Shown here in pieces: positions 1 through 64,000 of a stretch of DNA of 64,000 bases (position 1 is its first letter; every line of letters starts with the position of its first letter). A program made the position numbers and the translations under genes. The DNA is from Mayamaea pseudoterrestris (Eukaryota; Bacillariophyta; Bacillariophyceae; Sellaphorales; Sellaphoraceae), in NCBI GenBank assembly GCA_027923505.1, contig BROI01000020.1:248001-312000 (forward strand). Direction: 5' to 3'. The notes under the pieces were generated by a model. The model was not told the origin of the DNA. It ran no database searches and saw only the letters and a program-made list of their open reading frames with translations.

Positions 1-1565
1 TCAATCTCAACGCCAAGACTATCGACATTGCGCGACGCCTGGCGACAAAAAGCTCGCCCTCCAGTAGCGCTAAAGTTGTTCCTTTGTGTGGGTCGGTAAC
101 CACAACGCTCTCCTAGTTCACGATAGTTTGCATTATTTTCCGCATTGGAACGACTGTTCATTAGGAGTGATTCATGGTAGTTCGTGTAGAAAGGTATTTT
201 GTCACCCGGTTTATCCTGTGCGATGATGTGGGAGATGAACGCCTTCAAAGCAGAGCGAGTTTCGTCCGCTTCCTCGTCGCCCCTCAGTCTCTTGATCACT
301 TCTACTTTGGCTTTCTTCTCAGCAGCTTTGATTTTCACCAGCAGTGCTGCTGGTGTCTCAAAAATGTTGGGATCGATGGAAAGCTGCTCTCGTCCCTCAT
401 ACACGTCAATAGCGCTTCGAATCATCCCCTTGCGCTCAAGGAGTATCAGGGTAATAACGACCAAGTTCATCTCCAAACTGTCTGCTTCCATAAACGACAC
501 GATGTATGTCCCGAGGCCTTTCTCCTTCATGTAGCAGTGTATAAAGGACATCATGCGAAACTTTTGTCCACCGGGTACCGGTACTTCAATGCGCAATTGC
601 CATGAGCTGGCTGCGATAGTGTTACGTTCAATGCTGCGCTTGCCCGTCACCTGACCCACCAGTTGATAGTGAATCAGTTCCAAGTAGCGGGTTGGAATAA
701 TACCGTTATCCTCGGACATGAGGAGCGAGTTGAGCATATGCAGCGTGTCTTTGTACGTAATGACAACGTGTGGATTCGACAAGCCACTAATCAGATCCTT
801 CGTCTCCTGAACCATCAAGTTTCGAATCAGATTCTTCAGAGCCTCCTTCGCACGATCATTCACTGACTTGGACGGCGTGCGGCCGATTAGAGAATTCAAC
901 GCTATCATGCGTGTACGTTTCGTGAAGGCACGTGTCGTTACGTCCTGGCTAAAGTACAAGACGCTTTTGATAATGATCATGCTCCCATCCTCCTCCGCAA
1001 AATCACCTCCAATGACTTTATTATAGAAGATTTTGGTCTTTTCCCACATGTTCAACTCCGCGACAGACTTCAAATCGAATGCTTCATCTGCATTTGCAGC
1101 AGTGGCCCGCAAGAAATAGTCATCGAACTCGTCTCCAACGAAATTGCCCATTTCCGTCTCCTCCTCTTCCTCGCCAGTCGTTTTGGGGCCGGCAACACGC
1201 TGCGATTCCATATGATGAATAGTTTCGGGCGCATTTGAACGTGCTTGATGCGCGGTAGCACTCGTGGTTGCAGGCGGCGGAGGCAGCATCGGAAAATTCT
1301 CCGGAAGACTTGCCATGCTACAGGTAGTCCTAAAGTGCTTTCGTAGTTTAATTCGATCACCAACTTTCAAGCCAGCCTCATTAAAGTCCGCATCAGCTGC
1401 GTCTGCGACAATTGAAGGCGAGATTCCTGCTTCGTCTACCTTTGTCGCCGCTGGAGTGTCGAGTCCGGCAGCCTTTGCGAAAAGAAAGCGATGACTCTTC
1501 AAGGACGGCGGCGTCTTGGGAGGGCCGCCAGCATTCGGAAAAACATTGGCGCTATTCTCACTCAT
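1..1565 (-). CDS. Unrecognised protein, 3' part missing (521 codons visible)
   Basis: An uninterrupted reading frame runs from an ATG at 1563-1565 on the minus strand to the left edge, so the C-terminus lies outside the window. The N-terminus is Pro/Ala-rich. Residues about 55-90 contain a short stretch ending GLKVGDRIKLRKHF that resembles the last helices of a SAM domain, the only family hint I see. An acidic patch (EEEETEMGNFVGDEFDDYF) follows, then about 300 residues of mixed helical sequence with no catalytic motif I recognise. It diverges from the unrecognised gene at 1955 across about 390 bp. Codon use and the lack of stops over 1.5 kb support a real gene; function is unknown. Confidence 0.7.
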   Translation of the reverse strand, partial: MSENSANVFPNAGGPPKTPPSLKSHRFLFAKAAGLDTPAATKVDEAGISPSIVADAADADFNEAGLKVGDRIKLRKHFRTTCSMASLPENFPMLPPPPATTSATAHQARSNAPETIHHMESQRVAGPKTTGEEEEETEMGNFVGDEFDDYFLRATAANADEAFDLKSVAELNMWEKTKIFYNKVIGGDFAEEDGSMIIIKSVLYFSQDVTTRAFTKRTRMIALNSLIGRTPSKSVNDRAKEALKNLIRNLMVQETKDLISGLSNPHVVITYKDTLHMLNSLLMSEDNGIIPTRYLELIHYQLVGQVTGKRSIERNTIAASSWQLRIEVPVPGGQKFRMMSFIHCYMKEKGLGTYIVSFMEADSLEMNLVVITLILLERKGMIRSAIDVYEGREQLSIDPNIFETPAALLVKIKAAEKKAKVEVIKRLRGDEEADETRSALKAFISHIIAQDKPGDKIPFYTNYHESLLMNSRSNAENNANYRELGERCGYRPTQRNNFSATGGRAFCRQASRNVDSLGVEI

Positions 1566-1954
1566 GATCGTATCAAGTCTGTATTAGTATGAGAGCAGAT
1601 CGAAGGACGAATCTAAATATATGCGTGTATGCGCGGAGCAACTATGTCGCCGCGAACAGAATTCTGTCTAGGGGGCTCGGTTTATGGTTGTGGTTGTAAA
1701 TGAATAGATGTAAATGAATAGTGTATTTGTCTACACTTAGTTTCACAGTGAGTATGGAATGCACGTCCATAAATAAATTTTTTCGCTGACGTAAGAAACA
1801 TCCGTTGACGTTCGGCGTCGCTCACGATACTTTCGCTGAAAAATCGTGCCAACTGGAAACGAGCGGACTGGAAGAGGTGAAGAATCCTCAACGTTCCCTT
1901 CGATAGATATATGTATGTTGCCTCTCCACGCTTAACATCTTCGCTACAACCACA
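1566..1954. promoter_or_regulatory. Divergent intergenic region
   Basis: This 389-bp gap separates two outward-facing genes starting at 1565 (minus) and 1955 (plus), so it probably holds both promoters. It is AT-rich near 1900-1920 (gatagatatatgtatg). No gene is visible in it. Confidence 0.4.
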
Positions 1955-4649
1955 ATGCCGAGACGAGTTACTTCCACAAAAGCGAAGAGCAAAAAAGCAG
2001 CACGTATCGTACAACAAAAGAACCAGCTTCTTGTACAGGAAAGACCCATGGTGATTCCCATGATGCAATCTTTTATCAACTTAGTAACCGGTCTCAATCA
2101 CCAACAGAACCACCGAGACACCCCATTGCCTGCAACCAACGAAGAGGTCGACTCCGGCAACCACGGAGACGAAACGGCCATTACGGAGAATCACACGGCG
2201 TCAAAGACAACAACAACAATCTCAGACGCAACCCCACAAGAGACAGAGTCGGAGACAATGGATTCTGATCCTCAAGAAATGAATGAACTTGATTCCAATC
2301 AGTCAAATCTCGAGTCCAACCCCGACGAGGTTGACGACGACCATCAGTTCAATACTGACGAGGCTGAATACACGCCCGATGATGACGATGACGAGGATGA
2401 TGATTACATCGATGCCGGAGTTTCTCATTCGCGTCGAAATCAATCCACAGGCCACACTTCCACATTAAAGGAGATATCGTCTCGGACACGGCCGACAAGA
2501 AGCTCAACTACACCAAAAGGAATCAAAGCAGAAAGTAGCAATCCCTTATTCAAACTTGACTCGGAAGCAAATTTATCGGACAACCCGTCATACTTCGAAC
2601 TCGAAGAGCACGAACAGGAGATGCATCTGAGAGTTTTGGAAAAGCTCGAGGAAATCGAGTCTAGTCTTGGTGAAAATAACATTGAATCCATCCTGAAGCT
2701 CCCTGTGCCTGACAAATACGAGTCGTATTTTGCTCATGTCAAAAATACGAAATCACAATTCCAAACATTACGATCGGTCGCAACAACCACTGACTTCATC
2801 AACGAGTCACAGAAACATATGTATTGGCACAATAAAATGATCGCGAACGAAGACTTCTACAAGGCCATATCCGGTCTTTTCGTGGCGTATGTCTTGTCAT
2901 GCAACGACCTTGATGCGCCGCTTCTTGGAGTTGATAACGGAAATGATATATTGATGAAATATACACTAAAAGTCATTGGTAAGTGAATCGCTCTACAGTT
3001 TCTTCCTTGTTTGCTTTGCCCACTAACTCATGCTCATTTCCATCTTCTCGTCAGTCGCAGCAAAGGATAGTAAAGATTGCGACAATTTGATGTGCATGAT
3101 TAACTATTGGGCAACTGAAGCAATCAAAGAAGGGTTGGAGATGGAGAGTGCAACCTGTATAATTCCCGACGCATATGAATTCGATCACAGCACGAACATT
3201 CTGGACCGAAAGGCTGATGTCATCCTGCGTATGCATTCATATGGAAACATTATGGCTCTGTTTTTATCGATCGCGAATATTGTACTTCTTGGCAACGAAG
3301 GAGCTGGAAAAGCCTTTGATGAATACACCAAACGTAACCAATGCTTTGTTCGTCGGTTCTTGACTGCTGCATTCAATCCTAAAAGCATCGACAACAAGAA
3401 ATCATGGTACTGTATGAAGCATCGTTCTTCAGCTCGCGCGATGTGCCACTTGGCATATGCGCCTATCTTGAAAGACGTAAGTGGAAAGCATGTCCTGTGC
3501 CGCGGTTCGTGTTAGGTCGTTATCTGACTGATCCATGACTGATCCACGTCTTCTCAGCCTCTTTTCAAAGACCCGTACAGTAACTTGGAAAGCCATTGCA
3601 AAAATAAACTGGAGTTTTGCAACTTGATCATCAAGACGGTGGCTCAATCGTTGATTGCGTCTTCTCTTTTTGCGAACGTTATAATTCATATCATGGGGTC
3701 GTCCTTCTCTCGTCAGCGTTGCAACCTTGTAATCGATCGCACCGGAAAAGAAGATTTACAATTCACAAAGGCGAAGCTTGATATTCTCAACAAGAAGGAG
3801 ATTAACGAGGTTCGTCAGAAACAGATCCTTCAATTGTTCGAATGGTTGCAAAAGGAGTTTCCGGTGGCAGAGAAAGTAAGCGAACAAATCGCAACGGGGT
3901 TTGGTACGGATTTGATTGTGTCGTTGCTTTTGCGTCAGTTCATAGCTCCAAAATCCACATTCTGTCAGTCACTGAAAGTTCTAAAAGAAGCGACGAAAGC
4001 ATCATCTATCAATCGATCAAGTGCAAAGCGAAAATTCGAGCAATCAGATGCCGCGGAACCTGTCGGTGCAAAGACTGGTAATTGGGATCCACATAACGAG
4101 AACGTGAAAACTGGTGGATCGTTCATGCAGGTATTCACTGAGGTGGCATTCAAGACACTGGCTGCCGTGTGCTCAGATTCGGAAGCCGAGGGTCTCGAAA
4201 AAGGTGGATTTAAAAAAACGGTCTATAATCACTTCAGGAATGATGGCGACAAGGAATATATGACCAAATGGATGAAGATGTTCTATAACTCAATGAAGGT
4301 TACCATCGACACTTTCAAAAGAAGCGCAGTATTCGACATGTTCACACGGTTGTTCGATTCAGCTCTGCAGCATTATGCCGACGGGGATTTGACCATGACA
4401 CCCTCAATTCTATTCAGAATTGCAGCCAATTCTCTAAATGATGATGCTCGGATTACAGAAATCGAAGCAGAGTATGAAGCGGATCTGAAAGCTTGTAAGC
4501 GTTGCATTGAAAATTGCAAGGGCGATGTCAAAGAAACATTGACACTTGCGAAGAAGACTCCCCAGTTTTATATCAAGTTCTTCACCGACGACGACCCGGT
4601 CTATCATATGTTTTCAACATTCATTGATATTGGTCTGACACACATGTAA
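1955..4649 (+). CDS. Unrecognised acidic/helical protein, three exons (845 aa)
   Basis: Proposed exons are 1955-2978, 3055-3476 and 3558-4649. Introns of 76 and 81 nt begin GTAAGT and end TCAG, and both joins keep the frame (phase 1, then phase 0). The N-terminus is basic (MPRRVTSTKAKSKKAARIVQ) and could be nuclear-localising or DNA-binding. Residues about 50-150 form a long Asp/Glu/Asn-rich low-complexity tract. The rest is a cysteine-containing helical region of about 650 residues with no motif I recognise. It faces the unknown gene at 1565 and converges on the unknown gene at 5546. The three may be lineage-specific; I give no function. Confidence 0.75.
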
Positions 4650-4787
4650 TAAACCGATGTATACACACGACAGAGCGAATATGAGGAGCGAGTGATGGTT
4701 GTGCCGATCCTATAGTCTATGTTCGAATTAAAGTGATAACTTATAATCATCGTTATCTTATATCTTCACTTTCTGTATAGACCGACA

Positions 4788-5546
4788 TTACGTATCTCCA
4801 AGTCCAAGGTCTCTGGCAAATCGATGCTCCGTTGGACGACCAAATATGCCACCCAACAATTCGGGGTAGGAGGTGGCGAAGTCATGGTTAAGGACCTCAA
4901 AGTCGTACATGGATTTGATCAAGGCCTCGATGGTGTTATCCTGGAAAACTATAAATGGATATTTTGTAAGTATAAGATTAACACACCAAACATTGAACAA
5001 ACAGGAAAACTTACAATCATCAAGTGGTCGAACCCGATCTCTGGGACTGTAGTCCATCTTGCGAATGTTGGGAGGTGGATACTTGCTTGTCTTGTCGCCA
5101 CGCAGGATTTCTTCCATGATTGCCATCGTCTCCATTCGCTCCGTTGGTGCAGGAGGTGCTTCAAATTTACGAACAAACACGGCTCTTGGGTATGCTTCCC
5201 CAGATGTGACGTTCAACTGCAACATACTCTCGCTCGTTCCTGGAACACGACGGTTGAAAACCTTGAGATCGATTACTTTTGCGCGTGCCGACAGCTTGTG
5301 CGGATTCTTGATGCCATCCTTCAATGGAAAGTTATACGCGTCCTTTCGTTCCGTGCTATCTTCGTAGGTTATAATCTGCAACGCAAGATCCGGATGGACA
5401 GGGTGCGTTACAAGTCTGGCTTCCGTTCCTTTTCCTTGTTTGACGTTGCTGCTGCGGGGCGGAGAAGCCCGGACCACTGGGGACGAATTCGCCTTGGTAG
5501 GGCTTTTGGTCTCCTCTTTACTCTTGGCAGGGGTCGTCTTGGTCAT
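4788..5546 (-). CDS. Unrecognised basic-tailed protein, two exons (230 aa)
   Basis: Proposed exons on the minus strand are 5015-5546 and 4788-4948. The 66-nt intron (GTAAGT...TTTATAG) is a multiple of three and has no stop, so retention would insert a Cys/Phe-rich hydrophobic stretch; I favour splicing because that stretch is unlike the rest. The first 45 residues are Lys/Ser/Pro-rich (MTKTTPAKSKEETKSPTKAN). The middle is beta-like with a short Pro-rich linker (KFEAPPAPTERME). The end is GIFGRPTEHRFARDLGLGDT. I recognise no family. Its stop lies about 140 bp from that of the gene at 1955, so the two converge. Confidence 0.6.
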   Translation of the reverse strand: MTKTTPAKSKEETKSPTKANSSPVVRASPPRSSNVKQGKGTEARLVTHPVHPDLALQIITYEDSTERKDAYNFPLKDGIKNPHKLSARAKVIDLKVFNRRVPGTSESMLQLNVTSGEAYPRAVFVRKFEAPPAPTERMETMAIMEEILRGDKTSKYPPPNIRKMDYSPRDRVRPLDDCKFSCLFNVWCVNLILTKYPFIVFQDNTIEALIKSMYDFEVLNHDFATSYPELLGGIFGRPTEHRFARDLGLGDT

Positions 5547-5857
5547 GTTTCAGGATTGATTTTATGAGATGTTTCCTCGCAACTTGCTGTACTTACATCA
5601 CCAATTTAATCAATATTCGGCCTCCAAATATTCAGTGCAAGACTCGACAACATATACGGATCTTAACTTTCGTCGACCTGTTCGGTAATCGTACATCCGT
5701 TTACTAACCGACTCAGAAATATAAGACCAAAACAACGTTCTACAACACTCAACGGATCTACGAATTTTTCGTTTGGGAAAACGACTCGGACGATTTTGAC
5801 CAAAGAGAATTCACAACTGTGGAAAAATAACTTCAACGGTTCCCCGGCGCGAATTAA
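5547..5857. other. Intergenic spacer
   Basis: This 311-bp region lies between divergent reading frames (5546 minus, 5858 plus). It is AT-rich without long ORFs and may serve as a shared promoter. I see nothing else in it. Confidence 0.3.
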
Positions 5858-6574
5858 ATGGAATCAGCTTTCGCACGGAAGCCTCACAATATCACGGTCA
5901 AACACGATAACTTGATGGACATGAACCCTCATAAACTGCAAGGATGTACAACAAGAACAGTAGATGACGTACTCATTCGAGAAATATACTTTCGCATGAA
6001 ACTTTCGTCCAAAGTCATCATCGAATATATCGTTACAAATCGGAACGCAACTCACATGAATACCGCATTGCTGCAAAGTTTCACGGGTGCAATCATATAC
6101 GAGACGTGCATCGCAGCAGATTTGCTAGGAGTCAACCTTTTGATTATGGCGAAAGATAAGTCGGACTTAAATTCCAGAAAATATCCGGAAATGACTAACA
6201 TTGCCCCGCACCGAATAGACAAGTACACTACGCTTTCATGCGCAACGGGAATCACAGCGGACACATGTCCTGATGGAGCGTATCAAGACTGCATTCGACA
6301 ACCTTTCTCGAGCAACTCAACTTACGTCCATAGCATCGTAGACGAACTGACCCAAATATCAACAACCTTTGCCGAAAAACGAGGCTTCCTCAAGTTTGAT
6401 ACGGTTGCGAATTTAGTCATTGCAATTGACAACGAAGTAGCAGAATTCGCAGACTGCTTCAACTGGTTACCCGACAACGCATCGTCCAAGTTATACTCTA
6501 TGGACCACATTATCAAAGCCGGATATGAATTGGCTGACATTATGTTGCTTACTGTACGCTTGCTAAACAGATAG
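5858..6574 (+). CDS. MazG/dCTP pyrophosphatase-like protein, probably truncated (238 aa)
   Basis: Residues about 165-238 match the all-alpha NTP pyrophosphatase fold of the DCTPP1/MazG-like group. FAEKRGFLKFDTVANLVIAI corresponds to the FAxERxWxxFHxPRNLxLAL region. NEVAEFADCFNWL gives the metal-binding Glu pair region, and ELADI gives the second ExxD motif. These enzymes hydrolyse non-canonical or excess dNTPs to monophosphates. The frame ends just after ELADIMLLTVRLLNR, where the family normally continues with a final helix and a Lys/Asn-Arg-Arg-Tyr-Pro segment. A very similar segment (KDKSDLNSRKYPEM) is found upstream at about residue 105, so this may be two degenerate copies or a rearranged gene. 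It borders the decayed region, so it may itself be a pseudogene. Confidence 0.5.
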   Translation: MESAFARKPHNITVKHDNLMDMNPHKLQGCTTRTVDDVLIREIYFRMKLSSKVIIEYIVTNRNATHMNTALLQSFTGAIIYETCIAADLLGVNLLIMAKDKSDLNSRKYPEMTNIAPHRIDKYTTLSCATGITADTCPDGAYQDCIRQPFSSNSTYVHSIVDELTQISTTFAEKRGFLKFDTVANLVIAIDNEVAEFADCFNWLPDNASSKLYSMDHIIKAGYELADIMLLTVRLLNR

Positions 6575-7210
6575 ATAAACAGATATCAAGTCAACAGCAC
6601 TAACGTTACATCACTAGTCTTTTCGAATTATCCAAGGTGGTGAATAAGAACAGAACATGGCGATTTCGTCAATATTCTCGTATTCCAACGACCGCCATTC
6701 GAATATTCACCTGGGTCCTGAATCTGTGTTTCTATCTCTAGCACCGGTGTGTTGTGGCCCTGTGTTTCTATTTCAAGCGTCCCTGTGCTGGGTGAAGGTT
6801 CTTCCAGACCAATGGACATGACGGCATCCAATACATCCGCTTTTCGTTTCATATAATGAGTCTGCGAACGGATCAACTATAGATTCTTCTTGAATGACCG
6901 TTACAATTGGACGGAAACGAGATGGCTTGAGTTCTGCTTGTATATTATTAGAACACGACGATCGAGCTGCCCAACCAGAACGAGTTTATCCTCTTCCCCA
7001 TGCCACAATTGGTGGGGGCGTACCGTTGAATGACATTTCCGTCATCGCCGAAAAAAGAATAACAGCCCTTTTCTACAAACTGGAATTTCGGACGTACATC
7101 GAACGCCTTCCAAGCCTACCATTCCACTCTCGTTGTCATCAAATATTCGTCTTCTATGCTTGAACAATATTTTAACTCTTGTCGCTACATCAAACAATAC
7201 AATTCGAAAT
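6575..7210. other. Region without a supportable gene
   Basis: Only short overlapping frames are present, the best being 83 codons or fewer on the minus strand (6628-6876, containing LEIETQ twice). It joins the truncated MazG-like ORF to the RING remnant and appears to be decaying sequence. Confidence 0.3.
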
Positions 7211-7405
7211 AATGAATGACTGTGGCATCTGCCATTGTTCAATGACAGAGAGACAGCGCTCGATGGTAAATTCCTGCGAACCACGAATTTTGCATCCGTT
7301 GCATTCGAAAAATGGAGCGAGACAGAGGCAAAGAAGAAACAATGTCCTCGTTGTCCATTATGTCGGAGATGGTACACGATAATAATCAAGTGCAAGGAAT
7401 TGTCG
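7211..7405 (+). pseudogene. RING-finger remnant (frameshifted)
   Basis: Reading frames in succession spell a RING-type zinc finger. MNDCGICHCSMTERQRSMVN carries the first CxxC pair. A second frame gives HEFCIRCI (His and the next CxxC pair), and a third gives KWSETEAKKKQCPRCPLCRR with the last CxxC pair. The spacing fits a C3HC4 ubiquitin-ligase RING. Two frame changes in under 70 bp separate the parts, and no single frame covers the domain. I read this as a dead RING E3 gene; two sequencing errors this close are less likely, but only resequencing can exclude them. No substrate-binding region is visible nearby. Confidence 0.55.
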
Positions 7406-7937
7406 AACCGCGAACTATTCACAATAAGAGTTTTCGTAGAGCAACCGTCGGAAAATACAGAATAGAATACTCTTGTTGCTACTATCGTTGTATCATAGCC
7501 GTCTTTACAATATGTCCAGGGCGTGTCGCACGCGTATACCTACAAAGTTGGGCTTCTGCATGCGCAGAAACGATTTCGTCAACGCCTAACTCGAGCGAAT
7601 CACTATCCGAGATTAAACGTTCCAACGGCTCGAAAAGCGCATCGATTATCCAAACCTTCCGGATGCGTCGATGAGTCAATTGTCGGCGTGGCGTTCAGAC
7701 AAATACTACCTATTATTCGCTGGAGCAGATGAATCGCGAATGATGCCTTTGCTTGCCGGCTGCGGAACTTTGTGGTGGATAAGGCTGGCATGTATGCGGT
7801 AACCAAGTTATGGTCACAAGTTGAAAATAGCCAACGAAGCGATAATGTCAATGCATACAAGTATGTGTCAAGTGTCAAGTTATCCAACCTAAGAAAATCG
7901 ACTTTCAATATAAACGAGTTGGCGAATTCGACCGTTG
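7406..7937. other. Decayed sequence upstream of the tandem array
   Basis: Fragments of protein-like sequence appear in different frames. Around 7673-7775 one reads MSQLSAWRSDKYYLLFAGAD, followed in the next frame by VDKAGMYAVTKLWSQVENSQ near 7775. This suggests another broken gene, but I cannot name it or fix its limits. Confidence 0.25.
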
Positions 7938-8293
7938 AGTTTTCTCCAAATGAGGAAATCGCCTTTGGATATAAACTAATCGCAATTGTACTCCTTCAGG
8001 AACCGACAGCTATGTAACGAGGCAATTACGATTGTCCATAAAATCTAATCGCCTGTAAATCCCAGACAAAACAAACAACACTTACACCTGAAGACGGTTG
8101 ATACCTGTGTCGTAATACGATTACTTGCGACATTTAACGGTTACGATGTGGAGCTTGTACCAAGCTCCACCCGCAGTTCACACTAGCTGTAAGTCATTCG
8201 CCGATATTGTTGACTGATATAGAAGCCTTATAATTGGTGAACAATAATGATGATTGAATTGACAAAACAGGCAACAACAGATTAGAAGTGGCG

Positions 8294-8677
8294 ATGGAAG
8301 AGTGGGAAGAGGAGATTGTCTGGAATGGAACTGGAGCTGAAGGACAAAAGTACATGCAACACGATATAGAAATTTTGTTTCTGACCTGTGATGACTGGAT
8401 GCGGCACGGTGGACCTGCCGCCGATCTCGTGATGCTATTCAATGAGATTCGAGACCAAGTGTATGGAATGCCAGAGTATTTTGTAGATGCCGTGAACGAA
8501 ATGCTAGACAAGACAGAGCCAGAATTGTATCGTCGCATAGTATGTGAAGGCAGGGAAGGCAGTCATTGGTACTTGCTCAGGGTCATGAACCGTTTCGAGT
8601 GTTCTCCATACAATTGGGACGGAAATGAGTGGCGTTTAGCTAAATATAATCCGGAATTGATGGAAGACTTCACCTAA
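8294..8677 (+). CDS. Unknown small acidic protein, unit 1 copy (127 aa)
   Basis: This is the only uninterrupted copy of the gene carried by the tandem array. The product is acidic with conserved blocks EEWEEEIVWNG, DWMRHGGPAADLVMLF, LDKTEPELYRRIV and GREGSHWYLLRVMNRFE. I know no family with these motifs. The first ATG is at 8294. Unit 2 has an upstream ATG (9135, MAKSGSKTGSNRFEETMEEW), and the matching position in unit 1 has lost it and has a stop in its path, so unit 1 may be N-terminally trimmed. It may be a decaying gene whose body is still open. Confidence 0.4.
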   Translation: MEEWEEEIVWNGTGAEGQKYMQHDIEILFLTCDDWMRHGGPAADLVMLFNEIRDQVYGMPEYFVDAVNEMLDKTEPELYRRIVCEGREGSHWYLLRVMNRFECSPYNWDGNEWRLAKYNPELMEDFT

Positions 8678-9134
8678 ACATGTCACGTTAATCTTGAGCT
8701 CTATCAAACTAGTACGGAAGATGTTATTTTCATAAGTTACTACTGCAACCATCATGACGGGTTCGCCCAATAACTCAGTAGGCCGACATTCACAAAATCA
8801 CGAGTTGTCGAATCCGAAGGCGTCGCCTTTGGATATAAACTAATCGACGATTGTACTCCTTCAGGAACCGACAGCTATATAACGAGGCAATTACGATTGT
8901 CCATAAACTCTATTCGCCTGTAAATCCCAGGCAAACAAACAACACTACACCAGAAGATGGTTGATACCTGTGTCGTACCACGATTACACGACATTTAACG
9001 GTTACGATGTGGAGCTTGTGCCAAGCTCCACCCGCAGTTCACACTAGCTGTAGTTATTTCGCCAATATTGTTGACTTTCATAAAAGCCTCCTAATTGGTG
9101 AACAATAATTCTGACTGAAACAATAGCAATCGTA

Positions 9135-9552
9135 ATGGCGAAGTCAGGAAGCAAAACAGGCAGCAACCGATTCGAGGAGACGATGGAAGAGTGGGAGGAG
9201 GAGATTATCTGGAATGGAGGTAAAGAACACAGGTCTTTCAAATACAATTTGGACATCTTGTTTCTGTCCTGGATGACTGGATGCGGCACGGTGGACCTGC
9301 CGCCGATCTCTGTGATGCTATTCAAGAGATTCGAGACGAAGTGTATGGAATGCCAGAGGATCTTGAAGTGCCGTGAACGAAATGCTAGACAGGACAGAAC
9401 CAGAATGTATCGTCATAGTATGTGAAGGCAGGGAAGGCAGTCATTGGTACTTGCTCAGGGTCATGAACCGTTTCGAGTGTTCTCATACAATGGGATGCAA
9501 ATGAGCGGCGTTTAGCCAAATATAATCCGGAATTGATGGAAGACTTCACCTA
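9135..9552 (+). pseudogene. Unknown small protein, unit 2 copy (frameshifted)
   Basis: The copy starts cleanly (MAKSGSKTGSNRFEETMEEW) and follows the unit 1 protein, but small indels shift the frame near 9270-9280 and again further on. The conserved blocks DWMRHGG, LDRTEPE and GREGSHWYLLRVMNRFE therefore lie in different frames. The nucleotide match to unit 1 continues through the stop region cacctaaacatgtca. This looks like a recent loss. Confidence 0.6.
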
Positions 9553-9989
9553 AACATGTCATAATCTTGAGCTCTATCAAACTAGTATATAAGTTACTAC
9601 TGCAACCATCATGACGGGGTTCGCCCAATAACTCAGTAGGCCGACATTCGCAAAAATCCGTGTTGTCGAATCGAGCGTTGAGTTTTTTTCGAGTTCGGGA
9701 AACGCTCGATATAAACTAATCGACAATTTTACTCCTTCGGGAACGAGCAGCTATACCAGGGATTTCGACCGTCCGTCAATTCTATTCGCCTGCATTACTC
9801 CCTACAAACAATTACAAGCTGATCATCAAGCATGTATGCCTTTCGCCAATATTGTCGACGTTGTGTCCACGAAATATCCTGAAATAGGTAACCAAAGGAG
9901 TATTGACTACTGATGCCATTAAAATTGTAAGCATACACATAGTCACTCTTATCGCAACAACCGCTTTGTAATGGTCAACGAGATCCCGC

Positions 9990-10410
9990 AACATAGACAC
10001 TCGACTCAGAAGATTCGAAGAGGCCTGCGCGAAGGCCGCAGAAGACGAGGATCGTTTGAACGCGGAAACTACTACAACGACGGAACAGAGTAATCGCGCT
10101 ATTTGACGATGCGCATAACTTGGACCTTATGCTTCTGGCCTGTGGCGATTGGATGCGTAACGGTGGATCTGCAGCCCAACTCGTGGAGCTTATACAATCA
10201 TACGATTCGAAGATGCCTGGGAATAGGAGATGATTGCTTACACCGTAATCAAGAATGTTAGACACGACAGAACCGGAACTGTATCGTCAGATTAGTTGGA
10301 AGGCACCAAGGCAGTCATTGGTATTTACTTCCAATCGTGGCCGACAACGATATCAGCAGAGAGTACACGCGTGGGATGGAGACGAAGGTCGCTTGCTCAA
10401 GCAACGAGAT
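9990..10410 (+). pseudogene. Unknown small protein, unit 3 copy (highly decayed)
   Basis: Fragments HNLDLMLLACGDWMRNGG and MLDTTEPELYRQISWKAPRQ match the unit 1 protein (HDIEILFLTCDDWMRHGG and MLDKTEPELYRRIV). They sit in the right order with similar spacing but in different frames. It is the most diverged of the three copies. Confidence 0.55.
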
Positions 10411-10499
10411 GGAATGGACAGGTTAATTGTTACCAGAATTATGCCGCTTTAAAGTAGTGTTAATCTATAATACTCAATATAGAATCCCCATATTATATT

Positions 10500-10800
10500 A
10501 TTCAGATATATGGACTTGATGCGATTTCGTGCAGTGATCTCGACGTGCGATAAACCAAATCTATCTTACCCATTTCCTGGACAAGCCTTTTCACTTCGAC
10601 ATAGACGGAACTTGAATCCACATCTTGGTAGCGAGATCATAATACTTGTCGACTTTTTCTTGGTGCGTTGGCGAGGAACATTAAACTGTATCCACCCGAG
10701 TCCCCCATTGTGCAGACGATAATTCGGTTCTCGGCAACGGTAACTGTCTGACTTAGCATTTGCTTCCAGGTACTGAATTGCCTTTACATAGAAGAACGTA
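10500..10800 (-). pseudogene. Kelch-repeat gene remnant
   Basis: On the minus strand three fragments in changing frames resemble Kelch blades. STWKQMLSQTVTVAENRIIV is a blade end plus the start of the next, MGDSGGYSLMF carries the double glycine, and KYYDLATKMWIQVPSMS is the YD..T..W..VP.M signature. Stops and frame changes separate them. Kelch propellers are protein-interaction domains; no partner domain remains visible. The assignment rests on short motifs only. Confidence 0.4.
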
Positions 10801-11173
10801 TCACCAATAAGTTATCATACCTGCGAACAAATGTGAGTCTTTTTTAATGTCTCCACCACGAAACCCATCGGACACAACATAAGACTTCATGGTAGTTCAT
10901 ATCATATTCCTTCTGATGAGTTTGATATCTATCCCCAAGGCAAATAATCGACAGTTTTAGAAGGATCCATCCTGACAGGCAAGCGTAGCATCTTCTGTTT
11001 CAAAGAGCAGTCCACATCTTTCAATTGTCTCGAACAATCCTTCACCAATTAGGTATAGAGGACTTTATCACAGTAGAATTACAGTAAGTAATGGTCGTTC
11101 GAAAACTACTCTACTCAACTCGACAAACACTAGATCATTCTCCGTCTCTCCAGTTGCTCCCGTCTAGAACCAT
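10801..11173. other. Region without a supportable gene
   Basis: No frame of useful length and no repeat matching elsewhere in the window was found between the Kelch remnant and the end of the first FG-repeat gene. Confidence 0.3.
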
Positions 11174-12038
11174 TTACAAATCCTCAAGCCACGGCTGCAT
11201 CACCTCGGCAATCGTATCAATGGCCGCATGACTGACATATTCCTGCTTAACCTTCTTCCATCCCTTGCCAGACCACAACATGACACCAAATGGATTGGTA
11301 TTCTCCTCGACCTCATGCAAGCGGCATTTTGATTTCCAGACGACAAGCTTCAAAAGGACAGTCTTGGCGAGCGCTCGTCTTCAAAAGCGAACGAACTTGG
11401 TCTCCAACTTCGTCCAAGGCGTCTTGACTATTAGGCATCTGCAAGTGGATGAATTTGCGGCACAAGTAGCCATAAACTTGCTCCTTCCACGCATTATGTT
11501 CGAGCTTCTCAATGCGGTCGATCATATTCTCTCCAATGAAGCCAGCAAGGATGGGACGGTCATCCGCCGAGTTTTTAAACACTGCTGCTGGCCAGAAACT
11601 ACCGGTAATAGGCTCTTGTATTTGCAACTGCGAGTCCAAACGAAAACACGGATACGTAGCGACTGGCGCCTGAGTATTGCGAGGCGGATTACGAAATAAA
11701 AAAATGCTCGGCGGCAGCACTCCTTGCTGTTGACGTTCATGGTAGTCATTGAGCAAAGGGACGCCGTCTCCATCTGCAGCCGCAGATGGCGTTCCAAAGC
11801 CGAAACTTGGACGAGCAGCTGGAGGATCTTCGACACCAAAGCCTGCAGCTGCAAACCCTAAGCCTCCTCCAAGCCCGCCTGCGGGCTGCATCAGACCCGC
11901 TGCAACTGGCGCACCAAAGGCACCACCTTGCGGCGCACCGCCATCAGGAGCATCTGGCGGCGGTCCAAATAATCCGCCACCGCGAGCAGCTGGCGCTCCG
12001 AAATTAGAATTGTCGTTGTTCGGAGGATATCCAAACAT
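11174..12038 (-). CDS. FG-repeat nucleoporin-like protein, copy 1, frameshifted
   Basis: This is a shorter paralogue of the next gene upstream (12543-13805). The start is taken at 12038 because both genes share a conserved cttgatcatg around this ATG. The N-terminal half is Gly/Ala/Pro-rich with NFGAP, LFGPP, SFGFG and similar FG motifs. The C-terminal part has RIEKLEHNAWKEQVYGYLCR, closely matching RINKLEYNDWKEKVFGYFSR in copy 2. Near 11375-11388 (after VRSLL) the frame shifts. The paralogous tail (LLKLVVWKSKCRLHEVEENT to PWLEDL, stop at 11174-11176) continues in another frame, while the original frame stops at 11313. This is either a single indel that inactivated the tail or an assembly error. 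Confidence 0.6.
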
Positions 12039-12542
12039 GATCAAGGCAATTAATCGACAAGAGTGGTGCGGTGGGATCCAGGGCGACGCTGCACGGCTGC
12101 TGCCAAAAAGCTGAACCAGTTCCACGATGGCGATTTCCGTTGCGCGAGCTGTAGATGCCGGACTATGTCGTACCGGTTAAAATATCGGAGCAAGTTTGAC
12201 ATCCCCGCGGGAGCGAAACTGGCCACTTGATCGCAGCTTGCTACGGGATTTGGCGACTGAACGAGCGTATAGGTTATTTGTGTCAACTATGTTAATAGCT
12301 TCTTTGTTGACTTATCAGTGTTTTTGGTAAAGTGCCAAGATATCAGCCACACACTCTGAATTCTCCACGATAGACCACATCAACATTGCGTAAGTAGTAT
12401 GTAAGTTTACTGTTAGCACAATTATTGGATCGCCGTCGCAAGAATCCTGTACTCTACTCGAAAACACTTGTTTTCTGTTGCAGTTAAACTCCGACTCCCG
12501 TGTCGCTTTCATGTTTCACTAAGGTAATCTCTTGTCGCTCGC
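12039..12542. other. Spacer between the FG-repeat paralogues
   Basis: This 504-bp stretch between tandem genes contains no supported gene. It must hold the promoter of copy 1 and the 3' end of copy 2; gtaccggtta at 12165 resembles the recurrent TACCGGTA motif. Confidence 0.3.
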
Positions 12543-13805
12543 TTACTCCTCGAGCCATGGCCGAATGAGTTTCGCAACCGTTTCAATTGCCGCATCGTCA
12601 ACGTAATGCTGCTTGACCTTTTTCCATCCCTTACTGGACCACATGACGGCGCCAAGCGGGTTGGAATTTTCGTCGCTCGAGTGCAAACGACACTTGGCCT
12701 TCCACACCACCAGTTTCAAGACGGAGATCTTGGCAAGCACCTCCAAATGCTTCAGAAGAGCGAGCAACTTGTCTCCAAAGTCTTCATCCATCATGTTCGA
12801 ATCCGACTGCGCCTGGATCGACTTGCGGCTAAAGTAGCCAAAGACCTTCTCCTTCCAGTCATTGTACTCAAGCTTGTTGATGCGATCGACGATTTCCTGC
12901 GCAAGATGTCCGACAAGGACCGAGTCGCCGCCGCCCGTCTTTGACGTGGGGACGACTGGATTGTTGCGGTTAATGGGAGCTCGAAAGGACGAGTGCGACC
13001 CAAAAGGAACGAAGTTTGAAGTTGGAGCTGCAGCTGCAGCTTGAATTGAAGCGAAAGAAAAGCCATTCGATCCAAAAGCAGGTGGCGTAAAGCCAGTTTT
13101 GGTGGCCGGCGGAAAACCAAAAGACGACGCGGTTCCAAATCCGGCTGACTCATGCGGAGCAGGAGCTGTCGCGAAAGGAAAAGGCGAGCGAGGCCGGTCA
13201 AAGCGGTGAGCTGGATTTTTCTTACGTTCAATGAAAGGTATGTGTGGCTGCAGCTGCGGCAACGCTCCAAAACCTGCCGTAGCCCCGGAAAATCCGCCCA
13301 TCCAATTTAGTGACGTACCAGGCTGCGTTCCAAAACCAAATCCTCCAGATGTCGCCGACGGCGCTCCAAAAGCCGAGAGAAAAGGCTGCATTTCAAACCC
13401 AAATCCTCCAGAAGTCGCCAGCGGCGCTCCAAATCCTCCAGAGGTCGTCGAGAATCCATGGTCTCCTCCAAACCCGCCAATGCTGTGCGGAGCTGCGGAT
13501 GTTTCGCCAAAGAGTGAAGGAGCTGGCGCCGCACCAAATAAGCTGCTTGGAGCTGACGTCGTACCAAAACAGCTTGGAGCTGGAGCCGGCAGACCAAGAG
13601 CTACAGACGTCGCCGACGGGAATCCAAATCCTCCAGACGACGCCGCGAATCCAGGGCCTCCTCCAAACCCGCCTAAACTGTTTGGAGCTGCGGATGTTTC
13701 GCCAGAGACGGGAGGAGCCGGCATTGCACCAAATAAAGCGCATATGCTGCTACTTGGAGCTGATGGCGGCGCTCCAAACGAATGTTCATTCTTCCACTTA
13801 GTCAT
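12543..13805 (-). CDS. FG-repeat nucleoporin-like protein, copy 2 (420 aa)
   Basis: The start is placed at the ATG at 13805 (MTKWKNEHSFGAPP), because the sequence around it is shared with copy 1; the frame stays open 23 codons further upstream. Residues 1-290 are low complexity with more than 20 FG dipeptides, often GGFG, GFGAP, SLFG or FGFG. This composition builds the selective phase of nuclear pores. Residues about 310-420 are a conserved folded-looking region (RINKLEYNDWKEKVFGYFSR, LKLVVWKAKCRL, MWSSKGWKKVKQHYVDDAAI, IRPWLEE). I cannot match that tail to a named nucleoporin domain, so the class of Nup is open. Its alternation of FG repeat and tail differs from Nup98 autoproteolytic ends. 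Confidence 0.7.
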   Translation of the reverse strand: MTKWKNEHSFGAPPSAPSSSICALFGAMPAPPVSGETSAAPNSLGGFGGGPGFAASSGGFGFPSATSVALGLPAPAPSCFGTTSAPSSLFGAAPAPSLFGETSAAPHSIGGFGGDHGFSTTSGGFGAPLATSGGFGFEMQPFLSAFGAPSATSGGFGFGTQPGTSLNWMGGFSGATAGFGALPQLQPHIPFIERKKNPAHRFDRPRSPFPFATAPAPHESAGFGTASSFGFPPATKTGFTPPAFGSNGFSFASIQAAAAAPTSNFVPFGSHSSFRAPINRNNPVVPTSKTGGGDSVLVGHLAQEIVDRINKLEYNDWKEKVFGYFSRKSIQAQSDSNMMDEDFGDKLLALLKHLEVLAKISVLKLVVWKAKCRLHSSDENSNPLGAVMWSSKGWKKVKQHYVDDAAIETVAKLIRPWLEE

Positions 13806-14215
13806 GATCAAGACAGTCAGAGACAGTGGTGCGATGAAAGATGAAGACGATGCTGCTGCTGCTGCTGCTGCCAAAATTCTGAATCGGTTCCTCGATGAAG
13901 GCGCATTTTCCGTTGCGTCGGCGCGGTTGCGTGATTTACTGTCGTAGCGGTTCCATAAAGTCGTAGCGGGTCTGGCATTCCTCGCGGCCGCGAAACGTGC
14001 GAGCCATCACTCGTCATCCCAGCTTGCTACCGTACGGGATCAAGAGACTGAGTTGAAAAACGGCTCATCTGGTCCAAGAGTAATACTCATTTACAGTGGT
14101 GTTCGGTAAAAGTTGATTAGGCGTGCAACCACACTCGGAAACGTTTCGACGTACATCTCGCCTCTCGACGAGCCTTGACGACCATCAGCAAACCACTACA
14201 AATTTTGATACTACT
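13806..14215. promoter_or_regulatory. Divergent promoter region, FG gene / ASCC3
   Basis: This 410-bp region lies between divergent starts at 13805 and 14216. It contains a (GCT)n run at 13853-13870 and no convincing small gene. Confidence 0.35.
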
Positions 14216-17200
14216 ATGGAAGCCTTCCTCAAAGACCTTTGTTCCAACAAGAAGAAATCATATGTATGTGATGCACAGGTGCAGTCGGCCCTTGCTGGCC
14301 TCGCCGTCGCTCTGCGTGACGTACTCCCCATTCTAAAATCGTCTCATGCACAAGGCGGATCACCAAACGAAGCAGCTTCACCATTGCAAGAGTCTCCGTC
14401 GTCCTCATCATCACTCATCAATGCATCATGGCTGCTGAAACATTGTTCCACTGTATCATCCGCACTGGGTGCCAACTACTTGGCCGAGTGCATTTACGAC
14501 GTGGCAACGAACGAATCACTCGACGAAGCGTCGCAGCAGGCTGCCCTCTTTGACGTGCTGGGGTCGTCCGATCAGGCCATGGCAGTCTTGTTTGAAATCA
14601 TGCCAGTGATGCGGGAGATTGCTCGTAACATGCGACGAGACGAACTAGTATCGGATGATACAATAGTGCAAAATGGCAATGCTGTTGCAGCCGCACCAAT
14701 CTACGTTGACCTGGAGGAGGAAAAGCGACAATTGCTAGTGCAGGAAGCCAGGGAAGCGGCGCAACTGGCCGAGCTGGCGCGTCAGGAGCTAGAGCACGCC
14801 AATTCGTATACAAACGCGTCAGAAACCTTGACGCACTCGGTCGCTCGACAATCCAATCGCGACGCAACCAAGCAGGTGGAGCGGCTCGAAAAGAAGGCGG
14901 CGCAAGCCTTGGCTCGCGCCAAGGAGCAAGGCGCCATTCTTGACGATGAAATCTTTTGGAAGCTTGATTTGCAGGAGCGAGGACCGGGTGGCTTGATGAA
15001 GAAATCGACAAACGATTTGGAGGCTTTGCATGATTCGCTGCTGGCAAGTGGTGCGAAGCAATACTACAACGATAAGGGGTTGCCGTTTGGAACAATGTTT
15101 GAAAAGGGTAGTGGCTACGAAAAGGTTATTATTCCAGCTGCTCGTCGAGATGAATCAAAGCTACCGGACCGTCTCAAGGTTCGTGAAGTAATGGACGAAG
15201 CCTGCCAGCGCGCGTTTGATGGTACAGAATCACTCAACCCAATGCAATCAACAGTATTTGACGTTGCCTTTTGGGGCAGAGAAAACATGCTTGTGTGTGC
15301 GCCCACGGGAGCTGGTAAAACGAACGTGGCAATGCTAGCGGTAGTGTCGCATTTTCGAGACGTTGGGTTGCTTCCAGGCGCGTCAACGAGCAACCAAACC
15401 ATTATGGAGACTGGACGCAAGGTTGTTTACATTGCACCAATGAAGGCATTGGCGCAGGAAGTTGTCGAAAAATTTTCCTCCAAGTTGAAATCATTGCGGC
15501 TCATCGTGCGCGAACTGACGGGCGACATGCAGCTGACGCGGGCCGAAGCAGAGTCGGCCAATGTCATTGTCACAACTCCGGAAAAATGGGATGTTGTGAC
15601 ACGCAAGTCCGGCACGGATGAACTTTCTCTCGGCAATCAGTGTGGGCTCTTGATTATCGACGAGGTAAGATGACAATAGTGTCCATTGTTATTTGTGTTG
15701 TGATTGTTTCGTCAACGCTGACTCCCCTGCCCTACGGCTCAGGTCCATTTGCTAGCGGATGATCGAGGCGCTGTCATTGAGTCCGTAGTGGCTAGACATC
15801 ACAGGCTTGTGGAAGCGTGTCAACGCCAACTTCGAATTGTGGCCTTGTCGGCAACACTGCCGAATTATATGGATGTTGCAAACTTTCTTCAAGTGCCTCC
15901 TCGAGGAATCTTTTTCTTTGGGCCTGAGTTTCGCCCAGTGCCACTGCAACAGTCAATGATTGGGATCTCAAAGAAAGATCGAAGGCAAAGGGATATAAAA
16001 ATGAATGAGATTTGCTATGACATTGTCATTGATTCGCTACGTCGCGGCTATCAAGTAATGGTATTTGTGCATTCAAGAAAAGGTACTGGTGATACGGCGC
16101 GCGCGTTGGCGGATCTCGCTGCAGCAGATGGCGCTCTCGAAAGTCATTTCGTCACAGCTGGGAAGGACGGTGTTGCGGGAGATGCATATAGTAGATACAA
16201 GGACAAGGTGACCAAGTCGAGGGACCGTCAAGTAGCCATGCATTTTCAGAATGGTATGGGAATTCACCATGCTGGAATGTTGCGTGGCGACCGCAAGCTG
16301 ACGGAGAACATGTTTAGCGACGGTGCCATAAAAATCCTATGCTGCACAGCGTAAGCCATGCACAAACTAGTGATTATATGCTTGTGCTTATTGGTTTTCC
16401 ATTCGTGCACTTACATTCGTCGCCATACTTGCTCGGTTTTCTAAAATGACAGCGTAAGTTTTCGTTGGATGTCGTGCATCTTCTCGTAAAAGCGTGCACT
16501 CACCCTGCTTATCACTTCATCAACTACCGGCAGACGCTAGCATGGGGAATTAACCTCCCGGCGCACACGTAGGAATATTGGTGCTGTATTTTTTTAACCA
16601 AACAATAGCGGTGCTTGATTCTCACAACAGCGTCACTCTTGCTGTACAACAGGGTTATAATAAAAGGAACAGAAGTGTACAACCCTGAGAAGGGTGGCGC
16701 CGTCGATCTATCAATTTTGGATGTGCAACAAATTTTTGGACGAGCTGGTCGACCGCAGTTTGACTCTTCGGGTGAAGCAACTTTAATAACGTCGTATGAC
16801 GCTTATCAGCGATACATAACAAAACTTGTCCGTGCCGTCCCAATCGAGTCAAATTTTATCAAACAACTTCCAGATCATTTGAACGCAGAGATTGTGGGTG
16901 GAACCGTGTCGACCATACAAGAAGCCGTGCAATGGCTTGGATACACGTACCTGCATATCAGAATGCTTGGCAATCCTCTGGCGTACGGAATTAAACCCGA
17001 GGAGAAGAATGATGATCCAACGCTTGTGTCTCGCCGCCGCGAGCTCATCGTGCATGCCGCGAAGCATCTTAGTGCCACTAAGATGATCGCCTATGCACAA
17101 GCATCCGGCAATTTGTCTGCCAGAGAAATGGGACGAACAGCCGCTCACTTTTACGTTCAATCCGAGAGTGTGGCGACGTTTAATGACCAGATGGGAAGTA

Positions 17201-20200
17201 ACAAAAATCTTTCGAATGCATCCCTTGTTCACACCATTGCATCGGCTAGCGAGTTTCAGAATATGAAAGTGCGGCAAGAAGAACTGGAGGAACTTGAGAA
17301 GATTGCCGGCAATTGTCCCTTGGAGATTAGAGGTGCTGGACTTGATGATGGGGGCAGAGGCCTCGTTACTAGTGCCACCGACAAGGCCTTCCTGCTAATT
17401 CAGGCCTACATATCAAAGGAACGGATAACTAGTTTTACACTCATATCAGACGTTAATTATATCTCGGCGAACGCTGGACGTATCGCGCGGGCGCTTTTTG
17501 AGATGTGTCTCAAGCAAGGTGATGCTGGGTCAGCAATGAAACTCTTACGGATTGCGAAGAGCGTCGATAATCGAATCTGGTGGTTTCAAACACCATTACG
17601 ACAGTTTGAAGGCGAGATTCGTGATAATGCGCTTCTACATCTCGAAAAGGCCGTCAGCTCCGAATACAGTGGGCTTGCGTCAGTCACGTCTTTGCTCGAC
17701 CTGCACCCAAACGAGGTTGGTAGCCTGTGTCATTGGCACAAAGGTGGTGAGAAAGTACAAAGTTTGATCCGTATGCTTCCACAATTTGAAGTGGATTGTC
17801 GTGTATTGCCTGTAACAGGTAGTATACTCAAATTCCACGTCACATTGACGCCGACGTTTGTTTGGCATGGACGATGGCATGGGGGCGGACAATCATTTTG
17901 GTTCTGGATCGAGAACACTGAGAGTAAGCGCATCTACCACCATGAGCAGTTCACACTGACAAAAGCAAAGAGTGCAAGCTCATTTGCGATTGATGCCATG
18001 GCACCAATTTTTGGCGAGTCAGGCCAATTTGTGGTAAAGATCATATCCGACTCGTGGGTCGGTGTTGAGCAGGTTGTACCTATTTCTATTGAAGAATCTC
18101 AGTTACCCAGGCAAGACGAAGTGTTGACGAAGCTTCAAGATTTGACTCCCCTTCCGACGTCGGCTTTACAAAATGCTGCTTATGAAAAATTGTATCCGTT
18201 TCATGCATTCAACCCGATTCAGACGCAATTATTTCATGTTCTCTACCATACGGATTCTCCCGTTCTGCTGGGTGCGCCAACAGGAAGTGGCAAGACAATC
18301 GTTGCAGAGTTAGCTCTTCTCCGACTGAAGAAACTCCGACCCTCAAGCATCTGCGTTTACATTGCTCCACTAAAGGCGCTTGCCCGAGAGAGACTGAAGG
18401 ATTGGCAGCGACGACTTGGTGCGCCACCCCTTAACTGGAACGTCTTGGAATTGTCGGGTGATACGCATCATGATTTGTCACGGCTGGAACGATCGGATGT
18501 GCTGATATGCACACCTGAAAAATGGGATCTTCTCTCACGCGGATGGCGAGGTTTTCAAACGGGGGGCGCCGTTAAGGAAAAATCGTTCGTGAAACGTGTG
18601 GGCCTTCTCGTGATAGACGAAGGTAAGCTAGTGTTCACTATGCACTAGTGATCACCAGTATTGCATTCAACTCAACCTTTCCTATTCGTTAAAGTGCACT
18701 TGCTCGGCGAAGAAAGAGGAGCTGTCCTCGAAGCCATTGTTAGTAGGACCCGGTTTATTTCTCGAACGCTGCAACAATCGAAAGGGCCGAAGGACGAGGA
18801 AGAAACACGTATTGTCGGACTTTCCACGTCCCTTGCGAACGCCGTCGATTTAGGTGCTTGGATTGGCATTGAGACAGAAAGTATGAGTTCGAGCAACCGA
18901 CAAGGTCTGTTTAATTTTTCTCAATATGTTAGGCCGATACCCATCGCGGTGCACGTCCAGGGATTTTCCGGCAAGCATTATTGCCCCAGAATGGCAACGA
19001 TGAACAAGCCTTGCTATGCGGCTATAAAGGACTACGCTCCGACAAAACCAACTCTTATATTTGTTGCCTCGCGTCGCCAGACTCGTCTTACGGCAATTGA
19101 CTTAATCAGCTATGCAGCAAGTGATGAACAGCCTATGTCCTTTCTGGACTGTAGCCAAGACTACATCGAATCGGTTGCCGAGAATATCCGCGACGAGTCA
19201 TTACGCCATACGCTGACGTTTGGCATCGGTTTGCACCATGCGGGCCTTACTTCTGCTGATCGAGAGGTTGTTGAGCGTTTATTTTTAGAAGGTCGGATTC
19301 GTGTTTTGGTGGCAACTGCGTAAGTCATTGATAGTGTCATCGTTTGACGAGTAACTTCTTGCGCTGATCCATTTTTCTCTTCCTGTAGTACCCTTGCATG
19401 GGGCCTGAATTTGCCCGGACGATTATGCATTGTTAAAGGAACTGAATATTTTGATGGGAAGTCTTCGCGTTACGTCGATTATCCCTTGACTGATGTTTTG
19501 CAGATGATCGGTCGCGCTGGCAGGCCAGGGTTTGATACGCAAGCATTCGCTGTGGTAATGGCTACTGAAGACAAGAAGAATTTCTATAAGAAGTTTTTGG
19601 TGAGCGAACGTTTTTCTCTGCTTGCTATGAGCGCACACATGTTTACATACTAACCCTTGCGCGTCAATTTTACCGTAGTATACCTCGTTTCCAGTGGAGT
19701 CTTGTCTACAAGATAAATTATGCGAAAACATTAATGCTGAAATTGCAAGTGGGACGATATCAACGACGGTGGATGCGCTGGGTTATTTGTCGTGGACATT
19801 CTTTGCGCGCCGGGTAAAAGCCAACCCATCTTATTATGGCGCCAAGTCATCCGACGACGATGACGTCGAAGAGTTTCTCTTTTCCACTGTAAAAGACACG
19901 CTGGCCCAACTTGACGAGAGCGGCTGCATCGTTACTCAGCTAAACGACGACACTGCCCAGGTTAAGTCTACTTCATTGTCTATTGCAGCTGCGAGTTATT
20001 ATCTCAGCCATCGCACACCAAAACAAATGCAGTTTGGCGTCAAAGAAGGTCGACGCATTGTTCTGAACTATCTTGAAGAAGAAACAAATTCCAAAGTCAG
20101 CGACTCCCTTAAAACGAGTTTGAGTTCATTTGAACGCTCGCCACGCATCGACGAAGTTGCATCCGGATGGCTGTTGTACACGCTCTGCTCAACACATGAG

Positions 20201-21094
20201 TTTGACGAACACCCTGTCCGCCATAATGAGGAGCATTTAAACGAGGAGCTAAGCCGTAGTCTCATGTGGGGCCCAGACATGACGATGCTGCTTTCCGGTC
20301 GCCGAAGTTACAATATTGAGATCTTCCAAGATCCTCACACAAAATGCTTTTTGCTACTGCAAGCCTATTTGCAGCGTGCCAAGCTTCCGATCACCGACTA
20401 CGTGAACGATACAATGAGCGTGGTCGACAATGTACCCCGTCTGCTAGCGGCGATGGAGTATATCGCTTGCCAGGACAAGGAGCAGCCAGGCAGCTTCGAG
20501 TTGCTGACGCAATTTTCTCGAACGCGACAATTCGTTGCAACCAAAAGTACACCACAGAGCGACCCCGTGTTGCTCCTAGTTGGTGCTCCTGAGTTTACGG
20601 TAAACAAGCAGAAGAACAGCAACCATATCACTTCTTTACGAGAAATTCGCGCGATGCCACGTGCAACTGCTGTGAATACCATTTCACAATTGACGCGTTT
20701 GAACAAGAAGAGAGTTGATGTGGCCATCACCTCCCTTTTTAGATTACCACTCGTCAACTTGAATAAGTGTGCGGTCTCTCATCATGTCGATAAGGCGACC
20801 GGAAAGGCAGTCGGCAAGCTTGAAATGCATTTACAGATGGAACGCCAACGAGACAAGGCCGACAATGAAGTTTCCTTGACGATTCTTCTTGGTAGCTATC
20901 ACCAAAAGATGCTTTTGGGACAGTCATCGATCAGAATCGACAGGTCGGGGAAATTCGATGTAGTCCGAACGGTCGAGTTTGATTGGAACAGGGCTAATGC
21001 CGATGGTGGAGCGGAGGGTGGACGAATGATTATTCGACTATTGTTTGATAACATACGAGGGCTCGATGCTGAAATGCTGATTAGCCTGACGTAA
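14216..21094 (+). CDS. ASCC3: ASCC3-type Ski2-like double-cassette helicase (2104 aa)
   Basis: Proposed exons are 14216-15664, 15743-16350, 16453 (one nucleotide), 16534-16568, 16653-18622, 18695-19319, 19389-19599 and 19679-21094, totalling 6315 nt in frame. ASCC3 unwinds DNA for AlkB-type repair and pulls apart collided ribosomes as part of the ASC-1/RQT complex. Cassette 1 has Walker A APTGAGKT (about residue 362), DEVH and a TLAWGINLP motif. Cassette 2 has GAPTGSGKT (about residue 1237), a second DEVH and [10 protein letters not shown]. Each cassette is followed by a Sec63-type region. GLSTSLANA and [12 protein letters not shown] in cassette 2 favour ASCC3 over the related spliceosomal Brr2. 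Splicing within both DEVH and both motif V regions occurs at equivalent places, consistent with cassette duplication after intron gain. Confidence 0.9.
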
Positions 21095-21740
21095 CGAGAC
21101 GCCATGGAATGTAAGCCTGCCGCACGTCTATAAGAGGAGAATAGCATTCTGTCAACTTCCTCTGTGCGATTAACGGTAAGTATTAGTCAGCATACGAGTA
21201 CCCTCAGGATCCTGACTCTGCAGATATAAGTGTTGAAGTAGACTATAACAATTGAACCTCAAGTTTGGGACAGCTGCCCAACGGGATGCTTTCCGTAGGC
21301 TGATCTGTTTGGTCTGATTGGCACACTTGTCAATGACTGGTCCGTTCTTTATAATAACTAACAAGGCCCATTGCCATGTGTACGACTAAATAACTCTTTG
21401 ATGAACCACTATTATAAACGCCGCAATGCCGTTGGCATTTTTCCCGCGGCGTCGTACTGCAAAATCCGTCTTTCATTTGACATTTGGTTATTAGCTAGGG
21501 CAAGTTTACCAGGAAGCTAACGGAAGCTGCACATGATGTAGTTAAGCAAGAAATGCACTTATATGGCTTATTGGATGTTAAGCTACTTTAAGTGATAGCC
21601 ATCTCCGCCGGTCTCGCTACATCTCGCACATATCAACCAAATCGAACCGAGAGACAGCTTGGATCATATGATCATCATCACAGCACATCAACAACAAAAA
21701 CAAAGCACACTACCAGGATAATACGGGACCAAATTATTGC
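21095..21740. other. Convergent intergenic region
   Basis: This 646-bp region lies between the 3' ends of the ASCC3 gene and the P450 gene. It has only short frames and no recognisable RNA gene or repeat. Confidence 0.35.
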
Positions 21741-23369
21741 TTAATCGCTTCTCGCCTTGATCACGAAGTTACAATCCTCCGGAAAAATGGTCGGAAAGTA
21801 GACAAACTCGTCGGCGGTAGGACGACGTCCAGTGCGATGAAAATCATACTCTTGCGCAACTACTGCCAAAAAGACATTGAGCAGTGACTCAGCATACTTC
21901 CTTCCGGGACACTTGTGTTGGCCACCTCCAAACGTCACCGTCTTGACAAACTGCGAGTCCTGATCCTCGCGCTCGGGTAAAAACTCGATACTTGCTCCAC
22001 TCGCACGAGCAGAGTACTGAATTGATGGAATAGCGACGCATCCCTTGGGCAAAGCATGACCGCCTAGCATGGCTGGCTTCTTGGTAATGTGAGGAATCAT
22101 TGGAACGGGCGGCTTGTGGTGCAAAAGCTGATTTGCAACCTTGGCAAGGTAGGGCAAGCCATCCACTGCACGCGACTGGCTCCAAATTTCTCCCTTTCCA
22201 CACTTGTCATCAACTTCCTGCCGGAGCCTTGTCAAAACATCTCGACGCGCATCCAGCACATCCACCGACGCTGCAAGAGCCGAGTTGGTTGCATCCTGCG
22301 CGGCAAACATAAAGTCAAGCACTGATCGAGCCAAATCATTATCCTTGCACTGAGGCACCTCATGCGGCTCACACCCAAGCTCCTTGGCAGCGTCAATAAT
22401 GCTTTTGCACCAGTGCTCAATCATGCAGCGCGGTTCATTGCCAGCCGCAATATAAGCACGCGCCTTGGGAACAATCTCCTTGACGGTCTTTTCAATGCGA
22501 TGCTTGGCCTGAATGGCTTTGCTCAGTCCAAAAAAGTACGGAAACGGAAAGCAGAGAAAGCCCATGGTAAAGGTGAGTATGTCACGCTCCAAGTGGCTAC
22601 GAATCTCATCCGTTAGATAAGGCCCAATGAATGATTCCTGCGACGATGCGGCAGCCATGCTGCGAAAGGAATTTTTCAAGTCAATCGGCTTGCCGGAAGC
22701 AGTGCACTGCTCCTTGTATTTGATCATGTAGGCTCGCACGACGCGTTCCTGCGCCTGCGCGTACTGGGCCAAGGCCTCGCTGGAGAAGAGTGCCGGCGTC
22801 AAAATGGCGCGAAACTTTTTGTGCGGTTCCCTGTCAAGGTAAATGAGATTATCTGGATCAAAGAGCCAAAGAGCATTTGGATGGGCGTATACACCAAACG
22901 ATCCTTCTCCCGTCAAAATGTCTCGACAGAGTTGCGGATCGGTGCAAAACACCATAAAGTTGCTCACCAACAAGTTGGTACACATGCCAGCTTCTGATTC
23001 CATGGCAATGTCAGCCATTTCTGCCCAGAAACGCGTCGGTTTGATGATCATGGCAATCAGCGACACAAAAGGTAAGGTGTAGGGGACACCCGGAAGGCTT
23101 CCTTTGTAGTAGTAATACTTGGCGGCATCCATTGCAATCAGTGTCAGTGAGATCTTGATTACCATGGGAGGAATGACAAAGAGTTTGTACATTAAAAAGA
23201 GGAAACCAAAGGTATACACATTGAGCTCATGATGAAAGGTATGAAATCGTTTTTGCTTTGGAGCAATGCTCTCCTGTTGGCCGTTTGCAGCAGCAAGCTT
23301 GGGTGAGGGCTGCTCAATCGTCTCGTTAACGAGAGAAGCGTCCGTTGGCGTTTGAGCGCGAGGAGCCAT
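21741..23369 (-). CDS. CYP61/CYP710-like cytochrome P450 with altered ExxR (542 aa)
   Basis: The best match by eye is the sterol C-22 desaturase group (ERG5/CYP61 of fungi, CYP710 of plants), which introduces the side-chain double bond of ergosterol or stigmasterol at the ER. Shared blocks are NLIYLDREPHKKFRAILTP, FIGPYL, the I-helix FMFAAQDATNS and the C-terminal FVYFPTIFPEDC. A membrane anchor lies around residues 60-85. The heme loop FGGGQHKCPGRKYAE is complete with Cys487. The K-helix ExxR motif, normally REVIRYRPP in this family, reads NQLLHHKPP here, with Gln414 and His417 in place of Glu and Arg. The region between it and the heme loop is also short. The start at 23369 is chosen because TACCGGTA lies directly 5' of it. 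It diverges from SBDS by 424 bp. Confidence 0.8.
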   Translation of the reverse strand: MAPRAQTPTDASLVNETIEQPSPKLAAANGQQESIAPKQKRFHTFHHELNVYTFGFLFLMYKLFVIPPMVIKISLTLIAMDAAKYYYYKGSLPGVPYTLPFVSLIAMIIKPTRFWAEMADIAMESEAGMCTNLLVSNFMVFCTDPQLCRDILTGEGSFGVYAHPNALWLFDPDNLIYLDREPHKKFRAILTPALFSSEALAQYAQAQERVVRAYMIKYKEQCTASGKPIDLKNSFRSMAAASSQESFIGPYLTDEIRSHLERDILTFTMGFLCFPFPYFFGLSKAIQAKHRIEKTVKEIVPKARAYIAAGNEPRCMIEHWCKSIIDAAKELGCEPHEVPQCKDNDLARSVLDFMFAAQDATNSALAASVDVLDARRDVLTRLRQEVDDKCGKGEIWSQSRAVDGLPYLAKVANQLLHHKPPVPMIPHITKKPAMLGGHALPKGCVAIPSIQYSARASGASIEFLPEREDQDSQFVKTVTFGGGQHKCPGRKYAESLLNVFLAVVAQEYDFHRTGRRPTADEFVYFPTIFPEDCNFVIKARSD

Positions 23370-23793
23370 GACTACCGGTACTTGAAGCCGTATAATGTAG
23401 CGAGATGAGTCTACTCTTTTAGATTGATAGCGAGGCGAAAGAGCTTTTGTTCTTTTTGCTTCCCATGGTTGATCCAAGGATGTGGTTGCAGCTTCCGAGG
23501 CCAACGTCGTCGTCCCTCGCTGGCGTCATCGCAGCAAACAATGCTGTCACACTGTTACTGTCTGTTCGTACTGTATGCCGGTACGACGTTTTGAAACGCG
23601 GGCGCACAGAAACGAGGCCATGGCAAATCTGCCGCACGTTTCACATCAGCCCTCCAGAATTGATCGCAAGGCAACTCGCAAGCGAAAACAAGAGTTGCGT
23701 ACGCTGTTTCGGCCAGATTCACCATTGCTTTGGTGATATAGGAGACGCCATTGACAGCCAACTACTTGAAGATTCCATACCAGCAGCAACACC
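23370..23793. promoter_or_regulatory. Divergent promoter region, P450 / SBDS
   Basis: This 424-bp region separates the starts at 23369 and 23794. It includes an exact TACCGGTA at 23373-23380, immediately 5' of the P450 ATG, and a near match (gccggtac) at 23579. Confidence 0.4.
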
Positions 23794-25209
23794 ATGTCTC
23801 GTTTGATTCAACAACCCATCAATCAAGTCAAGCTCACCAATGTGGCCGTCGTCAAGCTGCAGTTGCAAGGCAAGCGATTCGAAGTTGCTTGCTATCGCAA
23901 CAAGATTATGGATTATCGCAGCGGTCACGAGACGGACATTTCCGAAGTGCTGCAAGCCGATCGCGTTTTCACCAACGTGAGCAAGGGACAATTCGCCAAG
24001 ACGCAAGACTTGCGCCAAGTGTTTGACACGACGGACCAACAAGTGATTGTCAAGATTATTTTGAATCACCCCAAATCGATTGTTCAAGTGTCGGACAAGG
24101 AGCGGGAGCTCCAGCAGGCGGACTCGCTGGCGCGCATTTCTACGTGGATGGCCAACCACTGCGTGCATTCGGAAACGCAGCAGCCCTACACGGTGTTGCA
24201 GATTCAGAGTGCACTTGCTTCGAGCGGATACAATGTGCAGCCCCATAAAGCGTTGAAGAAGCAGTATTTGGATGCATTAAAGTATTTGAAGCAAATGAAT
24301 GTGTTGGATATTGAGCGTGCGAAAATGGAGCTTTTGTTGGCTTGCACCCATGAGGAGCAGGATTCAGTCATGGCAGCGCTCCAGAAAATGGAACCACCAG
24401 TGATGATTCTCATGGTGGAGCGACTGGAGCAATCGACGAATGCAACTGCGACGAAGAGTGATGCATTGTTTGTCATTCGCATGCAGGTTGATCCGTCGCT
24501 GTATCGAAACCTTGATCAGCTGGTGCAGTCCATCAAGGGAGGAAAGCTGGAAATTGTGCACCAACAAGTGGTGACGGATGTGAATGCAAACGTTGCTCAG
24601 CAGGGCAAACGTTCTAACGAAAGAGGTAACGACGTGCGCGCGACAACGTCCTCCGGAGCTGCAAACGCAAACGAGAGTGACAAGCTCAAGCAGCAACGCG
24701 ACAAGGACGCAGAAAGCAGCTCGGTCAGCAGCAGTGACTCGGAATTGGAAAACACTGAGCAAAGAATGGCAGGAGTGTCTCTTCGAAATGATGATAATGC
24801 TAGTGCAAGCGACGATTCAGAATCGGAAAAGGAGGAAACTATCGTTCCAGTGTCGCGCAAGCAGCTTCGGCAGCAACAAAAGAAGCATTCAAAAATGTCT
24901 AAGCGTCAGCAGGAAGCAGTGGATGAAGAGGATGCAGATTCATCGGATAAAACTGCGCCAGAATCTACCACTAATCGCGTAAATTACACTTTGGCCAGTA
25001 CCACAGCGGCTACGTCAACTGACCCAGATGCCAAGAGTTGCAACACTTGCGGCGGATCATTTCCCAGCGCTGCTGCATATCGCACTCACTTTAAATCAGA
25101 TTGGCACCGCTTCAACCAAAAGCTAAAGCTGCAGGGACTGCCACCGGTGTCGGAGCAAGAGTTTGATCTAGTTGATGCTGATGCCTTTTTCGCGGAGAAT
25201 TTGTCGTGA
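23794..25209 (+). CDS. SBDS: SBDS ribosome maturation factor with C-terminal zinc finger (471 aa)
   Basis: Residues 1-235 match SBDS, which works with the GTPase EFL1 to release eIF6 from new 60S subunits. Typical blocks are KRFEVACYRNKIMDYRSG (FYSH domain), DISEVLQADRVFTNVSKGQF and a central helical domain with TVLQIQSALASSGYNV. Human SBDS is 250 aa, so this one is much longer. After an acidic, Ser/Glu-rich linker (about 270-400) it ends with a C2H2 finger, CNTCGGSFPSAAAYRTHFKSDWH, of the U1/JAZ type. Such tails are known in plant, algal and trypanosomatid SBDS and could add RNA binding. The start is the first ATG of the frame and matches the family's N-terminus. Confidence 0.92.
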   Translation: MSRLIQQPINQVKLTNVAVVKLQLQGKRFEVACYRNKIMDYRSGHETDISEVLQADRVFTNVSKGQFAKTQDLRQVFDTTDQQVIVKIILNHPKSIVQVSDKERELQQADSLARISTWMANHCVHSETQQPYTVLQIQSALASSGYNVQPHKALKKQYLDALKYLKQMNVLDIERAKMELLLACTHEEQDSVMAALQKMEPPVMILMVERLEQSTNATATKSDALFVIRMQVDPSLYRNLDQLVQSIKGGKLEIVHQQVVTDVNANVAQQGKRSNERGNDVRATTSSGAANANESDKLKQQRDKDAESSSVSSSDSELENTEQRMAGVSLRNDDNASASDDSESEKEETIVPVSRKQLRQQQKKHSKMSKRQQEAVDEEDADSSDKTAPESTTNRVNYTLASTTAATSTDPDAKSCNTCGGSFPSAAAYRTHFKSDWHRFNQKLKLQGLPPVSEQEFDLVDADAFFAENLS

Positions 25210-25370
25210 TAGTTGCAAAACGGATGCGTTGGTCCTACTTTATAGTGGATTTGAAATTGATCAATATGTAAAGAATATATGGTTCTTGTTATCGTATTTT
25301 CTATTTGTGGCTAACAGATGCACCCAATAGTGCAGATGATTTGTGTACAGACATCAATCCATTGAATAAT

Positions 25371-27725
25371 CTATACTTGCGCGTGCCGTTGTTGGTAGTG
25401 GTGTTGTTGCTGTTGTTGCTGCTGCTGTTGCTGCGCATCGTCAAAGTTCAAATCGGATAAACTTACATCCAATCCGGTCAAAAGAGTCTCAAGTTGCCCG
25501 TCTTCTAGCTCACCTATACTGGAGAAGCGGCCGCTCGCGCGTGACTTGAATGTGGGAACTTCGAACGAGCCTACCGGCTGTATTTGCGATGGCTGCGCGT
25601 ACGTTTGAGCTTGGGCGCCGCCATTGAATGAAGGTGGCAATGGCGTCGGCTGCATGGCCGCTGCATCCACTTGCATTCTATCCAACTGCGCTGCTATTGA
25701 TGCAATCGGTGCACTCGGCATGACGGCATGGTATGTTTCAAAGTATGGTTGGGGCTGAACTTGCGGCGGTCCTAAATGTAGATTTCGCATTGCTCCAATC
25801 GCGTCCATTCCCATGGAAATGCCTGCTTGCCCATTTGGATCCATGGGCCTCATCGTTGGATACGCGTGTAGTGTTGCTTGTTGTTCATGCCGCTGCTGCG
25901 CTTCGACCGCCGCTTTCGCCAGCAGCTGCCTCTGCAAAATAGCCAGCATGCCGCCGTCGTCCTCGTCCTCATCCACAGAAGCAACGTGCTGCGCATGTTC
26001 AGCAAGCTCATCCGATTCACCATTGTCTTCATACCATGCATCATTACTATTATTATGTAAATTGAAAGACCCACTGAAACTCTTGCTGCTTGCATACGTT
26101 TCTTCCAAATCGCCCCGTCGAGCTTGTCGCCGCGGTGGCGGTGGCATGATATCCTGCGACGGCGTTTGCGACGTGCTGAATCGTCGACTATACGGCGCGT
26201 CACCGTAGTGACTGTAGTGGCCGCTACCGCCGCCTTCGCCGTATGCGTCTCGCCCCGAAGATGCCCGCATCATTGCTGGCGGAGCGGTATCAAAGTTGGC
26301 TTCGGCGAAACGATCTCGCTGCTGCTTGACTACCGCGGAACCCGAGTTCTTGTTCAACATGTTGGTGGTGAGGCTTCGAATCTTGCTGGTCAAACCCTGT
26401 CGCTGTTTTCGTCGTTGTAACGAGGCGACAGCCGCAGACCGCAATTTTGCATCCTGCTGAATGGATGGAGGCGAGTTGCTGGTTGCGGATGTTCCATGTA
26501 CTGCTTTTGATACCGTCACGGGCGCCCGGCTCAATGGCACGTCACGACTCTGAAATGGATTCTTGAGTCTCAGCAACGAGGGGCGCCTGGTGGTATTTGT
26601 TGCCGTCGGTTTCGCAGCCACCACTGGAGAATCAGGCGCTGCATCTGGATCAAGAAGTCGCATCAAACCCAGCTTGGCAGCAGGTTTATCCAACAATTGC
26701 CACTGCGGCTTGGATTGGTTCGATTGAAACTCCTGCTGCTGCGCCAAAAATCGCCCGCCCCAAAATTCTGTCACGGTCTGATGCAACTCATCCAACATTG
26801 ATTGTCGTTGTTCTTCGCTGCCTGTCTTAAATGGTTGTTCCTTGATGCTAATCAATACATTGAGTCTATTATTGCCGGCATGGTTGATGGCATCCGTGTC
26901 GTTGGTTGCCAATACAAGTGCTGATTGCTTGGCATCAAACACAACATCCAACGGTTCCACGGCATTCACCGTCACTGGAGATGCCTTGCCTTCTACCTCC
27001 ATTTCTTCCTCGTGCATCTGACTACTTGCAGCAGCACTACCAAAGAGTGCCTTCAAATTCGCAAGGGACTTTTTCATGGATAACTTTTGTCCATCGTCCG
27101 TGACGGATCGACGCAGCAGCGATGATCGTCGGCGACGCTTCTTGGCGTCATCCTGTGACTCGATCTTACCAACGACAGGCTCAGTTGCAGCAGCAGCAAC
27201 AGCAGCAGTTGACACTTTATCACTGTTAATTGCAATTGTTGAAAAAGGTGCACTCGTCGTTGCTTGCTCCGCTGCCGCCGCCGCAACATTTTCTTGCACC
27301 TTGGCAGGCGGTGAGAGCAAGAGGCTCCGCACAAAGTTTTGCGCCAGCTGCGGAGACAGTTCTAACCCAAGCGGTAACTGCTCGGCTTCATCATGTTCAT
27401 TATTTTCGTGATTGATCAAAACAAACTTGGCTTGATAGTCGCGAGACATGACAGTGACAATCTCCTCGGCGGACTTGTCATAGTCTTGACTAGTACTATT
27501 TGCTGCTGCTGCAGATAGCTGCGAAACGTAAAGGTCGCAAAGTACCTGGAGGCGATTGCTTCCAATGTAGGTCAAGCCAGAGCTCAAGACAAAGGGGCAA
27601 CTACCGGTAGTATGCGATTCTTCAATGTGAAATTGCCGCCGCTGCGTCACCAAAACGTCGCGCTTGGTGTACGAGCAGCTCGGCAGAAGCGACAGCTCGT
27701 CGGTGACGCTGCTGCTGTTGCTCAT
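25371..27725 (-). CDS. Protein with two degenerate DUF6824-like segments (784 aa)
   Basis: Two regions resemble the DUF6824 domain expanded in diatoms. One is near residues 20-140 (DVLVTQRR, IGSNRLQVLCDLYVSQL, AEEIVTVMSRD). The other is near 255-365 (GNNRLNVLISIKEQPF, LDELHQTVTEFWGGRFLAQQ, WQLLDKPAAKLGLMRLLDPD), with the GGRFL and K-LL core of the family. Function of that domain is unknown, though its members are often fused to regulatory modules. The remaining half is low complexity: Ala, Ser, Pro and Gln runs, basic KKRRRRSSLLRR and an end of ten Gln in a row, all suggesting a nuclear regulatory protein. No intron is needed. A TATA-like TTTATAG lies about 10-17 nt before the ATG. Confidence 0.65.
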   Translation of the reverse strand: MSNSSSVTDELSLLPSCSYTKRDVLVTQRRQFHIEESHTTGSCPFVLSSGLTYIGSNRLQVLCDLYVSQLSAAAANSTSQDYDKSAEEIVTVMSRDYQAKFVLINHENNEHDEAEQLPLGLELSPQLAQNFVRSLLLSPPAKVQENVAAAAAEQATTSAPFSTIAINSDKVSTAAVAAAATEPVVGKIESQDDAKKRRRRSSLLRRSVTDDGQKLSMKKSLANLKALFGSAAASSQMHEEEMEVEGKASPVTVNAVEPLDVVFDAKQSALVLATNDTDAINHAGNNRLNVLISIKEQPFKTGSEEQRQSMLDELHQTVTEFWGGRFLAQQQEFQSNQSKPQWQLLDKPAAKLGLMRLLDPDAAPDSPVVAAKPTATNTTRRPSLLRLKNPFQSRDVPLSRAPVTVSKAVHGTSATSNSPPSIQQDAKLRSAAVASLQRRKQRQGLTSKIRSLTTNMLNKNSGSAVVKQQRDRFAEANFDTAPPAMMRASSGRDAYGEGGGSGHYSHYGDAPYSRRFSTSQTPSQDIMPPPPRRQARRGDLEETYASSKSFSGSFNLHNNSNDAWYEDNGESDELAEHAQHVASVDEDEDDGGMLAILQRQLLAKAAVEAQQRHEQQATLHAYPTMRPMDPNGQAGISMGMDAIGAMRNLHLGPPQVQPQPYFETYHAVMPSAPIASIAAQLDRMQVDAAAMQPTPLPPSFNGGAQAQTYAQPSQIQPVGSFEVPTFKSRASGRFSSIGELEDGQLETLLTGLDVSLSDLNFDDAQQQQQQQQQQHHYQQRHAQV

Positions 27726-28959
27726 GTTTTGTAAATCTATAAAGGTCGAAACGGCAATAGGTGGGTTTCGAGACGGAGGAATTGCTTCACCTCATTGCTG
27801 CTTGCGTTGCGCGACTATCCTCTTTAGGCGCGAAATTAGCGGGCGTGTTTCACGTGTTTCGTCGTGTTTTGTGCACAAAAACCCGGATATTCCGATCCCT
27901 AACTTTCTCCACGCCGTGTTTGGTGCACGACGCCATGGTGTTTCGTCAGCAATCCGTGTTTCATGTGTTTCGTCGCCAGTTCTCCATGGTCTAGCTTGAT
28001 CCCGCACCTGCAACCCACCAAAAACCACTTGCACTATATCTAGTGACTATTGTTCATCATAATGGTGCAAAATTGCGACAGGAATCTGAGTTTTGGTCAT
28101 GCTGGAACGATTCTTCCAAATGACTAAAGCACCTCGATATAAACACTACAACAACTTTGGCGTACACAATAATATCGGGCTGTCACTCGCCCATTATATC
28201 AATTACATATTAAATGGTCTATTGCGATCGTTTCAGCCAAAAACATGCATGTTAAGGCTGTCGCGTCGACGATTGAAGATTAGAGCAATTTGTACCCCGT
28301 TCAAATGGAAACGCCTCATTCACTCAATTTTGGTCCCGCGGCAATAATTCCAACGGAATCATATTGCCAGCTTTCTGCTTGTCATCATGATGTATCGCTG
28401 GTTGCAATGGAATGCCTCCTTGGTCCCGCAAATCTGCCGTAAACATGACGATGGCGTAGATTCCATCAAACCAACCCGGAAGTTTCCGTCGCGCTTCCTC
28501 GGCACGACGGGTCTATTTAAGAATGATAGCGTTAAGGTTTTGATGACGTGGGACGAAACACCAAACACGCGTCGCTAGCCTTGCTCGTGCTTTGTGATTG
28601 GTGGTTGGTGCACAAAACACGACGAAACACGTGAAACACGCCCGCTAATTTCGCGCCTTAACGGCGGTGTCATACCGGTTGTCACGATGAATAGGTGCTG
28701 AGCCTTCGTCACCACGCGAGCAAAGGTTCGTATTCAAGATCCGAAACAGGAAGAGTTCGTATCCACGATTCCGATTCTTTTCTTGGTTCAAGTACGTTTG
28801 TTTCATTTGCGGAGCTTCGATGAGCGAACTCTCGCCGTTTGGAGGCGATCGAATGTCAACGACATGTGAGATGATTTGCCTACTACTATAGCTTCTTGAC
28901 ATCAAGGCAACAGTGTATTTCAAAAAGGGTTCATTGCCGCAGTAAGAAGCAGAAGAACC
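27726..28959. promoter_or_regulatory. Divergent region invaded by a DNA transposon
   Basis: This 1.2-kb gap separates the starts at 27725 (minus) and 28960 (plus). About two thirds of it is the element at 27827-28657; the flanks of about 100 and 300 bp must hold the original promoters. No host gene is visible. Confidence 0.5.
27827..28657. mobile_element. Non-autonomous PIF/Harbinger-type DNA transposon (831 bp)
   Basis: The ends are perfect 50-bp terminal inverted repeats (27827-27876 and 28608-28657), starting GGCGCGAAATTAGCGGGCGT. They are flanked by a direct 3-bp duplication TTA (27824-27826 and 28658-28660). A TWA target duplication with TIRs is the signature of the PIF/Harbinger superfamily. 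Inside lie further degenerate copies of the GTGTTTCGTC phrase in inverted orientation (27915-27965 and 28541-28575). The longest internal frames are 84 and 69 codons with no transposase motif, so it would need a partner in trans. Identical ends suggest a recent insertion. GGCGCGAAA is also the reverse complement of the E2F site TTTCGCGCC, and CACGTG lies in each TIR. Confidence 0.85.
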
Positions 28960-30723
28960 ATGCGAGGCTATCATTCCGCATCGTTCCTTTTCCTGCGAGC
29001 GTCGTCTGCTGCAATACTTGCCAACGCATTGACACTGCACCAAAAACCGTTTCAAGCCAATACTCAGCGTTTTCCAAGGTTGCCCTTCACCGTGCTGCAA
29101 TGCAGCCAAACGAATGATAGTTTCGATGCTGTTGAAGTGTCGCAGGCGCAGTTGCAACAAACGATGGAGCAAGCAGGTTTGCTTGAAAAAAGTGACAACC
29201 GCGACAGCCTCATGGCTCGTTACCAAAAGGAAACTGTTAAGACGTTGAAGCAAGCATTGGAAGAGAGGAAATTGCCTCGGCACGGTCTAAAGGCGGATTT
29301 GGTGAGCCGTCTCGTGGATCATGACTTGCAACAGCAACCATTTGTCGACGACGCAGCGACTCTTACACTTGCGAAGGAGGACGAAGTTCCCGACGTGACG
29401 CCAAACTCTGTCGATACGAATCATCTTTTTAGTACGTTAAAGCAAAAGCTACATGCCGATTTGATGCGACAATCATCTAAAGACTTAAAGGAGCAATTGC
29501 TGTCAAAGGAAATGCCAATATCACTGTCGAAACTGAAGAAGGACGAACTAGCACAGCATTTGACAAATTTGGAGCTCATGGAAAACATTCAAGTGGCTTC
29601 ATATTTGTGTAACGATGAGGACGAGTCTGATCGAGAGGAGGGAAGAAGTCTGAGTGTCATGACTGGTATCACCAACAACGTCTCAATTTTTGAGCCTGGC
29701 AAGCTTCCTTTGGAGTTTGTCATGACAGCGATTGAACACTTTCGAAAGGAAAGATTGATCAATAGATGGTATCTTTATAGACTGCTTGAAAGCTGTCAAA
29801 AATACTTTAGTCAGCAACCAAGCCTTTTGGAAATATCGCTTCCCAAAGCTCCACCGCAGCATGATCCTAAAGCAAAACCACGCATTACTGTTTGCGGGGA
29901 TGTCCATGGGCAATTTTACGACGTGTTGCATATATTTGAGTTGAATGGCTATCCGCATCGCAACAATCCATACGTGTTCAATGGAGACTTTGTCGATCGG
30001 GGTGCCTTTAGTGTGGAAGTCATTACGACCTTACTCATGTTCAAGCTCTATGATCCCGACTGCATCCATTTGATACGCGGCAATCATGAAACAAGGGGGG
30101 TGAATACACGTGAGTTTGGATTTTCGCCGTGAGCAAGTCCCGTCTCTAATTTCGCCATTCGTAGCACTCACTTTTATTTGCTCGCGCACACAGATTATGG
30201 TTTCTATGATGAGGTATCTCAAAAATACAACGACCTCACTCCTCAACGCTATAACGAAGTCTTTGACTGGCTATCACCCGCGGCCGTGATTAACAAGAAG
30301 GTTTTTGTTGTGCATGGCGGTATACCGACGAATGAAACAATCAAGCTAAAAGACATTCGAAAAATTCAACGCGGAACGGATCGCGGAAGACTCATGTTTC
30401 AGCTACTATGGAACGATCCCATGGAGCAGCCGGGGGTCGCTCGATCGGGTCGAGGTTATAGTGCCGCGGAGCGATTTGGCCCAGACGTGACGGCCGCGTT
30501 TCTGAAGCGCAACAAGTTGGCGTTGCTGGTGCGATCACACGAGGTTCGCATGGATGGCTACTCGGTGGAGCATGATGGCAAGACGATAACAGTATTTAGC
30601 GCGCCAAACTACTGTGACAGGGTAGGCAACAAGGGAGCTTTCATTCATTTTGACAAGACGCTGCAACCAGCCTTTACGCAGTTTGACAGCGTGCCGCATC
30701 CGCAATCAAAGTTTGAAATGTAA
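28960..30723 (+). CDS. PP5-type protein phosphatase fused to SAP motifs (559 aa)
   Basis: Proposed exons are 28960-30109 and 30194-30723 (84-nt intron, GTGAGT...CACAG), in frame. The C-terminal 320 residues are a PPP-family Ser/Thr phosphatase closest to PP5: GDVHGQFYDVLHIFELNGYP, GDFVDRGAFSVEVI, RGNHE, then HGGI, RSHEVR and SAPNYCD, giving all metal and phosphate ligands. PP5 normally carries three N-terminal TPR repeats. Here they are replaced by two SAP-like helix-turn-helix motifs (about residues 88-120, VKTLKQALEERKLPRHGLKA, and 168-205, SKDLKEQLLSKEMPISLSKL). The first 30 residues are hydrophobic (SFLFLRASSAAILANA), so a signal peptide and organelle delivery are likely. SAP motifs bind nucleic acid, so plastid or mitochondrial nucleoid work is possible but is inference. 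Confidence 0.85.
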
Positions 30724-31072
30724 TTGACCTTCGTACACTCTATGTCTACCTATTCAATATTTTTTGTTAGATATATCTCCAACATTATGAGCTGTCAATA
30801 TTCTATTAACTTGCATAGCAGTGATCAAGACGCATTGGCCGTAATCGCCACCGCGAGTACTTTGCGTTGCGCTAATGTGATCTGATGCATCTCAGGTAGC
30901 TAAATTTTCCATTAGTCGTCTCGGTACTGAAAGTGTACATCAAACGCCACTGTGTTTCCACGCTTCCAATGACAGACCCTTCGCATCTCGTTTGAGCGAG
31001 CATAGCCTCCCACACACTTTCTTTCGATTCTACGGTAGTCTGCTAACTGACTATATAAGACAATATACAATC
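30724..31072. promoter_or_regulatory. Promoter region of the acidic protein gene
   Basis: This 349-bp gap separates genes in the same orientation. A TATA-like ctatataaga (31050-31059) lies about 15 nt before the ATG at 31073, implying a very short leader or an AT-rich 5' UTR. Confidence 0.35.
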
Positions 31073-32350
31073 ATGGCTGCAACATTGCATGGAACGGATA
31101 TTCGGAAGATATTGACCGAGCCTGGTCCAGTCGTCAAGGCCGTATTGCTCAAGCACATGGCTGCGTCTGGCAAGGATGAGCATCCCTCACTTGCCTGCCA
31201 GGACAAGGACGCAACTGCCAGCGAGCATAGTCATCGCCTCGTCCTGCCGCACATGATTGACGAGATTGAGCTCGACACGACGCCGTCCAAGCAGCAAGTC
31301 AAACAGGTGCTGGGCGGACCGTGGACCTTTCTCGGTCAATATGAGGAGGAAGGCATTGTCATTATGATGCGACAGCCAATTCCTGGGACTGACGATGATG
31401 ATAATAGTGAAAGCGAGAATGAAGAAGAAGTCGTTGACATTCTCGAGACGCTCTCGTTGGAGCAGCTGCAAAATCTCTGCAGCGAATACTTTGTCGAAGT
31501 CGACAATGACGCGGCTGCGAAACCATCTACTGCTGCTGGTACAGACGACTCGGAGGCAACCAAGCAAACGTTGATCAAGGCTTTGCAGGCTGCTCGAGAA
31601 ACCATGGCCTCGCAAGTCAATCCGCACAAGCTGCAGCCGCCTTTTGATGAAGTTGTCATTCACGGAGACTTGCTCCTGCTGCGAGTCGCCGAGACGGACG
31701 AGGTTCTGGACAAGGATGACGAGGATGAAGATGAAAACGGCGACGAAGAAGCAAACACTAAGCCAGCAAAGGACCTTACAGTCTTGTCCAACCAAGAATT
31801 CTTTCTCGACTACACCAAGGATGAGTATATTGCGTTTGCATCACGGACCGACGTCGTTGCACCCGAGCCGCCAGAGCATTCCGATGAAGAAGAGGACGAG
31901 GAAGAAGAAGAAGACGAAGATGACGACGACGAGGAGGAAGGTGATGAAGACGATGGCGACGAGGATGAAGCGTTTGAGCTGGGCGATGACGGCGACCGGG
32001 AGGGGTTGCTTAATTTGCTCATGAATGAGGTTTTGCGCAAGTTTCGCGAAGACAATGGCCGAGGCCCAAACTCGGAGGAAGTTCTTGCCATGCGAAGCGC
32101 CGTGGCGGAAAAGCTGGGAGTGCAAGTGGTAACAACGCTTCCTGAGGAAAGCAATGAAACTGCAAACAAGCGGGCAGCATCCGAAGCCAGTGGAGATACG
32201 AAACGTGTTAAGTTCTCTGCGTCATTCGAAAAGGACGACGACGAGGATGACGCAGCCGCTGAGGAGAGACAAGAAGCCGATGAAATTGTCAACGAAGTAG
32301 AGGCGACTGAAGAAAAGGCAGGCGACGGAGGCGAAGAAGATAAGTCGTGA
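31073..32350 (+). CDS. Conserved acidic protein of unknown function (425 aa)
   Basis: The start is taken at MAATLHGTDIRKIL (31073), not the first in-frame ATG at 30992. The recognisable core is DEIELDTTPSKQQVKQVLGG followed by PWTFLGQYEEEGIVIMMRQ, and further on LQPPFDEVVIHGDLLLLRV and NQEFFLDYTKDEYIAFASR. I recall similar proteins in diatoms, possibly the DUF5880 group, but I am not certain of that name. Residues about 265-310 are almost pure Asp/Glu. The tail has KRAASEASGDTKRVKF, a possible nuclear signal, and a Glu-rich end. Its strong acidity suggests a histone- or ribosome-chaperone-like role, which is only inference. Confidence 0.75.
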   Translation: MAATLHGTDIRKILTEPGPVVKAVLLKHMAASGKDEHPSLACQDKDATASEHSHRLVLPHMIDEIELDTTPSKQQVKQVLGGPWTFLGQYEEEGIVIMMRQPIPGTDDDDNSESENEEEVVDILETLSLEQLQNLCSEYFVEVDNDAAAKPSTAAGTDDSEATKQTLIKALQAARETMASQVNPHKLQPPFDEVVIHGDLLLLRVAETDEVLDKDDEDEDENGDEEANTKPAKDLTVLSNQEFFLDYTKDEYIAFASRTDVVAPEPPEHSDEEEDEEEEEDEDDDDEEEGDEDDGDEDEAFELGDDGDREGLLNLLMNEVLRKFREDNGRGPNSEEVLAMRSAVAEKLGVQVVTTLPEESNETANKRAASEASGDTKRVKFSASFEKDDDEDDAAAEERQEADEIVNEVEATEEKAGDGGEEDKS

Positions 32351-32456
32351 AAACCCGTTCAAATGTAGCTCGCACGTGCTTTGGTATTCATCCTAATTCT
32401 GTAGCAAACGATACACGGCATAACAACAATACAATTATAAACAAGCGTGTTCTTAG

Positions 32457-34259
32457 TTACACTGGTGTCCCCGTGCTATTGCTGAATCGGATGCGCTGGA
32501 TTTCATGGCTTCCCCACCGTGACTGGCTGCCTTGCTTCAACACGTTTCTGTTGCGCTCGTCGTACAAAATTTTAACCTCGGAAATGGGAGATGGCGACAC
32601 TTCGGCAGCGTTGGCAACTGCCGCTTGTCCCACGTTCAAGCCTTGCGTGATTCGCTCCATGAGCGTCATGCCTCCAACTCCGCCGTCAGCCCGAAGACCA
32701 TGATCTGCAGCTTGAATCTTGGCCAAGTCGTCGCTCGACACCGCTGACGCCTCGGTTGACGTTGACTGGATACGGGCAATCTCATCAGAACCCCATCGAG
32801 TGAGACCATTGATTGCAGCCATGATAACATTTTCATTTCGTTGCTGATAAGGACTCGCTTCTGCTGCTGCTGCTGCTGCTGCTGTTTCACTAGCAACAGC
32901 GGTATCAGTCGTCCCAGATACAATCGACGCTCCAATGTTCGCGTAACCCGCCTTGATTGGCGCAACACTTGCCGCGGCCACCGCCGCGGCACCCAAGTTT
33001 ACTCGCTCGCCCAGCGACAAGCCTCCAACACCACCATCAGCCCGCAGTCCATGATCCGCCGCGTCAACGGCAAAGTCAACTTGCGCCTGCGTTAGAGATA
33101 GTGGTGGAGTCGCTGCCAGCATTCGTCCTGATACCTTTTTGTAAGCTGGTACGCTCGCCTGGTTGGTTTGAATGCGACTCACTTCCTCCTCACCCCAACG
33201 AGTCTTGTCCTTGGTCGCCGCGTCCAATACGTTGCGGTTGCGTGCCGCATAGTAGGATTGCACGTTATGCACCAAGCCTTGCGCTAACGCACTGGCTCCA
33301 TTGGTGACACGCTCTCCCAGACTCAAGCCGGCGCGTAAACCATGGTCAGCGGCGTCAATCGCAGACGATACTTCATTATTGCTTTGCTCCATCGGCGCAA
33401 CTGCCTGGAGTAGATTGGCAGGTCGTGAAGGGGCAACCATTTTCTTGCCCTGCAGGCGTTGAATTTCCTCATCCATCCAGCGCGACTTGCCCTCGAGCCA
33501 GGCTGCCAAGACGTTTTTGTTGCGGCTCTGGTATTCCGGTAGCGACGCCGATGATGATACGAGTGATTCCTTTGCCGTTACGGCCTCCGGCGCCGCAACG
33601 CTCGACAAGCGCTCCACTTCCGCTTGTCCCCATCGCGACTTGTTGGCAGATGCGGATGCCTTGACGGCTTGGTTGCGGGACTCGTATAGAGTGGACGATG
33701 ACGACGAGTCACTTGCACTTGCAGGACTGACGAAGGTACTAGTAGTCGTCGTTGTCATTTCTGGATCACTCTTGACGGCAGCCGCAGTAAATTTCGCCAC
33801 GACGGCTCGCCGCGTTTCCTCCACGGCCCGAAACTTGGCCTCCGACGCCTTGACCACGTAGGTTGCCAAGAATTGCTGGTAGGAATGCACCAAGTCAATG
33901 AGCTGCTCCCTGGTCAGGCTCCATAGGTTGCTTTGCGCGGCCATTGATGCTCTGCTACTTGACTGCAGTTCATGCTCGAGTGCTGCAACTTTGGCGCGCA
34001 GCTGCTGGATTTCGTCACTCTTTTGGTTTTCCATCATTTTAATAGCCTTTAGTTTTTCCTCATGAGCCTTGACTAGATAGTTGCTGAGAATTTTAGCGCT
34101 GTCGTTTTCAAAAGGCGAGCTGCCGAGATGAAGCAATGTCGATGATGAAGCACCAGCAGCAGCACGAGTCAACTGCGACGACGAACTAAAAGCGGCAACG
34201 GTTGACGTTAACGAGCTGCCAGCCACCAAAGCGACGAACAAGGAGTTACAAAATCTCAT
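32457..34259 (-). CDS. Plastid-targeted repeat protein with YxxRNxNV/RWGxxE modules (600 aa)
   Basis: The N-terminus is a signal peptide with an ASAFAP-like junction (STVAAF followed by SSSSQL), predicting import into the complex plastid. A coiled-coil-like stretch follows (about 55-95). The rest is built from modules. Module B (five copies) reads Y-x2-RN-x-NV, about 10 residues, then SRWG-x2-E-(I/V)-x-R-(I/L), as in YAARNRNVL / TRWGEEEVSRIQ and YQSRNKNVL / SRWMDEEIQRLQ. Module A (three copies) reads AADHGLRADGGVGGLSLGER. Order is B-B-A-B-A-B-A-B. I know no named domain with these signatures. It shares a 248-bp divergent promoter with the MSI1 gene. No catalytic residues are obvious; structural or binding roles are plausible. 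Confidence 0.8.
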   Translation of the reverse strand: MRFCNSLFVALVAGSSLTSTVAAFSSSSQLTRAAAGASSSTLLHLGSSPFENDSAKILSNYLVKAHEEKLKAIKMMENQKSDEIQQLRAKVAALEHELQSSSRASMAAQSNLWSLTREQLIDLVHSYQQFLATYVVKASEAKFRAVEETRRAVVAKFTAAAVKSDPEMTTTTTSTFVSPASASDSSSSSTLYESRNQAVKASASANKSRWGQAEVERLSSVAAPEAVTAKESLVSSSASLPEYQSRNKNVLAAWLEGKSRWMDEEIQRLQGKKMVAPSRPANLLQAVAPMEQSNNEVSSAIDAADHGLRAGLSLGERVTNGASALAQGLVHNVQSYYAARNRNVLDAATKDKTRWGEEEVSRIQTNQASVPAYKKVSGRMLAATPPLSLTQAQVDFAVDAADHGLRADGGVGGLSLGERVNLGAAAVAAASVAPIKAGYANIGASIVSGTTDTAVASETAAAAAAAEASPYQQRNENVIMAAINGLTRWGSDEIARIQSTSTEASAVSSDDLAKIQAADHGLRADGGVGGMTLMERITQGLNVGQAAVANAAEVSPSPISEVKILYDERNRNVLKQGSQSRWGSHEIQRIRFSNSTGTPV

Positions 34260-34507
34260 TCTCTATTATTTGATATACGATAAGATGTAGACGCCTATTG
34301 GAGAAGCGAGCAAAGAGTCGAGAAGGATGTGTGTGAAATCAAACTTCCCGGCTTCGAGTGGTTCAAACGACTTTTTGAACGTCGATGGGGCGTCACGCAG
34401 AAGTCGTACCGGTACTGGCTGGTAAAAGTCGTACCGGCACTGAAAACCCCAATGCCGCGCCGCGCCGCGCGCAGCAACCACAAACATCGTCGTCGCCTAC
34501 TTTTACC
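34260..34507. promoter_or_regulatory. Bidirectional promoter, repeat protein / MSI1
   Basis: This 248-bp region lies between divergent starts. It contains an exact TACCGGTA (34407-34414) and a second GTACCGG at 34431, plus a CG-rich block (ccgcgccgcgcgcag). Confidence 0.45.
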
Positions 34508-36014
<1,507 letters not shown>

Positions 36015-36122
36015 GGCTAGAATCGCTTTTTGAAAAATATATAGACGTTGACTGCATGATTTAACTTTTATTGCAATACATCCTAGTCACCATCGTCTTC
36101 GTTGTCACCTGCTTCTTTGACA

Positions 36123-36130
36123 TACCGGTA
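36123..36130. promoter_or_regulatory. TACCGGTA palindrome
   Basis: An exact copy of the recurrent 8-bp palindrome sits 183 bp before the FIP1 start, in the gap after MSI1. A diverged copy (gtagcggtac) lies at 36163. Confidence 0.3.
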
Positions 36131-36313
36131 GCTACTGTCGTCCACTGTCCTCAACTGATCGTAGCGGTACTAAAGGGATAACAAACTTCCGTCGTAACGG
36201 GACTTGGAAGGATGTGAACGCAACACACTGCCTCCCTCCAATTTTATAAGCATCTTGGCGAAAGGCATTCTAGTTACAAAGAGCTCTCCCTGGTGTAACA
36301 ATAGACTCACATA

Positions 36314-37729
36314 ATGGGACGAAAAAAGACCGCCAAGAAGCGCAAGGTTGAAGAAGGGGCAGACGCGGAGGACGATGACAATGACGATTTGTTTGCCACG
36401 GACGATCAGGAGCGAGGTGACTCGCACAACAATCAAGTAGTACTACCAGCGAACGCATTGTCCAACGATAACGCAATAGACAAGCAACTAGTGAACGCTA
36501 ACGTAGCGCCAAAGTTACAAACCAAAGCGCCCAGTAACTACTCCGTCAAGACTCATTCCGCCGAAGTCTTTGACACGGACATTTACGTCTCCAGTGGATC
36601 CGAAGATGAGGACGACGACAATGACGAAAACATTGACATTCTATTGCTGGGATCACGCATGGGAATCATGCGCCGGGGCATTTCCATGCTCGTGCAGCAA
36701 CAGAATCGTCAGTGGGTGCGTCCGCAAGACAAGATGACTGGCAATGACGATGGCGACGGCAATGCAACAATAATGGACGCACAAGTCTTTTCGGAGGAGC
36801 AGCGACTGCTGGATGAACTCGCCAATTTGGATCCCGCCCAACGAGCCGCTCGTCTGCTGCAGGAGAAGCAGCGCAAGTTGGAGCAGGCCAAGGAACTGGC
36901 GCGCCGGTTGGAGAGCGAGGAGAACGCCGGACGCGAGCCGTCACTCTTCTCCAAGCGCACCGCCTTTGACATTCGGTTCGATCAACTGGAGGACAAGCCG
37001 TGGGAGCGAGGTGCTGGTGATGTGACGGATTTTTTCAACTATGGATTGACGGAGGAGGAGTGGCTGGAATATGGTCAGCAGCAGCTGGCGATTCGGCAGG
37101 AGCTCATGGACGCGCATTGGGAAAAGCGAGCGATTGATCCAAATATTGTTCCAGTCGTGCCCAAGAAGGCAGTTTTGGTGAGTTCACAAGAGGCTTCCAC
37201 AAATGCGACGGAGGGAGATGAACAAGGTGCACATCAGGAACAGGGACCAATTGTTTCGAACGAAGTAAAACAGGAAATTTCGACTTCGGTGGCTATCGTT
37301 TCGGATCTTAGTGAGGAGGAGAAACAAAAATACTACAACATTGACGTTGGCTTTCTTGGAGCGTGGGGCGCTGGCAATGCGTCCGACCAAAAGCTCATTC
37401 AGCTCATGGAGGAGCAGGAACGGTACCGCTCTGGTGCTGATATGCAAAACTACATGGATGATGCTTCCATGGAGGATGGCCATGGCCACCAAGAATATGA
37501 TTCGTACGGACGAAATGATCGCAACTGGTCGGATGACGGGCGTGGCCTCCCACCGCCACCGCCACCTCCTCCGCCGCCGCCTCCGCCGCAAGGCTTTCGT
37601 GGTCGCGGGTTTGCAGGTCGACATTACGATCATCCTGGCAGGGGCGGGCGCGGAGGAAATTTTCAGCATTGGGACGGAGGAAGAGGCGGTGGCAGTCGCC
37701 AGTATGAAGGACGAGGAGGTTGGCGATAG
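36314..37729 (+). CDS. FIP1: FIP1-like mRNA polyadenylation factor subunit (471 aa)
   Basis: The Fip1 motif is at about residues 215-265: AFDIRFDQLEDKPWERGAGD followed by VTDFFNYGLTEEEWLEYGQQ. Fip1 links poly(A) polymerase to CPSF and binds U-rich RNA. The N-terminus is basic then acidic (GRKKTAKKRKVEEG), with a possible nuclear signal. The C-terminus has a run of about 15 Pro (about 417-431) followed by RGRGFAGRHYDHPGRGGRGG, an RGG-type RNA-binding tail. Pro-rich and Arg-rich ends are also found in other Fip1 proteins. A stretch of Glu/Gln-rich helix precedes the motif. Length and order agree with the family, and no intron is required. Confidence 0.85.
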   Translation: MGRKKTAKKRKVEEGADAEDDDNDDLFATDDQERGDSHNNQVVLPANALSNDNAIDKQLVNANVAPKLQTKAPSNYSVKTHSAEVFDTDIYVSSGSEDEDDDNDENIDILLLGSRMGIMRRGISMLVQQQNRQWVRPQDKMTGNDDGDGNATIMDAQVFSEEQRLLDELANLDPAQRAARLLQEKQRKLEQAKELARRLESEENAGREPSLFSKRTAFDIRFDQLEDKPWERGAGDVTDFFNYGLTEEEWLEYGQQQLAIRQELMDAHWEKRAIDPNIVPVVPKKAVLVSSQEASTNATEGDEQGAHQEQGPIVSNEVKQEISTSVAIVSDLSEEEKQKYYNIDVGFLGAWGAGNASDQKLIQLMEEQERYRSGADMQNYMDDASMEDGHGHQEYDSYGRNDRNWSDDGRGLPPPPPPPPPPPPPQGFRGRGFAGRHYDHPGRGGRGGNFQHWDGGRGGGSRQYEGRGGWR

Positions 37730-38059
37730 CAATGGTAGCTTGTCACGATAGAATAATTTTTACATACTAAAAACCTCCCTTCAGCTACCTACTTTTGTCA
37801 TGCTGCCGGCTCGGCAGGACTTAGTGCTGCTGGAGGCTGCTCCTGTTGCAGATTCGCTCAGTCTGCCTTTATCAGGGCAACCTAGTCAAGCGCTAAATTA
37901 CCCGCGCTGACTTGTCGGAAATCGCTACATTTTTCCTACGACAGTCCTAGCAGACGTGACAATTCTATATGATTTTATAGCAAGCCAATGTTTCTGTCAT
38001 ATACAATTACGAAGTCTATTTACCAGTTCACCTAATTAAGTCTTCATTCCAGACGACGC
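37730..38059. other. Convergent intergenic region
   Basis: A 330-bp spacer between FIP1 and SppA, whose 3' ends face each other. No gene, repeat or RNA signal is apparent. Confidence 0.35.
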
Positions 38060-40222
38060 TCACCATGAGAAGTATCCGTTCAGCTCGGCTTGATTAACTG
38101 GTCGCATATTTTGTTCCATTAAACATTGGATTGCAACGTTTTCATCCGATGACATGTAAATACCAGAAAGCATCGGCGGTGTACCCGAAGAATGGGACGA
38201 CAAAATTGAGCGTACAAATGGAGCAACGTCTAATGAATCGTTCGAGCTCCTCCAAGCCGGTGCTTGGCTGCTTGATAACAATACGCAACTCTTGATAAGG
38301 GCGAAGAGACGATACGGATCTCCATCCTCGGTCAGTTCCATGATTCGTTCCAAGAAACTCAGCTTTTTTGGCCACGCGACGACTTCTGCATCGCCGCTCG
38401 TAAATGTTCGCTCTGCGTAAGCCAGGGCACGGAATAGACCGCCTCCAGTATCATCCACCAGTCCCTTCAACTTTGCTTGCTCTCCTGTCCAAACGCGTCC
38501 TTGTGCAACCTTTTCGACATTTCTCATATTCATGTTGCGTCCACTGCTGACGACAGTTTTGAAGTCATGGTAGTAGCGATCAATGGTCGCCTCCATGGCG
38601 TTCTGCATCTTACGAGTCATTGGTTCCATGGACGAAAACATTCCAGCCAATTCTCCAGTTGAGATACTGTCCGTCGCGACTCCATACTGCTTGGCAAGAT
38701 TGGTCAAGTCGGCACGAATACCGTAGACTCCAATCGAACCAGTCAACGTCTTTGGTGATGCAAAGATGCGATGAGACTTGGCGCTAATGTAGTAGCCACC
38801 ACTGGCAGCAACGTTTCCAAAAGAAACGACAACTGGAAGGTGCAATTTCTGAAGCTCCTGCGAAATGGTTTCGCACGCAAAAATGCTACCGCCTGGACTG
38901 TCGACCCGCAAGACAATGGCCTTGGTATTCTCGTCGGTCCCGATTTGGCGCAATGAGTTGACAGTCTTACGCGCCAGTGCATCGCCTATAGCGCCTTGCA
39001 CATAGACAAGGGCAATCTTTTCCGTCCCAGGTTTCACCGCAACCCTTGAAAGCATGTTTCCGCGATAACTGTGAATATTCTTCCATTTCTTTTCCGCCTC
39101 TTTCTTCTTGTCAATCATCTTTTTGTAGGCTGTGAGACTTATGGCTTTTTGGGCGCCAAATCTAGCGACGCTCTCTCCATTAAGAATCAATGCATCTTTC
39201 GTCTCTTCATTGCTGACCTTCTCGGCCGCCTTGCCATTGAGAAGATTCAATAGTGGGTCGCTCGGTGTAAGATGGTCAACAAAGCCAGCCTTTAGCGCCG
39301 TTTCGGCTGCAAACCCACCAGACGACAGGATGCGCTTCCACAAGAGCTCATTACTCGCATGCTTGTGATTCTTCTTGACCCAGGCTGAGTAGAGCGAAGT
39401 GGCGCGAGACTCGGTAATGTCGTTGCAAACACTCGCTTGCAATGTGCCTAAAATGCTTGCCATGGCTTCGCGATGCGGCTTGTTAAAGCCAGTCTCGGTA
39501 AACATGTTTGGAGCATTCTTGTAGTCGCCGCGTTTAAAGACGTGCAGCTTGACGCCATACTTTTGCAAGGCATCTTTCAAAAAGGGCTGCGTCAAAATCA
39601 TTCCAAATAGATTGACTTCGCCCTTTTCCTGCATGCAAACATTCGTAAACATGCTCGCCAAGTAGTATTCCCTGTTTCCAGGATCCATCATGCCGTTGAA
39701 ATTGTCCGCGTAGGCAACTAGTTGCTTTGGCTCGTTGCGAGGAACCGTCATGTCTTCCACAAAGTGAATGTTGGGTTCCAAATGAACACGATGAGCCTCC
39801 TTGAACACCTTGAGTGCTTCGCGAATTTCCTCCAAGTCAGCCCAGCCTGCCATTGGAAGTAATGATCCATGTCCAAAGATTCCATAGAGTCCAACAATAT
39901 TTGGATCCGAAGCGGCATTATGAATGAGATCCACCAAATCTCGAGTTTCAATCTCAATGGGGCGCTCATCCTTGTCAATACTCAAAAGTCGGCCGCCCAT
40001 GAGATCCTGCTGAATCTGATCCTTCAATATCAAACGATGAAAGGGAATCACCAAAACCTTCTTCTTATCGTCTCCCTCCAAATTAGGAAAAAGAGCCTTG
40101 TATTGAACGTAGGATCCGGCGGCAGCGGCTGCGCCGACTACGGCCAAAGTCGTCTTGATCTTTCCTCCAACATTGCGAGCTAGTCGCATCAAGGGGCCCG
40201 AGGGAGTAGTAATCGTCGCCAT
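38060..40222 (-). CDS. SPPA: SppA-type signal peptide peptidase / protease IV (720 aa)
   Basis: This matches the double-domain (S49) SppA of bacteria and plant thylakoids, a Ser-Lys protease that clears signal peptides or membrane fragments. The first half carries the Lys region (FKRGDYKNAPNMFTETGFNK). The second half has VDSPGGSIFACETI and GNVAASGGYYISA, with the nucleophilic Ser before GGYY, then LTGSIGVYGI. The start at 40222 (MATITTPSGPLMRLARN) is chosen over the upstream frame. A membrane segment TTLAVVGAAAAAGSYVQY follows. The last about 85 residues (Ser-rich, MLSGIYMSSDENVAIQCL) extend beyond bacterial SppA. No clear bipartite plastid signal is seen with this start, so the compartment is uncertain. 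Confidence 0.88.
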   Translation of the reverse strand: MATITTPSGPLMRLARNVGGKIKTTLAVVGAAAAAGSYVQYKALFPNLEGDDKKKVLVIPFHRLILKDQIQQDLMGGRLLSIDKDERPIEIETRDLVDLIHNAASDPNIVGLYGIFGHGSLLPMAGWADLEEIREALKVFKEAHRVHLEPNIHFVEDMTVPRNEPKQLVAYADNFNGMMDPGNREYYLASMFTNVCMQEKGEVNLFGMILTQPFLKDALQKYGVKLHVFKRGDYKNAPNMFTETGFNKPHREAMASILGTLQASVCNDITESRATSLYSAWVKKNHKHASNELLWKRILSSGGFAAETALKAGFVDHLTPSDPLLNLLNGKAAEKVSNEETKDALILNGESVARFGAQKAISLTAYKKMIDKKKEAEKKWKNIHSYRGNMLSRVAVKPGTEKIALVYVQGAIGDALARKTVNSLRQIGTDENTKAIVLRVDSPGGSIFACETISQELQKLHLPVVVSFGNVAASGGYYISAKSHRIFASPKTLTGSIGVYGIRADLTNLAKQYGVATDSISTGELAGMFSSMEPMTRKMQNAMEATIDRYYHDFKTVVSSGRNMNMRNVEKVAQGRVWTGEQAKLKGLVDDTGGGLFRALAYAERTFTSGDAEVVAWPKKLSFLERIMELTEDGDPYRLFALIKSCVLLSSSQAPAWRSSNDSLDVAPFVRSILSSHSSGTPPMLSGIYMSSDENVAIQCLMEQNMRPVNQAELNGYFSW

Positions 40223-40502
40223 ATATGCGGTGCAAAAAGATACGCAACGAGAAGGCTGTGGAGCCGAAATTGGGCTTGGCGAGAAACGCAGGAGCGTCGA
40301 GTGAGCTCGCGATCTTCGTCGTTCCATGTTCCGTGTCGCACCTCATCCAAACGATGACGTGTCGAGTACCGATGTTAGCTATCCCAACCAAGATGGGTAC
40401 GGAACCGACGATGAGTATATTTGATGTGGCTGTATTCTTTCAACCAGAAAAAGCAAGAAGCCTACAACTACACTAAGTATAGTGACGCCCATTGTCTGTC
40501 TA

Positions 40503-41690
40503 CTAGGCTCTGGTATTCAAGTAGCAAAAGAGAAACAATAGACACCAAAGCAACGGTCGCTTGAGAATCTTTTGCACCGTTGCCACCAAGAGCGAAGGCT
40601 CCGGAGCGGGTCGCACGCGAAGAGTTTGATGATCGGAACGTTGCAAAGGCGGTCTCTTGGTGTTGATAAAAACTGGTGCTGCTGGTGCTGCTGGTGCAGC
40701 TTGCTTCCTTTTTCTCTTCTTCGGCGGCTGAATGTTGCTCGCTAATAGAGCGTCAGCGTCAAAGTTACTGCTAGAGGAGACCTTGACAGCTTGCGCATGC
40801 TTCACAGCCTCCTCTACATTGTCAGAAGAGTCTGACAAAACCATGTCAGGTTTACGATTGTTTCGCGATGTATCCATACCACGAATAAGTTCAATCTCTT
40901 CATTGTCCTCCAGCAAGTCTGCGAATAAACCCTGCTGAATCATCTTGGCATGATCTATCGACACAATGTTTTGTCGATTGATTGGTATTTGACAGAAAAA
41001 ACTTCGGCTTGCCTTGGCATGTTCCAATTTTGCTTCGTACGGCTCATTGGTACCACCAATCTCCAGCGCATGCGTCACAAAGTGCAACCGCAGTGCCTCT
41101 ATAATGGTTCGAATCGTCCAGTTACTGGTCCAAAGTTCCTCATGATAGTTGCTTGCCGTCAAGCAAATGTCCGTTCGCGTGTGAAACCGTCCACTCGCCG
41201 TCCAAACTTGCACTCGCGGAGGAGACGCTGGATAATTGTCCGGCAATACGAGTCGACCATGGTACAAGCCATTGGCATACGGACTACCAGGGAGACCAAC
41301 CATTGTAAAGTGCCAAACTAGCAGTGATGAATGTATAGGGCCAATCCAGACGTGCTGCTTTTGCTGAAACTTGATGGGCTTTCCTTCCTTCCAATTATAG
41401 GCCGTTCCGGATGCAACAATATCCTTCCATTCTCGCTCGATGCGGCGGAGTGTATCTGATTTAGATGAAACTTTTCTACTTGGTTTTGCAACAGTCTTTT
41501 TCTTTCTCTTGACATCGTCTGCATGGTCGCCCATTTTATCTTCCACACGAGTAGTTGTTGCGTTTAGCAAATTTGCCGGCGCGACGGACAAGCTTGATGA
41601 GCGCTTTGTTGACGCAGACAAACCAATAAAACTAAGTCCAAGCATGACTAGTAACGCTATCTGCCTTGTCAGCCGCATTTTACAAGCCAT
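40503..41690 (-). CDS. UBE2J-type ubiquitin-conjugating enzyme with N-terminal signal peptide (395 aa)
   Basis: The UBC fold spans about residues 85-230 and matches the Ubc6/UBE2J class: WHFTMVGLPGSPYANGLYHG, LPDNYPASPPRV, SGRFHTRTDICLTASNYHEE with the catalytic Cys in ICLT, and WTIRTIIEAL. UBE2J enzymes are tail-anchored in the ER and work in ERAD. A C-terminal anchor (RPLLWCLLFLFCYLN) is present here. Unusually there is also an N-terminal signal peptide (RQIALLVMLGLSFIGLSAS) followed by a Ser/Ala-rich, basic stretch. With no aromatic residue after the likely cleavage site, this pattern fits delivery to the periplastid space, where diatoms run an ERAD-derived import system (SELMA). The first ATG is 41690. 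It shares a 172-bp promoter gap with the HEAT gene. Confidence 0.82.
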   Translation of the reverse strand: MACKMRLTRQIALLVMLGLSFIGLSASTKRSSSLSVAPANLLNATTTRVEDKMGDHADDVKRKKKTVAKPSRKVSSKSDTLRRIEREWKDIVASGTAYNWKEGKPIKFQQKQHVWIGPIHSSLLVWHFTMVGLPGSPYANGLYHGRLVLPDNYPASPPRVQVWTASGRFHTRTDICLTASNYHEELWTSNWTIRTIIEALRLHFVTHALEIGGTNEPYEAKLEHAKASRSFFCQIPINRQNIVSIDHAKMIQQGLFADLLEDNEEIELIRGMDTSRNNRKPDMVLSDSSDNVEEAVKHAQAVKVSSSSNFDADALLASNIQPPKKRKRKQAAPAAPAAPVFINTKRPPLQRSDHQTLRVRPAPEPSLLVATVQKILKRPLLWCLLFLFCYLNTRA

Positions 41691-41862
41691 TGGAGACAAA
41701 GAGGGTCTGGGAAAGTGAAGCAGTCAGAGGCAGTTTTCGTTTTCCGTCATGGTCAAGCTTTCGATGGACACGTGGAGGTGTCGTACCGCGACACAACAAG
41801 TAACGATGCGACTGTGACAGTCAGAGTAACGCCGCAACGTTCACTGCATTTCGTCCTCAAAA

Positions 41863-44625
41863 ATGTCTCGCTGGGACGCCCTCAAGCCGGATAACACGAA
41901 AGAGAGACGTAATAACAGTAGAAGCAAGCAGTACAATCAACGAAACAACGGAGTGGAGCGACATCGTGTCAAGAGTAGTGACGAAGCCTCGTCGACGCTT
42001 GTCGATGATTGCTTTAACTTGCGAAAGCAGTGCCTCGCTCCAAGCAGGGACGACAAGACGGTAATAAGTCTTTCAAAAGCATTGAATAATGTTTTTGACC
42101 AGATACCAGTCAGTCAAGTCGCAAACTTGTTTGTGGAAGAAGCTATTCTGAATGAGCTATCGAGTCCGGACGCATCACAGGAGGTACATCTCGGTTTGCT
42201 TCAAACAATCCAAAAGCTGCTACTGTCTCCCAGTCATGCATCAGCGATCATGTCTCCAATAGTAGAAGACGTTTCTGCAAAAGGGAAGGAACAATTGCAA
42301 GTTAATCCAATTCGCATCCAGCTATTTCAAGCGTTGCAGCAAAGATTGCTGAGCGAAAACAATGATTCCTTTCTCGTCAAGAATTCAGCAAGCGAGACTT
42401 TAACCATGGCTTTAAAGTTTGCCTACAAGATTGAGCAGACCAGGAAGCATGCGGGAGCTTCGAATTTGGACGTGGAGCCGTCGAACTTGCAAATTTACCT
42501 TACCAAGTGGCTTCCTAAATTAGAGACCAAGCTCATTGCTCTGCAATTGCTACGAGCATTCTTGACGAGACATCCCTACGCTGCTCCCAGTTTGGCCATG
42601 TCATTGCTAGCCTCTACTTGTCATGCAACCAACGCTTGCTGTCGTTACTGTGGCTACGCTCGCAACTCCATTTTGTTGGATTGTTTCCATGATGACCAGG
42701 CAACTGATCGAAATGCTTCCGCCGCATGCGCCATGGAATGCACAGTTTTGTTGCTACGCAACATACCTCTTGATTTGTGGATGTCCACTTCAAGTAGCTC
42801 ATATCGATCGACTCTTAACTTTCATAGTCGCGTCGCGAGTGTGCTGGAGAATGTAATCAGCGTGACGAAATGCAGACTACATTTGCACGGCGATATCACG
42901 GACTCGACGAAGACGCTGACAATTTGCATTCTTGCGGTTATCCCCTTCCAGCACGCGAGCAGCGTTCTAAATCTTGCTGTAGAGTTGGTGGAGGTTTTGA
43001 CCCGTTGGATTGATGGGTCAAACGCACGCCAAACCTTTGCATTCGACGGTCTCGTCAGTGCGGCTGGTGGTTCCATCACCCCCCAGGGCGAGCTCGTACC
43101 CATGAGTCAAGCGCTGCGCACTTGGCTTGATACACACAAGGGAAAGAAGCTCTTGGTTCAACTGCTGTCTGGCTTGAAGCGTCCCGATGCGCCGGCGAAG
43201 CATTTTCGTTTGGTTGGAGTATTCCTGCGATCGCATCCTGCTCTAGTGACGAGTGAACTGGCGAATGCATCTGCATTCACCGATTGCGTGCAACACATCT
43301 TATTTAACGCGAACGCAAAATCGGCATCACTGGTCTTATGCATGGAGATGCTGCAGGGACTCCTGCGAGGAAGACACGATTATCCTGGCGAATTAAACGA
43401 TTGTTTTGACGTTGTTCCATTCGAACCGTGCGTATTCAAAATGATCTGTAACGCGGACGACTCAGTTATACAAGCTGCTTGTGATACTTATAGCTATTTC
43501 CTGCCATCCGATTGGGAACGATTGCATAAAAACGGGCATGCAAAACACTGCATCGAGATCTTTCAACGAATAGTCGATGTTTGCGAGTGCCGGCGTGGGC
43601 ACAAGGGCAAGTCGAACGCATGGAAATGTCTTGGTGACATGTGTACCAATTTCTTTCCTATTCAAGCGGAGTTTGATTTAGATGCGAGAAAGACTGCACT
43701 TGACATTGTCGCTCCAAGCATTTGTCGTGCAGCTTCGGGTGCAGAAATTGAACCTATGGTGCTGTTCGCTCTTGGTAATCTAGTGACAGCACTCAAGGAT
43801 TCATCGCTTTCCAATGTAATCGACGCTTCCATGCTTCATGAATTTGGACGAATAATTATGAACGGACTCATCGATCATGACGACAAGGTGGTGTCCAATT
43901 CGATCCGCGCGATTGGTCACTTCTTTTCTTCGTCACAACGCTGCAAACAACATACCACTCTTTTTAATGACGCATTTTTATGTCTTGCAGGCCGAATTGA
44001 TGCAGCAGTGGCTATGTCTACAGCGGATAGATCATCATTGACCTGGAAACAAAGATCAGCCACCAACAAACTGGCTTGGGGAGCTGCTAACGCACTCAAG
44101 GTCATGTTTAGTGCTAGCTTTCAAGTGGACTCTGCTATCATTGATCCCGTTATTTTTGATGCTCTAGTATCATGTGTGGAGCAATCGAGTCTATTAAATG
44201 ATAAGGTGGCTTGTTGCGCTACCAGCGCACTTCGAAATGTCAATTTCGCCGTTGTATCACCTAATTTAACGAAAAAAGATCTGGTTGCTCGATGCCTTGC
44301 CGCATGCATCGCGTCCCTTTTCACAAACTACAGCGAGAAGCTGAATCACAAGCTACACGAAGAACTGGAGCTGCTCTTGGAGCAATTGATCTACAACGGC
44401 TCGAGCTCAGACCTGTCAATCGCGTTTGTGTCCCAGTCATGCGACTCAAGCCACCTTAAGACAATTTATGAGTGGATGCAACTCAAAGGTATGCCGGAGC
44501 AATGCTTTAGAAAGGTATTGTCTGCTATTCGACAGTCAGAGCTCGTATTTGATGTTGAGATTGAGCAACAGTTTGCACGGCATGCCTCGATCGATTTTTC
44601 CAGAGAGCTCGACGAAGAGATCTAG
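41863..44625 (+). CDS. HEAT-repeat protein, HEATR6-like (920 aa)
   Basis: The frame is a single long exon of helical pairs typical of HEAT/ARM solenoids. Near residues 590-790 the order SNAWKCLGDMCTNF, MVLFALGNLVTALKD, VSNSIRAIGHFFSSS and NKLAWGAANALKVMF resembles the C-terminal half of HEATR6, a protein of poorly known function. The first 60 residues are basic and Asn/Arg-rich. No catalytic motif is expected. The start at MSRWDALKPDNTKE is the first ATG after the divergent promoter. HEATR6 identity is moderate; the HEAT architecture itself is firmer. Confidence 0.7.
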   Translation: MSRWDALKPDNTKERRNNSRSKQYNQRNNGVERHRVKSSDEASSTLVDDCFNLRKQCLAPSRDDKTVISLSKALNNVFDQIPVSQVANLFVEEAILNELSSPDASQEVHLGLLQTIQKLLLSPSHASAIMSPIVEDVSAKGKEQLQVNPIRIQLFQALQQRLLSENNDSFLVKNSASETLTMALKFAYKIEQTRKHAGASNLDVEPSNLQIYLTKWLPKLETKLIALQLLRAFLTRHPYAAPSLAMSLLASTCHATNACCRYCGYARNSILLDCFHDDQATDRNASAACAMECTVLLLRNIPLDLWMSTSSSSYRSTLNFHSRVASVLENVISVTKCRLHLHGDITDSTKTLTICILAVIPFQHASSVLNLAVELVEVLTRWIDGSNARQTFAFDGLVSAAGGSITPQGELVPMSQALRTWLDTHKGKKLLVQLLSGLKRPDAPAKHFRLVGVFLRSHPALVTSELANASAFTDCVQHILFNANAKSASLVLCMEMLQGLLRGRHDYPGELNDCFDVVPFEPCVFKMICNADDSVIQAACDTYSYFLPSDWERLHKNGHAKHCIEIFQRIVDVCECRRGHKGKSNAWKCLGDMCTNFFPIQAEFDLDARKTALDIVAPSICRAASGAEIEPMVLFALGNLVTALKDSSLSNVIDASMLHEFGRIIMNGLIDHDDKVVSNSIRAIGHFFSSSQRCKQHTTLFNDAFLCLAGRIDAAVAMSTADRSSLTWKQRSATNKLAWGAANALKVMFSASFQVDSAIIDPVIFDALVSCVEQSSLLNDKVACCATSALRNVNFAVVSPNLTKKDLVARCLAACIASLFTNYSEKLNHKLHEELELLLEQLIYNGSSSDLSIAFVSQSCDSSHLKTIYEWMQLKGMPEQCFRKVLSAIRQSELVFDVEIEQQFARHASIDFSRELDEEI

Positions 44626-44736
44626 CGTCACGTTGATTACAACTTTACACATAGACTGCGATATAGTTCATAAAACATGCAATTTAAGCTTATAGTTAGA
44701 CTCACAGCAAGAGAGCGCAAAACCCTGATCCGTCAT

Positions 44737-46212
44737 TTACAAGTAATCCTGCATGACCCACGGAGGGCAATTAAATGGAGGAAGATTTTCCTGCGGTGCA
44801 GCACAGCTCGCTGTAAAGAAAAAGGCAGAGGACGATTAAATATTGCAGCGTGAATGTCAAACTATATACGGATAATTGTCTTACCTGTCTTTTCGTCCCA
44901 AACATTCATGACACAATACCATTCTCCATTCCTTGTCCGATCAATGACACTCGACTTGGCATCCATTATGCGCAGTGTCGCTCGCCATTTACCACAAGAA
45001 GGATTGCAACACCGAACCCATTCATATGGTTCCTTACCCGAGGACACTTGCCGCTTTTTACTTAAACGAGTCTGCGTAGGCTGTCTTGTTTCATACGCTT
45101 CATTGCACTGCAACCGTCGCACCCAAATGCGCAAGTGTTTTCGTATGCGAGCATCCGCCGCACTCTCCGGCGTATGCGACGTTTCATACTCCTCCTCGGG
45201 CGCCGAACACTTGGCGCGTTCCGGATCCGTCTTGTTCATGCTGCAAAACCAGCGAGGCGGCAGCTTCTTTTCGTCAATGACGCCTCGCAGGCGACGCCAC
45301 TTTTTGCACTTGTCGCACTCGACCCATGTGCTGTTGGATGTCCCAGTGGTTTGGCCAAAGATGCTTCCGTCGCGGTCGGCGTCGGCATCATCATCGAGTC
45401 CGAGTGGATCGAGGTCGCGCTTGCTCTTGTTAGCCAAGGCATTTGCGGATCGGAGTGTGACGGAGCGAGTGTCTTCCTTGCGTTTTGCATTCGTAGGCGC
45501 AATCTTGCCTCTTTGTTTCCTAATGTTGGTAGCTTCCTTGCCAGATTCGGACGCATTCGAGTCATAGTCCTCCTCTCCATCGCCGTTGCCAAACCTTTTA
45601 GCATTTATATCACTCGCAGCTCCATACTGTTGCTGCGCCACAAACTTTCGCACCGACTGCTGCAGCGCAGCTCGATCTAGTCGCAAACGTTGACCTCGAT
45701 ACATGTAGCAATCTTCCTCATCCGAGCTAGCGGCATCGTGCAATATGCTTCCACTCGCGCTGTAAATATCTTCCTCAAAGACGCGACGCACTTGGTCGGC
45801 CACCGACTGCTGCGTCGGATTCAAGCGAATATGATTGTTATTGTTTGAGTTGTTTTTGCGAGGCTTCTTGGTGACATTTGTAGCTGCAGTAGTCTCCTTG
45901 TTGTTCGTTGTTGTTGCTTCCTTGGTAGAATCCTAAAGTGAAAGTCGAGGATGAGGAGGATCAATCAGTCAATCAGGGACAAGGTAAAAGAAAATCGCAT
46001 CAAACGTATAGATTCCTCATACAGTAGCAAGCAAAGAGAGCTTGAATTGCTCCTCATGCATTCAATGAAAGTTACAGCGAGCAAATGATACTCACCACGA
46101 CGGCTGCTGCTGTTCCCTTGTTCCGCCTTGGGGCCGTCTTAGTTTTGCGCTTGCGTCCGCCTGGCTGCTGCTGCTCGGAGGCTACGGATTCTCGCTCATC
46201 CTCATCGTCCAT
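44737..46212 (-). CDS. Protein with two CW-type zinc fingers (412 aa, three exons)
   Basis: Proposed exons on the minus strand are 46096-46212, 44885-45932 and 44737-44810, with introns of 163 and 74 nt (GTGAGT...TTTAG and GTAAGA...TACAG). The sum is 413 codons including the stop. Exon 1 encodes MDDEDERESVASEQQQ and a basic GGRKRKTKTAPRRNKG tract. CW finger 1 reads WVECDKCKKWRRL then PPRWFCSMN with KCSAPEEEYE. CW finger 2 reads WVRCCNPSCGKWRA then GEWYCVMNVWDEKT, and the last exon supplies the closing ASCAAPQENLP, so splicing completes the second finger. CW fingers read histone H3K4 methylation. A chromatin-reader role is likely; no enzymatic domain accompanies it. Confidence 0.85.
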
Positions 46213-46373
46213 GGTGAATGATGCTGTTTGTATAGCAAAAGAGGTACAATTGGAAGAGAAAGCAAGCTATAGATTCGAAACGGTCACGCCAAAAAAGTGG
46301 CATCATGGTGTCGCGGAAGATACTGGGCATGAGCAAGCGCGTCTGAAATCATTTTTTCACGAAAGCACGTTTT

Positions 46374-46400
46374 AGGCGCGCCGCGAAACAACGCGCGCCT
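46374..46400. repeat. GC-rich inverted repeat in a divergent promoter
   Basis: Arms AGGCGCGC (46374-46381) and GCGCGCCT (46393-46400) are perfect 8-bp inverted copies around an 11-nt loop. They lie in the 275-bp gap between the CW gene and the FtsH-like gene. The left side (TTTAGGCGCG) resembles the first bases and the TTA flank of the transposon at 27827, so this could be a remnant, or a protein-binding palindrome. Confidence 0.5.
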
Positions 46401-46487
46401 TTTCTTGCATCCGCAACAACCAAGGGTGAGTTGCATTTTAGCTTGCAGTAAGGGCAGCAAATACAATATAAAAATATATATAAAGCC

Positions 46488-48080
46488 ATGAACCAAAGCG
46501 AGTCTTTAGAGATTGCTGACGGTAATCTAAAACCAGCGAATGGTTTACTAGCAAGGACGGATGACGACGCTCCGCCACCGCAACTCGCACCTCATTCATC
46601 ATCGTTATGGAAACGATGGATATTGAAGCGACTCCAACACTTGCTTCAGCAAGATGACATTGACAATGAACGTTTTAAAAAGAAAATCATGACAGTCGTC
46701 ACTGCGCTGACCATTATGGGCTGCTACGCTGGCTATCGAAGACTATCGCAGCGCCAACGACGACCGCGCTTGCAAAACAGCTACCACCAATCGGCACAAA
46801 TGGCACCACTATCGCTGCTACTGCAAGCTGCCAAAAACGGAAGCATTCAAAAAGCATTATTGTCAAGCACTGGAAGTGCCGTATATTTCTTGATGCATGG
46901 CGGCAACGACGGCAACGAAAGTGAATGGAAGCAAACGCGGCTACCTCCATCGTGGTCGTCCAAGGATTTGATGGAAACAACCCTTGCATCGTGTGCGGAC
47001 GTTTCCACACTGCCGGAGCCGCTCTGGAGTCAACTTGCAAGTCCATTACTTGCTGCAGTTCCCTTTGTTTATCTGGGTTTCTTGTACAAATATGTTGTGA
47101 AACCAATGCTTGATCACGGCGGAAGTGACATGCCGACTCGACAACAGACATCATCGTCACACGCAACGACGACTAACCCAATTACATTCAAAGACGTGGC
47201 CGGCATGAGCGAATCTACGATACAGGATGTCAAGCAAGTCGTTGAATACTTGCATCATTACAAAGTCTACCAAAACATTGGCGCCAAACCGCCGCAAGGC
47301 GTCTTGCTGCACGGCCCGCCCGGAACGGGCAAGACGCTACTGGCGCAAGCCGTGGCGGGCGAAGCCAAGGTGGATTGTTTCGTCGCCTGCAGCGCCAGTG
47401 ACTTTGTGGAAGTGTACGTGGGACGAGGGGCCGCCCGCGTCCGAACCTTGTTCGAGCAAACACGGAGCGAGGCGAGGAAAAAGCATCAACAAACGCAATC
47501 GTGGTGGGATCGCTTACCGTTGCAGCTGCTCCAACCAAGAAAGCCTTTACAGCAGCAGCATGCTCCGTCTGCTATATTGTTCATTGACGAATTGGATGCG
47601 CTGGGAAAGACGAGAGCCACGTTGAATAGCAATGATGAGCGTGAACAGGCGTTGAATCAGCTACTGGTGGAGCTTGATGGCTTCCGACGATCCAGCGACG
47701 TGACGCTTGTCGTCATGGCAGCCAGTAACCGTGTGGATGTGTTGGATCCTGCAATCTTGCGACGGTTCGATCGCCAAATACATGTTGGACTTCCCGATCA
47801 CGTCGGGCGTGAGGAAATTCTCAAAGTTCATGCGCGGCAAATTCGTTGCGGCCCTGGCATAATTTGGAGCCAAATCGCTAGTGATGCAATGACTTTTGGG
47901 TTTTCAGGCGCGGACATTAGAAACTTGGTCAACGAATCGGCCCTCTTGGCCGTCAGAGAGCAGTCATCGACGGTAAATCAGTCTCATTTGGAACAAGCAG
48001 CGCGGCGAATCAGTCGAATGAAACGACATTCAGTCGGCCAGTCCATTGGGCTTATGAATGATGATCAATTGGGAGACTAG
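46488..48080 (+). CDS. FtsH-like AAA+ protein without M41 peptidase domain (530 aa)
   Basis: The AAA module (about residues 225-490) is of FtsH type: TFKDVAGMSESTIQDVKQVV, Walker A GPPGTGKTLLA (about 276), FVEVYVGRGAARVRTLF, Walker B ILFIDELDALG (about 364) and NRVDVLDPAILRRFDRQIHV. Two hydrophobic segments precede it (about 65-85 and 195-220), as in FtsH. FtsH then has a zinc peptidase with HExxH of about 200 residues; here the frame ends about 20 residues after the AAA lid (RRISRMKRHS), so no peptidase is encoded. Plant plastids have proteolytically inactive FtsHi proteins, but those keep a mutated peptidase domain, so complete absence is unusual. It probably acts as a membrane unfoldase or assembly factor. 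The N-terminus gives no clear signal peptide. Confidence 0.82.
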   Translation: MNQSESLEIADGNLKPANGLLARTDDDAPPPQLAPHSSSLWKRWILKRLQHLLQQDDIDNERFKKKIMTVVTALTIMGCYAGYRRLSQRQRRPRLQNSYHQSAQMAPLSLLLQAAKNGSIQKALLSSTGSAVYFLMHGGNDGNESEWKQTRLPPSWSSKDLMETTLASCADVSTLPEPLWSQLASPLLAAVPFVYLGFLYKYVVKPMLDHGGSDMPTRQQTSSSHATTTNPITFKDVAGMSESTIQDVKQVVEYLHHYKVYQNIGAKPPQGVLLHGPPGTGKTLLAQAVAGEAKVDCFVACSASDFVEVYVGRGAARVRTLFEQTRSEARKKHQQTQSWWDRLPLQLLQPRKPLQQQHAPSAILFIDELDALGKTRATLNSNDEREQALNQLLVELDGFRRSSDVTLVVMAASNRVDVLDPAILRRFDRQIHVGLPDHVGREEILKVHARQIRCGPGIIWSQIASDAMTFGFSGADIRNLVNESALLAVREQSSTVNQSHLEQAARRISRMKRHSVGQSIGLMNDDQLGD

Positions 48081-48129
48081 TTGTATCTACATGACACGTA
48101 GCAAACGTAGAAGGAGCCGAAACATAAAC

Positions 48130-48137
48130 TACCGGTA
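48130..48137. promoter_or_regulatory. TACCGGTA palindrome
   Basis: An exact copy of the recurrent palindrome lies about 50 bp after the stop of the FtsH-like gene, in the convergent gap before the Pkr1-like gene. Confidence 0.25.
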
Positions 48138-48356
48138 CAGTAGCTGACTGCGATGCTCTGGCCAAGCAAAAGCAGGACGCTGCACTGCAAGCATAGTACA
48201 CAGACATAGCAAATGTGGCATCACTCAGTAGACCATATAAAAGTATTTATTGATTACCAAGCACGAACTCTTTTCATAGAAACACATGAACTAATTGCAC
48301 CTAGACGATTAATATCAAGAGAAATTACCCCCATAGCTTTCGACAGATGCACAGAT

Positions 48357-48792
48357 TCAATCCGTCTTGGCTTGTTGCGCTCCAGAAGTCTTGGACACGG
48401 TGGTGCTTCCTTCACCGCTTTGCTTTGATCGCGATGCTCGCAACTTGTTGTATTCCGATTCAAAGAATGAGAGACTTATTAATAGACCTGTAAAAAAAAA
48501 GCAAAAATGAATATAAAAGATGAGATGGTAAGGATGCTCAAAAAGCCAGCTTCCGAACTGAAGTCTCGAATTATCATCATCATCCATTCCTTTTGAGCCA
48601 GGACAGTAGTCATAAATATTGTATATACTTACCAGCCGACAACATGCTGAGAATCACCATGTGAACCCGCGCCACACCAACCACGGCGGCAGAGAACGTG
48701 AGCAAGAGGAGAATGACAATGACGACACGAACAAATGGCAAAAGCATGACTCCGCCGCCAGGTGACATGACTTGGGAAACGAAGGAAGACAT
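48357..48792 (-). CDS. Pkr1-like V-ATPase assembly protein (96 aa, two exons)
   Basis: Proposed exons on the minus strand are 48633-48792 and 48357-48487, with a 145-nt intron (GTAAGT...TTTACAG), totalling 291 nt in frame. The product has MSSFVSQVMSPGGGVMLLPF, a first transmembrane helix (VVIVILLLLTFSAAVVGV) and a second (HMVILSMLSAGLLISLSFF), then SEYNKLRASRSKQSGEGSTT. Size, the two helices, the initial PG motif and the SAGL..FF.E core match Pkr1, an ER protein required to assemble the V-ATPase membrane sector in yeast. The gene is recognisable only after joining two exons. Confidence 0.72.
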
Positions 48793-49554
48793 GATAACGC
48801 GTGCTATGAGTAGAGAATGTCCAGAACGGTTTTGTAGAGAGGAGCAGTCGCTTCCGTCGAGGATGGTTTCGTCGATCCAAGCAACTGACTGTTGACCATG
48901 CCGGCGCGCACGCCGCACGCTGCCGCGTGGAGAACACAACAATGAAAACTACGTCACAAAAGTCGTAGTGACCAGTCATATTTCATCCTCGCTGCATATG
49001 CATCTTGAAAGCTCGACGTTCGTCGCCAGCAAGCTTCAAGACTTCAAGCTCCATGTGACACGTGACGCCAGAAGGCTTAAGCTTGTTCGCATTGTTGTCG
49101 TGCAAGTTGCCGTTTCTATTCGTGAAAATGTTCGCAACAAGTGACTGTAGCCTGTAAAGTACTTTCTGCGAGCTGATACTCCGAAAGTCGACGCTTCAAC
49201 AACCCGTCATCGATCGTCGCAGGCGCGCACCTCGTATGATACGCGTAAGCGTCGCGTCGCGCAAGTCAAGGAAACGCATCGGCTGGAGGCCCTACAATTT
49301 CAATATCTGTTTCCTTGTCGAGACAGAGTCAATAGGCAGGTGATCATCAAGCTCAAGAGTTGTTGAGAGCGAAGCAAGCGGAACTCTTCAGTGCTGGCTT
49401 GTCGGCAGCCTGACGTTCCACTGTCATCTTCACCTGTCATCTGTCGTCATCGGGTGGCTGATAGCGACGGTCGCACAAGCTGGAGGCGTCTTTATTCGCT
49501 CTCTCCAGTCGATTCTTCTGCTTGTCGCAAACTCTTTGAAGCAATCATAGTAGA
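48793..49554. promoter_or_regulatory. Divergent intergenic region
   Basis: This 762-bp gap separates the Pkr1-like start (48792) and the bZIP-like gene at 49555. No open frame of value was found. Around 49225-49262 it is CG-rich with GCGTCGCGTCGCGCA, and the stretch may include a long 5' leader. Confidence 0.35.
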
Positions 49555-50349
49555 ATGAACGTGGACGCAGCATCCGACGTTGACAAATGCCGAGACAATG
49601 AGGGAGTGAGATCGCCTCGAAGCCGCACGTTTGCTATCGTTGCTGCTTCGCAGGACGCGCTTGACATCATGTCTCGCAAACGAAAGCAAGTGCATACGTC
49701 TCGTCTGACCGAGCTTGAGAATCTGAGCAAGACGGTCCAACAGGAAGAGGCGATATCACTCGAGGAGAGACAGCGGCAGATGGGAATTATTTACTCGCGT
49801 CGCAAGCGAGTGCGGCACAACCAGCGGATCGATGGTCTCACAGAGACTTGCGTGTCATACAGAGAATGTAATGAGTATCTTTCCGAAGAGAATAAGCGTC
49901 TTGAGGGCTTGTTGGAGCAGGCGAGCAAGATTGCGGAAATGGTTGTATCATCTTCTGATGGTTCAAATGCAAGTCAAGGGGCTTTGCTAGCTGATACGGC
50001 ATCGTCCATCTCAACAAACAGTCTGCAGATACCAACTGGTCGCGATTCTTACACCGACCGTAACATGCCCTCGCGTCCTTTCCTTCCTCCTCCTGGCATT
50101 CTGCCAGCTGGAGAGCACCTGAACGCTTGGAATTTATCCCAGTTGCACCAGCGCGTGACTTTGGGTCAATTAAGAGCGGACCCATTCTCCAATCCGAATT
50201 CCATTTCTTGGAGCGACACTACTCGCAGGCACCAACAACATTTTATGTCGTTAGGACTGGATGGATATGCTGACGGAATGCGGAGCGCTTGTGGCAGGCA
50301 GGCAATGCCCTTTAAAGCAACATCGTTGCCTCTGTGCCCAGTGGGCTGA
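49555..50349 (+). CDS. bZIP-like transcription factor, copy A (264 aa)
   Basis: The conserved core is MSRKRKQVHTSRLTELENLS, then EERQRQMGIIYSRRKRVRHN followed by a leucine-zipper-like heptad region (LTETCVSYRECNEYLSEENKRLEGLL). The SRRKR basic end and heptads fit a bZIP, but the invariant Asn of the N-x7-R DNA-reading motif is Arg here (RQMGIIYSR). Such divergent bZIPs are a stramenopile feature as I recall. The rest is Pro/Ser/Gln-rich. It is about 44% or more alike in the core to copy B at 51178-52113 and lies tail-to-tail with it, so the pair probably arose by inverted duplication. Confidence 0.75.
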   Translation: MNVDAASDVDKCRDNEGVRSPRSRTFAIVAASQDALDIMSRKRKQVHTSRLTELENLSKTVQQEEAISLEERQRQMGIIYSRRKRVRHNQRIDGLTETCVSYRECNEYLSEENKRLEGLLEQASKIAEMVVSSSDGSNASQGALLADTASSISTNSLQIPTGRDSYTDRNMPSRPFLPPPGILPAGEHLNAWNLSQLHQRVTLGQLRADPFSNPNSISWSDTTRRHQQHFMSLGLDGYADGMRSACGRQAMPFKATSLPLCPVG

Positions 50350-51177
50350 CCCAGGGCGTTTTCAGCAGCTTGACCATACCATCGCGGTCAGGCGCCCCAT
50401 CAGAGCTATCTCGCATTGCAACGAGAGGAGGCTCGCCAGCACCCGTTTGAAACATCCAAAACCTTGCTTGAGCAGTTGCTTCGCGCGCAGCAGCCATAGT
50501 TGCTGCAATGCCTGCCAAGTGTTTCATGCTACGGTACTCCGCGTTTGTTTCTTTGAAACTGTGGTGAATATGCTTTAATGACGGCCAGCAAGATCTGGCT
50601 TGAAACATCATGTTCATTCGGCAATTGAAACAAATATGTAGGTAGCTCATTCTGTTGCTATAACATGCTAAACATGTGACCTATTAGAACACCTATGTAC
50701 CTACACGTCCACTAGTAAACATACATAGACTACATCTAATGTACTTACCCGGTAGAACAATACTAAAGTGCATTGTTTGTTACCCTAGTATTGTCATGAA
50801 GCAGATGTCGCACTGTGACAATCACGACAGACCTGGCGGCGTTTGACATCGCCATCACAACATGATTGGAGGGAAACGAAGTTAACGACTTTCGTGGACC
50901 GACGAAGGCTTTTCACTTCTATTAAACTCATTGCTAAAGATCCAACGAAAGAAGAACGCGAGCAACGGAGAAGCGAAAAATGTGATGTTCTCCACAATCT
51001 TACTGCCCAGGACCAGAACAACGACGTCAACAGGTAGTAACTTCCCGAAAGGTAAAAGAAACATCTCTACGACCAAAGCTGCTCCCCTTGCCGATCCAAT
51101 CGTTGCAATGTAGTTGCGGCTATGTCAGGACTTTCCGAAAGTAAATATTGTAGTGGTAAACACCATAAGCGAATCGA
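50350..51177. other. Gap between convergent bZIP-like paralogues
   Basis: This 828-bp region contains only short frames on both strands (up to 112 codons, low-complexity or antisense to the 3' UTRs). I see no gene or repeat to support. Confidence 0.3.
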
Positions 51178-52113
51178 TCACTCAGCATTGCCTCCGCGCT
51201 TTCGTGCCTGCTCGAGCAACGCCAGTATATCCACAGAAGCGTTTGACAAAGGGGGATCCACAGGCTGACTTGATGGTGCGGATGTTCGATGATTCATCCC
51301 ACTAGAAGCGACTCCTGATTGAATTGGCAGCGCCAACTGAATTGGCAACGTCCCACCCACAGCGTATGCGGCATGTTCAAGCCTTGTCGGCGAAAGGCTG
51401 CTATTAGGAAGATTGAAAGTATGCAAATGCTGAGCGACTTGTTGGTGCTGAAAAGGAGGACCAATACTTTGATGTGGTGTGCCTTGCCATGCCAGAGTTG
51501 ACTGAAGTGGATGTCCTGCCCATTGAGTATTTGCACTAGCTGCGCGGGCACCAGATGTCACGGAAGCTACAGCTGCTTGAGATGGAATGTTTTGCGGAAA
51601 CTCAAAGCCTGTACTGTCAAATGGACCATGAACTAGCGGAAAATTGCGGTTAAATTGGTTGCTGCTGCTCGGGAACGTAAATGGATGCGCGTGTTGCTGG
51701 TAAGTGACTTCGTTCGAGGCTCCAGACGCTTGCACTGATCCTCCTGCTTTTGAAAGCAGTGATTCGAGATGCAGATCGTCTTTTTGCAGGCGCTCATTTT
51801 CTTGTCGGAGGGAGACACATGTCTCGGTAAGCTCGTCTATCCGTTGGTTCTGGCGTACTCGCTTTCGTCTGGAGTAAATCATGCTCATCTGGCGCTGCCT
51901 CTCCTCTGCAGACAATTCTTCCTCGTTCCGCAGAGTGCTACTGATGTTGTTGAGCTCGGAAAGGCGAGCCTTGTGTTCCAGCTTACGTTTACGAGACATA
52001 TCTTCAAGTGCACTCTGGGTGGCAACGAGTCCAGTGTAGCTGGACGGATGGCTTTTCTGCTCCTCCGATGGCGCGCTGTCATCATCATCTTGAATTGAAT
52101 CTCTCTTGTTCAT
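51178..52113 (-). CDS. bZIP-like transcription factor, copy B (311 aa)
   Basis: The start is taken at 52113 (MNKRDSIQDDDDSAPSEEQK), since upstream codons are not conserved in copy A. The core SRKRKLEHKARLSELNNI, then EERQRQMSMIYSRRKRVRQN and IDELTETCVSLRQENERLQK, matches copy A, including the Arg in place of the usual Asn. Heptad leucines continue for about three turns (HLESLLSKAGGS). The C-terminal half is rich in Ala, Gln, His and Pro and ends LPIQLALPIQSGVASSG / VDILALLEQARKRGG, a possible activation region. Target genes cannot be guessed. Confidence 0.75.
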   Translation of the reverse strand: MNKRDSIQDDDDSAPSEEQKSHPSSYTGLVATQSALEDMSRKRKLEHKARLSELNNISSTLRNEEELSAEERQRQMSMIYSRRKRVRQNQRIDELTETCVSLRQENERLQKDDLHLESLLSKAGGSVQASGASNEVTYQQHAHPFTFPSSSNQFNRNFPLVHGPFDSTGFEFPQNIPSQAAVASVTSGARAASANTQWAGHPLQSTLAWQGTPHQSIGPPFQHQQVAQHLHTFNLPNSSLSPTRLEHAAYAVGGTLPIQLALPIQSGVASSGMNHRTSAPSSQPVDPPLSNASVDILALLEQARKRGGNAE

Positions 52114-53141
52114 TATATTGAAAGAGTGCTTCCACCTCCATCCAGCAGTGCAGGAAAAACAGGGCCACCTTGTGCAAAAACGCAGTCCTGTAAATTGTGT
52201 GCGTGTGTGCCCTTGCTGCCTGTTTCTTCGGACTCGGCTTACAGATTGCCGACAAGCTACCTCGCTTCGCTTTCGCACTTCTAGCTGCCTACACCTTCGT
52301 CGAAATTAGCACCTCGTCTCCCAGCAAACCTCTATGCGAGTTGCAACAAGGTATTGGACAAAATATTGCGTGAAGTGTGCGGTGTGAAATGAAGTGTGCT
52401 TTTTGCTCCCGGCGAAGTTTCGTCCGAACGGCGCTAGTCTTGGTCCGACCAATCCCGACGGTGCAAAAGTCATAGTTCGATGAGGCTTATAAAATCTCTT
52501 AATGTCTTTGCAATACATACGTCATTGTTGCTATTGCCTGGTCATTTTGGTCGGCTTTTCTTATTGCCTTCATTTGTTTCTCGCGTCATGTGATCACGTG
52601 GTGTCGTGTTATGCCCGGACTTCGACATTCGTTCAAGCGGGTTGCGCACATGCAAAGGCTATCACATCTGCATCATCAACCAGCAATGGGTATAACAGGG
52701 TGTAAGCATGGTTTTCGCATCAATATACGGTAGCGATCCTCATCACTTGACGAGTATACAATCGACAGCGAAACATACAGTTTGGGAAAGTGTTAACTGT
52801 AAGGTGCAACAGTAACGTATCTGCTAAATAGCAGCAGTATACCTCACAGTGATGCTGCGACTACCGGCAGTAGCCAAAAAAGGCTTATGCTGGTCTGCTT
52901 TCATGTAAAGAGAAATACTATATTGGTATAATAAACTCAATTTTCCGCCTTCTATTGCTTGTGATGGTTTTTAGGCGACGATAAAATGCCGGGAATACAA
53001 TCCGTCGGACCGGTTACCGACATTGTGACGTTTCGTACGATTGCTTTAAAAAAATGGCGGCCAACCATGATGGCAGAATCGTCCGTCGAACGCTATATTT
53101 TGCGATTGCTACAAACAAACTTTAAGTGCACTTACACTACG
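52114..53141. promoter_or_regulatory. Divergent intergenic region
   Basis: This 1-kb region lies between the starts at 52113 and 53142 (or 52986). It contains ggaccggttaccg at 53009 and actaccggcagtagcc at 52860, close to the recurrent TACCGG motif. No gene is seen. Confidence 0.3.
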
Positions 53142-54698
53142 ATGGAAGCTGCGAATGATGCGTTTGCCATGTTTGGTTCTGATGATGATGAGGACGAAAC
53201 CGAAACTTCTACTTTAAAATCGAATGCTAGACAAGAAGTATCGCGTCAATTGATATTTGATGCAGGCAACCGAAACAACCGAAATCAAGGTGCAAACCTG
53301 ACGGATAATTATAAGAGCATCCCTGTATCTTCTCCAAGAACTAGTGAAGACTATTTACGGAATTTGGATGCACCTAATCGCCTCGTTCTACCTTGGAAAG
53401 TCCCACAATATTTGGGTCCAATGTCGCTCATTCATTCGCTCGAATCTTTTGGAGGCGGTCGCGGCTACGTTGCATTAGAAAATTTAGCCCCCGGAACATT
53501 AGTGCTGGTGGAAGAGCCAATAGTGGCTTGGCAAGGATTTGAAGGTGTGGAGTTTGGATTGGATATGGTTCAACTTGTCTTGATTACAAATGAGGCGCAG
53601 ACAATTCTTCACGACATGGAGCATTTCCATCCGACCAAAGCTGCCGTTGATGCTGCAACGCAGGAAGATGAACACGAACAAGATGTAACTCAGATAATGG
53701 ACATGATTGAAAGACTTCGTAATAAGTTCAAGGACGGCGACCAGCTCAACGAATGCGTCACTCTTGCTCAACGGCGTGGATTATCGAACGCGAATGCGAC
53801 CTTACTCGATGCAACAGATAGCCTGCGCCTTTTGCTAGCAATTCAATACAACAGCTTGGAAAGTGGTATCTACCTTCATGCTGCGATGCTTAACCACGCC
53901 GATCAACCAAACTGCGTCAAATTTGCGCCAGCCAACGACAAGAAATACTCTGAAGTCCGAACGACAAGGAAGGTACAAGCAGGAGAACCTCTCACCATAT
54001 CATATCTGCCTCGGATACTTTCGCATGCATCACGGCGTAAACATTTGTATGAGCAGCATCGTTTCGATATTGGAGCCAATCTTGGACCGCACCTTCGCAG
54101 AATGGAACTCATTGGCGGCAACCTTCCACGTTCGACAACAAACAAGTGGGATGACGACAGTGCAACGAATCGCATTGAAATGGCGACTGCCGAGCTGCGC
54201 GAACTACACCAAGACGCTGAGGGTGATTTGTTGGACGAAGAACACGTTAAGGGACTTGAGCAAGCTTTGCTTGAGTTATGCCGCCAGGCACAAGAGCAGC
54301 TGAAAAATGACATGCACGTTTTGCTCATTCCATGTTTCGAACTCCATTTGGACTGTTGCGATCGGGTGCAGCGAATCTCATCTTTGAGCGGCGGACAACG
54401 GGGCTTGCTGCTCTGCAGAGTAGTCCAGACAGCTCACCAATTAGTGACGCTACAAGAGCTGTTTCATGGGCGAGATCATTTTGCCCTGGCAAGAACACAT
54501 CTTGACTTGGCGCAAGCTGTCGAAGAGCTCCTCTCGCGATCACCTAAACAACTAATGTCGCTTCAGGTAAATGATATACACACCGTGTCGGCATGGTCTT
54601 CCTTCGCTGACAAGGCAAGAAAGGAGCATAATCGTATCAAGTCTCTCTATCCATACGACGTTGATGCTTGGATTGAGAAACAAAAGGATGATGCATAG
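53142..54698 (+). CDS. SET-domain protein, SMYD-like (518 aa)
   Basis: The frame opens at 52986, but I prefer the ATG at 53142 (MEAANDAFAMFGSDDDEDE) since the first 52 codons look like upstream leader. A SET domain is split as in SMYD and SETD proteins: GRGYVALENLAPGTLVLVEE (the start), then a helical insert of about 110 residues, then SGIYLHAAMLNHADQPNC (matching the NHSCxPN motif) and VQAGEPLTISYL. The C-terminal about 180 residues are helical and may act like the TPR-like end of SMYD. No MYND zinc finger is visible in the insert. Such enzymes methylate lysines of histones or other proteins. The Tyr-containing final motif is present (ISYL). Confidence 0.78.
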   Translation: MEAANDAFAMFGSDDDEDETETSTLKSNARQEVSRQLIFDAGNRNNRNQGANLTDNYKSIPVSSPRTSEDYLRNLDAPNRLVLPWKVPQYLGPMSLIHSLESFGGGRGYVALENLAPGTLVLVEEPIVAWQGFEGVEFGLDMVQLVLITNEAQTILHDMEHFHPTKAAVDAATQEDEHEQDVTQIMDMIERLRNKFKDGDQLNECVTLAQRRGLSNANATLLDATDSLRLLLAIQYNSLESGIYLHAAMLNHADQPNCVKFAPANDKKYSEVRTTRKVQAGEPLTISYLPRILSHASRRKHLYEQHRFDIGANLGPHLRRMELIGGNLPRSTTNKWDDDSATNRIEMATAELRELHQDAEGDLLDEEHVKGLEQALLELCRQAQEQLKNDMHVLLIPCFELHLDCCDRVQRISSLSGGQRGLLLCRVVQTAHQLVTLQELFHGRDHFALARTHLDLAQAVEELLSRSPKQLMSLQVNDIHTVSAWSSFADKARKEHNRIKSLYPYDVDAWIEKQKDDA

Positions 54699-54877
54699 TG
54701 ACGAAAGGCTACTAAGAGATTTCACCGCCGATGATTGCGGAGTAAGATACTTTTATTTAAATATCTAACGATGCCTCAAAAAGCTAGGCGATTCTTTTTG
54801 CGTCGTTTATCTGCAATAGCATTTGTGCACAAGTTCGCCCTGAGTGGAGTCAGGCGTTGCGGCGCGTCCCCGAAAGA

Positions 54878-56200
54878 TCAGGAACGAGTCGTATCATGGT
54901 ATTTGATGTTTAATGTCCTGGCATAAAACGGAAGACCATCCAATCGCGAAATGTCGTAGGTAAGGCCGGCAAGTTGCAACGCAAAGTACATGTGTTTGCC
55001 GTCTGGCGAGAAGGAAAGTCCAGTCGTTTCGTCATTGGGAAGCTCGGCATTTGTATGCCCCAGAATCGTGTAAAACTCCCCTTGGGTATTACGTGCGAAT
55101 ATGCCTGCGTTAGGACCGCCGTCTTCGGTAAAGAATAGCCAACCCTCTTGCCGAAACGCCTTGTCCGTCTTTCCAAGCATACCGATTACTTGATCCGGTT
55201 GCCCATCAAAATCTCCATTATCTGTCGTCACGTTCGTATACGTGTATGTCTCCAAATTAAGAATAAACATTGACTTAAAGACTTTTGTCACAAAGTAAAG
55301 CTGTTGCTGGCGACGATCGATTCCTTCGGTATTCGGAAAATGCGTGTTGGCGTTCATACGCGCTGCAGCTAGGTCAGTGGTCCATCGAAAAGTCATGGTG
55401 GTTGGATCCACAAGCAGATAATCCACTGATCCAGTTCCTGTGAGTATGCTCCATGGGTCTCCCCAGTCTGGAGTGTCGGGAATGAATCGGCGAACGACAC
55501 CGGTCGACGAATCTTCCGTCGCAAAGAATTGTGGTGCCAGCAAATTCTTGTTGTAGTACGCAAATGACTCGAACAAACCTCCCTTAGTTTCACGCCCCAT
55601 GGTTATAACTTGTGAGGGTCGGACGCCAGTCGGATCAACTTGATATATAAGCCCGTTTGGTTTTTCTTCGCAGGAAATGTAGGCGCCCCATGGAGTGGTT
55701 CCTCCGCCGCAGTTGGACGTCGTGTTCATTAAGACTCGCTTATACTTGATCAAATGTCCTCTCGCATTAAAAGTGAAGGCCCCGACACCTCCTGCGCCAG
55801 AAGTTTTGTTTTCCGAGTTACTCGTGTAGATCCATCCACCTTCGTTACCCTCACGTGGGTCAGGAAATGTTGCACCATAGTCTGGCAGCGCGTGGGCAAC
55901 CTGTTTCGACCTCCTGCGTCTTCTTGTATCGAGCTGAACATTGCTTCCAGCTCTCGCAATGATTCTCGATGTGAGTCCTTCAGAAAGCAACAGCCCATTT
56001 TCGATTACGTTGAGCCTTCCTGGATAGTATGTCGCGGACTGGATCTGGATTGCTTGTGTTCGACCTGACGCTTGCCTCCCAAGGACGTCAATCTCGTCGG
56101 CGATTAACGCAAGACTAGACGTCAACACTGTTAAGAAAATGATAAATGAAAATGCAGCAGAGCGTAGATTATATTGGTTTGCTTGATCCTTGATACACAT
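54878..56200 (-). CDS. Secreted PhoX/DUF839-like phosphatase (440 aa)
   Basis: An N-terminal signal peptide (AAFSFIIFLTVLTSSLALIA, about residues 14-33) is followed by a DUF839 beta-propeller. Landmarks are NEGGWIYTSNSE, NCGGGTTPWGAYISCEE (the strongest family signature), KGGLFESFAYYN, NTEGIDRRQQQLYF and LSFSPDGKHMYF. PhoX enzymes use Ca and Fe to hydrolyse phosphate esters and are widespread in phosphate-limited marine organisms. It is shorter than bacterial PhoX (about 600) and I cannot place every metal ligand, so it may be a non-catalytic relative. With the purple acid phosphatase nearby it fits phosphate scavenging. Confidence 0.75.
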   Translation of the reverse strand: MCIKDQANQYNLRSAAFSFIIFLTVLTSSLALIADEIDVLGRQASGRTQAIQIQSATYYPGRLNVIENGLLLSEGLTSRIIARAGSNVQLDTRRRRRSKQVAHALPDYGATFPDPREGNEGGWIYTSNSENKTSGAGGVGAFTFNARGHLIKYKRVLMNTTSNCGGGTTPWGAYISCEEKPNGLIYQVDPTGVRPSQVITMGRETKGGLFESFAYYNKNLLAPQFFATEDSSTGVVRRFIPDTPDWGDPWSILTGTGSVDYLLVDPTTMTFRWTTDLAAARMNANTHFPNTEGIDRRQQQLYFVTKVFKSMFILNLETYTYTNVTTDNGDFDGQPDQVIGMLGKTDKAFRQEGWLFFTEDGGPNAGIFARNTQGEFYTILGHTNAELPNDETTGLSFSPDGKHMYFALQLAGLTYDISRLDGLPFYARTLNIKYHDTTRS

Positions 56201-56655
56201 TTTGATGGATGTGCGACAGTGACTGCGACCGACGCTCCAGCGCTGCTGTCCTTTTGAAGGGAATATCTGATCTCTTCGAGCAAGAAAGACACTGGCTTCC
56301 TAAACTTTGTGTTTAAAATACTGATCGACAGTGAGTTGCGTTCCCCGGGCCTCTTGACCAAAAGAGATGCAGAGCGGTCGACTGATCGGCCCCAAGACCA
56401 AAATTCTGTCGAACGCTTGCGCGAAGGGCTATAATCTTTCGTAAGAACATCTGAGTAACTTAAGTACACTTTACTTCATAGTTTTAATCATGCCAAATTT
56501 GCCGGGATTAAAAATTGAAGGTGACCGTCTCCTCATGTCCGCGCAATGAATTGCAGCTACCTTCGGCAGGAGGAGACAGCACAACACTCGCAAACCTTTT
56601 ATATGGCAACTGTTACAATTTAGCAGGCGTGCTTGTTGTTATATTGACCTTACAG
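56201..56655. other. Spacer between PhoX-like and peroxiredoxin-like genes
   Basis: This 455-bp region holds the promoter of the minus-strand PhoX-like gene and the 3' end of the next. Frames of up to 112 codons are present but do not look coding. Confidence 0.3.
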
Positions 56656-57763
56656 TTACACGCGCTTGTCAGTCAGCGCTTTGACAGCATAGCGAATCGT
56701 CTTGGCGGCACCGTAGCGATCAACATCACGCGCAACCTTTTGCACTCGCTCATCCGCAATCACAAACGTAGTCATGCTCCAACGAGTGTCTCCTAGAGCC
56801 TGGAGGGCATACCAATTGGCGACAAGGTGGCTTGTGTCAGGAAGAGACGGTCGCAGCCGTATTCGACAAGGCATCATCACGTACCGTATATGCGCGCATG
56901 AACTCCATCTTTTCGTCACTGTATACATTGACTTTGCTGAACTCCATTCCATCCTTTTTGAGCCAGCGACGGTTCTTTGCTGGACTGTCGGCATTGACAA
57001 TCACCAAGCGTTTCAAAATGTCTGCCGGAACCTCCGTCAACAATGACTTCACTGTTGCTCGAAGTTCGGGCGACTCTGGTCTAGGGTCACAAACAATAAC
57101 CAAGTAGTCGTCTCGGCGATGTGGGTTCTTGTGCTTCCATGGTATCAAATCAGCAGCCTTTGCAGCGTCTTCGGTTGTAATTGACACGAGCTCATCGAAG
57201 CAGTCCGTCGGAGCCGGGTCGCCTTCAAATATTCGCTCGACACCAGATACTAACATGAATGAGCGAATGTTAAACGTGTTAAAGTCTTGCAAATTGTCTA
57301 TCGCGACCAAACTAATTAACTTACTTTTGGCAATAATCTCCTCCTCTTCTTGTTGCTGGCTCAAATACCCATCCTTGGAGAAATCATTCAAGACAGAACC
57401 TCCTTGTGACCGTAGCAGCTGTTCAAAGCGCCGCCGATCATTCTGCTCCTTGATTTCCTCGGCGCTGAGTTTCAGCAAAGTTGCATCATTGCTGCTCGCT
57501 GAATCTGCAGCTCCACCGCTCAACTTTTCCTGCTTGGCTTTGGCTAGTTTGTCGCGAAGCTCGGCTTGCTTGCTGCGAGTCTTTGATTTCGCCATGGATA
57601 GACATGTTCGTGGCGAAGATATTCTGACTTGCGACCATTTGCACAAAAATGAACAATATCGGTGTGACGAGGATGTAAAGGAACCGGGCAATCGATACGA
57701 ATTGGTCCAAGCCAGAACATTATGTAATATTAGAAGAAGACTGACAAGTCTGGTGTACGTCAT
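56656..57763 (-). CDS. Plastid thioredoxin-fold/peroxiredoxin-like protein (340 aa, two exons)
   Basis: Proposed exons on the minus strand are 56885-57763 and 56656-56799. The 85-nt intron (GTACGT...CTCCAG) joins MEFMRAYT to ALGDTRWSMTTFVIADERVQ at phase 0 and removes an in-frame stop. The start at 57763 gives a signal peptide (RLVSLLLILHNVLA) then Trp, the aromatic residue wanted for plastid entry, and a transit-like Ser/Arg stretch. After a charged coiled region (AELRDKLAKAKQEKLSGGAA, LKLSAEEIKEQNDRRRFEQL) comes a domain with DYLVIVCDPRPESPELR, VYSDEKMEFMRAYTALGDTR and RWSMTTFVIADE, reminiscent of AhpC/TSA-type peroxiredoxins. The classical TxxC active-site motif is not seen, so redox function is unproven. 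Confidence 0.65.
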
Positions 57764-57942
57764 GCTGATGTTGATCCTATCTGTTGCTTTAAAGAAGGAA
57801 GAAAAACGGATGAGGGCATCGACGTCCCATGGCATGAATGGTGTGATGCGACGAATGTTGAACTCGTGATCTCATTGTCTGAACGGTACTAAGAGTAAAA
57901 CCGCAAGGACATTCTGGCTTTATTACCTTCCACAAAATCACC
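57764..57942. promoter_or_regulatory. Bidirectional promoter, peroxiredoxin-like / cupin-like
   Basis: Only 179 bp separate the divergent starts at 57763 and 57943, so the two promoters must overlap. Confidence 0.4.
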
Positions 57943-59061
57943 ATGGCGATCCGACTCTTTGCCCGCGGCTACTTGCTATGTATTCTTCTTGCAGTTCTTC
58001 TGCATCATTTCCCAAATCTTGGTTACACTGCCTTATGGGCAATTTCTCAATGGTTTCCGATCAAGAGCTTCCAAAGTCAATGGCAGCAAAGAGCGTGGAA
58101 GCATTGGGAAGAAAACACCAAAATATCGAATACAAACGCTTCCATTAGCACAGCGCTGAACTCAGTCGAAATTTCCGTCGTTGACGTTCAAAAACATCGA
58201 AATGATATACTTGTACATCTTGAAGAAACGTATGGTCCTGACTGGAGAAAGCGACCTTTACTTTTACGTGGACTTTGGACGCCAGCTCAGCTACGAAACA
58301 GCAGTCGCAAGCTTTCACTGAAAGGTCTCTTGCAGGAAGAGCTAGTCGTTCCGTACTTTAGTGATGCACGTCGCAAAGATGCATTGACTCCAGATCGAAC
58401 TGGCAGGATCAAAGACATTGTACGCAACATGACGGAGCACGGCACACCTCACAAACTGGGCACGCAACATCTTGTCCAAACGTATCCTGAGCTCATACGT
58501 GAAGTAGCTCCAAACGATATTGTAACAAAGCTATTTAGAGACTTTTTTGAGCCACAAATGGTCAAGGGATCTGGACCGTTTGGCATGTTTCCAGCCATGA
58601 CGACAGTACCACTATTTGTTGCACATAGTCAACATGGCGCAAAACAGTCAAAACCCAAGGATGAAAGCACTGTCCCATTTACCGGACTCCATTGCGAACC
58701 AATTGGCAACGTTGCTGTTCAACTGTCTGGACAAAAGCAATGGACCTTGGTGTCACCCGAGTATTCATATTTGGTGCGCCCGTCGCTTGCTCCCGATGGA
58801 CGCGCCTTTTTCGCGTCTCACGCCGATTTGAGTCATTGCAACACCGTGCCATTTTACTCAGCCACGACAAGGGCTGGAGACGCCATTTGGGTGCCGACTT
58901 GGACGTGGCATCGTGTGGACTATCTGCCATCCAAAGATATTGCCATTGGCGGATCACTGTTTCATTTTCGACCAAGAGACTTTGTCGCCAACAACCCTTT
59001 GTTTGCCGCAATGATTATTCCAGCTCTGGTGTTGGAGTTGTTCGGCTACAATACGCAATGA
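57943..59061 (+). CDS. Cupin/JmjC-like putative dioxygenase with N-terminal membrane segment (372 aa)
   Basis: An N-terminal hydrophobic stretch (ARGYLLCILLAVLLHHFPNL) suggests a signal anchor. The C-terminal half looks like a cupin_8/JmjC fold: TGLHCEPIGNVAVQLSGQKQ supplies an HxE metal pair (HxD in many relatives), followed by WTLVSPEYSYLVRP and, at the far end, GDAIWVPTWTWHRVDYL with the second His. Together they would hold Fe(II) in a 2-oxoglutarate-dependent hydroxylase. A membrane- or lumen-located member would point to Golgi or ER protein modification. The substrate is unknown. The end (FAAMIIPALVLELFGYN) is hydrophobic, possibly a second anchor. Confidence 0.68.
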   Translation: MAIRLFARGYLLCILLAVLLHHFPNLGYTALWAISQWFPIKSFQSQWQQRAWKHWEENTKISNTNASISTALNSVEISVVDVQKHRNDILVHLEETYGPDWRKRPLLLRGLWTPAQLRNSSRKLSLKGLLQEELVVPYFSDARRKDALTPDRTGRIKDIVRNMTEHGTPHKLGTQHLVQTYPELIREVAPNDIVTKLFRDFFEPQMVKGSGPFGMFPAMTTVPLFVAHSQHGAKQSKPKDESTVPFTGLHCEPIGNVAVQLSGQKQWTLVSPEYSYLVRPSLAPDGRAFFASHADLSHCNTVPFYSATTRAGDAIWVPTWTWHRVDYLPSKDIAIGGSLFHFRPRDFVANNPLFAAMIIPALVLELFGYNTQ

Positions 59062-59300
59062 TGAGGATTGTTTGCTGACGTTCTTCAGTGTCAGTAATGC
59101 GCGCGATAGTGCTGAGAGGCACTCAGCGACATGCGCCGTGTTTGTTTCCCAATGCTCGACTGCGTAACAACTAGACAAAAGGAGGCATTCAGTATGCTGG
59201 CTAGAGGTTGTGATGGTGGTTTGTAGAACTTGCTCTCCAAGTCGGGAAGCGACTTTTACTTTAACAAGGACGAGACTTACGATTTGAACCTCAAAATCTT

Positions 59301-59320
59301 ATATATATATATATATATAT
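59301..59320. repeat. AT dinucleotide microsatellite
   Basis: Ten AT units in a row, just beyond the stop of the two-helix membrane protein gene (59333) and in its 3' flank. It is likely length-variable. Confidence 0.7.
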
Positions 59321-59332
59321 GTGACTATAAAC

Positions 59333-60244
59333 TTATCGAAACCAACTTCGTTCATTGCTTTGATCAGTTCGTCTGTCGAAACCAGAGTCAAGAGAGACAT
59401 ATGGTCGAGGAACGCCTGGTTCTGGAACATCAACAGGATTCTCTGGCGTGCCGCCATGCTCTCGCTCATAATCCATTCTCGTTCTACAATTGCTGACTAA
59501 ACGTAGCATGCTTTCAAGTTCAAGCGTGACTGGATCGCTTACAAGTGTTTGCACATTTGCATCCACTCCAGTTTCCTCTTCCGATCCAAGTTTCGATTCG
59601 AGTTTGTCAATGACTGCCGGACACATTGCGTAACAAAAGCGACTCTTGCCAGGCTGAAGGGGAAGTTCGCCAAGGTCACGCATAAATTGTTTTCGATCTG
59701 ATGCCAGTCGAGCAACGACGGAGCTGACGACGATGCTGAATCCTCCAACAATCATGAATTGTATTTGAGCCATGACATCGTCGGAAAGAACAGTCTCGAT
59801 CGTTAATGGTGGCGACTGATTCTGACTGATTGTACCCTTAGTCTTGAATTTACTTCCTTCAAATTCGTGAACGATTTGTTGCTCTTGCCTTTTTATTGGA
59901 GCAGTAATAGTCTTTAACGCGCGTCTCGATGCGTTCCACCGAAGCCCACCAAATAGGACGACAAAGGTCCCCAAACCGGCGAGAGCTCCAGCTGTCCAAT
60001 TGTGATAGGTGCGCACCCCAAAGACGCGAATTTCGGTCGCCGTCACGTCGGGTCGTCCCATGAGGAATTTGTTGTGTGAACGACGACGAGGACTATCGGA
60101 AGTGGAAGCGGCATTTGCATTTTGTTCGTCAGACGACGATGCAGCGGCCTGGAAGGCACGGCCTTGCTCCAATACAGTACGCAGCAGTTCACCGGCCAAG
60201 GAGAATTCGGCTTTCCGTCTACTTTCATCCAAGGAGGGCGCCAT
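59333..60244 (-). CDS. Unrecognised two-helix membrane protein (303 aa)
   Basis: The start at 60244 (MAPSLDESRRKAEF) is the first ATG with plausible context. A first transmembrane helix is WTAGALAGLGTFVVLFGGLR (about residues 83-102), a second about 160-180 (QIQFMIVGGFSIVVSSVVA). Between them is a basic linker, and the C-terminal 115 residues are soluble with LQPGKSRFCYAMCPAVIDKL and RPYVSLDSGFDRRTDQSN. I know no named family. The FCYAMC spacing hints at a redox or metal pair, but nothing else supports it. It diverges from the cyclin gene across 600 bp. Confidence 0.6.
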   Translation of the reverse strand: MAPSLDESRRKAEFSLAGELLRTVLEQGRAFQAAASSSDEQNANAASTSDSPRRRSHNKFLMGRPDVTATEIRVFGVRTYHNWTAGALAGLGTFVVLFGGLRWNASRRALKTITAPIKRQEQQIVHEFEGSKFKTKGTISQNQSPPLTIETVLSDDVMAQIQFMIVGGFSIVVSSVVARLASDRKQFMRDLGELPLQPGKSRFCYAMCPAVIDKLESKLGSEEETGVDANVQTLVSDPVTLELESMLRLVSNCRTRMDYEREHGGTPENPVDVPEPGVPRPYVSLDSGFDRRTDQSNERSWFR

Positions 60245-60845
60245 GGCGCAGCGACAAGAGACTGTGAAGCTTGTCTGCGAAGTTTGTGATCCGCAAGGGG
60301 AGATGCACAAGATTTCGCGCTCGAGAAACGTCGTGATGTGTCGCTCCGGCTATGCCTCTCCGCCGACGAACGTGCGTGACTCAAAGGGAGTCATGGAGCG
60401 ATTCAGCTTCCGTTGAGATTTCAAAACATTGGCTTTGTCATTCGACGACGCTCTAATTAACTCTCCGAGCATCCGAGGATGCCTGCCCACGATACAAAAA
60501 AGTCATTCCAAAAGTATCAATTGCGTAAGTGCGCGAAGCCGGGGAATTTTTCATGAGTCGATCGAAGCCGAAACTGCGTCGAGCGTTATGTCTTGGACTC
60601 GCTAATTCACTTGAAGTGACCGAAACTGACAAAAACAGACTCGCTGGCGCGTGCGTTGGGCGGGTCTTGTGATCGAAGGAAGCGTCGACCATGACACATT
60701 ACTCGCCACGCTTGCGAAAGAAGCGATTGCAATAAGTGCAGCTCGACGACGACTGCAGTGCTGTACTTCCGCATTGGTAAATACGAAATTTGCAAACCTC
60801 CTTGCTGTTCTGATCGTGGAGCCAGTCTTTCGACGATTTTGAAGA
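60245..60845. promoter_or_regulatory. Divergent region, membrane protein / cyclin
   Basis: This 601-bp gap shows only short frames on both strands. One plus-strand frame begins in the same CCATGG palindrome that starts the minus gene but has no family support. Confidence 0.35.
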
Positions 60846-61814
60846 ATGACAATGACTGCTTCAACATCCTCGTCCAGCACCAGCACGATGGACTCGGAGG
60901 AGGATGACAAGCAACACCAACAATGTCTGAACGAAGACTTGACTCATGTGCAAGCCATTGTCAGCATTATGATGCACCAAGAAGCGACAGAATATCGGCG
61001 AAGCGATTTTCTTTCGCAGCAGAACTCGCTATCGCACTTTTTGGATGCGGCTGGCAGTTGGCGATTGCGCATTGTGGAGTGGATGTATGGAGTCATTGAC
61101 CATTGCTCGCTGAAGCGAGACTGCGTTGCGCATGCAGCATACTATTTGGACCTGTGTACGGAGCGAGGTCTTGTGACGTCGCGCCAAGATTACCAGCTGG
61201 CAGCCATGTGTGCCTTGCTGATTTCCATCAAGATGGTGGACAGCACGATTGTGAAGCTACAATCCATGGTCACACTTGGCAGAGGGGTCTTTTCGGAACA
61301 AGATGTGATCATCATGGAGCGAAAAATGCTTGCCGCTTTGAATTGGCGAGTGCATCCTCCGACGCCAGTTTGCTTTTTGCGGCAGTTTCTTCGCTTGTTG
61401 CCGCCCAACGTTTCACCAATGACCCGCTTTGTCATTGCAGAAGTGACACGATTCATTGCCGAGATTTCGATATGTCTCTACAAGTTTGTCAACTTTCCTC
61501 CGTCAGTGATTGCATATGCTGGCATGCTCATTGCCATGGAGCGCATTGATGTGAATGCTTTGACGATGTGGCAGCGACATGAGATTTTTGCGAGCATGTT
61601 TCGCTACGCTGGCCTTGATCACTCATCACTGCAAGTGCTGGAAGCTATTCATCACTTGCGTCTATCAATTGAGAAGAATGTCTCGCTCAATGAGCTTATT
61701 GATTCTATTGATGCACAGTGCTGTCGCAATCATTCGGGCAAGCTACTCACATATAATGGCGTTGACTCCTGCATGAACTCGCCACGGGACGTGGCTGCCA
61801 TGCAGCAGCACTAA
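60846..61814 (+). CDS. Diatom-type cyclin (322 aa)
   Basis: After an acidic Ser/Asp/Gln-rich start, a cyclin box spans about residues 50-180: RRSDFLSQQNSLSHFLDAAG, RLRIVEWMYGVIDHCSLKRD (the MRxxLVDW-like helix), LAAMCALLISIKMVDS, MERKMLAALNWRVHPPTPVC. A second cyclin fold follows (SPMTRFVIAEVTRFIAEISI, PPSVIAYAGMLIAMERID). The LNWRVHPPTPVCFLRQFL signature is typical of the expanded diatom-specific cyclins that are thought to tie division to nutrients. No destruction box is obvious. A cyclin partnering a CDK is a safe reading; the specific phase is not. Confidence 0.88.
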   Translation: MTMTASTSSSSTSTMDSEEDDKQHQQCLNEDLTHVQAIVSIMMHQEATEYRRSDFLSQQNSLSHFLDAAGSWRLRIVEWMYGVIDHCSLKRDCVAHAAYYLDLCTERGLVTSRQDYQLAAMCALLISIKMVDSTIVKLQSMVTLGRGVFSEQDVIIMERKMLAALNWRVHPPTPVCFLRQFLRLLPPNVSPMTRFVIAEVTRFIAEISICLYKFVNFPPSVIAYAGMLIAMERIDVNALTMWQRHEIFASMFRYAGLDHSSLQVLEAIHHLRLSIEKNVSLNELIDSIDAQCCRNHSGKLLTYNGVDSCMNSPRDVAAMQQH

Positions 61815-62201
61815 TGACCAAGCTTTCGAGCACTTGTACACTATTTCATCCATTTCCTACACATTTTCACATTGTCGTCTCGCATCATATACCGCGCGCG
61901 TCAATCAATTCGCCATGCACTCGCTCATATCTTGAGCCCAAGGCGAAGTCGATGAGCTATTATACTTTATGTTGCATAAATTGCTGATAGACTTAAACAT
62001 CCATATGAACTGATTATAAAACTACATTTAGTAACGCTATGTCTCTTGTACGTGTATTATTGTTTGTCCCGCATTGCAATTCTACATTGACACGCAGATA
62101 GTCTAATCTACGTTGACACACAGTCAGTTCTATAATGATTGAGTCTCTAAAACAACGATTATGTACACTTTCTATGGGAAGGTCAAACCACATCAACTTC
62201 G
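61815..62201. other. Convergent intergenic region
   Basis: This 387-bp AT-rich spacer lies between the cyclin and purple acid phosphatase stops. It has no supported gene or repeat. Confidence 0.35.
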
Positions 62202-63833
62202 CTAGTACTCCATGTAGTATTGATTTTCGACAAGTACCCTGTCCTTGGAAACGGACGGCAATGTCACATTCGAAAGCTTGATTTCGTTAAAATTGCGCTC
62301 CTCATTGTATCCGGTATGTATCCAGTCCCATTCGGCATGAGTGCTGTTGAGAATGCGAAACATGCCGTAACCGTAAATGGTAGCATCACGAACAGCCACC
62401 CATGGTTCCGGCTCCTCGTTTAGAAAAGGAGCCTCGCACTTGCGACCGCCGGCGCCAATCGTCACATGCATTGGTCCTGTGGGATGCGGCTCGCCATGCT
62501 TGACCGTCTCGGTGCGCAAGTAGGCATGAATGTGACCCGACAAGACCATGTTGACTTGGTAGTCTACAAAGAGCGGCTCCAAATGCTCGCGTGCGGCAGC
62601 AATCTGTGGATCCTTCTGATGTAGCGAAAATGTATTGTAGAGAGGTGTATGAAGGACTACCAGAAGCCACGGCGTTACCGATCGATCAACGGACTGCAGC
62701 TCGCTTTCAATCCACTTGTATTGCGTAGAGTTGATGCTCATATCCGAGTAGGAGCTTATCATGATCATGCGAGCCGGACCGTACGTGTAGGCGTAGTACG
62801 CATTGCCCCACTCGTAGTCAAGTGGATACGGCGGACGATCCATGTTCAGTGGACCAAGTGGACCATCGTAAATACCAAGTTCCGCCGGCTTGACGCGCGG
62901 CATCCGAAACCGAGACTCATAGGCGAGAAAAATACCCGAATCATCGTCAACCTTGTCAATGTCGTGATTGCCAGGCACGATTTGCATGCCAAAGTGCTCT
63001 GCGATAGGATAGTCATCCAAAAAGTCAAAGAACGTATCCCATTGTCGCTGATCTCCATTCGAGTACGCCAAGTCACCCGCTAGAATGACAGTGTCGATTG
63101 ATTCACGAGCGCGAATCATGCCAGAAAGTGTTTCCTCCGAATGTGGAAACTGCCCCAGGTCTCCCATGAATGCAATATTCACCGATGGATGACCTGGCGG
63201 CGGGGCAGTCCTGAAGGAGCGAATCTTTTCAGGAGACGGACAGTCCCTTACTGATCCATCATACGGCGCTAAATTGCTTAGCATGCGATGCTGCTCGTGC
63301 TTCACTTCCTCCTCTCGTGATTGCTCCTCGATTCGATCAAGGGCCTCCTCCTTGGAGTACTGTGACATGGTCCCATTCTTGTTTGAATGCGAGCCCCGCA
63401 AGCCAAAGTCCTCTATCCGAGCATGTATTATCGGCTGATAGTAGTACCTTGTTCCAGGTTCAAGTCCACTAATCGAAACATGATGATAGTAAGGACTGTA
63501 GTAGCGCTTCCCGTAGTTTGCGCCAGTATCAACCTTGACACGATAGTGCGACGCCGGTTCCTGTTCCAGCACAACTCGATTCAGCTGCGATGGAGATGTT
63601 CCAATCAAGACTCCACCAATCGGAGCATCAAACTTAGATGGAATGGAAGCAAAGGAGACTGTCATCTCGGTTGCCGCGTCTGCTCCGACTGCCAAATGAA
63701 CATGCTTGGGCAAACCACCACATGTTCGAGGTCGAACGTCCCATGCTCGTGCCGAGTCATTTGTAGTAACGAGAGACAGCAGCAGTAGCTGTATTGGAAC
63801 TAGTCGTCCCATCGTGTTGCGAATCTTTGTCAT
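62202..63833 (-). CDS. Purple acid phosphatase (543 aa)
   Basis: A signal peptide (LVPIQLLLLSLVTTNDSARA) leads to an N-terminal fibronectin-like domain (about 45-130; HVHLAVGADAATEMTVSFAS, HHVSISGLEPGTRYYYQPII) and a metallophosphatase core. All five metal motifs are present: FMGDLGQF, AGDLAYSNG, PGNHDID, VVLHTPLYNT and SGHIHAYLRTE. These give the dinuclear Fe(III)-metal centre of secreted plant-type PAPs that release phosphate from esters. The C-terminus YGMFRILNSTHAEWDWIHTG follows the family. An ATG seven codons downstream (MGRLVPIQ) could also be used. A His/Glu-rich insert (about 170-195) is unusual. Confidence 0.92.
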   Translation of the reverse strand: MTKIRNTMGRLVPIQLLLLSLVTTNDSARAWDVRPRTCGGLPKHVHLAVGADAATEMTVSFASIPSKFDAPIGGVLIGTSPSQLNRVVLEQEPASHYRVKVDTGANYGKRYYSPYYHHVSISGLEPGTRYYYQPIIHARIEDFGLRGSHSNKNGTMSQYSKEEALDRIEEQSREEEVKHEQHRMLSNLAPYDGSVRDCPSPEKIRSFRTAPPPGHPSVNIAFMGDLGQFPHSEETLSGMIRARESIDTVILAGDLAYSNGDQRQWDTFFDFLDDYPIAEHFGMQIVPGNHDIDKVDDDSGIFLAYESRFRMPRVKPAELGIYDGPLGPLNMDRPPYPLDYEWGNAYYAYTYGPARMIMISSYSDMSINSTQYKWIESELQSVDRSVTPWLLVVLHTPLYNTFSLHQKDPQIAAAREHLEPLFVDYQVNMVLSGHIHAYLRTETVKHGEPHPTGPMHVTIGAGGRKCEAPFLNEEPEPWVAVRDATIYGYGMFRILNSTHAEWDWIHTGYNEERNFNEIKLSNVTLPSVSKDRVLVENQYYMEY

Positions 63834-63964
63834 GCTCGTTTCGCTCTATCGTATGTTGATGGTTGTAGCTCGATCGAAGAGCGACGCGGTTTGTGAGCAA
63901 GCTGCGTTGGTTTTCGTTGCGAATCTGCCGCGCCGCACCGAAACTGACGCGCGCCCTCGCGGTC

Positions 63965-63994
63965 GCGAGCTAGCACGAGCTACCACGAGCTAGC
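63965..63994. repeat. Short 10-bp tandem repeat
   Basis: Three adjoining units of cgagctagca-type sequence (cgagctagca, cgagctacca, cgagctagcg) lie at the right edge, upstream of the purple acid phosphatase. The array may continue outside the window. Confidence 0.55.
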
Positions 63995-64000
63995 GTTCGC

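What the first reader, a model, noticed from the sequence alone, without database searches (positions are those of the whole stretch)
16346..16540. Probable one-nucleotide exon in the ASCC3 helicase gene
Exon 2 must end at 16350 with two bases of a codon (gc). The next clear exon starts at 16534 with acg cta gca tgg (TLAW), which needs a third base to give the conserved A-T-L-A-W of motif V. Between them a single C at 16453 is flanked by AG (16451-16452) and GTAAG (16454), giving introns of 102 and 80 nt. Both sizes are normal for this genome. Including it, the whole coding sequence is 6315 nt, divisible by three. Cassette 2 splits at the same place (gc|t acc), supporting the needed codon. The 10-mer ACAGCGTAAG occurs at both donors, 103 nt apart, as if one intron came from a small duplication.
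Basis: partly seen in the sequence, partly recalled or inferred. Interest (0 to 1): 0.8.

Follow-up and report, generated by a model that had tools for sequence, protein, structure and literature searches.

The report
One-letter exon in a diatom helicase
A diatom helicase gene appears to need an exon of a single DNA letter to spell one conserved amino acid, an extreme form of splicing known from a few plant and fungal genes, and public gene models of it are broken at this very spot.

Summary
The window comes from the pennate diatom Mayamaea pseudoterrestris. Its ASCC3-like gene (14216-21094) reads as one 2104-residue protein if a single C at 16453, between CAG and GTAAG, is an exon between introns of 102 and 80 nt. 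The C completes the alanine codon of T-A-T-L-A-W. A second copy on contig C4 keeps CAG|C|GTAAG although its flanking introns lost 1 and 6 nt, and dN/dS between the copies is below 0.2 on both sides of the junction. Of 2725 one- or two-intron splicings tried in the window, two keep the motif. Both are 1-nt exons; the other (16493) needs a 40-nt intron and a very poor donor. Nested introns fail. A TA-AG intron or a GC donor remain unlikely rivals. The two deposited models I saw break exactly here. No RNA was available, so splicing is inferred. One-nucleotide exons are known (plant APC11 and VPS55, Fusarium CYP621A), so this is a new member of a known kind; my searches listed none in a diatom. 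The suggested duplication origin is not supported.

The parts
14216..15664 (+). exon 1 of the ASCC3-like helicase gene (1449 nt)
   Evidence: open frame from ATG 14216 to the GTAAG donor
15743..16350 (+). exon 2 (608 nt), ends with GC, two bases of the alanine codon
   Evidence: frame and homology
16351..16452 (+). intron 2, GTAAG...ACAG, 102 nt (101 nt in the C4 copy)
16453..16453 (+). proposed single-nucleotide exon, C, third base of alanine codon GCC
   Evidence: enumeration of splicings, conservation in the C4 copy at C4:21452, homologues
16454..16533 (+). intron 3, GTAAGT...GCAG, 80 nt (74 nt in the C4 copy)
   Evidence: weak acceptor
16534..16568 (+). exon 4 (35 nt), [12 protein letters not shown]
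16653..18622 (+). exon 5 (1970 nt)
18695..19319 (+). exon 6 (625 nt), ends with GC of the cassette-2 alanine codon
19389..19599 (+). exon 7 (211 nt), starts T ACC CTT GCA TGG, the cassette-2 counterpart with one ordinary intron
19679..21094 (+). exon 8 (1416 nt) with stop TAA
16493..16493 (+). rival single-nucleotide exon (AAAAG|C|GTGCA), judged unlikely

Best explanation
The gene encodes a two-cassette ASCC3/Slh1-type helicase. Between exon 2 and the 35-nt TLAW exon lie two short GT-AG introns that meet at an exon of one nucleotide, C16453, the third base of the alanine codon in the conserved T-A-T-L-A-W of cassette 1. Shown from sequence: the frame needs exactly one extra base, CAG|C|GTAAG supplies it, and a second gene copy keeps the arrangement. 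Inferred: each short intron is recognised on its own and the two are removed one after the other, since two spliceosomes could hardly share one base. Also read from the sequence: failures meet early stops (GCG TAA if the first of these introns is kept; GCA CGC TAG if the C is skipped; TAA as the thirteenth codon if only the second is kept).
For: Frame and motif: 6315-nt CDS with one terminal stop in both copies. Motif: 119 of the 120 listed homologues give a residue at this place, 116 Ala and 3 Ser, none a deletion; two of the 119 (P0050, P0059) score as if aligned to cassette 2. Enumeration: only two of 2725 splicings keep [13 protein letters not shown] at 2104 residues. Splice sites: donor 16454 scores 8.79 bits (70th percentile of 46 modelled introns), acceptor at 16452 scores 6.08 (24th), donor 16351 scores 6.31 (33rd). 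Second copy: CAG|C|GTAAG kept, 57 bases around it (16444-16500) unchanged, indels of 1 and 6 nt in the two introns; 9 of 11 indels within the gene lie in the introns and the other two are a +1/-1 pair in exon 1; dN/dS 0.19 upstream and 0.14 downstream of the junction. The deposited model P0001 itself uses the donor at 16454.
Against: No RNA evidence. The acceptor before the TLAW exon is weak in both copies (1.85 and -1.37 bits, below all 46 modelled introns), which burdens any GT-AG reading that includes that exon. The 46 introns are ab initio models picked with a score threshold. The copies may have exchanged sequence (dS 0.198 upstream, 0.078 downstream), so they are not fully independent. 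DNA of other species was not available.
Confidence: 0.85

Rival explanations
1. One 182-nt intron with non-canonical TA-AG ends, GCG|TAAGCC...CAG|ACG, giving the same alanine from GCG.
For: With any boundary dinucleotides allowed near the two ends, TA-AG is the only single gap that keeps the motif in both copies.
Against: TA-AG is not a recognised spliceosomal class (recalled). GT-CA, the other single option in the window, becomes GT-TA in C4. A strong CAG|C|GTAAG site in the middle would be a coincidence of about 0.001 to 0.002.
Confidence: 0.04
2. A GC-AG intron from 16349 to 16533, joining ACA to ACG and dropping the alanine.
For: In frame in both copies.
Against: Removes a residue that none of the 119 homologues giving a residue there lacks; the donor scores -8.4 bits (the model was trained on GT donors only, so this overstates the penalty).
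Confidence: 0.03
3. The 1-nt exon is C16493 (AAAAG|C|GTGCA), with introns of 142 and 40 nt. The protein would be the same.
For: The only other canonical splicing tried that keeps the motif, also present in the C4 copy.
Against: Donor -3.3 bits, acceptor 3.23 bits; the 40-nt intron (34 nt in C4) is shorter than all 46 modelled introns, the shortest being 50. Both candidates supply a C, so ordinary cDNA cannot tell them apart; partly spliced RNA or a mutant can.
Confidence: 0.03
4. Assembly error: one base is missing and the true structure is one ordinary intron of about 183 nt.
For: A single missing base would explain the frame.
Against: Two loci on different contigs have the same AG|ACG junction in different local contexts (GGCAGACG and ACTAGACG), outside any homopolymer.
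Confidence: 0.02
5. The gene is really split or broken here, as the deposited models have it: an N-terminal protein ending CCTA and a separate C-terminal one.
For: P0121 and P0001 are deposited in this form.
Against: dN/dS is low on both sides (0.19 and 0.14). In the split form the cassette-1 Helicase_C domain is in neither half, whereas it is found across the junction in the joined stretch. 99 of 120 homologues read straight through the motif.
Confidence: 0.02

Closest known systems
Single-nucleotide exon of Arabidopsis APC11 (PMC4674806; parts 1 and 2 of 3 read), and the plant 1-nt microexons of APC11 and VPS55 (PMC8831610; passages read)
   Same: One base between AG and GT, needed for the frame, missing from annotations; stepwise removal of the two introns proposed
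   Different: Plant nuclear genes with proof from cDNA, RNA-seq and mutants; here a diatom helicase gene, short introns, and no RNA yet
1-nt exon of Fusarium CYP621A P450 genes (PMC12940212; parts 1 and 2 of 3 read)
   Same: Found because two exons in a conserved motif could not be joined in phase; AG|N|GT in an intron region of ordinary double length
   Different: Fungal genes, exon G as the middle base of a glycine codon, conserved in orthologues, confirmed by reads; here C as the third base of an alanine codon, conserved in one duplicate pair
Spliceosomal twin introns, stwintrons (search listing and abstract beginnings only)
   Same: Two adjacent introns removed in consecutive reactions
   Different: In stwintrons one intron interrupts a splice element of the other and no exon base remains; no nested option keeps the motif here
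Recursive splice sites, zero-length exons (search listing only)
   Same: An acceptor followed at once by a donor, stepwise removal
   Different: Here one base lies between AG and GT and stays in the mRNA; the introns are short

Membership tests
Single-nucleotide exon | One base flanked by AG and GT splice sites, with plausible intron lengths on both sides | tested here: met
   CAG|C|GTAAG, introns 102 and 80 nt, inside the 50-200 nt range of 46 modelled introns
Single-nucleotide exon | The base is needed for reading frame and a conserved motif | tested here: met
   Two of 2725 splicings keep the motif, both with a 1-nt exon; homologues
Single-nucleotide exon | Conserved in related genes | tested here: inconclusive
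   Kept in one duplicate copy, which may have exchanged sequence with this one; DNA of other species was not available (one search found none)
Single-nucleotide exon | Transcripts contain the base | not testable with these tools
   No RNA data
Stwintron | One intron interrupts the donor or acceptor of the other and leaves no exon base | tested here: not met
   9 nested options with split donor or acceptor per copy, none keeps the motif; a split branch point was not tested
Recursive splice site | AG directly followed by GT, zero-length exon | tested here: not met
   One base lies between AG and GT
ASCC3/Slh1 helicase | Two helicase cassettes with Sec63 units, closer to ASCC3 and Slh1 than to Brr2 | tested here: met
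   Cassette-1 stretch: ASCC3 8alz E 6.5e-107, Slh1 8.1e-98, Brr2 3.5e-86; Pfam DEAD and Helicase_C in both cassettes and two Sec63 stretches

The most novel reading that the evidence does not exclude
Single-nucleotide exons arose independently in stramenopiles, and in this diatom the shared base works as an ordered, fail-safe splicing switch: one intron must leave before the other, and each of the three wrong outcomes read from the sequence meets a stop within 13 codons, so the efficiency of the two steps sets how much working ASCC3 helicase is made from both gene copies.
Probability: 0.1. Interest if true: 0.65.

Novelty: new member of a known kind. Interest (0 to 1): 0.5.

Why it matters
It would extend 1-nt exons, described in the papers I saw from land plants and Fusarium, to the stramenopiles, and suggest that spliceosomes of distant lineages all tolerate a shared one-base exon. 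The two very short introns and the duplicated copy make a compact natural test of ordered splicing. It also shows a practical fault: the two deposited models I saw of this conserved helicase break at this point.

Tried and rejected
Tandem duplication as origin: the introns show no similarity beyond the 10-mer (533 of 1000 shuffles reach the score). Nested stwintron readings: none fits. A single canonical intron: none tried keeps the motif. A first splice-site model drifted to wrong introns and was replaced. A first alignment to the C4 copy used the wrong orientation and was repeated; the first exon model was one base short at exon 4 and was corrected. A look for the same motif in the other Sec63 loci reached only cassette 2 of this gene, because the fetched flanks were short, so Brr2 was not compared at DNA level. 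One scan of viral contigs for relatives' DNA found none; bacterial and archaeal contigs were not scanned. The genome paper of the species was not held. Literature: 'single-nucleotide exon' listed 14 papers and six other names for 1-nt exons 12 papers, none with a diatom in title or shown abstract; 'microexon' or 'micro-exon' with 'diatom', and 'smallest exon' with 'stramenopile', listed one paper each, none on a diatom 1-nt exon by title and shown abstract. Of all these I opened three: PMC4674806, PMC12940212 and PMC8831610.

Full report
What is there. Exon 2 ends ...TGC TGC ACA GC at 16350 before GTAAG. A single C at 16453 lies between AG (16451-16452) and GTAAG (16454-16458). The next exon begins ACG CTA GCA TGG at 16534. 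I built the whole gene: exons 14216-15664, 15743-16350, 16453, 16534-16568, 16653-18622, 18695-19319, 19389-19599 and 19679-21094. The CDS is 6315 nt, 2104 residues and a stop, without internal stops. The seven introns are all GT-AG, of 69 to 102 nt (with the end of exon 4 corrected).

Where it comes from. The best protein match is a hypothetical protein of Mayamaea pseudoterrestris on a contig of 673252 bases, the length of contig C20 in which the window lies. This is a pennate diatom of the order Sellaphorales. The protein is an ASCC3/Slh1-type helicase: a 157-residue cassette-1 stretch matches ASCC3 (8alz) best, then Slh1, then Brr2.

Why one extra base is needed. Joining exon 2 directly to the TLAW exon reads GCA CGC TAG. 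Of the 120 best homologues (of 5129 found), 119 give a residue at this place: 116 alanine, 3 serine, none a deletion. Two of them (P0050, P0059) have low scores and read VAT-TLAWG, so they were probably aligned by their cassette 2; without them it is 115 alanine and 2 serine of 117. The one without a residue is the deposited protein of this very gene.

Enumeration. I tried 198 single and 2527 double splicings with GT or GC donors and AG acceptors between 120 nt before the end of exon 2 and the end of exon 4 (introns of at least 30 nt). Two keep [13 protein letters not shown] at 2104 residues: the 1-nt exon at 16453 (introns 102 and 80) and one at 16493 (introns 142 and 40). In the C4 copy 201 and 2500 were tried and the same two remain, the second with a 34-nt intron. 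Nested introns with a split donor or acceptor: 9 options per copy, none keeps the motif. With any boundary dinucleotides near the two ends, a single intron works only as GT-CA or TA-AG in the window, and GT-TA or TA-AG in C4, so TA-AG is the only shared one.

Splice-site strength. The donor after C16453 scores 8.79 bits (70th percentile), the acceptor before it 6.08 (24th) and the exon-2 donor 6.31 (33rd). The rival donor at 16494 scores -3.3 and its acceptor 3.23. Against the reading, the acceptor before the TLAW exon scores only 1.85 in the window and -1.37 in C4, below all 46; any GT-AG reading that includes that exon shares this. The introns are models chosen with a score threshold, not proven ones.

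The second copy. A duplication of about 15 kb (window about 11072-26417) lies on C4 at about 11.5-27 kb from the contig start, at 92-94% identity in its main pieces; the 601 bases around the finding are 95% identical. Its ASCC3 copy has the same eight exons, 6315 nt and no internal stop, with C at C4:21452. Between exons 2 and 4 it has 176 nt against 183: a T is lost in the first intron and six bases in the second, right before the acceptor, where GGCAG is replaced by ACTAG. CAG|C|GTAAG is unchanged, within 57 unchanged bases (16444-16500). Inside the gene 9 of 11 indels fall in the introns, which are 8% of its length; the other two are a +1/-1 pair in exon 1. dN/dS is 0.17 overall, 0.19 upstream and 0.14 downstream of the junction, so the downstream half still seems to be translated in frame. 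A caution: dS is 0.198 upstream and 0.078 downstream, which hints at exchange between the copies, so they are not fully independent.

Chance. CAGNGTAAG occurs 361 times on both strands of 30.6 Mb, about 0.001 per 182 nt; in the 264 kb sample the figure is 0.0023, for AGNGTAAG 0.0057 and for AGNGT 0.50.

What the public annotation did. P0121, from the C4 contig, equals residues 1-686 of my C4 model and stops after CCTA; the next codon is the TAA inside GTAAG. P0001, from the window's contig, begins MTA and from its fourth residue equals my model. By the sequence this fits a start at ATG 16446 inside the intron, the donor at 16454 and a jump to 16653, skipping the TLAW exon. Each record stands for two members, probably the two copies, but I did not see the other members. 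The cassette-1 Helicase_C domain is in neither half and is found in the joined stretch.

Other species. Of the 120 best homologues of the N-terminal part (of 1023 found), 99 read straight through the motif, 13 do not reach it and 8 break in or near it. Besides P0121, two (P0123, P0210) break right after CCT and continue GKP or GI, which fits an unspliced G|GTAAGCC or G|GTAT donor in the same alanine codon, one base earlier than here. It suggests that an intron has sat in this codon in other lineages and lies one base later in Mayamaea.

How it probably works. Both introns are short. They cannot well be spliced at once, because one base separates the acceptor of the first from the donor of the second, so removal is probably stepwise, as Guo and Liu argue for APC11 (PMC4674806). 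Origin: perhaps a one-base loss near a splice boundary, rescued by a cryptic AG-N-GT, as Nelson and Syed propose for Fusarium (PMC12940212). A local duplication is not supported.

Novelty. Searches for names of 1-nt exons and for microexons in diatoms or smallest exons in stramenopiles listed plant, Fusarium and mitochondrial cases but no diatom. It is a new member of a known kind in a new lineage, pending RNA proof.

Noticed in passing
window 11072-26417: A segment of about 15 kb is duplicated on contig C4, about 11.5-27 kb from its start, at 92-94% identity in its main pieces.
   Followed up: partly
window 14216-21094: Divergence between the two ASCC3 copies is uneven: exon 1 differs at 8.1% of sites and exon 5 at 1.9%; dS is 0.198 upstream and 0.078 downstream of the junction. 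This hints at gene conversion between the copies.
   Followed up: partly
window 15664/15743 and 18622/18695: Both helicase cassettes carry an intron at the DE|VH motif, but one base apart (phase 0 in cassette 1, phase 1 in cassette 2; exons), as if an intron had slid by one base.
   Followed up: no
L031 and L032 (G000:C16:517477-518424 and 526841-527788): Two Sec63-domain loci 9.4 kb apart give the same score and frame length (108.5 bits, 610 aa), which suggests a recent tandem duplication of another helicase gene.
   Followed up: no
G000:C1:108971-110701: An array with spacing of mostly 42 bases carries CAGAGTAAG or CAGGGTAAG in 32 of the 100 listed places; it inflates the genome count of CAGNGTAAG.
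   Followed up: no
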